DNA of 39,986 bases from contig CP070734.1 of assembly GCA_020347605.1 (NCBI GenBank), forward strand, positions 3,109,326 to 3,149,311, read 5' to 3'. This DNA is from Deltaproteobacteria bacterium. Lineage in GTDB: Bacteria > Myxococcota_A > UBA9160 > G020347605. The first letter of the stretch is position 1, and each line of letters begins with the position of its first letter. The position numbers and the translations under genes are program-made. Shown here one piece after another: positions 1-39,986 of this stretch. The notes under the pieces are model-generated. The model was not told where the DNA came from. It saw only the letters and a list, made by a program, of their open reading frames with translations, and ran no database searches.

Positions 1-1321
1 CGTCGTAGGGCCGGTACTCGAAGCCGCCGAAGAAGCGCACCCGGAGGCGCGGTCCCGTCGTCGCGTAGACCTCCTTGCGCTGGAAGGCCGCGAAGATCGA
101 CTCCCGGGTGTTCGCCTCGGCCCAGACGGCGGCCAGGCCCGAGGCGCTCATGTCCGCTCCGCTGATGCCCATCGCGATGGGCTCCGCCGCGAGCGTGTTC
201 TCCGGAGTCGAGTCGAGCGCCACCTTGCCGGCGAAGTTGTCCTCCTCGGCGGTGGCTGCGCCGGTGTGCGAGTCGGTCGAGCCGATCATCCCGAACTTGT
301 AGGGATTCGAGCCGGTGCGCGCCTCGATCTCGAGGCCGCGCAGGAGCGCCGAGCGCGCGTAGTCGCCGGGCTCGACGGCTGCGTCTCGCAGGTCGTCCGT
401 CTGGCTGGCGCTCAGCAGATGCACGAAGCTCTCGAAGTCCGCGAACTCGTCGTTGGGCGAGAGCGCCGGATGCGTCTCCGAATCGCCCTTGATCTGGGTC
501 ATCTCGACGATCGGCTCCCACTTCATCCGCATCCGGGCGTACTCCGCGCTGATCGGGCGCCCCCGGCTGTCCACCGCGTCGAACATGAGACCACCGCTGA
601 TGTTCGAGTTGTGCGGGATCGAGACGAAGCTCGCCTTCGCGTCGCCGGAGGTCTTCTCGAGCCAGGCCCAGAGGTCCTCGGGCTCGTCGCTGTCGAAGGA
701 GCTGAACGGGATGAATTGGCGCGCCGTCCGGCCGCCCTGCGGCGTGAACACCACCCGGTGCAGGTTGTTGCCGTCCGGCGTCGAGGTCCACTCCCAGCCG
801 ATGAACGACGTGAACCGGCCGGGCTCGTTGTGGCGCTCGGTGATCGCGATGCTCTCCTTCCAGATCGACCGCTTCACCTCGTCGCTGTCGAGATCGGCGA
901 AGGGCTTGCCGGCGTTGATGGCGGCGATGAACTCCAGGAATACCTCGACGCCCTTGCCCTCCTCGACCGCTTGCACGAAGCGCTGGCCGCTCTCGGTGCG
1001 GACGAGCTCGGGGTCGCCCTGGAAGAGCTTGTACGGGACGCCCATCATCTCCGCGTGGTCGGCGACCACCAGGAAGTCGAGCGGCGTTCCGATCCGGATC
1101 CGCGCGCGGTGATAGGGGTGGACGATCGGGAGCCCCTTCGCGAAACGGTAGGCGTCATCGGGGTCCGCCGTCTTGTTCTCCAGGAAGTAGGCATCGGGCG
1201 AGAAGGATGTGTGCAGGTGCGTGTCGCCGAAATAGACCTCGGTGGGCTGCGCCCACGCCCCGCTTGCCGAGCCGAGCAGCAGCGCGCTGCTCAGCAGCCG
1301 CCGCCAAAGACCCTTCTTCAT
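1..1321 (-). CDS. DUF3604 family secreted protein (copy 1, C-terminus beyond the window)
   Basis: About 440 residues are visible; the gene runs off the left edge. The ATG at 1321 opens a signal peptide (basic MKKGLWRR, a hydrophobic stretch, cleavage expected after AWA near residue 24), so export is likely. The DUF3604 landmarks follow in order: FGDTHLHTSFSPDAY (HxH at residues 35-37), VADHAEMM, LHRVVF, IPHNSNISGG, an acidic QIKGDSE segment, and STDSHTGAA. The spaced His/Asp/Glu motifs resemble a PHP-type metal centre, so a metal-dependent hydrolase is a fair inference, but the substrate of DUF3604 is unknown. It lies 40 bp downstream of the alkylsulfatase gene on the same strand and is probably co-transcribed with it. 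Two more full-length copies lie at 20314 and 31082. Confidence 0.92.
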   Translation of the reverse strand, partial: MKKGLWRRLLSSALLLGSASGAWAQPTEVYFGDTHLHTSFSPDAYFLENKTADPDDAYRFAKGLPIVHPYHRARIRIGTPLDFLVVADHAEMMGVPYKLFQGDPELVRTESGQRFVQAVEEGKGVEVFLEFIAAINAGKPFADLDSDEVKRSIWKESIAITERHNEPGRFTSFIGWEWTSTPDGNNLHRVVFTPQGGRTARQFIPFSSFDSDEPEDLWAWLEKTSGDAKASFVSIPHNSNISGGLMFDAVDSRGRPISAEYARMRMKWEPIVEMTQIKGDSETHPALSPNDEFADFESFVHLLSASQTDDLRDAAVEPGDYARSALLRGLEIEARTGSNPYKFGMIGSTDSHTGAATAEEDNFAGKVALDSTPENTLAAEPIAMGISGADMSASGLAAVWAEANTRESIFAAFQRKEVYATTGPRLRVRFFGGFEYRPYD

Positions 1322-1361
1322 CGTCCACCTCCGTGTTGGCGCTCGAGCGGGGCTCGGTCGC

Positions 1362-3407
1362 CTATCGCGTCACGATGTCGAACCAGAACTCGAAGCGGTC
1401 CAGCAGCGAGAGCAGCTCCCGGAGCTTCTCCGGATCGCCCTCGACCGTGACGTCGCCCGCTTCGATCTCCCCGTCGAGCGTCTTCTCGCCCAGCATGATC
1501 TCGTCGAGGGTCGCGCGATCCATGGTGATGGTCGCGTCGGCCCCTTCGACCTGCTTCCCCTCCCGGTGGGAGAGGTGCGAGTTCTCGAGGTTCAGCACGT
1601 AGCGCTCTTCCACGTCGGGGAAGACGAGGTTCAGCACGATCGCCTTGCCGGCGGCCTTCGGCCCGTTGAGCCGCACGCCCATGAAGTCGAGCATCATGCC
1701 GATGCTCATGGCGTGCATCGTGTCCGGAGAGCCCGCCTTGGTCGCCGTGCCCCCGGTCACGCCGTGGCGCAGCTCGTGGGCCGCCATCAGGTAGGAGTTG
1801 CGCCAGCCCGCCCCTTCCGCCTGGTAGCCGAGCTGCTCGAGCGTATCGGCCTGCAGGAGGCGCGCGGCCCGGTTGGTCGAGTCCGCCAGGACGACGTGGT
1901 TCACCACCTGCGCGACCCAGCGGTACTCGCCTCGCTCGTAGGCGCGCCGCGCCTTCTCGAGCACGGCGTCGGCGCCGCCCATGAACTCGACGTAGCGCGC
2001 GGCGGCCTCGGCCGGCGGCAGCGGGTTCAGCGTGGCCGGGTTGCTGTCGTACCAGCCCAGGTACTTCTGGTAGACGGCCTTGATGTTGTGGTTGTAGGTG
2101 CCGTGGTAGCCGCGGTTGTACCACTCGTGGGACAGGGCCGGAGGCACCTCGAGCATCTCGGCGATCTCGACCATCGTATGGCCGTGGTTCGCGAGGCGCA
2201 GGGTCTGATCGTGGAGGTAGCCGTACAGATCGCGCTGCTTCTTCAGGTAGGCGAGCACGGTTTCGCTGCCCCAGCGCGGCCAGCTGTGGCTCGCGAACAC
2301 CACTTCGGCCTCGCTGCCGAACAGCTCGATGGATTCGTCGATGAACTTCGACCAGGCGCTCGCGTCGCGCACCTCGGCGCCGCGCAGCGTGTACAGGTTG
2401 TGCACGGTCGCCGTGCAGTTCTCGGCCATCCAGAGCGCCTCGAACTCGGGGAAGTAGGTGTTCATCTCGGAGGGCGCCTCGGTGTGCGGCGTGTTCTGGA
2501 ACACCATCTGCACGCCGTCGACCGTGATGTACGTCGGGGTCTCGTCGACGATGTCGGTCGGCGCGATCAGCGTCACGGTTCCGGTCGAGACGTTCTTGCC
2601 GATGGCGGCGTCCACCTGCCCCCGCGGGCCCTTTTCGAGCAGCGCGCCGTACTGGTAGACGGCGCGGCGGCTCATGGCGTTTCCCGCCATCACGTTCTCG
2701 CTGATCGCGAAGTGCATGAACTCCTCGGGCGCGATCACGCGAACGGCGCCCGAGCGCACGTCCTCGTCGGAGACGATTCCCTTCACTCCGCCCCAGTGGT
2801 CGATGTGGCTGTGGCTGTAGACCACGGCCTTGATGGGCCGCTTGCCGAGGTGCTGCTCGACCAACTCGAGGGCCGCTCTCGACGTCTCTCGCGTCGTCAG
2901 CGGGTCGAACACGATCCAGCCGGTGTCCCCCCGAACGAACGTGATGTTGGCGAGGTCGTAGCCCCGGACCTGGTAGATCCCGTCGACCACCTCGTACAGC
3001 CCGTAGGTCATGTTGAGCTGTCCCTGCCGCCACTGGCTGGGATTCACGGTGTCGGGCCGCTCCCGCCCGTCGGTCAGGAACGCATACGCCTCGAGGTCCC
3101 ACACGACCCGGCCAGAGTCGTCCCGGATCACGAGCGCCTCCGGTCGTGCGACCAGACCCCGCTCTGCGAGCTCGAAGTCCTCGCGATTGCCGAAGGGCAG
3201 CTCGTCGAGCAGGGCGGCGTTGCGCGACCGGGTCGCGTCGGTGGCGGCCTTCACGTCGGGTGTGCTCGCGGGCGCCGGCTCGGCCTGCTCGGCGGCCGGC
3301 TCCGGCAGCTCCTGCCGCTCGGTCCCCGCATCGCACGCGCCAATCCATCCGGTGCCGAGGATCAACGCGGTCGAAACCGCCCTGAACCCCGCGCAGTCGA
3401 TTCCCAT
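1362..3407 (-). CDS. Alkylsulfatase (SdsA1/BDS1 type), MBL fold, predicted lipoprotein
   Basis: 681 residues from the ATG at 3407, which has AGAGG about 10 nt upstream; the longer open frame (to 3644) adds 79 residues of unlikely composition. A short hydrophobic N-terminus ends in a lipobox-like IGAC at residues 22-25, followed by a Pro/Glu/Ala-rich linker, so the enzyme is probably anchored outside the cytoplasm. The zinc motif HSHIDHWGG lies at residues 199-207 (H199, H201, D203, H204). Downstream Glu/His segments (NTPHTEAPSE, AENCTATVH, ASHSWPRWG) match the binuclear site of SdsA1-type sulfatases. The middle matches the alkylsulfatase dimerisation domain and the C-terminal ~120 residues the SCP2-like domain. 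Known enzymes of this family cleave primary or secondary alkyl sulfates; which substrate applies here cannot be told. Confidence 0.9.
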   Translation of the reverse strand: MGIDCAGFRAVSTALILGTGWIGACDAGTERQELPEPAAEQAEPAPASTPDVKAATDATRSRNAALLDELPFGNREDFELAERGLVARPEALVIRDDSGRVVWDLEAYAFLTDGRERPDTVNPSQWRQGQLNMTYGLYEVVDGIYQVRGYDLANITFVRGDTGWIVFDPLTTRETSRAALELVEQHLGKRPIKAVVYSHSHIDHWGGVKGIVSDEDVRSGAVRVIAPEEFMHFAISENVMAGNAMSRRAVYQYGALLEKGPRGQVDAAIGKNVSTGTVTLIAPTDIVDETPTYITVDGVQMVFQNTPHTEAPSEMNTYFPEFEALWMAENCTATVHNLYTLRGAEVRDASAWSKFIDESIELFGSEAEVVFASHSWPRWGSETVLAYLKKQRDLYGYLHDQTLRLANHGHTMVEIAEMLEVPPALSHEWYNRGYHGTYNHNIKAVYQKYLGWYDSNPATLNPLPPAEAAARYVEFMGGADAVLEKARRAYERGEYRWVAQVVNHVVLADSTNRAARLLQADTLEQLGYQAEGAGWRNSYLMAAHELRHGVTGGTATKAGSPDTMHAMSIGMMLDFMGVRLNGPKAAGKAIVLNLVFPDVEERYVLNLENSHLSHREGKQVEGADATITMDRATLDEIMLGEKTLDGEIEAGDVTVEGDPEKLRELLSLLDRFEFWFDIVTR

Positions 3408-3519
3408 GCTCTCGTCGTCCTCTCGCACGTGGTTTGGACACACCCCACCGGCGCGGCTAAGTCCACGTCGGCACAGCGCAGTGGGGGCGCAGTGTCGCAG
3501 ATTGTCGAGGTCGGAGACG

Positions 3520-3535
3520 CTGTAATTTCTTACAG
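3520..3535. promoter_or_regulatory. Inverted repeat CTGTAA-N4-TTACAG upstream of the alkylsulfatase
   Basis: A perfect 6-bp inverted repeat with a TTTC spacer sits about 115 bp upstream of the sulfatase start, in a short AT-rich patch within otherwise very GC-rich DNA. It looks like an operator for a dimeric repressor. The cognate regulator is not identifiable in the window. Confidence 0.4.
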
Positions 3536-3675
3536 AGTGGTGAAACGGCAACGCCTGCGATTGCGCGCGATCGCCGGCCCTGCGGCTGTGACGCGGAACG
3601 CCGGGGTGGCCGGTCTCAGACGCGACCCCGCGCGCCTTCGTCATCGGGTACCGCCCCGCGCACGGGGACGCGGCG

Positions 3676-4740
3676 TCACTCCAGGAGGGCGTCGATCAGG
3701 CGCTCCACGAGCGCGCCTCCCGACCAGGAGACGATCGGAATGAACAGGTAGAACGCGAAGCGCGCCAGCGTCGATGGATCGAACGGCCAGTCGCGAACGC
3801 CCTCGACGAGCTGTTTGTAGGCGGCGACCTCGTCCACGCGGGCGCGGTCCGGGGCGCTCGTCCCTCGCTTCAGGGCCGTCCGGGCGCGCTGCAGCTCGAC
3901 GCGACACCAGTCGAGCTCGACCCGCTTCGCGGCGCGGATCCTCCGATGGACGCCCCAGACGGGCAGCACGAAGCTCGCGGTTGCCAGAACCGCCGCCTGG
4001 ATCCAGATGCCGGTGACGAGGTCGAGGAAGCCGACCTCCAGCACCAGGAATGACGCGATCGACGCGGCGCCGAGAATGAGGAGCGCATGGTGGAGGCCCT
4101 GTTGCGCGAAGGGCGTGAGGGGTCGGATGTCGAGAAGATCGAGCGGCGCGAGCCGGGCGGCCAGGCGATACAGCCGTTGGGACTCCGCGATCAAGGCGTA
4201 CGTCAAGCAGCCGAGCCACCACAGCATCACGGGGTTGAGCACGCGATGCCAGAGAATTTCGGGGCCGCGCCAGCTCCAGGGGTCGACGCCGGGCGCCGTG
4301 GTCGCGATCGTGATCCGGACCCCGGCCAGAACCATCGCCAACCCCGTCGCAGCCAGTCCCCACCAGCGGTAGCGCCCTACCGCATCCCCGAGCTTCGCGA
4401 AATCGGATCGGGTGCACTGGAGCGCGGGGCGCAGCTCCAACAGGGTCCGGCGGGTGCGCCGGAGCACGACCACGTAGGCGGTCGGAAAGTAGGCGGCGAG
4501 CAGGATGTGGAGGATCGCGATGCGCGCCTCGCGTGCGACTCCGGTGGGACCTCCCAGGAGCTCGTGGCGGCCCAGCGCGAACTCGCCGACCACGAAGATG
4601 GCGACGAGGATGAGCGCGAGCGCGAGGCCGACCCACGCGGGCGCGAGCGGCATCGCCTCGTAGACGCGGAGCGTCCGGGACGGGCTCGGGTCGGCCATCT
4701 CGACGTGCATCATGCCTCGATTCGGATCGCTCCACCGCAT
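3676..4740 (-). CDS. Polytopic membrane protein of unknown function
   Basis: 354 residues from the ATG at 4740; no ribosome binding site is visible there, and in-frame ATGs at 4713, 4710 and 4698 are equally possible starts. About six hydrophobic segments can be seen: residues ~32-52, ~70-90, ~123-145, ~165-185, ~215-250 and a final one near ~325-345. A charged stretch (~260-310) between the last helices, rich in Arg and Glu, is probably a cytoplasmic helical region. I do not recognise the family. The next gene downstream is the sulfatase, about 270 bp away on the same strand. Its 5' end lies about 55 bp from the HxlR-type operator at 4795, so it could have been a target of that regulator. 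Confidence 0.75.
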   Translation of the reverse strand: MRWSDPNRGMMHVEMADPSPSRTLRVYEAMPLAPAWVGLALALILVAIFVVGEFALGRHELLGGPTGVAREARIAILHILLAAYFPTAYVVVLRRTRRTLLELRPALQCTRSDFAKLGDAVGRYRWWGLAATGLAMVLAGVRITIATTAPGVDPWSWRGPEILWHRVLNPVMLWWLGCLTYALIAESQRLYRLAARLAPLDLLDIRPLTPFAQQGLHHALLILGAASIASFLVLEVGFLDLVTGIWIQAAVLATASFVLPVWGVHRRIRAAKRVELDWCRVELQRARTALKRGTSAPDRARVDEVAAYKQLVEGVRDWPFDPSTLARFAFYLFIPIVSWSGGALVERLIDALLE

Positions 4741-4794
4741 CGGAAACCGCGTGCGACGGGGAGTCGGGCCGCGAATGCGTGCGGCCGGGTTACC

Positions 4795-4815
4795 TTACTT
4801 CAGATCTCGAAGTAA
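4795..4815. promoter_or_regulatory. HxlR-type operator candidate TTACTTC-N7-GAAGTAA
   Basis: A perfect 7-bp inverted repeat, flanked by a further GTTAC on the left and C on the right. HxlR-family regulators commonly bind palindromes containing TTAC...GTAA, often just ahead of their own gene. An HxlR-like reading frame starts 10 bp downstream, which supports the assignment. Confidence 0.5.
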
Positions 4816-4825
4816 CAAGAGTCGC

Positions 4826-4920
4826 GTGCCGTGGCAGGAGATCGGCGAGCCGGACGGCTCGATCGCCCGCACGCTCTCGGTGATCGGCGACCGCTGGGTG
4901 TCCGGCTTGGCCGGCCCGGC
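4826..4920 (+). pseudogene. Remnant of an HxlR-family winged-helix regulator (N-terminal part)
   Basis: A GTG at 4826 opens a frame reading VPWQEIGEPDGSIARTLSVIGDRWVSG. The segment IARTLSVIGDRW is the hallmark N-terminal helix of HxlR regulators (usually followed by TLLILR and about 80 more residues of winged helix). Here similarity stops after roughly 30 residues and the frame continues as low-complexity Arg/Ala/Gly. No other frame supplies the missing recognition helix or wing, so the gene has been truncated. With the operator just upstream it looks like a decayed autoregulated repressor. The remaining 170 bp to the next gene hold nothing else I recognise except a TATAAA at 5055. Confidence 0.55.
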
Positions 4921-5090
4921 TCTCCGAGCGGGCGGAGCGCGCGCGCGAGCCGTCGGGCGCCGCCGCGGCTCGCGATCCGATCTCGGGCGGTCCCCATCCC
5001 GCGTACGCGCGGTGTCGCATGGAGCGCGTCGGGGCGACGGCGTGGGGCTTCGGGTATAAAGGCGGACGACCCGCACGGAGGATGCGCCGC

Positions 5091-6209
5091 GTGCCGCTCA
5101 GTCCGCTCGACGACCTTCTCGCCCACCAGACGACCGAGACCTTCGACTACGTCTTCACCAGCGATCGCAACTTCTACGACCGCTACTACTTCAACGCACA
5201 CGCCTCGAGCGACGAGCTGTTCCTGGTCGCCGGGATGGGTCAGTACCCGAACCTCGGCGTCACGGATGCGTTCGCCTCGATCTCGCACGGCGACACGCTG
5301 TACGTGGTGCGCGCCTCGCGCGAGCTCGGCTCCGACCGCCTCGATACGACGGTCGGCCCCTTCGGCGTCGAAGTGGTCGAGGGTCTCCGGACGCTACGGC
5401 TGCGGCTCGACGAGAACGAATGGGGTGTCGCGTTCGACCTCACCTTCGAGGGCGTGATCCCGGCGCTCCTGGAGCCGAAGCACACCACGCGTCAGTTCAG
5501 CCGCATCACGATGGACTCCTCGCGCTTCGCGCAGGTGGGTCGCTACAGCGGGACGCTGACGGTCGCGGGGCAGACGTACGCGGTCACGCCCGACCGCTGG
5601 AAGGGCGTGCGCGATCGCTCCTGGGGGATCCGGCCGGTCGGCGAGCCGGTCCCGCCCGGCATCGGCGTCAAGGTACAGCGCTCCCACGGCTTCTTCCACA
5701 ACTGGATCCCGATGCAGTTCGACGACTTCATGATCAAGGTCTTCTTCGAAGAGGATGCGGACGGAAACCGCTTCATGGAGGAATCGAAGAAGATCTACAA
5801 CCTCGGCATCGACAAGCCCGTCGAAGAGCTGGGCGAGCCGCGTCACGCGTTCACCTACACGTCCGGCACGCGCGAGCTCGAGAAGGCCGTGATCACCTTC
5901 GACCACCCCTCCGGTGAGGCGCTGTCCGCCACCTGCCATCCGCTGCGCACCGTCTATCTGGCCGCGGGCAGCGGCTACCTCCCTGCGCCCGACTGGGGGC
6001 ACGGGATGTATCGGGGCGAGCGGGTCGTCCAGGGGCTCCGCTACGACGTGGGCGACCCCGCCGTCCGCAAGCAGTACTCGCTGTTGAACGAGACCCTGTG
6101 CCGCTTCGAGCTCTCGAGCGGCGAGGTGGGGTACGGCATGCACGAGAACATGTGTCTCGGCATCTACCGGCCCTACGGATTCGACGCGCCGGAGGCCGTA
6201 GCGCCCTGA
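5091..6209 (+). CDS. DUF7064/DUF7065-like (CrtC-related lipocalin-like) protein
   Basis: 372 residues from the GTG at 5091. The GGAGG at 5077-5081 has a 9-nt spacing to this GTG but directly abuts the upstream ATG at 5082, so GTG is preferred. The protein has no signal peptide. The central motif PDRWKGVRDRSWGIRPVGEP, the many aromatic beta-strand-like segments and the final GYGMHENM segment are typical of the DUF7064/DUF7065 group, once described as hydroxyneurosporene-synthase-like. These proteins often sit among lipid, steroid or hydrocarbon genes in actinobacteria and proteobacteria, but no reaction is established. It stands alone, with a possible TATAAA box about 30 bp upstream of the start. 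Confidence 0.8.
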   Translation: MPLSPLDDLLAHQTTETFDYVFTSDRNFYDRYYFNAHASSDELFLVAGMGQYPNLGVTDAFASISHGDTLYVVRASRELGSDRLDTTVGPFGVEVVEGLRTLRLRLDENEWGVAFDLTFEGVIPALLEPKHTTRQFSRITMDSSRFAQVGRYSGTLTVAGQTYAVTPDRWKGVRDRSWGIRPVGEPVPPGIGVKVQRSHGFFHNWIPMQFDDFMIKVFFEEDADGNRFMEESKKIYNLGIDKPVEELGEPRHAFTYTSGTRELEKAVITFDHPSGEALSATCHPLRTVYLAAGSGYLPAPDWGHGMYRGERVVQGLRYDVGDPAVRKQYSLLNETLCRFELSSGEVGYGMHENMCLGIYRPYGFDAPEAVAP

Positions 6210-6253
6210 CGGTGCCCGGGCCGGCGAGTCGAACCCGGGGCGCCGAAACCGGG

Positions 6254-6259
6254 TAGAAT
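6254..6259 (+). promoter_or_regulatory. Candidate -10 box TAGAAT for the secreted hydrolase gene
   Basis: TAGAAT matches the sigma-70 -10 consensus at five of six positions and lies 33 bp before the start at 6292. No convincing -35 is seen. Similar isolated hexamers precede the next two genes: TACAAT at 8831 and TATACT at 9801. Confidence 0.3.
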
Positions 6260-6291
6260 CGGGGCCTACGCTGCGCGGAAGGAGGCCAACG

Positions 6292-8667
6292 ATGATGCTC
6301 CGGCGGACGATCCTTCTCACGAGTCTCGTGGTGCTGCTCCCGATCGGATTCGCGAGCCCGGCGGCGGCGGTGGAGCCCGCGGCCCGCTGCATCGACGCGA
6401 AGCTGGTCGCGGCCGCCTGGCACGCCAAGGCGACGCTGGCCTGCCACGCGCGGGCGGTCGAGAAGGGCGTGCCGGTGGACGGCGCCTGTCTCGCGCGTTC
6501 GGACGCGCGCCTCGCCAAGAGCTTCGCGCGGGCCGAGAGCCCCGGCGCCTGCCCGACCCTCGGGGACGCCGACCGGGTTCGCCGGCTCTCGGAGGGGCTC
6601 GTGAATCGCGCCGTCGCCGCCCTCGTCGTGGACGGTGCGGTCCGGAGCGTGTGCACCTCCGGCAAGCTCTCGGCCGGGGGCAAGCGGGTTCTCGCCCTGG
6701 CGCAGGCGCACGGCGCGAACGTCAAGAGCGACGACCTCGACGGACTGCTCGCGCGTCTCGCGTCCGCCGAGCAGGTCTTCAGCCGGGACTTCGCGCGGGC
6801 CGAGGCCAAGGGCGACTGCCAGACGAGCGGTGACGCGGCGCTCGCGGCCGGTCTCTTCGACTCGGGACTCGACGCGATCTACGCGGCGGCGCGCGTGGTG
6901 GAGTTCGAGACCGTTCGGATTCCGAGCCCGGCCCAGCCGAGCGGCACGCCCGGCTCGCCCGGCGTCGATGCGAACGACTACCCGAAGCTCGTCACCCAGC
7001 TCGGCAGCGCGAGCTTCAGCTTGAACAACGCCACCTACACGCGCTTCTTCGCGCCGGCCACGAGTGGCGCGCCCGACGCCATCCTGATCCTGGTTCCGGG
7101 CTTCGAGGGCGGCGGCGCCAGCTTCAAGATCCTCGGCGAGAACCTCGTGACGCGCGCGCTCGAGAACGGGCTGCGGCTCGAGCTGTGGGCGTACGACCGC
7201 CGCGGCAACCAGATCGAGGATCGCGCCGGCGTCGCGATCGCCGTCGCGGCCGGCGATGCCGACATCGCGCTCGACTGGTTCTTCGGCGCGGAGCTCGGTC
7301 TGCCGCTCCATCCCGCGCTCGCGTCCGCACTCGGTCGCCGGGCGATCTTCCACGGCGCGCAGGCCGACACCGCCTTCATCGCCAACTGGACCCCGCTCGT
7401 CCTGTCTCGCGACATCGACGCGGTGGTCGAGGCCGCACGCGCCGTCGCGAGGAACCAGAACGTCTTCCTCGGCGGACACTCCGCGGGAACGGGCTTCACG
7501 GCGCGCTACGCGGCCACCGACTTCGACCTCTCGGGCAGCGGCTCCCCCGAGCCCGGCTTCGGCAAGCTGCGCGGGCTGGTCCTGCTGGAAGGCGGCGGCG
7601 GCTCCACGGCCGGCGATCCGCCGACCGAGGACGCGCTCGACCGCATCGAAGACCGGGCCGACGGCGGACTCTTCTTCGCGGTCCGCGACGGGGCGCCGCG
7701 CTGCGCCGACGGCACGCCGTGCAGCGTCGCCAGCGAGGACGTCGACTGCGCGGGCATCGGTCGCGGCACCTGCACGGAGCCGACCGAGGCGTACGCGGTC
7801 GTGCCCGGCCTGCTGAATCCGCGCGTGCTCGCGTCCGCCGAGCCGGGCGCCGTGCAGGGGCTCGACGATCCAGACACGGGTCGGGTCATCATCCAGGTGG
7901 ACCAGGGCGCTCCCGGCAACAACGCCATCGCGCAGGTCCCGGACCTCGGCATCCTGGAGGTCATCCCGGACGCCACCGCCGAAGGGGCGCTCGGGACCTT
8001 TCTCGACGACGACGGCTTCGTCTCCGCGTTCGCCACGTTCGTGCGCACCTCGGTGGGCGCGCCGGGACCCGTCGTGAGCGGACTGCAGACCTGGCAGAAC
8101 ATCACCGAGGGCCCCCTGCCCCCGAGCGCGCTGCCGGACAACGGCCCGCCGCCGACCGGCCTGCCCGCCGCGGAGTGGGGGCAGGAGAAGGAGGTCAGCC
8201 GCATCGACCGGGTGGCGGTGACGTTCACGACGCCGGGCTCCAACTTCAGCGACTGGTACTACCCGTCGAGCGGTCTCGGGACCACGGCCGGCCTGAGCCT
8301 CGACACCACACCGCTCTCGGTGGGTCGCGGACGACGCGACATCGACAACCGCACGCAGGCCGCGGCGGTCGACATCCCGGTGATCTGTTTCGGCGGCAGC
8401 AACGGGCTCACCGAGGTGCCCGCGAGCTACCTCGCCTTCGCCCAGAGCATCGGCACCTGTGCGGCGGCAAGCTGTGACGGCACCGCGCGCGTCGTGGACG
8501 CGTCGAGCCCGAATCCCGCGTTTCCGACCTTCGGGGACGTGCGGGGCGGCTACGAGGTGCATCTGAGCGAGGGCTACGCCCACGTCGACATCGTCACCGC
8601 CGAGGATGACGCCGACAACAACGTGATCGGGCCGCTGCTCGACTTCGTGTCTCGCAACCTCGAGTAG
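6292..8667 (+). CDS. Secreted alpha/beta-hydrolase with two N-terminal paired-Cys helical repeats
   Basis: 791 residues. The start is fixed by AAGGAGG at 6279-6285, six nt before the ATG. A clear signal peptide ends near residue 26 (ASPAAA). Residues ~33-110 and ~120-200 form two tandem copies of a helical module with phased Cys and an FARAE-x-GxC-x-T-x-GD signature. The first copy has the fuller Cys pattern (ARC, LACHA, GACLAR, GACPT). This module recurs in secreted proteins of deltaproteobacterial lineages. The hydrolase domain follows: the nucleophile elbow GGHSAGTG places Ser397, and YAHVD near the C-terminus offers His764. A Cys-rich insert (residues ~465-500) may be disulfide-bonded. 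The enzyme is probably an esterase, lipase or depolymerase acting outside the cytoplasm; the substrate is unknown. Confidence 0.85.
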   Translation: MMLRRTILLTSLVVLLPIGFASPAAAVEPAARCIDAKLVAAAWHAKATLACHARAVEKGVPVDGACLARSDARLAKSFARAESPGACPTLGDADRVRRLSEGLVNRAVAALVVDGAVRSVCTSGKLSAGGKRVLALAQAHGANVKSDDLDGLLARLASAEQVFSRDFARAEAKGDCQTSGDAALAAGLFDSGLDAIYAAARVVEFETVRIPSPAQPSGTPGSPGVDANDYPKLVTQLGSASFSLNNATYTRFFAPATSGAPDAILILVPGFEGGGASFKILGENLVTRALENGLRLELWAYDRRGNQIEDRAGVAIAVAAGDADIALDWFFGAELGLPLHPALASALGRRAIFHGAQADTAFIANWTPLVLSRDIDAVVEAARAVARNQNVFLGGHSAGTGFTARYAATDFDLSGSGSPEPGFGKLRGLVLLEGGGGSTAGDPPTEDALDRIEDRADGGLFFAVRDGAPRCADGTPCSVASEDVDCAGIGRGTCTEPTEAYAVVPGLLNPRVLASAEPGAVQGLDDPDTGRVIIQVDQGAPGNNAIAQVPDLGILEVIPDATAEGALGTFLDDDGFVSAFATFVRTSVGAPGPVVSGLQTWQNITEGPLPPSALPDNGPPPTGLPAAEWGQEKEVSRIDRVAVTFTTPGSNFSDWYYPSSGLGTTAGLSLDTTPLSVGRGRRDIDNRTQAAAVDIPVICFGGSNGLTEVPASYLAFAQSIGTCAAASCDGTARVVDASSPNPAFPTFGDVRGGYEVHLSEGYAHVDIVTAEDDADNNVIGPLLDFVSRNLE

Positions 8668-8864
8668 GCCGGACGCGCGAGGCGCACCGCACACGACCCG
8701 CGGGAAAACGGGCGCATCCAGCGCGATCTGCCGCTCGGCTGCGCGTCCCGCGCGATGCGCGCGCGGCGACCACGACACGCAGACGCGTCCCCGTCCGCGA
8801 AATTCGCTGCCGCACGCCGGGTTCCTGTCGTACAATCGTTCCGCGTCGGGTTTGCAGCGGAGCA

Positions 8865-9737
8865 GTGGGTTTGAGCAGCGCGGTGGTTCCGGGTTCGTAC
8901 GACGCGGTCGTGTTCGCGGGCGGCGGCTGCCGCTGCTTCTGGCAGGCGGGATTCTGGTCCGAAGCCGGCCCCGCACTCGCTCCGGCGCCCCGCCTCGTCG
9001 GCGCCGTCAGTGCCGGGGCGGCCTTCGCCTGCGCCATCTTCGCCGGGCGGGTCGAGCGCGTGGTCGACGACTTCGGCCGGCGCGTCGCATCCAACCCGCG
9101 CAACGCCTACCTCGCCAATGCGCTGCGGCGCGAGCCGGTCTTCCCGCACGAGCGCCTCTACCGCAGCACCATTCTCGCGAACCTGGACGACGACGCACTC
9201 GCCCGTCTCCATGCGGGTCCCGACATCCGGATCTCCGTGGGGCGGGCTCCGGCCTGGAGCGGCGACCGCGCCGGCTACCTGCTCGGCGTCCTGGCCTTCC
9301 TGCTCGAGCAGCGCACGCGCGACCGCGTGCACGCCGCCTGGGGTCGCCGTCTGGGATTCGGCAGCGACGTGATCTCGGTGCGCGACTGCTCCAGCCCCGC
9401 GGAGCTGGCGGAGCTGATCCTCCATTCGTCGTGCACGCCCCCGCTGACGCCGCTCTACCGCCGCGGCTCGCGCGCGGTGCTCGACGGAGGCGTGTACGAC
9501 CACGTGCCGGTGGAGACGGTCGCACACGCGCGGAGCGCGCTCGTTCTCCTGACGCGCCGCCATCCCGAGGCGTGGCTGCCGCGCGTCGAGGGACGCACCT
9601 ACGTGCAGCCCTCCGAGCCCGTCCCCGTCGCGAAGTGGGACTACACCAACGCAGAGCTCGTGCGGCGCACCTTCGATCTCGGGCGCTTCGACGGTGAGCG
9701 CTTCGCCCGCCGGCTGCTGCGTTCGGACGCGGCCTGA
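8865..9737 (+). CDS. Patatin-like phospholipase family protein
   Basis: 290 residues from the GTG at 8865; a TTG at 8871, 8 nt after GGAG, is an alternative start. The patatin layout is present: a glycine-rich oxyanion loop with Arg (FAGGGCR, residues 17-23), the nucleophile motif GAVSAGA with Ser49, and the DGG motif (LDGGVYDHVPV, Asp207) that completes the Ser-Asp dyad. The usual GxSxG has Ala in place of the first Gly (AVSAG). There is no signal peptide, so it is likely cytosolic or membrane-peripheral. The 197-bp gap before it contains a TACAAT hexamer at 8831 and otherwise nothing I recognise. A lipid acyl-hydrolase is the family expectation; substrate unknown. Confidence 0.85.
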   Translation: MGLSSAVVPGSYDAVVFAGGGCRCFWQAGFWSEAGPALAPAPRLVGAVSAGAAFACAIFAGRVERVVDDFGRRVASNPRNAYLANALRREPVFPHERLYRSTILANLDDDALARLHAGPDIRISVGRAPAWSGDRAGYLLGVLAFLLEQRTRDRVHAAWGRRLGFGSDVISVRDCSSPAELAELILHSSCTPPLTPLYRRGSRAVLDGGVYDHVPVETVAHARSALVLLTRRHPEAWLPRVEGRTYVQPSEPVPVAKWDYTNAELVRRTFDLGRFDGERFARRLLRSDAA

Positions 9738-9848
9738 CGGCCCTTCCCGGACGGGACGCGTCCGCACCCGGAAGGACGGCGGCGGCAGGGCGCGCCCGCG
9801 TATACTTCGCAGGAGACGCGCCCACCGGCGCGCGCGGAGGGCCCGGGC

Positions 9849-10781
9849 GTGGAGCTGCGAGAGGTCGGAAACGACGTATACGCCTGCCTGCAGGAGGACC
9901 GCGGGCTCGGCTATTCCAACTCGGGCCTGGTGAATCGCGGCGGCGGCCTCGTGATCGACACGTTCTGGGACCTCGCACACACGCGGGAGCTGATCGACCA
10001 CTACCGACGCGTCTGGGCAGCCCCGGCGCGGCGCGTCGTGAACACCCACGAGAACGGGGATCACTGCTGGGGAAACCAGCTCTTCCCAGGCGCCGAAATC
10101 ATCGGACACCGGCTGTGCGCGGAGGGCATGCGCCGGCAGGATCCCGCGCTCTTCGAGGCGCTGCGCAGCGCGCGGGATGCGGAGGATCCCGCCGTCGCCG
10201 CGTTCGCCACGCGCATGGCCGACTGGAACTTCTCGGGTATCGAGATCACGCCGCCCACGACCCTGATCGAGGAGCGGCTCGAGCTCGACCTCGACGGGAC
10301 CCGCGTCCACCTGCTCTACGCGGGTCCGGCGCACACGCTCGGCGACGTGATCGTGCACCTGCCGAGGGAGCGCGTGGTGTTCACGGGCGACATCCTGTTC
10401 CGCCTCTGCACCCCGATCGGCTGGGAGGGCAGCTACGCGAAGTGGTTCGACGCGCTCGATCGGATCGTTGCGCTCGCGCCCGAGGTGATCGTCCCGGGAC
10501 ACGGTCCGATCTGCGGCGTGGAGGGGCCGAAGGAGATGAAGGCCTACCTCGAGTACGTGCGACAGGAGTCGCGGCGCTGCTTCGAGGACGGACTCTCCGC
10601 ACTGGATGCCGCCCGGAAGATCGACCTCGGCCCCTACTCCGCCTGGACCGAGCCCGAGCGACTGATCTTCAACGTCGAGCGCGCCTATCGCGAGCTTCGC
10701 GGGGAGCCCGCCGAGACGCTCGTCGACCCGATGCCGATCCTGCGGAGCATGCACGCGCTGGCGCAGTCGATGGGCCGGTAG
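9849..10781 (+). CDS. Metallo-beta-lactamase-fold hydrolase with HxNxDH motif
   Basis: 310 residues from the GTG at 9849, with GGAGG at 9836-9840 (8-nt spacing). The MBL fold is shown by VNTHENGDHCWGN at residues 64-76 (H67, N69, D71, H72), AGPAHTLGD, VVFTGDILF and VIVPGHGPICG in order. The second His of the canonical HxHxDH is Asn, so the first metal site must be altered. The C-terminal ~70 residues are helical and resemble those of cytosolic MBL hydrolases related to glyoxalase II. No signal peptide is present. It is probably transcribed from its own promoter (TATACT at 9801). It ends 43 bp from the convergent TAXI gene. Confidence 0.88.
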   Translation: MELREVGNDVYACLQEDRGLGYSNSGLVNRGGGLVIDTFWDLAHTRELIDHYRRVWAAPARRVVNTHENGDHCWGNQLFPGAEIIGHRLCAEGMRRQDPALFEALRSARDAEDPAVAAFATRMADWNFSGIEITPPTTLIEERLELDLDGTRVHLLYAGPAHTLGDVIVHLPRERVVFTGDILFRLCTPIGWEGSYAKWFDALDRIVALAPEVIVPGHGPICGVEGPKEMKAYLEYVRQESRRCFEDGLSALDAARKIDLGPYSAWTEPERLIFNVERAYRELRGEPAETLVDPMPILRSMHALAQSMGR

Positions 10782-10794
10782 CGCCGGCGCGCGC

Positions 10795-10823
10795 CGCGGC
10801 TCGCCCCGGACCGCTGAGCCGCG
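10795..10823. terminator. Stem-loop between convergent genes
   Basis: CGCGGCT at 10795-10801 pairs perfectly with AGCCGCG at 10817-10823 around a 15-nt loop. It lies in the 43-bp gap between two convergent genes, a sensible place for a bidirectional terminator, but there is no T-tract on either side. Confidence 0.3.
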
Positions 10824-10824
10824 A

Positions 10825-11700
10825 TCAGTCGAGGCTCGGCATGATGTCGTTCGATCGGCTGAGGATCACCTTCGCCAGCTCGTCGAGCGTCTTCGGGTCG
10901 AGCTTCGGCTTGACGGCGATCAGCAGGCCCGGCGTGCAGAGGGTGTCGAACGTCACCGAGTGGTCCCGTCCGAACCCGACCGTGACGGTCTCGAACGAGT
11001 AGACCGGGCGGCCGCCGGGCAACGCGGCGTTCCCGAGATCTCCGCTCCGGATCGGGACCACGCGATAGGTGTCCAGGTTGTCGAGCACGGCCTTGAGCGG
11101 AGGCGAGGTGATCCGCGGCCGCTGCACGAGCATCGCGGCGTCCAGCGTCGCGAACTCGCCGCCCGCCTTGATCTGCAGGAGCGCCTCCATCATTCCGACG
11201 TGGACCACGGCGGTGTTGCGGAAGCCCGGGTCGAGCCGGCTCATGTACTCGTACGTGATGGCGGCTCCGCTCTGCGCGTCGCCCACGGACAGCGTGCGCT
11301 TCCCCGGCGCCTTGAGATCCGCGGCGCTCGCGATGCCCCCGTTCTTCCCCGCGATGATGAACGCGCATTCCTTCCCGACGTCGGCCAGGACGATGAACGT
11401 CTCGGCGAAGGCGTCGTGGGCGTCGATGTAGTGCCGCAGCGCATCGGCCTGGGTCAGGCCCACGTTCGCCGGGTTCGACGGATCGTCGAGACGCGCGAGA
11501 TTCTCGAGCGAGCCCTGACTGGTCCGAACCTCGACGCGCGTGCCGTACTCGTTGCGGAGCGCGGCTTCGAGGCGGCCGCCCAGCGTGTGGTAGTAGGCGC
11601 CCTCGGGGCCGGCGGTGACGACGACGTCCTGGGCGTTCGCCCACGGCGGGAGCAGCAGGCCGAGGAGGCCGGCGCAGGAGAACAGGCGCAGCGCTCGCAC
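10825..11700 (-). CDS. TAXI-family (TRAP-associated) periplasmic solute-binding protein
   Basis: 291 residues from the GTG at 11700. A signal peptide is followed by cleavage near ANA-QD at residue 24. The mature start VVVTAGPEGAYYHTLGGRLEAAL, the SQGSLENLARL segment and NVGLTQADALRHY match TAXI/NMT1-like binding proteins, which capture small organic acids or amino acids for TRAP transporters. No TRAP membrane subunit is nearby, so its partner must lie elsewhere or it serves as a sensor. It follows the RND pump gene by 90 bp on the same strand and may be the last gene of that run. Confidence 0.85.
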   Translation of the reverse strand: MRALRLFSCAGLLGLLLPPWANAQDVVVTAGPEGAYYHTLGGRLEAALRNEYGTRVEVRTSQGSLENLARLDDPSNPANVGLTQADALRHYIDAHDAFAETFIVLADVGKECAFIIAGKNGGIASAADLKAPGKRTLSVGDAQSGAAITYEYMSRLDPGFRNTAVVHVGMMEALLQIKAGGEFATLDAAMLVQRPRITSPPLKAVLDNLDTYRVVPIRSGDLGNAALPGGRPVYSFETVTVGFGRDHSVTFDTLCTPGLLIAVKPKLDPKTLDELAKVILSRSNDIMPSLD

Positions 11701-11790
11701 GATGTTCCGCCCTTCAGCTGGGGTTCGCGAACCGGAGGCTCGAAAGCTCCGGGAGCGGCGATCCTAGCACGCGGCGCTGTGGCCGCGCGT

Positions 11791-14700
11791 TCATGCGATC
11801 GAGGTGCCGGGCTCCGACTCGGCGGCCGGGGCGTCGAGGCTCTCGCCGAAGAAGCGCTCGCCCACGGCCTGGAACACGCGGTAGAAGACCGGGACGAGCA
11901 GCACGGTGAGGAACGTCGCGACCAGCATGCCGCCGAAGACGGCGGTGCCGACGGCCTGTCGGCTCGCCGCCCCCGCCCCGCTCGCCACCAGCAGCGGCAG
12001 CGTGCCGAACACGAAGGAGATCGCGGTCATCAGCACCGGGCGGAAGCGCAGCCGGGCGGCCTCCACTGCGGACGCGACGATCTCCGCGCCGCCCGCGCGC
12101 ATCTCGCGGGCGAACTCCACGATCAGGATGGCGGTCTTCGAGGCCAGGCCGATCAGCAGCACGACCCCGATCTGCGTGTAGACGTCGTTGGCGAGTCCCC
12201 GCATGAGGAGCGCGATGACGACGCCGAGGATCGCGAAGGGGACCGCGAGAATGATCGACGTCGGCGCCGTCCAACTCTCGTACTGGGCCGCAAGCACCAG
12301 GAAGACCAGCGTGATGGCCAGCGCGAAGATCAGCGTGGCCTCGCCGCCGACCTGCTTCTCCTGGTACGACATTCCGGTCCACTCGAAACCCATCGCGGCG
12401 GGGAGCTTCTGCGCGGCCATCTGCTCCATCAGCACGAGCCCCTCGCCGGAGCTGGTGCCGGGCGCCGCCTGCCCGTTGATCGAGGCCGACGGGTGCAGGT
12501 TGTAGCGCCGGATGATCTGCGGCCCGAAGGCCTCGTCGACGTTCACGAGCGCGCCCATCGGCACCATGCCCCCGTTCGCGTTCCGCACGTACAGGCGCTT
12601 GATGTCGTCGGGCTCGACCCGGAAGCCGTGGTCGGCCTGGACCCGCACCTGGTAGGTGCGGCCGAATTTGTTGAAGTCGTTGACGTAGGCCGAGCCCAGG
12701 TAGGCCTGGAGCGTGCCGAACACGTTCCCGAGCGGAACGAGCATCCGCTTGGCCTGGGTTCGGTTCACGTCCACGAAGAGCTGCGGCACGCTGGCGCGGA
12801 ACGTCGTGTTGAGTCCCACGAGGCCGGACTGCGCGTTCCCATCGTTCACCATCTCGAGGGCGGTCTGCTGCAGGGCCGCGAAGCCGAGCCCGCCGCGATC
12901 CTGGAGCTCCATCTGGAAGCCGCCCGCGACGCCGAGTCCGAAGATGGCGGGCGGCACGAACACGAAGGCGATGCCCTCTTCGATCTGGAAGAACGCCTGG
13001 CGCAGCTTGCCCAGGATGGCGTCCTGCGAGAGGCTGGCGTCGCCGCGCGCCTCGAAGGGGTCCAGCACCACGTAGAACGTGGCCGCGTTGGAGGCGACCG
13101 TGGCGTCGAGCAGCGAGTTCCCCCCGATCGTGACCCACTCGGCGACTCCGGGCGTCTCCTTCAGGATCGCGTTGATCCGGGCGACGACCTCGCGCGTGCG
13201 CTCCTGCGAGGCGGCGTCCGGCAGCTGGACGCCGGCGACCAGGTAGCCCTGGTCCTCCTCCGGCAGGAAGCCGGTGGGTAGCGAGGCGAACCCGCCGAGG
13301 GCGAGCACGGTGAGACCCGCGAAGGCCAGCATCGACAGCGCGCTGCGCCGCAGCAGCGACGCGACCACCCGGCCGTAGATCGCCTCCGCGCGCTCGAAGC
13401 CCCAGTTGAAGGCGCGGAAGAAGACGTTGCGATGCTCCGGGGCCGGCTTCAGCAACAGCGCGCACAGCGCCGGGCTCAGTGTGAGGGCGTTGATCGAGCT
13501 GAACACCGTGGCCGTGGCGATGGTCAGGCCGAACTGCCGGTAGAGCTGGCCCGTGATGCCCGGCAGGAAGGCGGTGGGCACGAACACCGCCAGCAGCACC
13601 AGCGTGGTGGCGATGACGGGCCCCGTCACCTCCTGCATGGCGCGGATCGCGGCCGGCCGCGCGGCCATGCCGCTCTGGTCGATGTGGCGGCTGGTGTTCT
13701 CCACCACCACGATCGCGTCGTCCACGACGATCCCGATCGCGAGCACGAGCCCGAACAGCGTGGTGAGATTCACGGAGAAGCCCAGCGCGCCCATCACCGC
13801 GAAGGTGCCGATCAGCGAGACCGGAATCGTCACCGCGGGCACGATCGAGGCGCGCCAGTCCTGGAGGAAGACGTAGATCACCAGAAACACCAGCAGGGCG
13901 GCCTGGAACAGCGTGAGGTAGACCTCGTCGATCGACTGCCGGACGAAGATCGTCGTGTCGAAGGGAATCTTGTACTCCACGCCCTCGGGGAAGTTCGCGC
14001 TGAGCCGCTCCATGGTGGCGGAGACCCGGTCGGCGACCTGCAGCGCGTTGGCGCCGGGCAGCTGGTAGATCGCCAGGCTGGCAGCGGTCACGCCGGACAG
14101 CTCGGAGAACAGGTCGTACGTCTGGCCGCCGAGCTCGAGGCGCGCCACGTCCTCGAGCCGTGTCACGCGCCCCGCCTCGGTCTTGACGATGATCTGCTCG
14201 AACTGCTCGATCTCCTCCAGGCGCCCGAGCGTGTTGATCGTGTACTGGAAGCTCTGGCCGCTCGGGGCCGGCGGCTGTCCGATCTGCCCCGCCGCGACCT
14301 GCACGTTCTGCTCGCTGATCGCGTCGATCACGTCCTGGGTGGTGATGCTCCGCGACTCCAGCCGCTCGGGATCGAGCCAGACGCGCATGCTGTATTCGCT
14401 GGCGCCGAACACCTTGACGTCGCCGACGCCCTGGATCCGAGACAGCTCGTCGCGGATGCGCAGCGTTGCGTAGTTGCTGAGGTAGATGTCGTCGTAGCGC
14501 CCATCGGGCGAGATCAGCGTGATCAGCTGTACGATCGCGGTCGACTTCTTCTTGGTGGTGACGCCCTGCCGCTTCACCTCCTCGGGAAGGCGCGGCTCCG
14601 CGATGGCGACGCGGTTCTGGACCAGGATCGACGCCATGTCGAGGTCGGTCCCCACGTCGAAGGTGACGGTCAGCACGTAGGAGCCGTCGCTGGCGCAGGT

Positions 14701-14943
14701 CGATGACATGTAGATCATGTCCTCGACGCCGTTCACCTCCTGCTCGATCGGAGCCGCGACCGTCTCGGCGACCACCTTCGCGTTGGCGCCGGGATAGACC
14801 GTCGAGACCTCGACCGTCGGCGGCGTGATCTCCGGATACTGTGCGACCGGAAGCGTGAAGACCGTGACGCCGCCCGCGATCACGATCACGATCGCCAGTA
14901 CGGTGGCGAAGATGGGGCGTTCGATGAAGAAGCGGGAGAACAC
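11791..14943 (-). CDS. RND efflux permease, HAE1/AcrB type
   Basis: 1050 residues, the normal length for hydrophobe/amphiphile efflux pumps. The N-terminus MFSRFFIERPIFATVLAIVI is the classic HAE1 start (TM1). The motif GLVLAIGIVVDDAIVVVEN carries the paired Asp residues of the proton relay in TM4. Two large periplasmic loops and twelve membrane segments can be followed, ending in the conserved FATFLTVLLVPVFYRVF region. The start codon is GTG, 10 bp after the adaptor gene's stop, so the two are one operon. No outer-membrane factor is present in the window. It probably exports hydrophobic toxicants; substrate unknown. Confidence 0.96.
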   Translation of the reverse strand: MFSRFFIERPIFATVLAIVIVIAGGVTVFTLPVAQYPEITPPTVEVSTVYPGANAKVVAETVAAPIEQEVNGVEDMIYMSSTCASDGSYVLTVTFDVGTDLDMASILVQNRVAIAEPRLPEEVKRQGVTTKKKSTAIVQLITLISPDGRYDDIYLSNYATLRIRDELSRIQGVGDVKVFGASEYSMRVWLDPERLESRSITTQDVIDAISEQNVQVAAGQIGQPPAPSGQSFQYTINTLGRLEEIEQFEQIIVKTEAGRVTRLEDVARLELGGQTYDLFSELSGVTAASLAIYQLPGANALQVADRVSATMERLSANFPEGVEYKIPFDTTIFVRQSIDEVYLTLFQAALLVFLVIYVFLQDWRASIVPAVTIPVSLIGTFAVMGALGFSVNLTTLFGLVLAIGIVVDDAIVVVENTSRHIDQSGMAARPAAIRAMQEVTGPVIATTLVLLAVFVPTAFLPGITGQLYRQFGLTIATATVFSSINALTLSPALCALLLKPAPEHRNVFFRAFNWGFERAEAIYGRVVASLLRRSALSMLAFAGLTVLALGGFASLPTGFLPEEDQGYLVAGVQLPDAASQERTREVVARINAILKETPGVAEWVTIGGNSLLDATVASNAATFYVVLDPFEARGDASLSQDAILGKLRQAFFQIEEGIAFVFVPPAIFGLGVAGGFQMELQDRGGLGFAALQQTALEMVNDGNAQSGLVGLNTTFRASVPQLFVDVNRTQAKRMLVPLGNVFGTLQAYLGSAYVNDFNKFGRTYQVRVQADHGFRVEPDDIKRLYVRNANGGMVPMGALVNVDEAFGPQIIRRYNLHPSASINGQAAPGTSSGEGLVLMEQMAAQKLPAAMGFEWTGMSYQEKQVGGEATLIFALAITLVFLVLAAQYESWTAPTSIILAVPFAILGVVIALLMRGLANDVYTQIGVVLLIGLASKTAILIVEFAREMRAGGAEIVASAVEAARLRFRPVLMTAISFVFGTLPLLVASGAGAASRQAVGTAVFGGMLVATFLTVLLVPVFYRVFQAVGERFFGESLDAPAAESEPGTSIA

Positions 14944-14953
14944 GCGCGGCCCG

Positions 14954-16147
14954 TCAGCCGTCGGGGCCTGCGGCCGGCGGCTCGGGCGTGGCGCCGGCCC
15001 GCTGCGGGTTCACCGTGGCGCCGGGCCGCGCTCGGAGCAGGCCCTCCACGATCACCCAGTCGTCCGGCGCGAGACCCGACTCGATCACGCGCATGCCGTC
15101 GACGTTCGAGCCCACCACGACGGGCTGGTGGTGGACGGTGCCTTCGTCGTCGACCACCAGCACGTAGCGGCCGCTCTGGTCCGCGCCGAGCGCGCGCTCC
15201 GAGACGAGCAGCGCGTCCGCGCGCTCCCGCGCGGGCGTGCGACCGCGGACGAACAGCCCCGGAACCAGGTGGAAGGCCGAGTTGGGAAACACGCCGCGGA
15301 TCAGGAACGTGCCCGTGCCGGGGTCCACGCCCTGGTCGGCGTAGCTCATGTGCCCCGCGAACGGATAGCCGTCGTCCGTCGCCCGGCCGATCTCGATCAC
15401 GACCTGCTCGAGCTGCCGCCGGCGATCTTCACCCCGGCTTCGCTCCCGAGCCCGGTCGATCAGAGCGAGTACCTCGCGCTCGCTCAGGTCGAAGTAGGCG
15501 TAGATCGGGTCGTACTGCACCATGGTGGTGAGCAGCGTGCTCTCCCCGGCGCCGACCAGGTTTCCGACGTCCACGCGGTTGCGCCCGACGCGCCCGGCGA
15601 TGGGCGCCCGGATCTCCGTGTAGGAGAGCTCGAGCTGCGCCGTCTTCAGGTCCGCCCGCGCCGCCGCGAGCTGCGCAGCCGCTTCGTCGCGCTCGGCGCG
15701 CCCCTCGAGCACCTCGATCTCGCTGACCGCGCGGGTCGCGACGGCACGCTCCAGGCGCTTGAGCCGCGCCTCGGCCAGCGCGAGTGCCGCGCGGGTCACC
15801 GCGACCGCCCCCTGCGCCCGGTCCACCTGCGCCTGGTACTCCGCGGGGTCGATCACGTAGAGCAGCGCGCCCTGCTCGACCGTGTCGCCCTCGTCGAAGT
15901 GGTCGCTCAGCAGGAATCCCTTGACCCGTGCGCGGATCTCGATCTCCGCTACGGCGTCGGTCGTACCCGTGAAGTCGAGATACTCGGTCACCGGTCGCTG
16001 CTCGGGCTGCCGGACCGTGACCATCGGCGGCGGGGGAGCCACGAACTCGTTCGCGTCCTCGCAGGCGACGGCCAGCGCCACGAGGGCGCCGCCGATCGCG
16101 CGCGCGCTTCTCGTCACGACCGCCATCCTGTCCGCGAATCCGAGCAC
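14954..16147 (-). CDS. RND efflux periplasmic adaptor (membrane fusion protein), lipoprotein
   Basis: 397 residues from the GTG at 16147 (AGGA 10 nt upstream), or 390 from the ATG at 16126. The latter gives a cleaner lipoprotein signal (MAVVTRSARAIGGALVALAVAC). Domain order: a beta-barrel/lipoyl half near residues 45-110 (FDEGDTVEQGALLYVID), an alpha-helical hairpin rich in Ala/Glu/Arg (~110-175), the second lipoyl half (SYTEIRAPIAGRVGRNRVDVGN), then the beta-barrel and membrane-proximal domains (GTGTFLIRGVFPN, LVPGLFVRGR). It links the inner-membrane pump to an outer-membrane channel. It lies 13 bp after the truncated acetoacetate-decarboxylase-like gene, suggesting co-transcription. Confidence 0.94.
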   Translation of the reverse strand: MLGFADRMAVVTRSARAIGGALVALAVACEDANEFVAPPPPMVTVRQPEQRPVTEYLDFTGTTDAVAEIEIRARVKGFLLSDHFDEGDTVEQGALLYVIDPAEYQAQVDRAQGAVAVTRAALALAEARLKRLERAVATRAVSEIEVLEGRAERDEAAAQLAAARADLKTAQLELSYTEIRAPIAGRVGRNRVDVGNLVGAGESTLLTTMVQYDPIYAYFDLSEREVLALIDRARERSRGEDRRRQLEQVVIEIGRATDDGYPFAGHMSYADQGVDPGTGTFLIRGVFPNSAFHLVPGLFVRGRTPARERADALLVSERALGADQSGRYVLVVDDEGTVHHQPVVVGSNVDGMRVIESGLAPDDWVIVEGLLRARPGATVNPQRAGATPEPPAAGPDG

Positions 16148-16159
16148 GGCTTGGATATC

Positions 16160-16696
16160 CTACTCGGCCATCTCGATGCCCTCGGCCGACGGGTCATCGT
16201 AGCGCTGATGGAGGAACGGCAGCAGCCACGCGCCGGGCACGCTGCGCAGCACCGTTCCGTTGCTCTCGGTCAGGCCCTCCTCGTACTCCATCCGGACGAG
16301 ACGCCGGACCGGGAGGTCGACGACCGGGTCGAAGTGCGATTCGCGCAGGATCACCTCTCCGTCGTCGACCGCGTGGACCGCCGCGTGCCGGTGTCGCCAC
16401 GCGAGCCGCACCAGCAGCGGGTCCGCGTCGAAGTCGCGACCCTTTTCGCAGGAGGGCATCGCCTTGTAGCAGTAGGCGTACTCGGTGAACGCGCGCGCGG
16501 GGAGGGACCTCCCGAGCGCGCCGCGCACGCCGAGGTAGGTCGTGCCCATGCGCGTTGCGTTCGCCGAGACGCGATCGCCGTCGCGCTCGAACTCGATCGC
16601 GGCGATCTTCTTCGGCTCTCCGTACGTCTCGCGTCCCGGCACGACGGCCTGCTCCGTGGTCATCGGCAGTGCGGTGTGTTCCTGGGGCGCCGTCAT
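16160..16696 (-). CDS. Acetoacetate-decarboxylase-family protein lacking the N-terminal region
   Basis: 178 residues from the ATG at 16696. PMTTEQAVVPGRETYGEPKK at residues 11-30 is the family's active-site segment; one of the two Lys (K29 or K30) corresponds to the Schiff-base lysine. The rest follows the family to the end (RMEYEEG, GAWLLPFLHQRYDD). Typical members have roughly 85 residues before this motif, here only about 20. The 86 bp between this start and the flavoprotein stop encode nothing resembling the missing part in any frame. This is therefore a 5'-deleted gene, possibly non-functional, or a short divergent member. In ADC proteins the N-terminal part contributes to the barrel and oligomer, so loss would be serious. 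Confidence 0.75.
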   Translation of the reverse strand: MTAPQEHTALPMTTEQAVVPGRETYGEPKKIAAIEFERDGDRVSANATRMGTTYLGVRGALGRSLPARAFTEYAYCYKAMPSCEKGRDFDADPLLVRLAWRHRHAAVHAVDDGEVILRESHFDPVVDLPVRRLVRMEYEEGLTESNGTVLRSVPGAWLLPFLHQRYDDPSAEGIEMAE

Positions 16697-16782
16697 GCAT
16701 CTGGCTTTCGGGCGACCGGGCCGGCGGCCGCTCGGGCGATCTTACCGCGAATCGCCCCGCGCGCGGGCGAACGCCCCCGCGC

Positions 16783-18213
16783 TCAGCCCGCCGCGGCGCA
16801 GCGGCCGGCGCGGCGCCCGAAGAACGTGCCGTCTCCGAGCGACAGCCCGCTGCTGTAGCCGCCGACGGAGAGGCCCGAGGTCGTGCGGCCGGCGCCGAAC
16901 AGACCGGGAATGGCCTGGCCGTCCGGGTCGAGCACGCGGCCGTCCGCGTCGGTGTGCAGCCCGCCGAGGGTGAACGCCGCGTAGATGGAGCTCTCGACCG
17001 TGCAGTCGAAGGCGCCGAAGGGCGGCCGCACGAGCGGTCTCAGGTACTCCGGAGCCTTGTGGAAGACGGGGTCCTCGCCGTTCTCGGCGTGCCGGTTGTA
17101 GAGCCCGAGGGTGCTCTCGAGGCTGCCGGGCGGCAGCTCCAGCTCGCGCTCGATCGCGCCGGGGTCTTCTCCGACCGCGGCGAGCTCGCGCGGATACTCC
17201 GGCTTCTCGAACACCGCGTCGTCGACCACGAGCCAGGCGCGGCCGCCGTGCCGGAACAGCGCCCACTCGCCCAGGCGGCCGTAATAGGCGTCCTCGTTGA
17301 TGAAGCGCTGTCCCTGCGCGTTCACCAGGATGCCGCGCTTCAGACCCCAGGGCTGTGTGACCGGCAGCGAGATCGACGCGGCATCCATGTGGAGCGCCGC
17401 GCCGCCCGCCGCCATGCCGAGCAGGATGCCGCTGCCGTCGTCCCCCTCGGCGCCGATCCGGATCGTGCACTGCCGCACGAGCGGCGCGTGCGCCTCCAGC
17501 ATGGCCTCGTTGTGGATGAACCCGCCGGTCGCGAGGATCACGCCGCGGCGGACGCGCAGCGCCCGCGTCGCGCCGAAGCTCTCGGCCAGCGCACCGACGA
17601 TACGCCCGTCCGCCTCCTGCACCAGCGCGACACAGCGGTGGTTCACCGCGATCCGGGCGGCACTCGACTCGACGGCGGCGACGAGCTTCTGCATCAGGAG
17701 CGGGCCGGTCTGGTGCTCCATGCGCGGCACGTGACCGCGCGGCGCGGGCACCGCACTCTCGCAGAACGGATACGCGCGCTCGGAGCCGGACCACACGAGC
17801 CCGTCGTCGGTGGGCGGCTCGCCGCTGGTACCCTCGTAGAAGGTCGGCTTGAACGGAACGCCCTGGGCCACCAGCCACTCATAGTGCTCGACCGAGCCGT
17901 CGCAATAGAGCCGAATCTTTTCTTCGTCTGGACTTGGGCCGCAGGACTTCATCAAGTACTTGAACATCTCCTCGGGCGCGTCGTCGAAGCCGCAGGCCGT
18001 CTGGAGCGCGGTGCCGCCGCCCAGGTAGATCACCCCGCCCGACATCGCCGAGGTGCCGCCGCCGCCGCTCGCCCGCTCCAGCACGAGCGTGTCCGCCCCG
18101 GTGCCGGCGGCCGTCAGGGCTGCGGCCGCGCCCGCCGCGCCCAGGCCCACCACCAGGACGTCGACCTCTTCGTCCCAGCGCGACACGGATCGCGGGTCGC
18201 ACACGCGACGCAT
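16783..18213 (-). CDS. FAD-dependent oxidoreductase (fumarate reductase/3-ketosteroid dehydrogenase-like)
   Basis: 476 residues from the ATG at 18213; a longer frame upstream overlaps the selenoprotein and is a shadow. The Rossmann dinucleotide motif VDVLVVGLGAAGAAAA begins at about residue 18. It is followed by LERASGGGGTSAMSGGVIYLGGGT, characteristic of the FAD_binding_2 family (KstD and flavocytochrome c fumarate reductase). GVILATGGF and a C-terminal FAD-binding block (GLFGAGRTTSGLSVGGYSSGLSLGDG) complete it. It begins 50 bp after the selenoprotein stop on the same strand and is the third gene of that apparent operon. It may pass electrons to or from the thiol/selenol proteins, or act on an unsaturated lipid or steroid-like substrate. 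Neither is shown by the sequence. Confidence 0.88.
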   Translation of the reverse strand: MRRVCDPRSVSRWDEEVDVLVVGLGAAGAAAALTAAGTGADTLVLERASGGGGTSAMSGGVIYLGGGTALQTACGFDDAPEEMFKYLMKSCGPSPDEEKIRLYCDGSVEHYEWLVAQGVPFKPTFYEGTSGEPPTDDGLVWSGSERAYPFCESAVPAPRGHVPRMEHQTGPLLMQKLVAAVESSAARIAVNHRCVALVQEADGRIVGALAESFGATRALRVRRGVILATGGFIHNEAMLEAHAPLVRQCTIRIGAEGDDGSGILLGMAAGGAALHMDAASISLPVTQPWGLKRGILVNAQGQRFINEDAYYGRLGEWALFRHGGRAWLVVDDAVFEKPEYPRELAAVGEDPGAIERELELPPGSLESTLGLYNRHAENGEDPVFHKAPEYLRPLVRPPFGAFDCTVESSIYAAFTLGGLHTDADGRVLDPDGQAIPGLFGAGRTTSGLSVGGYSSGLSLGDGTFFGRRAGRCAAAG

Positions 18214-18262
18214 CAGGCGGTGTCGTCCGTCGCGCTGCGGTGCGCGATGGGAAACGCGGCGT

Positions 18263-18802
18263 TCACGTCGCGACGAGCTTCGAGACGATCGCTTCGAAGG
18301 CGCGGTCGGCGATCTCGACCATCTCGGCGTCGCTGCGGTCCTGTATGGGGTGCTGCACGTAGACCGCCGCCGGGTCGGCGCCGAGCGCGCGCGCCTGACG
18401 CTCGGCGCCATCCGTGAACTCGACCGTCGCCACGAACACGCCCGGCACGCCGCGCGACTCGAGGTCGATGATGTCGTGCACACTGCACGACGTACAGCTC
18501 CCTCAATCGGCGAGCGCCTCGATCACGGCCCCGCACTCGACGGCGATCTGCTGGCGCACGTCCAGCGGTGCCGGCTTGGTGAACGTCGGCTTGCGGTAGC
18601 GGCGCACCTCCGCGCCGGCGCCCGAGAGCCGCGCCTCGAGACGGTCGAGGAACACGTCGCCCCGCGGCTTGGAGATGTCGAGCAGGCCCACGGTCACGGC
18701 CGAGAGCGAGGCGAGACGCGGCAGCCGCGCGCGCAGCGCAGGCGCGCGTTCGCTGGTGGGATCGAGGACGATTCGCGCGTCGCCGGCACCCCGACCGCTC
18801 AC
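18263..18802 (-). CDS. UGSC-family selenoprotein with in-frame TGA (Sec100)
   Basis: 179 residues if the TGA at 18505-18503 is read as selenocysteine. The GTG at 18802 overlaps the upstream stop by 4 nt (GTGA), with CAGGAGG 7 nt before it. Residues 1-99 contain TVGLLDISKPRGDVFLDRL and a FTKPAPLD segment. Codon 100 is TGA, giving ALAD-U-GSCTSCSVHDIIDL. The frame then continues without a break as LESRGVPGVFVATVEFT and VQHPIQDRSDAEM to a TGA stop. The post-TGA sequence is a conserved UGSC-family C-terminus, so the TGA is not the real end. U100 and C103 form a UxxC redox pair, with C106 nearby. Its neighbours are a thioredoxin-fold protein and a flavoprotein, which fits a thiol/selenol redox role. 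The exact reaction is unknown. Sec machinery is not in this window. Confidence 0.9.
18473..18491 (-). promoter_or_regulatory. Bacterial SECIS-like hairpin after the Sec TGA
   Basis: On the minus strand GTCGTGCA pairs perfectly with TGCACGAC around a GTG loop. The stem begins 12 nt after the TGA and the loop is 20-22 nt after it. Bacterial SECIS elements place a small G-containing apical loop about 16-37 nt downstream of the UGA, so both distance and loop fit recognition by SelB. It lies inside the coding region, as expected for bacteria. Confidence 0.75.
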
Positions 18803-20247
18803 GGCGTGACCTCCTGCGTGACGGGCTGGCTTCCGATGGCGCCGCCCGCCCAACCCGCGATGATGGCAGAGAAGAGCCCCGCCCTTCCACCGCAATGGAC
18901 GATCAGGATCCCGTCGGGGCGGAACTTCGGAAGCGTCTTGCCCTCGATGCCGCTCGGGCCGCCCTCGGCGATGCCGCCCGCGCCGCGCACCAGCTCGTCG
19001 CCCGGGATCTGGAGCAGCTCGTGCAGCCGCTCGGTGAGTCGCTTGCGGTCCCAGCCCGCGTCGCGGAACACGCGCGCGTGCTCGGGACCGATCGCGAGCA
19101 GGACGTCGAAGGCGAGCACCAGCTTCGGGTGGTGCACCGTGCGCAGGTTCACCGCGAAGCTGCGCGCGAGGCTGTCCGGATCGCGGGACAGCTGGTCGAC
19201 GACGCAGCGGGGCCCCTCACCCGGAAACAGCGTCACGGCATCCCGCCCCGCCGGGATGCCGCGGCTCACGGACAGCGGCTCGAAGGGCGAGCCCTCCTCG
19301 TCCTCGGCGAAGCAGAACGCGAGCTTCCCGGGGTTGCCGTGCGTCGCCCGGTCGACCTCGCCGGGCCGGCCGCCCCCCACGTTGCGCACGATCAGCTGCA
19401 GCGCGCGCCCGATCGCGAGGTTCGCGCGATTGCCCTGCCCGAACACGTTCATGCCCGAGCTCATGCCGATCCGCCGGCGGATCGGACCGTTCACGATCAG
19501 CACCGGTCCGACCGGCATCGTCGTCGCCAGCAGCCCGTGCATGTTGAAACGGTCGGTGCACGCGGCCGCCAGCGCCGCCAGCACGACCGGCAGGTACTCC
19601 GGCTTGCAGCCGGCCATCACCGCATTGATGGCGGCCTTCTCCACCGTGCAGGGCGCGAGATCCGGAGGCACCACGGCCACGACCTCGTCGGGTGCGCGCA
19701 GCGTCCCCTCCAGCATCGAGAGCACGCGCTCCTCCGTGGGCGGAACGACCGGCAGGCCGTCGGTCCAACCCCGCTCGAAGAACGCCTCGAACGCATCTTC
19801 GCGGTCCGCCAGCGCCACGCGGCGCGCCGCGAGCCGGGCTCCGCCGAAGCGGGCGCGCAGCGCGGGTACCCGGTCCGGATCCACCGACAGCGAGCCGCAG
19901 CCCGGCCGGAAGTCGGGAAGCTCCGGCCCGAGCCCCGTCACGCCCGTCAGCGCCTCCCACTCGGCGCGATGCCAGCCGAGACGGCGCTCCTTCTCGACGC
20001 CGTTCTCGACGCGCAGGAGCGTCGGCACCGCCTCCACCGCGTGGTGCCAGGAGACGGCGAGCTCGCGGTCGTCGCGGGCCGCAACGCCCTCCGGGAAGCT
20101 CGGGTCGTCCTGGCTGTAGACGGCGAGCGGGACCGCGCCGGCGAGCTGACGCAGCACCGGCGCGACCAGTGCGCAGGTCGGGCAGTCCCGCTTCACGAAG
20201 GCCACGATTCCGTCGGGCAGCGGCGGCGGCGCGTGTCCAGGGGCCAC
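18799..20247 (-). CDS. Thioredoxin-like domain fused to a UGSC-associated domain
   Basis: 482 residues from the GTG at 20247. Residues ~10-100 are a thioredoxin/glutaredoxin-like fold: GIVAFVKRDCPTCALVAPVL carries a CPTC active site (C22, C25) and AVPTLLRV supplies the cis-Pro loop. Residues ~150-482 form a second, larger domain beginning FERGWTDGLPVVPPTEERV. It continues with PCTVEKAAINAVMAGCKPEYLPVV, MPVGPVLIVNGP and ends VHCGGRAGLFSAIIAGW. Conserved Cys occur in this domain too. I know this domain only as one that travels with UGSC selenoproteins; its reaction is unknown. No signal peptide is present. The stop overlaps the selenoprotein start (GTGA), so the two are translationally coupled. 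A 66-bp divergent promoter region separates it from the DUF3604 gene at 20314. Confidence 0.85.
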   Translation of the reverse strand: MAPGHAPPPLPDGIVAFVKRDCPTCALVAPVLRQLAGAVPLAVYSQDDPSFPEGVAARDDRELAVSWHHAVEAVPTLLRVENGVEKERRLGWHRAEWEALTGVTGLGPELPDFRPGCGSLSVDPDRVPALRARFGGARLAARRVALADREDAFEAFFERGWTDGLPVVPPTEERVLSMLEGTLRAPDEVVAVVPPDLAPCTVEKAAINAVMAGCKPEYLPVVLAALAAACTDRFNMHGLLATTMPVGPVLIVNGPIRRRIGMSSGMNVFGQGNRANLAIGRALQLIVRNVGGGRPGEVDRATHGNPGKLAFCFAEDEEGSPFEPLSVSRGIPAGRDAVTLFPGEGPRCVVDQLSRDPDSLARSFAVNLRTVHHPKLVLAFDVLLAIGPEHARVFRDAGWDRKRLTERLHELLQIPGDELVRGAGGIAEGGPSGIEGKTLPKFRPDGILIVHCGGRAGLFSAIIAGWAGGAIGSQPVTQEVTP

Positions 20248-20313
20248 GCACGCATCCTAGTCCGACACGGCCGCCCGCGCGAAGCCCCGGCCGGACGTGC
20301 TAGAAGAAGCCCG

Positions 20314-22551
20314 ATGCGGATCCTCGCCCGACTCGCGCTGGGTCTCCTGCTGCTGCTGTTCCTGCTCGGCCTCTTTGTGTTCGCCGCCGGCCGCGGCTGG
20401 CTCGGCCGGCACGAAGGGCCGGGCGAGGTCGTGACGACGCCGGTGCCCGCCGAGGCGATCGCGCGCCGCACGGCGACGCAGCTGCGCGCCGCGCGCGCCC
20501 GCGGCGTCGCGGAGCCCAAGCAGATCCTGTTCGGCGACCTGCACGTCCACACCACCTTCTCGATGGACGCACTGCTCACGAGCCTGCCGATGCTGGGCGG
20601 GACGGGCGCGCACCCGCCGGCCGATGCCTGCGACTTCGCGCGCTACTGCTCGGGCCTCGACTTCTGGTCCATCAACGACCACGCGGAAGCGCTGACCCCG
20701 CGCCACTGGCGCGAGACGGTCGAGTCGATACGGCAGTGCAACGCGGCCGCCGGTGACGGCGACGATCCCGACCTGGTCAGCTACCTCGGCTGGGAATGGT
20801 CGCAGATCGGCTTCACGCCGGACACGCACTACGGACACAGGAACGTCGTGCTGCTCGGCACCCGCGACGACGAGATCCCGAAGCGGCCGATCGCGGCGCG
20901 GGCCCCGTTCACCAGCCGGGCGCAGTTCTTCCCGCCGCGCGCGTCGGCGGTCGTCGCGCTGGTCAACGGCGCGCGCGGGCGCGACTTCGCGCGCCGGATC
21001 CGCGAGACGCGCGAGCCCGCCGACTGCCCCGACGGCGTGCCGGTTCGCGAGCTGCCGCCCGACTGCATCGAAAGCGTCGTCACGCCCGACGCGCTGTTCG
21101 CCAAGCTACGCGACTGGGGCTTCCCGTCGATCGTGATCCCGCACGGCACGACCTGGGGGCTCTACACGCCGCCCGGCTCCAGCTACGCCAAGCAGCTGCG
21201 GGGCCACGATCCGGAGCTGCAGAACCTCGTCGAGATCTACTCGGGCCACGGAAACTCGGAGGAGTACCGGAACTGGCGCGCGGCCGACCTCGACGCGGAC
21301 GGCCGCCCCACCTGCCCGGAGCCGGGCCCGGGCTACACGCCGTCGTGCTGGAAGGCGGGGGAGCTGGTGCGCGCGCGCTGCCTCGAGGTGGGAGAGCCGG
21401 AGGCGGAGTGCGCGCGGCGTGCCGCCGACGCGCGCCGGATCTACCTGGAGGCCGGCTTGGCCGGCTGGCGGACGCTGCCCGGGCACGCGGCCGCCGACTG
21501 GCTCGACGCCGGCCAGTGTACGGACTGCTTCCAGCCGGCCTTCAACTACCGCCCGGCGGGCTCCGTGCAGTACATGCTCGCGATCCGCAGCTTCGAAGAT
21601 CCCGCCAACCCGAAGCGCTTCAAGCCGGGCTTCATCGGCTCGAGCGACAACCACACCGCGCGCCCCGGCACGGGCTACAAGGAGCTCGGCCGCGGCGAGA
21701 TGACGGAGGGGATGGGTCGCAAGCCGGGCCCGGGGGTCCCCGGCTTCCTGCGCCCGGAAGCGGCCACGCCCGCCGCCGCGGCGGTGCCGCTCGACCCGGC
21801 CACGTCTTCGGTGCGCGGCCTGGCGCTCTTCGAAGCCGAGCGCGGCACCGGCTACTTCCTGACCGGTGGCCTGGTCGCCGTCCACGCGGAGGGCCGCAGC
21901 CGCGAGGCGATCTGGAGCGCGATCCAACGCCAGGAGGTGTATGCCACGAGCGGTCCGCGCATCCTGCTCTGGTTCGAGATGCTGGGGGACGACGGAGCGG
22001 CGAGCGCGCTTCCGATGGGCGCGACGACCGTGCGCGCGGACACGCCGCGCTTCCGCGTGCGCGCCGTGGGCTCGCTCGAGCAGAAGTCGGGTTGTCCCGA
22101 CTACAGTCTGACCGCGCTGGGCGCCGAGCGCCTCGACGCCCTGTGCCTCGGCGAGTGCTACCACCCGTCGGATCGCCGGCGCCTCATCACGCGGATCGAG
22201 GTGGTGCGGATTCGGCCCCAGAACCGACCCGACGAGCCGCTGTCCGAGCTGATCGAAGACCCCTGGCGGGTCCATGCGTGCCCCCCCGATCCCGGCGGCT
22301 GCGCGTTCGAGTTCGAGGATCCGGAGCACGCCCTCGCGCAGCGCGACAGCGTGTACTACGTGCGCGCCATCGAGGCCCCGAGCCGGGCGATCCACGCCGA
22401 CCCGCTGCGCTGTCGCTACGACGCGAGCGGCGCCTGCGTCGAGGTGTCGCTCTGCAACAGCACCACGCCCTTCGAGGACGATTGCCTGGACGACACCGAG
22501 CCGCGCGCCTGGTCCTCTCCGATCTTCGTGGACTACGCGCCGCTCCGCTGA
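20314..22551 (+). CDS. DUF3604 family protein, membrane-anchored (copy 2)
   Basis: 745 residues from the ATG at 20314; a longer open frame upstream is antisense to the selenium genes and is rejected. Residues ~8-28 form one strong N-terminal membrane helix, so the rest is probably extracytoplasmic. Motifs in order: ILFGDLHVHTTFS (HxH at 77-79), SINDHAEAL, YGHRNVV, IPHGTTWG, VEIYSGHGNSEEYRNW and SSDNHTARPGTGYKE. These align with the His/Asp/Glu motifs of the other two copies. It has extra Cys-rich segments (for example CPEPGPGYTPSCW and a C-terminal CxC cluster) likely held by disulfides. It heads a plus-strand run with the AhpD-like gene 72 bp downstream and is divergent from the selenoprotein operon. 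Confidence 0.92.
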   Translation: MRILARLALGLLLLLFLLGLFVFAAGRGWLGRHEGPGEVVTTPVPAEAIARRTATQLRAARARGVAEPKQILFGDLHVHTTFSMDALLTSLPMLGGTGAHPPADACDFARYCSGLDFWSINDHAEALTPRHWRETVESIRQCNAAAGDGDDPDLVSYLGWEWSQIGFTPDTHYGHRNVVLLGTRDDEIPKRPIAARAPFTSRAQFFPPRASAVVALVNGARGRDFARRIRETREPADCPDGVPVRELPPDCIESVVTPDALFAKLRDWGFPSIVIPHGTTWGLYTPPGSSYAKQLRGHDPELQNLVEIYSGHGNSEEYRNWRAADLDADGRPTCPEPGPGYTPSCWKAGELVRARCLEVGEPEAECARRAADARRIYLEAGLAGWRTLPGHAAADWLDAGQCTDCFQPAFNYRPAGSVQYMLAIRSFEDPANPKRFKPGFIGSSDNHTARPGTGYKELGRGEMTEGMGRKPGPGVPGFLRPEAATPAAAAVPLDPATSSVRGLALFEAERGTGYFLTGGLVAVHAEGRSREAIWSAIQRQEVYATSGPRILLWFEMLGDDGAASALPMGATTVRADTPRFRVRAVGSLEQKSGCPDYSLTALGAERLDALCLGECYHPSDRRRLITRIEVVRIRPQNRPDEPLSELIEDPWRVHACPPDPGGCAFEFEDPEHALAQRDSVYYVRAIEAPSRAIHADPLRCRYDASGACVEVSLCNSTTPFEDDCLDDTEPRAWSSPIFVDYAPLR

Positions 22552-22623
22552 GCGGCCGCGCGACCGGCCGTGGCGGGCGGCGGCGCTGGACCTGGCGCGC
22601 GGGATGCCCGAGCATGGGAGCCG

Positions 22624-23715
22624 ATGGTGCGGGTCCGCGACATCGAGTGGGAAGCCTGCCTGATCGAGCCGCGGCGCGACCCGGAGCTCGAGCGGCAGCT
22701 CCGCAAGCAGGTCGGCCGCCTCCCCGGATCGATGGCCTACTTCTCCCCCTGCCCCTGGCTTCCCAGGGTCCTCGCCGCGCTGAATGGACTCGAGTTTCCG
22801 CTGGTTCACATCGACCACCATCTCGCGGACCTCGTCATGCTCGTCGTCAGCCAGGACAACTCGTGCCGCTACTGCTACGCGGCGCAGCGCGCGCTGCTTC
22901 GGGTCGTCGGGTATCCGCAGTCGCAGATCGCGCGACTCGAACAGGACTTCCTGACGGCCGAGCTGGATCCGCGCCAGCGGGCGGCTCTGGATTTCGCGCG
23001 CCGCGTGTCGCGCTCGAACCCGCTGCCATCCGCGGCCGACAAGCAGAGGCTGCGCGACGCCGGCTTCAGCGAGCTGGCCATGAAGGAGGTCGCCGGAGTG
23101 GTGGCGCGCGGCATCTTCCTCAATCGGGTCTCGACGCTGCCGGCCCTGCCGCCGGAGCGCATGGAGGATCTGCCCGACCGCTGGTACGTCCGGCTCGTGG
23201 GTCCCCTGCTGTCGCGCAAGTACCGCGGCCTTCGCCGGCGCGGCGAGCCCACGAAGCTCCGCGAAGACGAGAAGACCGGCCCGTACGCCTACCTGGTGCT
23301 GGCCCTCGACGGGCTGCCGTTCGCCGGTGAGCTGCGACGCGTGCTCGACGAGATGTGGCATTCCCCGATCCTGAGCGCCCGGGCCAAGGCGCTGATCTTC
23401 GCCGTCGTCGCCCGGGCGCTCGGCTGCCCGTGCTCGGAGCAGGAGTCGACGCGTCTGCTGCTCGAGGAGGGTCTCACGCAACGCGACGTCGACGAGATCC
23501 TCGCGCACCTGGCCTCCCCGAAGCTGGATCGCGTCGAGGCCGTCGTCGTGCCCTTCGCGCGCGAGACGATCTGGTACGAAGCCGCGCAGATCCAACGCCG
23601 CGCCCGAGCGCTTCAGCCGCAACTCTCGGCGGCCGAGTTCATCGAACTGATCGCGGTCTGCGGCCTCGCAAACGCGGTCTGCCGGCTCGGAATCATCACC
23701 GACGCGGCGGGATGA
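22624..23715 (+). CDS. Two-domain carboxymuconolactone decarboxylase/AhpD-like protein
   Basis: 363 residues from the ATG at 22624, preceded by GGGAG. The first half carries DNSCRYCYAAQRALLR with C81 and C84, the CxxC of AhpD-like peroxidases, after an IDHHLADLV segment. The second half, from about residue 220, repeats the helical fold (LSARAKALIFAVVARALGCPC) but has a CxC (C268, C270) instead of CxxC, so only the N-terminal unit looks catalytic. Such double-CMD proteins may reduce peroxides or act as thiol reductants. Its stop overlaps the cyclase start by 4 nt (ATGA), so the two are translationally coupled. Confidence 0.88.
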   Translation: MVRVRDIEWEACLIEPRRDPELERQLRKQVGRLPGSMAYFSPCPWLPRVLAALNGLEFPLVHIDHHLADLVMLVVSQDNSCRYCYAAQRALLRVVGYPQSQIARLEQDFLTAELDPRQRAALDFARRVSRSNPLPSAADKQRLRDAGFSELAMKEVAGVVARGIFLNRVSTLPALPPERMEDLPDRWYVRLVGPLLSRKYRGLRRRGEPTKLREDEKTGPYAYLVLALDGLPFAGELRRVLDEMWHSPILSARAKALIFAVVARALGCPCSEQESTRLLLEEGLTQRDVDEILAHLASPKLDRVEAVVVPFARETIWYEAAQIQRRARALQPQLSAAEFIELIAVCGLANAVCRLGIITDAAG

Positions 23716-24518
23716 CGGTTTCCGGGCTCGTCCTCGCGGGGCTCCTCGTGCTCCTGACGGTCTTCGCGTGGCTGCTCGCGCGCGCTCGCGCGGAGTCCGC
23801 GCGACTGCGCAGGCGCCTGGAGGCGGCGGCCACCAACCTTCAGCAGCTGCAGATGTCGTTCAGCCGCTTCGCGCCGGACGAGCTGATCGAGCGCATCATC
23901 GCGGAGGGCGTATCGACGAGCGGTGAGAAGAAGGAGGTCACCGTCCTGTTCGCCGACCTGGTCGGCTTCACGGCGCTCAGCGAGCGCGTCGATCCCCCCG
24001 TCCTGGTGCGGATCCTGAACGGCTACTTCGAGCGCATGAGCCGGGCGATCTCCGATCACCGCGGTCACGTGTCCACCTTCATCGGCGACGGCATCCTCGC
24101 CTTCTTCGGCGCGCTCGCCCCGAATCCGTGGCAGTCCAACGACGCCGTTCAGGCGGCGCTGGCCATGCGCGCGGCGCTCGCGACCTACAACCGGGAGCTT
24201 CGCGCCGAGGGCCTGCCCGAGCTCTCGATCGGCGTGGGGCTCCAGCGCGGCACCGGCGTGGTGGGACTGGTGGGCAGCCGCGAGCTGATGGAGTTCGCCT
24301 TCGTGGGACGCGCCGTCAACGTCGCGGCCCGGGTGCAGGGCCTCACGCGACAGCTCGGGGCGGACATCATCGTGACGGAGGGCGTGCGGCGGGCGCTCGA
24401 CCCGCGCTTCGCGCTGCGCGCGCTGCCGCCGACGGAGGTCAAGGGGATCGAGAAGCCCATCGCAATCCACGCCGTCGAGCGCTTCGAGCCCGGGGCGCCG
24501 CCCGGGGGGGCCTCTTGA
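23712..24518 (+). CDS. Membrane-anchored class III adenylate/guanylate cyclase
   Basis: 268 residues from the ATG at 23712. One N-terminal transmembrane helix (residues ~3-23) is followed by a coiled-coil-like linker (~25-50) and the catalytic domain. VTVLFADLVGFTALSE supplies the first metal Asp (D82) and STFIGDGILAFFG the second (D126). FVGRAVNVAARVQ carries the Asn and Arg of the transition-state site. The domain ends with the usual LPPTEVKGIEKPIAIHAV tail. It is coupled to the upstream AhpD-like gene. With no sensory domain of its own beyond the membrane anchor, its control is unclear. Confidence 0.92.
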   Translation: MTVSGLVLAGLLVLLTVFAWLLARARAESARLRRRLEAAATNLQQLQMSFSRFAPDELIERIIAEGVSTSGEKKEVTVLFADLVGFTALSERVDPPVLVRILNGYFERMSRAISDHRGHVSTFIGDGILAFFGALAPNPWQSNDAVQAALAMRAALATYNRELRAEGLPELSIGVGLQRGTGVVGLVGSRELMEFAFVGRAVNVAARVQGLTRQLGADIIVTEGVRRALDPRFALRALPPTEVKGIEKPIAIHAVERFEPGAPPGGAS

Positions 24519-24520
24519 CT

Positions 24521-24533
24521 GACTGAATCAGTC
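24521..24533. promoter_or_regulatory. TetR-type operator candidate GACTGAATCAGTC, overlapping a -35-like TTGACT
   Basis: A 13-bp palindrome (6-bp arms, central A) sits immediately after a TTGACT at 24515-24520 that could be a -35. The palindrome would fall in the promoter spacer, the usual place for a TetR autorepressor site. Just downstream, one frame reads RTAIELVDRCGADHPGLATLTVAELAERL, which resembles the first helices of TetR regulators but has no usable start codon. Confidence 0.45.
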
Positions 24534-24618
24534 GGTTATCGCTCCGGTATGTCACCGGACCGCCATCGAGCTGGTCGACCGGTGCGGAGCCGATCACCCC
24601 GGGCTCGCGACGCTCACG

Positions 24619-24954
24619 GTGGCCGAGCTGGCCGAGCGGCTCACGCAGTCTGCGGCGCCGGCGCTGTGCGACGCGAACACCGACACGACGCGCAGCCGCT
24701 ACGGAATCATTTCCGGCGCGCGCCGGCTCAGCCGCGATCGGGACTACGATCCGGGCGCGGAGCTTCCTGCGGACGAGAGCCACGCGCTCCTCTTCTACGG
24801 CCACAGCGAGATGTGCGGCGCGGCCGCGTCGGCGGCCCGCAAGGCCGTCGCGGCGGGATACGAGCGCGTCTAGGTGCTGCCGGCCGGAACCGAGGGCGGG
24901 TTGGACGCCGGCCGATCCGTCGAGAAGCCGGCGCTGCGAGGAGACGCGTCGTGA
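24619..24954 (+). pseudogene. Rhodanese-like protein interrupted by an amber codon
   Basis: The frame from about 24600 reads as a single-domain rhodanese: TVAELAERL, CDANTDTTRSRYGIISGARRLS and LLFYGHSEMCGAAASAARKAV with the catalytic-loop Cys, then GYERV. A TAG follows at 24871-24873 where the family usually has a residue such as Tyr. The same frame continues VLPAGTEGGLDAGRSVEKP, the normal rhodanese ending, to a TGA at 24952 that overlaps the next start (GTGA). The downstream part has kept its frame, so the nonsense change looks recent. No good start codon exists at the 5' end; GTG 24619 would cut into the first helix. The gene appears broken at two places. Confidence 0.7.
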
Positions 24955-25148
24955 GGCGCATGCGCGTCTCGCTGCGGCTGGCTGCGCTCGTTCAGCGCCT
25001 GTTCCTCGACGAGGGCCATACCCGCGCGGCGCGGGACGTCGTGGAGGAGATGGGCGCGGCGGGATACCAGCCGCGCGAGCGCTTCGACTTCCTTCCGACG
25101 CAGTGGTTCCAGATCTTCGCGCCGGCAGCGGTTGCGCGTGCCGGCTGA
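24951..25148 (+). CDS. Small protein resembling a methyltransferase C-terminal tail
   Basis: 65 residues from the GTG at 24951, with GAGGAG 7 nt upstream and a 4-nt overlap with the rhodanese frame. The sequence RAARDVVEEMGAAGYQPRERFDFLPTQWFQIFAP resembles the last strand-turn-strand of SAM-dependent methyltransferases (aaGf...DFLP.Q.F..F). The Rossmann core that would come before it is absent, so this is probably a leftover fragment, though it has kept a ribosome binding site and could be translated. Its 3' end overlaps the permease start by about 17 nt. Confidence 0.4.
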   Translation: MRRMRVSLRLAALVQRLFLDEGHTRAARDVVEEMGAAGYQPRERFDFLPTQWFQIFAPAAVARAG

Positions 25149-26481
25149 CGCGGCGCTCCGGCGGGTGGGCGCCTTCACGGCCGCGTGCGTGCTGGTGTCG
25201 AACGCGGTCGGGAGCGGCATCTTCACGACGACGGGGTTCCTGTCGCGCGACCTCGGCGATCCCCGGTTGATCCTGTTGCTCTGGGGCCTCGGCGGTGTGC
25301 TGGCGCTGGCCGGCGCCATGTCGTACAGCGAGCTCGGCGCCGCGCTGCCGCGCGTCGGCGGCGAATACGTCTACCTGCGCCGGACCTTCGGGCCGCTGTG
25401 CGGCTTCATGAGCGGCTGGACGTCGTTCACGATCGGATTCAGTGCCGCCATCGCCGCGGCGGCTGTGAGCTTCGGCCACTACCTCCTCGAGCTCGTGCCC
25501 GAGGGCGCCCCGCGTCCGGCTCCGGCCGCGCTGGCGCTCCTGCTCGTCTGGATCCTGACGGGCATCCACGCCCTCGGCGTGGAGCGCGGCGGCAGCTTCC
25601 AGCGCTTCATCACCGTGCTCAAGATCGGAGGGATCGGATTGCTGGTCGCGGCCGGCTTCGCCTTCGGGCAGGGCCGGTGGGCCAACGTCGCGACGGCCAG
25701 CGCGGTAGTCGAGCCGGGTCTCGGTGCGGGCGCGGTGGGCTTGATCTTCGTGCTCTACTCGTTCTCGGGCTGGAACGCGGCCGGCTACATCGCGGGCGAG
25801 ATCCGCGAGCCCGGACGCAACCTGCCGCGCGCGATGGTCGGCGGCACGCTGTTCATCAGCGCGCTGTATCTGGCGGTGAACCTCGTCTACTTCTACGCAC
25901 TGCCGGTCGACGCGCTGGCGCGCGAGCCGGTCTTGCCGGTCGCGGAGAAGGCCGCCGCGGCGCTGTTCGGCACCACCGCGGCCCAGGTCGTCGTCGGCGT
26001 GCTGTGCGTATCGATCGCCGGGGCCATCAGCTCGATGATCTGGGCCGGTCCCCGCGTCTACTGGGCGATGGCCGAGGACGGCGTGGCGCCGGCGTTGTTG
26101 GGCCGCACCTCGCGGTCGCACGCGCCCGTGCACGCCATCGCGCTGCAGAGCCTCTGGATCACGGTGCTGATCGTCTCGGGTACGTTCGAGCAGCTCGTCG
26201 TCTACAGCGGGGTGGCGCTCGCACTGTTCAGCGCGCTGGCGGTCGGCTCGGTGATCGCGTTGCGCCGGCGCGAGCCCGACCTGCCGAGGCCCTACCGGGT
26301 GGCCTTCTACCCCTGGCTTCCCCTGCTCTACATCGCCGCCTCGTTGCTGATCGCGGGCTACGCGACGCTCGAACGGCCGCGGGAATCCCTGCTGTCGATC
26401 GCGACCGTGCTGGTCGGAATTCCGTTCTACCTGTTCTGGAGCCGCCGTCGGCCAGCGCGCCCACGGTCCGTAGTACCCTGA
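25132..26481 (+). CDS. APC-family amino acid permease
   Basis: 449 residues from the TTG at 25132 (GTG at 25138 is an alternative). Twelve membrane helices can be followed. Helix 1 carries VSNAVGSGIFTTTGF, the glycine-rich unwound segment that contacts the amino group in APC transporters, and SYSELGAALPRVGGEYVYLRRTFGP matches helix 2-3 of the family. FSGWNAAGYIAGEIREPGRNLPRA is the conserved helix 6-7 region, and RRREPDLPRPYRVAFYPWLPLLYI the C-terminal one. It resembles the LAT/y+LAT-like bacterial branch (L-amino-acid transporters). It overlaps the small upstream frame, and the cytochrome gene follows 32 bp later. Confidence 0.92.
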   Translation: MRVPADAALRRVGAFTAACVLVSNAVGSGIFTTTGFLSRDLGDPRLILLLWGLGGVLALAGAMSYSELGAALPRVGGEYVYLRRTFGPLCGFMSGWTSFTIGFSAAIAAAAVSFGHYLLELVPEGAPRPAPAALALLLVWILTGIHALGVERGGSFQRFITVLKIGGIGLLVAAGFAFGQGRWANVATASAVVEPGLGAGAVGLIFVLYSFSGWNAAGYIAGEIREPGRNLPRAMVGGTLFISALYLAVNLVYFYALPVDALAREPVLPVAEKAAAALFGTTAAQVVVGVLCVSIAGAISSMIWAGPRVYWAMAEDGVAPALLGRTSRSHAPVHAIALQSLWITVLIVSGTFEQLVVYSGVALALFSALAVGSVIALRRREPDLPRPYRVAFYPWLPLLYIAASLLIAGYATLERPRESLLSIATVLVGIPFYLFWSRRRPARPRSVVP

Positions 26482-26513
26482 GCCGCGCCCTTCCCGTGGG
26501 CTACGGTTCGCGC

Positions 26514-28847
26514 GTGTCCCACCGCAGGGCCAGCGTCGCGTGCGCCATGCTGCTGGGAATCGCCGGCAGCGCGGCGTGCCAGCCCGACGCGGAGCGCGCG
26601 CCGACCGATCGGCCCGCGGCCGCGAGCGGGGCGCCGACCTACGTCGGCAGCCAGGCCTGCGCCAGCTGCCATCCGAAGCCGCTCGAGGACTGGCGGGGGT
26701 CCCATCACGACCTCGCGATGCAGCCGGCCGACGCGAGCACCGTGCTGGGCGACTTCGACGGCGCCGCCTACACGTACGGCGGCGTCACCTCCACCTTCCA
26801 CCGGCGCGACGGCCGGTTCGTGATCCGCACGGATGGCCCCGACGGAGCGCTGCGCGACTACGAGGTCGCCTATGCGTTCGGCGTCGATCCGCTGCAGCAG
26901 TATCTGATCCGGTTTCCCGGCGGCCGCCTCCAGGCGTCGGGCATCGCGTGGGACACGCGGCCGGCCGCGGAGGGCGGGCAGCGCTGGTTCCACCTGTATC
27001 CCGACGAGGTGATCGCGCACGACGACGCCCTCCACTGGACCGGCCCGAACCAGAACTGGAATTTCATGTGCTCCGAGTGCCACTCGACGCACGTTCGCAA
27101 GAACTACCGCTTCGAGGAGGACCGCTTCGAAACGAGCTGGGCCGAGATCGACGTCGCCTGCGAGGCCTGCCACGGCCCCGGCTCCGCCCATGTGACCTGG
27201 GCCGAGGCGGTCGCGCGCGGCGAACGCGTCGCGGGGTCCGGAGGCGACGGGCTCGTCGTCGCGTTCGGGGACGATGCGTCGTGGCTCTTCGAGCCGGGCG
27301 CGACGACGGCGCGGCGCAGCCAGCCGCCGCGTTCGCGCGCGGAGATCGAGATGTGCGCGCGCTGTCATTCGCGCCGCGCGCTGGTGAGCGAGGCGTACGT
27401 GCACGGCGGTCCCCTGATGGACACGCACGTCCCCGCCCTGCTCGACGAGGGCCTCTACCATGCGGACGGTCAGATCCTGGACGAGGTCTACGTATACGGC
27501 TCGTTCCTGCAGAGCCGCATGTACGCCCGGGGCGTCTCCTGCAGCGATTGCCACGAGCCCCACGGGCTCGCGCTGCGAGCCGAGGGAAACGCCCTGTGCG
27601 CGACCTGTCACCGCGCCGAGCACTACGACCGCCGCGCCCACCATTTCCACGAGCCCGGCTCGGCCGCGGCTCGCTGCGTCGCGTGCCACATGCCGGCGCG
27701 GACCTACATGGTGGTGGACCCGCGGCGCGACCACGGCTTCCGCGTACCGCGGCCCGACTTGACGCGCGCGCTGGGAACGCCGAACGCGTGCGGCGACTGC
27801 CACGCGGATCGCGGCGTGGCGTGGGCGGAGGACCAGCTCGACGCGTGGTACGGCGAAGCGCGCGAGCGCAGGCCGCACTTCGCCGCCGCGCTCCACGCGG
27901 CGCGCCGCGGGCAGCCCCAGGCGGGGCGAGCACTCGTCGAGCTCGTCGACGATCCGGAGCAGCCCGCCATCGCGCGTGCCACGGCGCTTCGGCTGCTCCG
28001 GGATCTGCCGAGCGCGGAGGCCCAGGCCAGCGTGGAGCGCGCGCTGCGCGATGCCGATCCGCTGGTCCGCGCCGCCGCGCTCGAGGCCCTCGAATCTCGC
28101 GCGCCGAGCGCGCGGCTGCGCCTGGCGGAGCCGCGGCTCCGCGATCCCGTGCGCGTCGTGCGGCTGCGCGCGGCCTCCGCGTTGGCCTCCGTTCCCGCGG
28201 ACCGCTTCGACGCGGCGGGCCGCGCGGCCCTCGAGCGCGCGCTCGACGAGTACCGCGACGCCCAGTGGCTGAACGCGGATCGGCCGGACGCGCACCTCAA
28301 CCTGGGCCTGCTGCACGCCCAGCGCGGGGAGTTCGAGTCGGCGCGCGCGGCGTACGAGAGCGCGCTGCGCCTCGATCCGGAATTCGTTCCCGCCTCCGTG
28401 AATCTCGCCGACCTCTACCGCATGCAGGCGCGCGACGCCGACGGAGCGCGCGTGCTGCTCCGCGCGCTCGAGGTCGCGCCCGAGAGCGCGGAGCTCCACC
28501 ACGCGCTCGGATTGCTGCGGGTGCGACAAGGCCGGCTGCCCGACGCGCTCGACGCGCTCGCGCGCGCGGCCGCGCTCGCGCCAGACCGGACGCGCTACGC
28601 GTACGTCTACGGCGTGGCGCTCCACTCCAGTGACCAGGGCGAGCGCGCCCTCTCCGTCCTCGCGCAGGCGCACGCCCGTCGTCCCGGCGACCGGGACCTG
28701 CTGGTCGGCCTCGCCACGATCAGCCGCGAACGGGGGGACCTCGTCGCGGCCCTCGGCTACGCGCGCAAGCTCGCAGCGCTCGCGCCGGACGACCCCGGCG
28801 CCCGCGCCTTCGTCGTGCAGCTCGAGGCCGAGCGGAGCGAACCGTGA
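26514..28847 (+). CDS. Eight-haem cytochrome c lipoprotein with HEAT-like and TPR repeats
   Basis: 777 residues from the GTG at 26514; an upstream extension of the frame is antisense-type shadow of the permease. The signal MSHRRASVACAMLLGIAGSAAC ends at a probable lipid-modified Cys22. Eight CxxCH haem sites occur with the first Cys near residues 49, 186, 216, 281, 343, 362, 388 and 426. Residues ~470-560 form Ala/Arg-rich HEAT-like helices, and ~590-770 form several TPRs (HLNLGLLHAQRGEFESARAAYESAL and repeats). The layout matches periplasmic multihaem-TPR proteins related to the cytochrome c554 family. It may move electrons or organise a complex on the outer face of a membrane. Its redox partner is not visible. 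Confidence 0.9.
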   Translation: MSHRRASVACAMLLGIAGSAACQPDAERAPTDRPAAASGAPTYVGSQACASCHPKPLEDWRGSHHDLAMQPADASTVLGDFDGAAYTYGGVTSTFHRRDGRFVIRTDGPDGALRDYEVAYAFGVDPLQQYLIRFPGGRLQASGIAWDTRPAAEGGQRWFHLYPDEVIAHDDALHWTGPNQNWNFMCSECHSTHVRKNYRFEEDRFETSWAEIDVACEACHGPGSAHVTWAEAVARGERVAGSGGDGLVVAFGDDASWLFEPGATTARRSQPPRSRAEIEMCARCHSRRALVSEAYVHGGPLMDTHVPALLDEGLYHADGQILDEVYVYGSFLQSRMYARGVSCSDCHEPHGLALRAEGNALCATCHRAEHYDRRAHHFHEPGSAAARCVACHMPARTYMVVDPRRDHGFRVPRPDLTRALGTPNACGDCHADRGVAWAEDQLDAWYGEARERRPHFAAALHAARRGQPQAGRALVELVDDPEQPAIARATALRLLRDLPSAEAQASVERALRDADPLVRAAALEALESRAPSARLRLAEPRLRDPVRVVRLRAASALASVPADRFDAAGRAALERALDEYRDAQWLNADRPDAHLNLGLLHAQRGEFESARAAYESALRLDPEFVPASVNLADLYRMQARDADGARVLLRALEVAPESAELHHALGLLRVRQGRLPDALDALARAAALAPDRTRYAYVYGVALHSSDQGERALSVLAQAHARRPGDRDLLVGLATISRERGDLVAALGYARKLAALAPDDPGARAFVVQLEAERSEP

Positions 28848-28892
28848 TGCGCGCTCGGTCCGGGGCGCCCGCAGCCGGTTCGGGCCGTGCGC

Positions 28893-29387
28893 TCAGACGT
28901 CGCCCAGCGGCCGGTCGAGCGCGACCTCGCGCAGGGTGGTCACGGCGAAGACCGCCAGCTCGCCGCCGGCCACGAGGAAGCGGGTCTCGACGAAGTTCGT
29001 GCGACCGCGCTGCTTGACGAGCTGGCTCTCGATGACGAACTCGGGTCCCACGAGCGGCTCGAAGTAGTCCACCCGCATGTTCGTGGTGGCAAGCCAGCTC
29101 CGAAAGCGCCGCTCGCGCCCGGCCTCTCCCGCGCGCACCGTGAACAGCGCCACCAGGTCCACGTAGGTCGGCGTGAACCCGCCGAACATCTGCCCACGAG
29201 GATTCTTGACGTGATCGGGCACGTGCGCGCGCAGGCGCAGGTACCCCTCGCGCTCCTCGAGAACCGTCCAGCGATAGGCCTCCAGGAAGTCGCCGGCCGG
29301 GTGTCCCTTGCCGATCAGCCGGCCCGGCTCGCGTGCGGTCCAGGCGCGAACGAAGGGGGGCGGTTCCGGGGAGGAAGCATCCGACAT
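28893..29387 (-). CDS. Hotdog-fold acyl-CoA thioesterase (PaaI-like)
   Basis: 164 residues from the ATG at 29387; the much longer open frame upstream is a shadow. The motif KNPRGQMFGGFTPTYVDLVALFT (residues ~61-83) has the Asn...Gly...Gly...Asp pattern of the PaaI-type hotdog active site and helix, and TTNMRVDYFEPL is the following strand. The family hydrolyses acyl- or aryl-CoA thioesters as a dimer or tetramer in the cytosol. It faces the cytochrome gene (45-bp convergent gap) and follows the GST gene by 35 bp on the same strand, so GST and thioesterase are probably one transcript. Confidence 0.85.
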   Translation of the reverse strand: MSDASSPEPPPFVRAWTAREPGRLIGKGHPAGDFLEAYRWTVLEEREGYLRLRAHVPDHVKNPRGQMFGGFTPTYVDLVALFTVRAGEAGRERRFRSWLATTNMRVDYFEPLVGPEFVIESQLVKQRGRTNFVETRFLVAGGELAVFAVTTLREVALDRPLGDV

Positions 29388-29422
29388 GGCGGCTCGCTGA
29401 TAGCAGCCCACCCCGGGCGGGG

Positions 29423-30544
29423 TCAAATCGCGGGACCCGCTCCGCCGCCGCGGCGGTCGGGCGGCGCCTCGAAGACGAGCTTGAAGCGTCGCTTGCCGAG
29501 CCGGTGACGGGGCGCGTAGGCGAACAGCGCCTCGCAGCCCGTTCCGTCCAGAACCCGGTCCACCGCGGCGCGCCCCGCGTCGTCGAGCGCGCGATAGGCA
29601 TCGAGCGGACGCTGGAGCATCCACAGCGTATAGGCGCTCGTCCCGCGTTGGCAGGCCGCGCCGGACAGCCGCGTCGCGTGCATGCCGATGATGCGCGGCG
29701 GCTCGACCGTCGCATCCGGACGCGCGTCCGCCCAGCGCTCGAAGTCCGCCGCGCCGTCCAGGATCAGCGGGACGGCGTCGCGCCCGATGCGTTCCAGGAG
29801 CGGACGCAGCGTGGGGGCCAGGCCGTCGTCCTCCAGCCACGCGCCCGGCGCGTCGGGATCCGGCCGGTTCATGCGCTCGATCCAGTGGCACACGCGCGGC
29901 GCGCGCTCGCGCAGCAGCCGACCGGGCACGGCGTCCAGGTAGAGGTGCGCATAGAGCGGGCCCATCAGCGCGCAGTCGGCCAGGGACATGCGGCCGCCCA
30001 GCAGGTAGGCGTGTGCTGCGAAGTGGTCGGAGAGGTCGTCCAGAAGCCCCTCGGTGTGCGACTCGATCGCGGGGATCGTGTTCGCGTCGATGCCCAGAAC
30101 CGCGAGCGCGCCGCTCATCCGGTCCGCGAAGGCATTGGCCAGGACCGGATCGCCGGTGTTGGCGGCGAAGTCGGCGCGTGCCTTGGCCTCGCTCTCGGGA
30201 AAGCTCCAGCGGTAGTGCATGGCCGGCAGCAGCAGGAACTCGTCCGCGTAGAGCTCGAACAGCAGGTTCGCGACGCGCTGCACCGGCGAACGCGGATACA
30301 GCGGCGGTGCCGGAAACCGCGCTTCGAGCGCGTCGAGGATGTCGCTGGTGTCCTGCAGCGTCTCGTCCTCGGGCGTCACGAGGATCGGGATGTAGGCGAG
30401 TCCGGTGCGCGGCAGGATCACGCCGCGCACGTCGGGCAAGAGCTCCGTGAAGCGGATTCCCTTGTAGCGAAGCGCGGGACGCACCTTGGCCGAGAAGTAG
30501 GAGATCTCGGAGGCGTAGTAGCGAAACGGCGGGGTGTTCCTCAT
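29423..30544 (-). CDS. Glutathione S-transferase family protein
   Basis: 373 residues from the ATG at 30544, with AGGGAG just upstream. Residues ~5-80 are a thioredoxin-like GST N-domain (YYASEISYFSAKVRPALRYKGI, then YIPILVTPEDETLQDTSDILDALEARFP, where the cis-Pro and the TSD segment hold the glutathione). The helical C-domain follows (~95-240, with YLLGGRMSLADCALMGPLYAHLY). About 120 further residues form an extension beyond the usual GST length of 200-230. The Cys of other classes is absent from the first helix, so a Ser or Tyr likely serves. Substrate unknown. Confidence 0.88.
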   Translation of the reverse strand: MRNTPPFRYYASEISYFSAKVRPALRYKGIRFTELLPDVRGVILPRTGLAYIPILVTPEDETLQDTSDILDALEARFPAPPLYPRSPVQRVANLLFELYADEFLLLPAMHYRWSFPESEAKARADFAANTGDPVLANAFADRMSGALAVLGIDANTIPAIESHTEGLLDDLSDHFAAHAYLLGGRMSLADCALMGPLYAHLYLDAVPGRLLRERAPRVCHWIERMNRPDPDAPGAWLEDDGLAPTLRPLLERIGRDAVPLILDGAADFERWADARPDATVEPPRIIGMHATRLSGAACQRGTSAYTLWMLQRPLDAYRALDDAGRAAVDRVLDGTGCEALFAYAPRHRLGKRRFKLVFEAPPDRRGGGAGPAI

Positions 30545-30686
30545 GCTCCCTCTGCGGCGCAGCCGGCGCAGGGCCTACTCTAGCTCGCCGGGGCAGCGCG
30601 GGAGGACATCCCCTACCCTGGGCGCCGCCCCCGCCGGTCGAGGGGCCGTCCGCACGACCGGGAGCCAGCGCGGAAGCCGACGAGGA

Positions 30687-31085
30687 ATGTCCCCCCGCAG
30701 CGCGCGATTGATCCTGTGGCTCGGCCTGGCGCTGATGGCGCCCGTGCCCGTCGCCTCCGGGGTGGTGACGGGTCTCATGCCGGCCGCGCGCATCCTGATG
30801 CTCGGCGGCATCTGCCTGCTGGTCGTCGTGCTCGAGCACGCCAAGGGTGTCGTGCTCCTGTTCGGGGCGATGCTGCTCGCGCAGGCGCTCGCCTATCTGC
30901 TGCTCCTGTTCGTCGTGGCGCACCTCGTCTCGCGCCTGCTCGCGCGGCTCACGCCGCGCGCGCGCGCGTGCCTGGCCATCGCGCTCCTCGCCATCGGCAT
31001 CGCGCTTTCGGCCGCGTTCGAGGTGTACCGGACGCCCTTCCGCGCCGCGTCGACCCGCGCGAGCCTGCTCGAGATCTTCGAGTGA
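30687..31085 (+). CDS. Small membrane protein coupled to DUF3604
   Basis: 132 residues from the ATG at 30687 (AGGA abuts the start; a longer frame to 30534 has Arg-rich, non-protein-like sequence). Four hydrophobic segments are seen at residues ~7-26, ~33-50, ~52-80 and ~92-112. The C-terminal ~20 residues (VYRTPFRAASTRASLLEIFE) are polar. I do not recognise a family. Its stop overlaps the next GTG start (GTGA), so it is translationally coupled to the DUF3604 gene and may assist its export or anchoring. Confidence 0.75.
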   Translation: MSPRSARLILWLGLALMAPVPVASGVVTGLMPAARILMLGGICLLVVVLEHAKGVVLLFGAMLLAQALAYLLLLFVVAHLVSRLLARLTPRARACLAIALLAIGIALSAAFEVYRTPFRAASTRASLLEIFE

Positions 31086-33058
31086 GGCGCGCCCGCCGCG
31101 CCGCGTGCTGCGCGCTCGTCCCGCTCTGGCTGCTCGGCGCGGGCGCGGCCGGCGCCTTCGAGCGCACCGAAGCGCGCGCGCCGTGCGCGGATCACGCGCC
31201 GCTTCGGAAGCCGCATTTCGGCGACCTCCACGTCCACACCACCCGGTCGTTCGACGCCAACGCCCTCGGCGTCCGGACCACACCGCGCGACGCCTACCGG
31301 TTTGCGCGCGGGGAGCGCCTGGGCCTCCAGCCGTTCGACGGCTCCGGAACCGCGCGGCGCAGCGCGAAGCTCGAACGCCCGCTGGATTTCGCGGCCGTCA
31401 CCGACCACGCGGAGCTGCTCGGCGAGGTGCGCATCTGCGAGACGCGCGGCGCGCCCGGCTACGACTCGTTCATGTGCACGCTCAACCGACGCTGGCCCCT
31501 GCTCTCCTACGTCATCGTGAATGGCGCGATGCTGAACGTCGCGGATCCCGAACGCTACTCGCTATGCGGCCCGGACGGCAGCGCGTGTCGGCAGATGGCC
31601 CGCCACGTCTGGCAGGAGATCCAGGACGCCGCCGAGGAGGCCTACGACCGCAGCGATCGCTGCGCGTTCACGTCCTTCGTCGGATACGAGTGGAGCGGCG
31701 CCCCGGACTCGAACATGATCCATCGCAACGTCATCTTCCGGAACCACGTCGTCCAGGACGCTCCGACGAGCTACGTCGAGGTGGCGACCGGCGAAGGTCT
31801 GTGGGAGCGCCTCTACGCCGAGTGTCTGGACCTCTCGAACGGCTGCGACGCAATCGCGATCCCGCACAACTCCAACCTGAGCGGCGGCAGCCTGTTCCGC
31901 ATCGAGGACGAGGACGGCAATCCGATCGACGCCGAGACGGCGCGGCGGCGCGCGCGGCTGGAGCGCCTGGTCGAGGTGATCCAGCACAAGGGCAGCTCCG
32001 AGTGCCGCGGGGAGGCGTCGTTCGGCGAGGACGAGCTGTGCGACTTCGAGCGCCTGCCGTTCGCGCGCATGGACGAATACCCCTTCGAGTCGTGGTGGAC
32101 GGAGCCACCGGCGCGCGTCTACGCGCGCGAGGTGCTGGCGACGGGGCTCTCGGAGCAGGACCGGCTCGGCATCAACCCCTTCAAGCTGGGATTGATCGCG
32201 TCGACGGACACGCATCTCGGAACCCCCGGTCTCGTCGCCGAGGACGCATTTCCCGGCCATGCCGCGGGCGGCGACACCACCCGGACGGAGGTGCCGACCG
32301 TTCCGGATCGGCTCTTCTTCAATCCCGGCGGTCTGGCGGTGATCTGGGCCGAGGAGAACTCGCGCGACGCCCTGTTCGAGGGGATGCGCAGGCGCGAGGT
32401 CTACGGCACGAGCGGCCCCCGCATGGTCGTGCGGTTCTTCGGCGGCTTCGAGCTTCCGTCGGACCTGTGCGAGCGCGATGGCTTCGCGCGCGATGCGTAC
32501 GCCCACGGCGTGCCCATGGGCGGGGACCTTTCGCCGCCGCCGGACGGGAGCGACGCTCGGACGCCACGCCTCGCGGTCTGGGCCGCGCGCGATCCGTCGC
32601 TGCCGCCGGGGCCCGAGGCGCAGCTCCAGCGCGTGCAGATCGTCAAGCTGTGGCTCGAGGACGGCGCGCCGCGCGAACGCGTATTCGATGTGGCCGGCGA
32701 TCGGGACAACGGCGCCGGCGTCGACCCCGCGACCTGCACACCCCACGGCCCGCGCGTCTCGGAGCTCTGCGCGGTCTTCACCGACCCCGACTTCGATCCC
32801 GCGGCGCCGGCGCTCTACTACGCGCGCGTCCTCGAGAATCCGAGCTGCCGCTGGTCGTCCCACGTGTGCGTCGCGCAGGGCGCGCGCTGCGAGGGCCCCG
32901 GCGCGCTCCCCTCCGAGCTGGCGTACTGCTGCGACGCGGCGATCCCGAAGACGATCCAGGAGCGCGCCTGGACGTCACCGATCTGGTATACGCCCACGTC
33001 CCCCGCAGCCCGCGCGCCGCGCCCGGGTCCGGCCGCCGCTCCGGCTTCCGCGGAGTGA
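31082..33058 (+). CDS. DUF3604 family secreted protein (copy 3)
   Basis: 658 residues from the GTG at 31082. A signal peptide (MRRARRAACCALVPLWLLG, then GAAGA) ends near residue 25. Motifs: HFGDLHVHTTRSFDAN (HxH at residues 50-52), AVTDHAELL, MIHRNVIF, IPHNSNLSGGSLF, EVIQHKGSSECRG and IASTDTHLGTPG. It is closer to copy 1 than to copy 2, sharing IPHNSN(L/I)SGG and the QxKGxSE motif. Paired Cys near both ends suggest disulfides in an oxidising compartment. The family's substrate is unknown. Confidence 0.93.
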   Translation: MRRARRAACCALVPLWLLGAGAAGAFERTEARAPCADHAPLRKPHFGDLHVHTTRSFDANALGVRTTPRDAYRFARGERLGLQPFDGSGTARRSAKLERPLDFAAVTDHAELLGEVRICETRGAPGYDSFMCTLNRRWPLLSYVIVNGAMLNVADPERYSLCGPDGSACRQMARHVWQEIQDAAEEAYDRSDRCAFTSFVGYEWSGAPDSNMIHRNVIFRNHVVQDAPTSYVEVATGEGLWERLYAECLDLSNGCDAIAIPHNSNLSGGSLFRIEDEDGNPIDAETARRRARLERLVEVIQHKGSSECRGEASFGEDELCDFERLPFARMDEYPFESWWTEPPARVYAREVLATGLSEQDRLGINPFKLGLIASTDTHLGTPGLVAEDAFPGHAAGGDTTRTEVPTVPDRLFFNPGGLAVIWAEENSRDALFEGMRRREVYGTSGPRMVVRFFGGFELPSDLCERDGFARDAYAHGVPMGGDLSPPPDGSDARTPRLAVWAARDPSLPPGPEAQLQRVQIVKLWLEDGAPRERVFDVAGDRDNGAGVDPATCTPHGPRVSELCAVFTDPDFDPAAPALYYARVLENPSCRWSSHVCVAQGARCEGPGALPSELAYCCDAAIPKTIQERAWTSPIWYTPTSPAARAPRPGPAAAPASAE

Positions 33059-33088
33059 AGACGGCCCGGGGCGGCGGCGCCGCCGGCG

Positions 33089-33496
33089 CTACGCCTTCTT
33101 GCGCGCGGCCTTCTTGCGCGCGGCCTTCTTGCGCGGCGGCGCGACCGCGCGTTCGAGCTGCCGCAGAAGCTTCACCGCGCGGCGGCGATACGGTGTGGTG
33201 AGTCGACGCCAGCCCGTTTCGCCCTTGGCCTCGAGCGCACCCAGCTCGCGGCTCGCGGTGCGGAGCAGCTTCGTGGCCTGGCGGCGCGTCCGGGTCTGGG
33301 CCGTCTCGATCCGCTTCTCGAGCGCATTGAGTCGGGCGCCCACCTGCTTCACGTACTGCCGGAGCGACGCCGGGAGCTCGCGTTCGATGCGGGCGAGCGC
33401 ACGCCGGGACCGCGTCTTCCGCCTGCGCGCGGCCTTCTTGCGACCGGCCTTCTTGCGCGTCGCCTTGCTCCGTGTCGCCTTTCTCCGTAGAGCCAT
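33089..33496 (-). CDS. Lys/Arg-rich histone-H1-like (AlgP-like) protein
   Basis: 135 residues from the ATG at 33496, which has GGGAGGGGAG 3 nt upstream; this rules out the GTG eight codons earlier. Both ends are basic and repetitive: a Lys/Arg-rich N-tail (KATRKKAGRKKAARRRK) and a C-tail of KKAAR repeats. Between them, residues ~35-115 look like a long amphipathic helix (YVKQVGARLNALEKRIETAQ, TKLLRTASRELGALEAK). The KKAAxKK repeats resemble AlgP and bacterial H1-like proteins that bind DNA without sequence preference. A role in chromosome packaging is inference. Confidence 0.75.
   Translation of the reverse strand: MALRRKATRSKATRKKAGRKKAARRRKTRSRRALARIERELPASLRQYVKQVGARLNALEKRIETAQTRTRRQATKLLRTASRELGALEAKGETGWRRLTTPYRRRAVKLLRQLERAVAPPRKKAARKKAARKKA
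33096..33140 (-). repeat. 15-bp tandem repeat encoding KKAAR in the basic protein
   Basis: Two exact copies of ttcttgcgcgcggcc (plus-strand orientation) and a third that diverges at the end. They encode the repeated KKAAR at the C-terminus. Such in-frame repeats allow length variation of the tail between strains. Confidence 0.8.
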
Positions 33497-33643
33497 GATC
33501 TCCCCTCCCTCTGATCCCACCTGCAGCGGTCCGGGTCAGGTCTATGCTCATAACAGGAACCGCCGAAGGATTCCAGCACTGCGCGCCGCCGGCGCCGCGA
33601 AACGAACGGGCTCGCGGTCCCGACGCGCTACCCTCTGCGCATC

Positions 33644-34204
33644 GTGAGTCGACACCGGAAGAGCGACGGCCCGGCCCTGGTGGCCGTCGGCGGCCTGATC
33701 GCGAGCGGCAAGAGCACGGTCGCCGCCCGGATCGCGAGCCAGCTCTCCGCCGAGCTGGTGAACGCGGACGAGATCCGCCAGGAGTTCTTCGAGCTCGGCG
33801 CCCGGCGCGCCTTCGCGCCGGGGTTCTCCAGGGCCGTCTACCCCGAGCTGTTCCGCAAGGCCCGCGGGGTGCTGGCGTCGGGCAAGCCGGTCGTGCTGGA
33901 CGCGACGTTTCGCACGCGCCGCCTGCGCGCCGAGGCCCGCGCGCTGGCCGCCGAACATCGCGGCGCGTTCCGCTTCGTGGAGTGCCGCGCGGGCGAGGAC
34001 CGCTGTCGCGAGCGGCTGCGCGAGCGCGAGCGGGCCCAGGGACGCCAGGGCTGGTGTGCCCTGTTCGACGGCTTTCTCGAGCTCTGGGAGCCCGTCGACG
34101 AGCTCCCCGAGTCGGAGCACGTGGTGGTCGACAGCTCGCGTCCGCCCGACGCGCTCGAGGCGTTCGAGCTCGATCTCGAGGCCGCGGTCGCGCGGAGCTC
34201 ATGA
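33644..34204 (+). CDS. P-loop kinase-like ATP-binding protein (AAA_33 type)
   Basis: 186 residues from the GTG at 33644. Walker A is GGLIASGKST (residues 16-25). It is followed by LVNADEIRQEFFELG and VVLDATFRTRRLRAEARALA, the DAT(F) loop and Arg-rich lid of the AAA_33 kinases. These kinases also form the C-terminal half of aminoglycoside-phosphotransferase-like bifunctional proteins. Here the domain stands alone. The phosphate acceptor is unknown. The stop overlaps the HAD gene start (ATGA), so the two are translationally coupled. Confidence 0.85.
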   Translation: MSRHRKSDGPALVAVGGLIASGKSTVAARIASQLSAELVNADEIRQEFFELGARRAFAPGFSRAVYPELFRKARGVLASGKPVVLDATFRTRRLRAEARALAAEHRGAFRFVECRAGEDRCRERLRERERAQGRQGWCALFDGFLELWEPVDELPESEHVVVDSSRPPDALEAFELDLEAAVARSS

Positions 34205-34956
34205 TGCCGATCCCGAATCCCAGAGCGGTGACGTTCGATTGCTGGGGCACGCTCATCTACGAACGGGACTCCGCCGCGACCTACGCGCGTCGCGTTGCGC
34301 TCCTGGATCAAACCGCCGCCAAACTGGGTTGGGGCGCAGCCGCCGAGGAGGCGCGCGGGGCCCTCGACGAGGGCTGGCGCCGACACTGGAGCCTCTGGCA
34401 CGAAGGGACCGCGAGTAGCTCGCCCGAGATCGCCGGCTGGGCGCTGGCGGCACTGGCGGCGCGGCGCGGCCGCGCGGCGCCCGACGCGGAAGCCGTCGCG
34501 GATCTCGGGAGCGCGTTCGCGAGCGCGGGGCTCGAGGCCGAGATCCGCGCTCTCGACGGCGCGCGCGAGACCCTCGAACGGCTGGCGGCAGCCGGCGTGC
34601 GGCGGGCGCTGATCTGTGACACCGGCTTCTCACCGGGCTCGGTGGTGCCACGTATTCTCGAGTCGGCGGGTCTGCTCGAACACCTCGAGGTCACTATCTT
34701 CTCGGACGAAGCGGGTGTCCCCAAGCCCGACCCCCGAGTGTTCGAGGCGGCGCTCGAGGGTCTGCGCCTCACGGGCCAGGCGGACACGACCGTCCACGTC
34801 GGAGACCTGCGGCGCACCGACGTCGCGGGTGGGCGGTGCGCCGGCATGCGCACCGTTCGGATCCGCTCGCACTACGACGATCGCAGCGCGCTGCCCGACG
34901 CAGACCGCATCGCGGATTCACACGACCATCTGCTCGCCCTTCTGGGTCTCGCCTGA
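34201..34956 (+). CDS. HAD-superfamily hydrolase
   Basis: 251 residues from the ATG at 34201 (a second ATG follows at once). Motif I is TFDCWGTL with nucleophile D13; Trp at D+2 places it near the haloacid-dehalogenase/(Y/W)GT subgroup rather than the DxD phosphatases. Motif II is ICDTGFS, motif III the Lys in GVPKPDPRVFEAAL, and motif IV VHVGDLRRTDVAGG. The cap is helical, between motifs I and II (subclass C1). Coupled to the upstream kinase, it may act on the same small molecule; the substrate is not evident. Confidence 0.88.
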   Translation: MMPIPNPRAVTFDCWGTLIYERDSAATYARRVALLDQTAAKLGWGAAAEEARGALDEGWRRHWSLWHEGTASSSPEIAGWALAALAARRGRAAPDAEAVADLGSAFASAGLEAEIRALDGARETLERLAAAGVRRALICDTGFSPGSVVPRILESAGLLEHLEVTIFSDEAGVPKPDPRVFEAALEGLRLTGQADTTVHVGDLRRTDVAGGRCAGMRTVRIRSHYDDRSALPDADRIADSHDHLLALLGLA

Positions 34957-34985
34957 GCGCGGGCGTGCGTTCCGACGCGATCTCG

Positions 34986-35582
34986 ATGCGCGCGGTGGGG
35001 TTCGCAGGGCTCGCGCTCGCCGTTGCCGCATGCGCGCTGCCGGCGCCCGCCCCGTCGCCGACCCCGCCGTCGCTCGAGCCCGACGCTCGTGAGTCGACGC
35101 TCGAGGGCGAGATCGAGGCGGCGCGGATCCGCGACCGGAAGGCACTCGAGGCCGAAGCCGCGGCGAAGGCCGCGGAGCCCGGTCCCACGACGACCGAGTC
35201 CGACACCCCGCGCCTGGGCATCGCGCAGGTGGAGAGCGTGGAGATCGCGCCCGCGGCCGCCGCGGCGCGGACGCGCGAGGTGATCGTGACCGGGTCGCAC
35301 CCCGATGCGTGCACGGAGGTCCGGGACGTCGCGCTGGTGCGCCGCGGCTCCACGCTCCGCTTCGCCGTTTCGACGTTCCGACCTCCCGGCAGCTGCGCCG
35401 CCGTTTCGACGCCCTTCCGGGAAGTACTGCCACTCGACGCGTCGAGCCTGGCGCCGGGAACCTACACGGTCGTCGTCAACGGCCGATCGGCGCAGTTCAC
35501 GCGCGCCGAATTCGACGACGCGCAGAACGGGCGCAGTCCTCGCGCAGCTCCGTCCGGGGCCGCCCAACGCGGCGCGCGTTAA
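34986..35582 (+). CDS. Lipoprotein with C-terminal beta-sandwich-like domain
   Basis: 198 residues from the ATG at 34986 (GTG at 34965 is an alternative). MRAVGFAGLALAVAAC is a lipoprotein signal with Cys16, followed by a Pro-rich linker and an Ala/Glu helical stretch. Residues ~95-185 (REVIVTGSHPDACTEVRD, then PFREVLPLDASSLAPGTYTVVVNG) match a small Ig-like domain common at the C-terminus of bacterial lipoproteins, with two Cys likely paired. Function unknown. It lies 29 bp after the HAD gene. Confidence 0.72.
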   Translation: MRAVGFAGLALAVAACALPAPAPSPTPPSLEPDARESTLEGEIEAARIRDRKALEAEAAAKAAEPGPTTTESDTPRLGIAQVESVEIAPAAAAARTREVIVTGSHPDACTEVRDVALVRRGSTLRFAVSTFRPPGSCAAVSTPFREVLPLDASSLAPGTYTVVVNGRSAQFTRAEFDDAQNGRSPRAAPSGAAQRGAR

Positions 35583-35652
35583 AGAGCGGCCCGGAATCCG
35601 CCGAAGCGACCCGTGGGCCGGTTTGCGGCCGGTTTTCGCCACGGAGGCGGCG

Positions 35653-36819
35653 TTGTCCACGTATCCCACCGTCCTGCGCGTCGACGACGGCGAGCTGGAC
35701 CGTTTCGACGATGTGCTCAAATCGCTCGGTGCGAAGGTCGATCGGCTGGGCCCGGACGCGCAGGGCCTGCGCACCGACTGCAGCTACGACCTGGTGTTGA
35801 CCAGCGTCCGGTGCGCTCCGTCGGTTCCCTTCGACGTGCATGCCGGCGGCGCCGGTGGCCGGCCGGTCTGGATTGCCCTGCACGACGGCGATCCGCTGCC
35901 GATCCGGGACTCGATGCGCGGTCTCGGCGTGCACTATCTGGTCCACGCGCAGATCCAGCCCGCCGTTCTCCGGCTGCTCCTGCTCCACGCGCTCTACGAG
36001 GGAACCGAGAAACGCGCAATGCCGCGCACGCTCGTGGGGTCGAGGGTCACCGTCCGCGTGCAGCGCACGTCGTGGTCCGCGACCCTGCTGGACCTCGCGC
36101 TGGATGGATGCCGGATTCTCTCCACCCGCGAGGTGGAGGTCGGGCGCACGGTCACCGTGGTGTGGCACACGCGGTCCGGTCCGGAGCCGGAGCTCTTGCT
36201 GCGCGGCCGGGCGATCCGTGTCGAGCGGGAGGAGGACGGCCCGACGGGGTTCGCGCATCGGATCGCGGTCTCCTTCGGCGGCATCGACCCCGTGGCACGC
36301 GCACACCTCGAGTCGATCTTCTCGGGCACGTCGACGGAAGCCGCGATCACCACCCTGGCCGCGCAGAATCGCAACCTCCGGGACGCGGGCCCCGCGCGGC
36401 GCGGAGGGTCCCGCGAGATCGTGCTCGAGGACGTGGAACGTCGCGCTCGCTCGCGCGTCCCGTTCAGCCGTCGCGTCACGGCGCTGATCGGCGAGGCGAG
36501 CCACGTGATGATCGCGCGGGACCTGTCCCTCCACGGCATTCGCATCGAGCCGACCCACGGTCTCCCGTTGGGAGCCGAGCTGCGCCTCGCCATCTATTCC
36601 GCGGATCAGCGGCAGCCCGTGTTCGTGTACGCACAGGTGGCGCGCGACGACGGCGAGGAGGGCTTGGCCCTGATCTTCAAGGAGGTGGAGGCGCGCATGC
36701 GCCGGCGGCTGGACCGGATGGTGAAGAGCGGTCCCGCGATCCAGCTGCTGACGGACCTCGACGAAGACACGCAACCCGTGTTCCTCGCCAAGGCGGTCGA
36801 GCGCGAATCGGAAGCGTAA
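35653..36819 (+). CDS. Receiver-like plus two PilZ domains (c-di-GMP effector candidate)
   Basis: 388 residues from the TTG at 35653, with ACGGAGG 5 nt upstream. Residues ~1-115 resemble a degenerate receiver fold (VLRVDDGELDRFDDVLKSLG, YDLVLTS) without the acidic phosphorylation pocket. The first PilZ (~125-225) is degenerate (DLALDG where DxSxxG is expected, at 147-152). The second (~262-350) has an intact binding signature: RARSR (RxxxR, R264 and R268) and DLSLHG (D290, S292, G295). It should therefore bind cyclic di-GMP through the second domain. It is convergent with the MshEN-GAF gene. Confidence 0.85.
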   Translation: MSTYPTVLRVDDGELDRFDDVLKSLGAKVDRLGPDAQGLRTDCSYDLVLTSVRCAPSVPFDVHAGGAGGRPVWIALHDGDPLPIRDSMRGLGVHYLVHAQIQPAVLRLLLLHALYEGTEKRAMPRTLVGSRVTVRVQRTSWSATLLDLALDGCRILSTREVEVGRTVTVVWHTRSGPEPELLLRGRAIRVEREEDGPTGFAHRIAVSFGGIDPVARAHLESIFSGTSTEAAITTLAAQNRNLRDAGPARRGGSREIVLEDVERRARSRVPFSRRVTALIGEASHVMIARDLSLHGIRIEPTHGLPLGAELRLAIYSADQRQPVFVYAQVARDDGEEGLALIFKEVEARMRRRLDRMVKSGPAIQLLTDLDEDTQPVFLAKAVERESEA

Positions 36820-36851
36820 CGGGCGCGCAGCGCGCGTCCGACCGGGCCGGC

Positions 36852-38111
36852 TCAGCAGTGGCGGCGCTTGCGGGCCACGATCAGCCGTTCGTAGGCTGCG
36901 GTGATCCGATCGCAGAGCACCTCGAGCGCTGCGAAGCACGTCTCGCCCAGCGGCGCGCTCCCGTTGTCCACGTAGAGCAGGTTCACCACCCGCTCGCCGA
37001 TCTTGATCGGGAACACCGCCACGTCCCGCGCCTCCGAGCGCCCCAGCGCGCGGAACAGGCGCTCGTCGATGCCGCTGCGCGGTGGCGCGCCGCGGTGGAT
37101 CTCACCGCTTTCCGCGGGCTCGGCGAGGATGCTCTCGGCGCTGCAGGGGAGCAGGATCCCCCGCACGCGCTGATCGAATGCGTCTCCGACCGACCGGCTT
37201 CCGTGGATCGTTCCGTCGCGAACCACGAACAGCGCGGCCACGCTCGCATACGCCCGCGCGAGGCGCAGCGCGATCGCCGCCACCTCTTCGCGGTTGGCGG
37301 CGGTGGTCAGGTCCGTCTCCAGGGCGACGATCTCGGTGGGCGTGCGCGGCGGTTGCTGGGCGCGCGGGGGCTCCGCGTCCGACGCCGCGTCGAAACCCGT
37401 GCGACGCCCCTCGGTCGGGTCTGCCCCCCGGTCCGTGCCGGCGCCTGGGGCACCCTCAGGCCCCGCGTCGAGCTGCCAGCGCTGGTGCAGCGACGAGAAC
37501 GTCTGGTCGTCGATCAACTCCTCGTTCGCGTCGAGCGGGTGGATTCCGAGAACCGCCCGCTGACGGGCCGCCTCCTCGTCCGCGGGCGTGGGGTCCATCG
37601 ACACCGCGTCCCGGCCGGCGCCGCCGTAGGCCTCGACGCTCGGCATCCCGGGTCCGCTCGCCACGACCGCGAAGCGAGTCGGTCGGGGAATGCCGTAGTG
37701 GCGCTCCACGAGAAACAGGAGGTGGACCTCGGAGAGAACGTACGGCTCGATGCGAAGGCCGGTCGCGAAGGCGATCTCATCGACGCGATGCGGATCGCGT
37801 GGATCGGCCATGGCCACGTGAAGATTCCACTTCTCGAGCTTCAGCGGCAGGATCCTGTGGCGTTCGACCAGCGAGGCCGGCACGCTCTGCAGGGCTTCGC
37901 GGTCCGGGTTCTCCAGCCATTCGGCGGGAGGCGTGGCAACGCCGAGATGCCGGGAGAGGTGCTGCTCGAGCTCGTCGAGCCGCAGGTAGCCGGCCTCCAC
38001 GAGGTTCGTGCCCAGCCGGCCGCCGTAGATCACGAGCGATTGGGTCGCCGCGTCGAGCTCGCTGCGGGAGACGACCCCGTTTTCGAGCAGGTACTTTCCG
38101 AACGACGACAC
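36852..38111 (-). CDS. MshEN (GspE N-terminal) plus GAF-like protein
   Basis: 419 residues from the GTG at 38111 (GAGG 5 nt upstream); a GTG at 38132 is a weaker alternative. Residues ~1-145 are the MshEN/T2SSE N-terminal domain: FGKYLLENGVVSRSELDAA, then GRLGTNLVEAGYLRLDELEQHL, which fits the RLGxxL...G...L...L c-di-GMP motif from residue 32. A Pro/Ala/Gly-rich linker (~165-255) follows. Residues ~260-410 are GAF-like (EVAAIALRLARAYASVAALFVV, then VAVFPIKIGERVVNLLYVDNG). There is no ATPase domain, so it is not a secretion motor but a signalling protein. It sits between the PilZ protein and the histidine kinase. Confidence 0.82.
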   Translation of the reverse strand: MSSFGKYLLENGVVSRSELDAATQSLVIYGGRLGTNLVEAGYLRLDELEQHLSRHLGVATPPAEWLENPDREALQSVPASLVERHRILPLKLEKWNLHVAMADPRDPHRVDEIAFATGLRIEPYVLSEVHLLFLVERHYGIPRPTRFAVVASGPGMPSVEAYGGAGRDAVSMDPTPADEEAARQRAVLGIHPLDANEELIDDQTFSSLHQRWQLDAGPEGAPGAGTDRGADPTEGRRTGFDAASDAEPPRAQQPPRTPTEIVALETDLTTAANREEVAAIALRLARAYASVAALFVVRDGTIHGSRSVGDAFDQRVRGILLPCSAESILAEPAESGEIHRGAPPRSGIDERLFRALGRSEARDVAVFPIKIGERVVNLLYVDNGSAPLGETCFAALEVLCDRITAAYERLIVARKRRHC

Positions 38112-38230
38112 GCCCACCTCGTCACGTCCCACCGGTGCCGTGAGACGTTTCGGAAGGAAGGGATTCGTCCCTTAGACGGGACTCCCGCGGGGGGTGGAAG
38201 CGCGCCGCGGGGATCGGCCCCCGGTCCGGG

Positions 38231-39832
38231 TCAGTGGGCGGCGGCCGAGGCCTCACCGGCCGCCGGCGGCTCCGGCGCCGTGTCGGGCCGGCACGGAAAC
38301 AGGACGCGAAACGTCGTTCCCCGGCCGGGCTCGCTGGACACGCGCACCGCGCCCCGATGGCCGTGCACGATCCCCAGCATCGCCGCGAGCCCCAGACCGC
38401 GGCCCGGATACTTCGTCGAGAAGAACGGATCGAAGATCCGGGAACGAACCTCCGCGGGCATGCCGACCCCGGTGTCCGAGACCTCCAGATAGACGCATGG
38501 GCCCGCGGCGCAGTCGTGACCGCGGTACTCGCCCGGCGCCGCCTCGGGCCCGAGATCCTCGAGGCCCGTACGTACGTCGATGACGCCGGGCGCGTCACCC
38601 ACCGCCTCCGCGGCGTTCGTAACGAGGTTCAAGACCACCTGCGTGAGGCCCGCCGCGTCGCAGTCGACCGCCGGGAGCCCCTTCGCGCATGCGCAGCGCA
38701 GCTCCGCGTTCTTGGCTACGGAGACCCGCAGCAGGTCCGTCATGCCCTCGACGAACGTGGAGAAGTCGATGCTGCGGATGTCGAACTCGTTCTTGCCCGC
38801 ATAGGCCAGCAGCTGATTGGTGAGCCGGCCCGCGGTCTCGGCCGCGCGTCGGATGCGCTCCACGTTGGTGCGGGCGGGAAGGCCCCGCGGGAGATCTTCG
38901 AGCGCGAGGCTGGCGCTTCCCAGGATCGTCGTCAGCAGGTTGTTGAAGTCGTGTGCGATGCCACCGGCCAGCATGCCGAGGCTCTCCAGCCTCTGCGTCT
39001 GCTGCATCTGCGCCTCGAGTTGCCTGCGATGCTGCTCGGCGCGCTCGCGTTCGGTGACGTCGGTCGCCACGCCGATCATGCCGTCGATTCCGCCGCGCTC
39101 GGTCCAGATCGGCGTGTAACGGACCACGTAGACCCGCTCTTCGAAGTTCAGCACCGCCGAGAAGCTCTCGCCCGCGAGCGCGCGAGCCACGTTCTGCTTC
39201 ATACTCGGTGTAGTCCGCGGCCAGTCGGTGTAGCTGAGTCCGATGAGTTCGCTCGGGTCGATGCCCGCTGGATCCAGGCCGCTGCCCTCACAGACCTCGA
39301 TGATCCCGTGGCGGTTGACGGTGAACAACACGACGGGTGCGTGCGTCACGAGCGTCCGCAAGCGCTGCTCGGAGACGCGGAGCGCCTCTTCGGCCTCCTT
39401 CCGCGCGCTGATGTCGACCATCACACCCCGGCACCGGACGGGACGCCCGCCATCCGCAACGACGTTCACGATGTCCCGCACCCAGACGGTGCGCCCGTCG
39501 GCCCCGATCATGCGGTACTCGATGTCGTGGGAGCGAAGTGCCGCCGTCATCTCCCGGCACCGCTGCGGAACCCAGACGCGGTCGTCGCGGTGAAGGTGCT
39601 CGAGCCAGAAATCGGGTGTTTCGAGCCAGCGCGCGCGCGGATAGCCGAGCAGCCGCTCGGCCTGCGTACTGACGTAGTGGAACTCGAAGGTCTCGGGATC
39701 GGCCTCCCAGACGATGCCACCTACGGACTCGAGCAGCTCCTCGACTTCCTTCAGGCGGCGTGCGATCGAAGCATCGGACACCGGGGCATCGGCGTCACGG
39801 GTTGCGCGGGAGTTCCGTTCGGCGGAGGCCAT
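38231..39832 (-). CDS. Soluble PAS-PAS sensor histidine kinase
   Basis: 533 residues from the ATG at 39832 (GAGG 5 nt upstream). Two PAS domains lie at residues ~30-145 (PAS with PAC: EYRMIGADGRTVWVRD) and ~155-262 (PVVLFTVNRHGIIEVCEG). A short coiled coil follows, then the phosphoacceptor motif LAGGIAHDFNNLL with H294 and the ATPase (N402/N406 in LNLVTNAAEA, SDTGVGM, FFSTKYPGRGLGLA). No membrane helix is present, so it senses a cytosolic signal. The HDFNN type is typical of orphan hybrid-like kinases in this group. No response regulator is adjacent within the window. Confidence 0.93.
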   Translation of the reverse strand: MASAERNSRATRDADAPVSDASIARRLKEVEELLESVGGIVWEADPETFEFHYVSTQAERLLGYPRARWLETPDFWLEHLHRDDRVWVPQRCREMTAALRSHDIEYRMIGADGRTVWVRDIVNVVADGGRPVRCRGVMVDISARKEAEEALRVSEQRLRTLVTHAPVVLFTVNRHGIIEVCEGSGLDPAGIDPSELIGLSYTDWPRTTPSMKQNVARALAGESFSAVLNFEERVYVVRYTPIWTERGGIDGMIGVATDVTERERAEQHRRQLEAQMQQTQRLESLGMLAGGIAHDFNNLLTTILGSASLALEDLPRGLPARTNVERIRRAAETAGRLTNQLLAYAGKNEFDIRSIDFSTFVEGMTDLLRVSVAKNAELRCACAKGLPAVDCDAAGLTQVVLNLVTNAAEAVGDAPGVIDVRTGLEDLGPEAAPGEYRGHDCAAGPCVYLEVSDTGVGMPAEVRSRIFDPFFSTKYPGRGLGLAAMLGIVHGHRGAVRVSSEPGRGTTFRVLFPCRPDTAPEPPAAGEASAAAH

Positions 39833-39986
39833 CGTCACCTCGGGGCCTCAGGGTACACAATGCGGGGACGCGCTGCCTCGACGTCTGGCGCGCGCGGATG
39901 GCCCTCGCGGGGCGCCCGCCGATCTCAGTGTCGGGAGCCGCTCGGGCGCGCCAGGGCACGCGCCGGAGCGTCGCCGCGCGGGCTCC
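39833..39986. other. Upstream region of the histidine kinase; no gene seen
   Basis: 154 bp to the window edge. A GAGG for the kinase lies at its left end. I see no other feature that I can support. Confidence 0.4.

Follow-up and report, generated by a model that had tools for sequence, protein, structure and literature searches.

UGSC proteins are among the commonest selenoprotein families of aquatic metagenomes, and the UGSC proteins in the GOS data contain selenocysteine (Sec, U) far more often than cysteine (255 versus 21; PMC2398784). UGSC selenoproteins that use TAG as the Sec codon are also known (PMC5330540). A thioredoxin-like fold has been stated as likely for the family (PMC2398784; PMC13188914), and the published descriptions that we found give it no function. 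In the published UGSC literature we found no statement of a link to protein B of glycine reductase (GrdB), an enzyme to which thioredoxin supplies electrons (PMC13188914), and none of a pairing with the gene described below. Here we analyse a UGSC locus in a 39,986-nucleotide stretch of deltaproteobacterial DNA (the window).

The UGSC gene and its in-frame TGA

The gene starts at a GTG codon (18802-18800) that overlaps the stop codon of the upstream partner gene (GTGA, 18802-18799), and it codes down to position 18266. We read the final TGA (18265-18263) as the real stop because homologues end near there. A single TGA lies inside the frame (18505-18503), followed by GGG AGC TGT, which gives U-G-S-C. 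The Pfam UGSC model (PF24696) matched the read-through product across this codon, from residue 13 to residue 178 in the numbering of the searched translation (E = 2.4e-40; 138.9 bits against a cut-off of 25), as did the NCBIfam UGSC_fam model (NF041046; 149.1 bits against a cut-off of 125). The U/C-G-S-C motif is present as U100-G-S-C, and all four of its columns are invariant in the homologue alignment. We consider that the read-through frame is not due to chance, because one Pfam domain covers both halves, the base composition of the three codon positions is that of a gene both before and after the internal TGA, and this codon is kept at the Sec position in all 80 of the nearest loci from other, named genomes.

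Table 1. Positions of the UGSC gene, its partner and associated elements within the window
Feature	Position	Strand	Basis
UGSC-family gene, very probably a selenoprotein gene, 179 aa	18263..18802	minus	PF24696, NF041046, translation, 80 homologous loci
In-frame TGA, predicted selenocysteine U100	18503..18505	minus	TGA column in 80/80 loci and 71/73 matches in the order
Bacterial SECIS-like hairpin, GUCGUGCA-GUG-UGCACGAC	18473..18491	minus	Folding, compensatory third-position changes, fixed AGT
AGGAGGT, Shine-Dalgarno-like, 6 nt before GTG	18809..18815	minus	Direct sequence reading
Partner gene, 482 aa; N-terminal thioredoxin (KRDCPTC) and C-terminal domain without Pfam match	18799..20247	minus	Conserved beside UGSC; sequence and fold

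A sequence-only reading of this DNA had described two halves in one frame around TGA-Gly-Ser-Cys, with U at residue 100 of 179 and a conserved C terminus beyond it. The translation and the single Pfam domain across both halves agree with that description, and the coordinates that it gave were correct; the strand, which it left unstated, is minus. Its expectation that a standard gene caller would split the gene or lose the second half is borne out for a plain list of open reading frames, which breaks the gene into ORFs of 72 and 130 aa, but NCBI already has a model for the family. The plus strand of 18263-18802 gives no sensible protein, and the other candidates for a read-through TGA in the window resemble ordinary gene ends.

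We found the UGSC family in 44 of 61 genomes (this genome and relatives of its order), and 71 of their 73 strong matches contained exactly one TGA. The nearest named loci encode proteins 74-75% identical to that of the window. The same TGA pattern holds across the phylum, where a few UGSC copies lack the stop; one of these, L022, has cysteine at the Sec column (ADCGSC). Homologues carry U (TGA) at this position and rarely Cys. Five genomes (G356, G307, G032, G233 and G348) each have six to nine UGSC matches, some of them weak, and contain a second type of UGSC protein that has UGSCTSW in place of UGSCTSC and whose partner has no thioredoxin domain.

Selenocysteine insertion

The 51 nt from the TGA onward fold at -20.7 kcal/mol (z = -2.07) and include a hairpin with an 8-bp stem and a 3-nt loop, GUG, which starts with G-U and lies 19 nt after the UGA. 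Published criteria for bacterial SECIS elements ask for a loop of 3-9 nt, an upper stem of 4-16 bp, a spacing of 16-37 nt, a minimum free energy of -7.5 or lower and a G in the first two loop positions (PMC13188914), and the hairpin satisfies them all. A scan of the window and of the selenoprotein gene with Rfam gave nothing relevant. Among 91 distinct sequences, two stem pairs that involve third codon positions stay paired in 91 and 90 sequences, where about 82 would be expected if the positions were independent; a further third-position pair is nearly invariant and so uninformative. In all four Trp-type paralogues, in which a cysteine codon (TGC) has become a tryptophan codon (TGG), the third position of the Val/Leu codon has changed from G to C (GTG to GTC or CTC). 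Additionally, the serine codon in the loop is AGT in all 91 sequences, a codon used for 6% of the serines that the partner genes encode. Compared with synonymous recodings, the site had a mean folding z of -1.16, and control stretches had values of -0.14 to -0.43. The mRNA at the hairpin is constrained beyond protein coding.

The sequence-only reading had proposed a check for selA, selB, selC and selD. The genome contains selA (455 bits), a tRNA-Sec gene (selC; 71 bits, anticodon TCA) and selD, which itself has an in-frame TGA at the catalytic position (LVPAGG-TGA-ARKLGAEDL), and selB was not recovered in this assembly, a 68% complete metagenome-assembled genome. The absence of selB is most likely an assembly gap, because the assembly is only 68% complete, it also gave no EF-Tu match of the strength expected of that protein, and 46 genomes in the set of 61 (this genome and relatives) have a selB that scores above the cut-off. 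The selD gene (L008, G000:C1:1597704-1598201) has a run of N downstream of its TGA, where a scaffold gap cuts the gene.

The missing selB is the one point that we found in favour of taking the internal TGA for a genuine stop codon or an error of sequencing, in which case the locus would be a pseudogene or two short genes. That reading would have to accommodate a TGA at the same column in every one of the nearest loci and in nearly all matches within the order, a domain that is conserved beyond the TGA and an RNA hairpin under a constraint of its own. Conservation already refutes it, and we give it practically no weight. The proposal of a UGSC selenoprotein is supported: the genome has selA, selC and selD of the Sec machinery, and homologues neither end at the TGA nor have an unrelated residue there. 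We conclude that the gene very probably encodes an ordinary bacterial selenoprotein, functional and belonging to the UGSC family. Conservation shows that its UGA is decoded as Sec through the downstream SECIS hairpin, and we infer that the gene is expressed.

A conserved thioredoxin-bearing partner

The UGSC gene and the gene that precedes it form a conserved pair. We found an orthologue of the partner near UGSC in 77 of the 80 loci (54-81% identity), and in the 61 genomes 67 of 73 UGSC copies had a partner homologue on the same strand within 600 nt. Of these 67, 38 matched over the full length and the others only over the C-terminal part; some of the latter came from contig ends, and others were paralogues without the thioredoxin part. 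The partner protein (482 aa) had no significant Pfam match, and its N terminus is a thioredoxin domain by both sequence and fold, in which K, C, T and C of KRDCPTC are invariant. Cys214 and Cys312 are also invariant, even in paralogues that consist of the core alone. The structure model of the partner is less confident in the C-terminal domain (pLDDT 82, pTM 0.67). In a Foldseek search this model found class I fumarase at E = 7.7e-4 and a probability of 0.82, with TM-scores of about 0.2 and an rmsd of more than 11. The fumarase link of the C-terminal part is weak and may serve as a lead only.

Among the loci compared, only the partner is generally conserved around UGSC; we found no conserved gene for a substrate pathway, and recognized no glycine reductase genes beside UGSC. 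Neighbours that resemble acyl-CoA dehydrogenase, MaoC, A/G-glycosylase and LLM-type proteins (functions named by eye) form lineage-specific clusters. Directly downstream of the selenoprotein gene, the window encodes an FAD-binding oxidoreductase (16783-18216, minus strand; NCBIfam NF005510, 604 bits); this protein, an acetoacetate-decarboxylase-like protein and the efflux genes of the window had no match in the other UGSC loci. Elsewhere in the window (22570-23715, plus strand) lies a gene for a protein in which two stretches, with the motifs CRYC and CPCS, resemble carboxymuconolactone decarboxylase/AhpD; this protein shows weak kinship to several (seleno)protein families and here has Cys only.

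Kinship with protein B and a possible function

Profile comparisons show that UGSC is remotely related to the Sec domain of glycine/sarcosine/proline reductase protein B, a kinship that, judged from sequence, is limited to about 80 residues. The NCBIfam GrdF model matched 28 of 35 UGSC proteins and the GrdB model 27 of 35 (best E = 4.2e-6). Within the same phylum, we found the C-terminal half of a real GrdB with its own in-frame TGA, situated at a contig end (L138; G183:C42), which is the only TIGR01917 match at E <= 1e-20 in the 237 genomes searched from this phylum. Alignment of UGSC with this C terminus by hhalign gave a probability of 95% and E = 2.9e-8, with U on U (TSTUGTCTRCG...LERAGIP...IPHPLGD in GrdB and ALADUGSCTSCS...LESRGVP...VQHPIQD in UGSC), and, reciprocally, the Pfam UGSC model matched the same GrdB at 6.7e-5. 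Because scores against the full-length models fell far below the membership cut-offs (19.8 bits against 800 for GrdF; 16.5 against 602 for GrdB), we regard UGSC as related to GrdB and not as a GrdB.

The AlphaFold model of UGSC (pLDDT 91) has five strands in strict beta-alpha alternation, and U lies where the helix that follows strand three begins. Searched against the PDB with Foldseek, this model matched lumazine synthase and flavodoxin-like folds, with no thioredoxin among the best 50; a search of the PDB by sequence gave no credible relative. UGSC models as a flavodoxin-like fold and not as the published thioredoxin-like one, which the prediction calls into question.

The near-constant thioredoxin-bearing partner and the remote link to GrdB provide a concrete, testable hypothesis for the function of UGSC. 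The GrdB-type domain carries its Sec residue in a UxxCxxC site that is conserved. UGSC is a stand-alone alpha/beta domain and would work with the product of the preceding gene. U100 and Cys103 of the U-G-S-C motif would form a Se-S bond during reduction of a substrate, which might be a small molecule in which a C-N, C-S or C-halogen bond can be reduced. The thioredoxin domain of the partner would probably re-reduce the Se-S bond after each turnover, by analogy with thioredoxin in glycine reductase. We put the chance that the pair is a two-gene, thioredoxin-fed reductase at about even. The broader proposal is tentative and falls slightly short of even: the two genes may encode an unrecognised seleno-reductase system that is driven by thioredoxin, has a common origin with the Sec domain of glycine/proline reductase protein B, ranges across Deltaproteobacteria/Myxococcota, Acidimicrobiia and Chloroflexi, and has multiplied to several copies in some genomes.

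Two other functions deserve consideration. The UxxC motif and the fold stated in the literature would suit a general thiol or peroxide redox protein of thioredoxin-like fold that is not a GrdB-like reductase component. We think this unlikely, since the model has five alternating strands with helices and flavodoxin-like matches, the sequence and profile matches to GrdB, GrdF and PrdB place U in register, and the thioredoxin domain belongs to the partner instead. Alternatively, the C-terminal domain of the partner might be the catalyst of a dehydratase-like enzyme, with UGSC as its activator or redox regulator, as the Foldseek link to fumarase and the invariance of Cys214 and Cys312 down to the core-only paralogues would suggest. 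The low TM-scores, the large rmsd and the reduced model confidence in that region argue against such an enzyme, which we judge improbable.

Among known systems, UGSC shares with selenoprotein B of glycine/sarcosine/betaine reductase (GrdB, GrdF, GrdH) and with PrdB of D-proline reductase the U-G-[ST]-C-T-x-C motif in register and, after it, the motifs LE..G[IV]P and HP. Unlike GrdB, UGSC has about 180 aa and consists of the Sec domain only. The window gene has the same full-length domain and U-G-S-C motif as the described UGSC family (PF24696 / NF041046; PMC2398784), with no decisive difference, and adds one sequence to this already known family. In the GOS data, UGSC was likewise tied to a conserved unannotated domain, as a UGSC/Unknown_1 fusion (PMC2398784), whereas the window has two genes and a partner with a thioredoxin domain; the Unknown_1 domain of that 2008 fusion may be the same as the domain of the partner.
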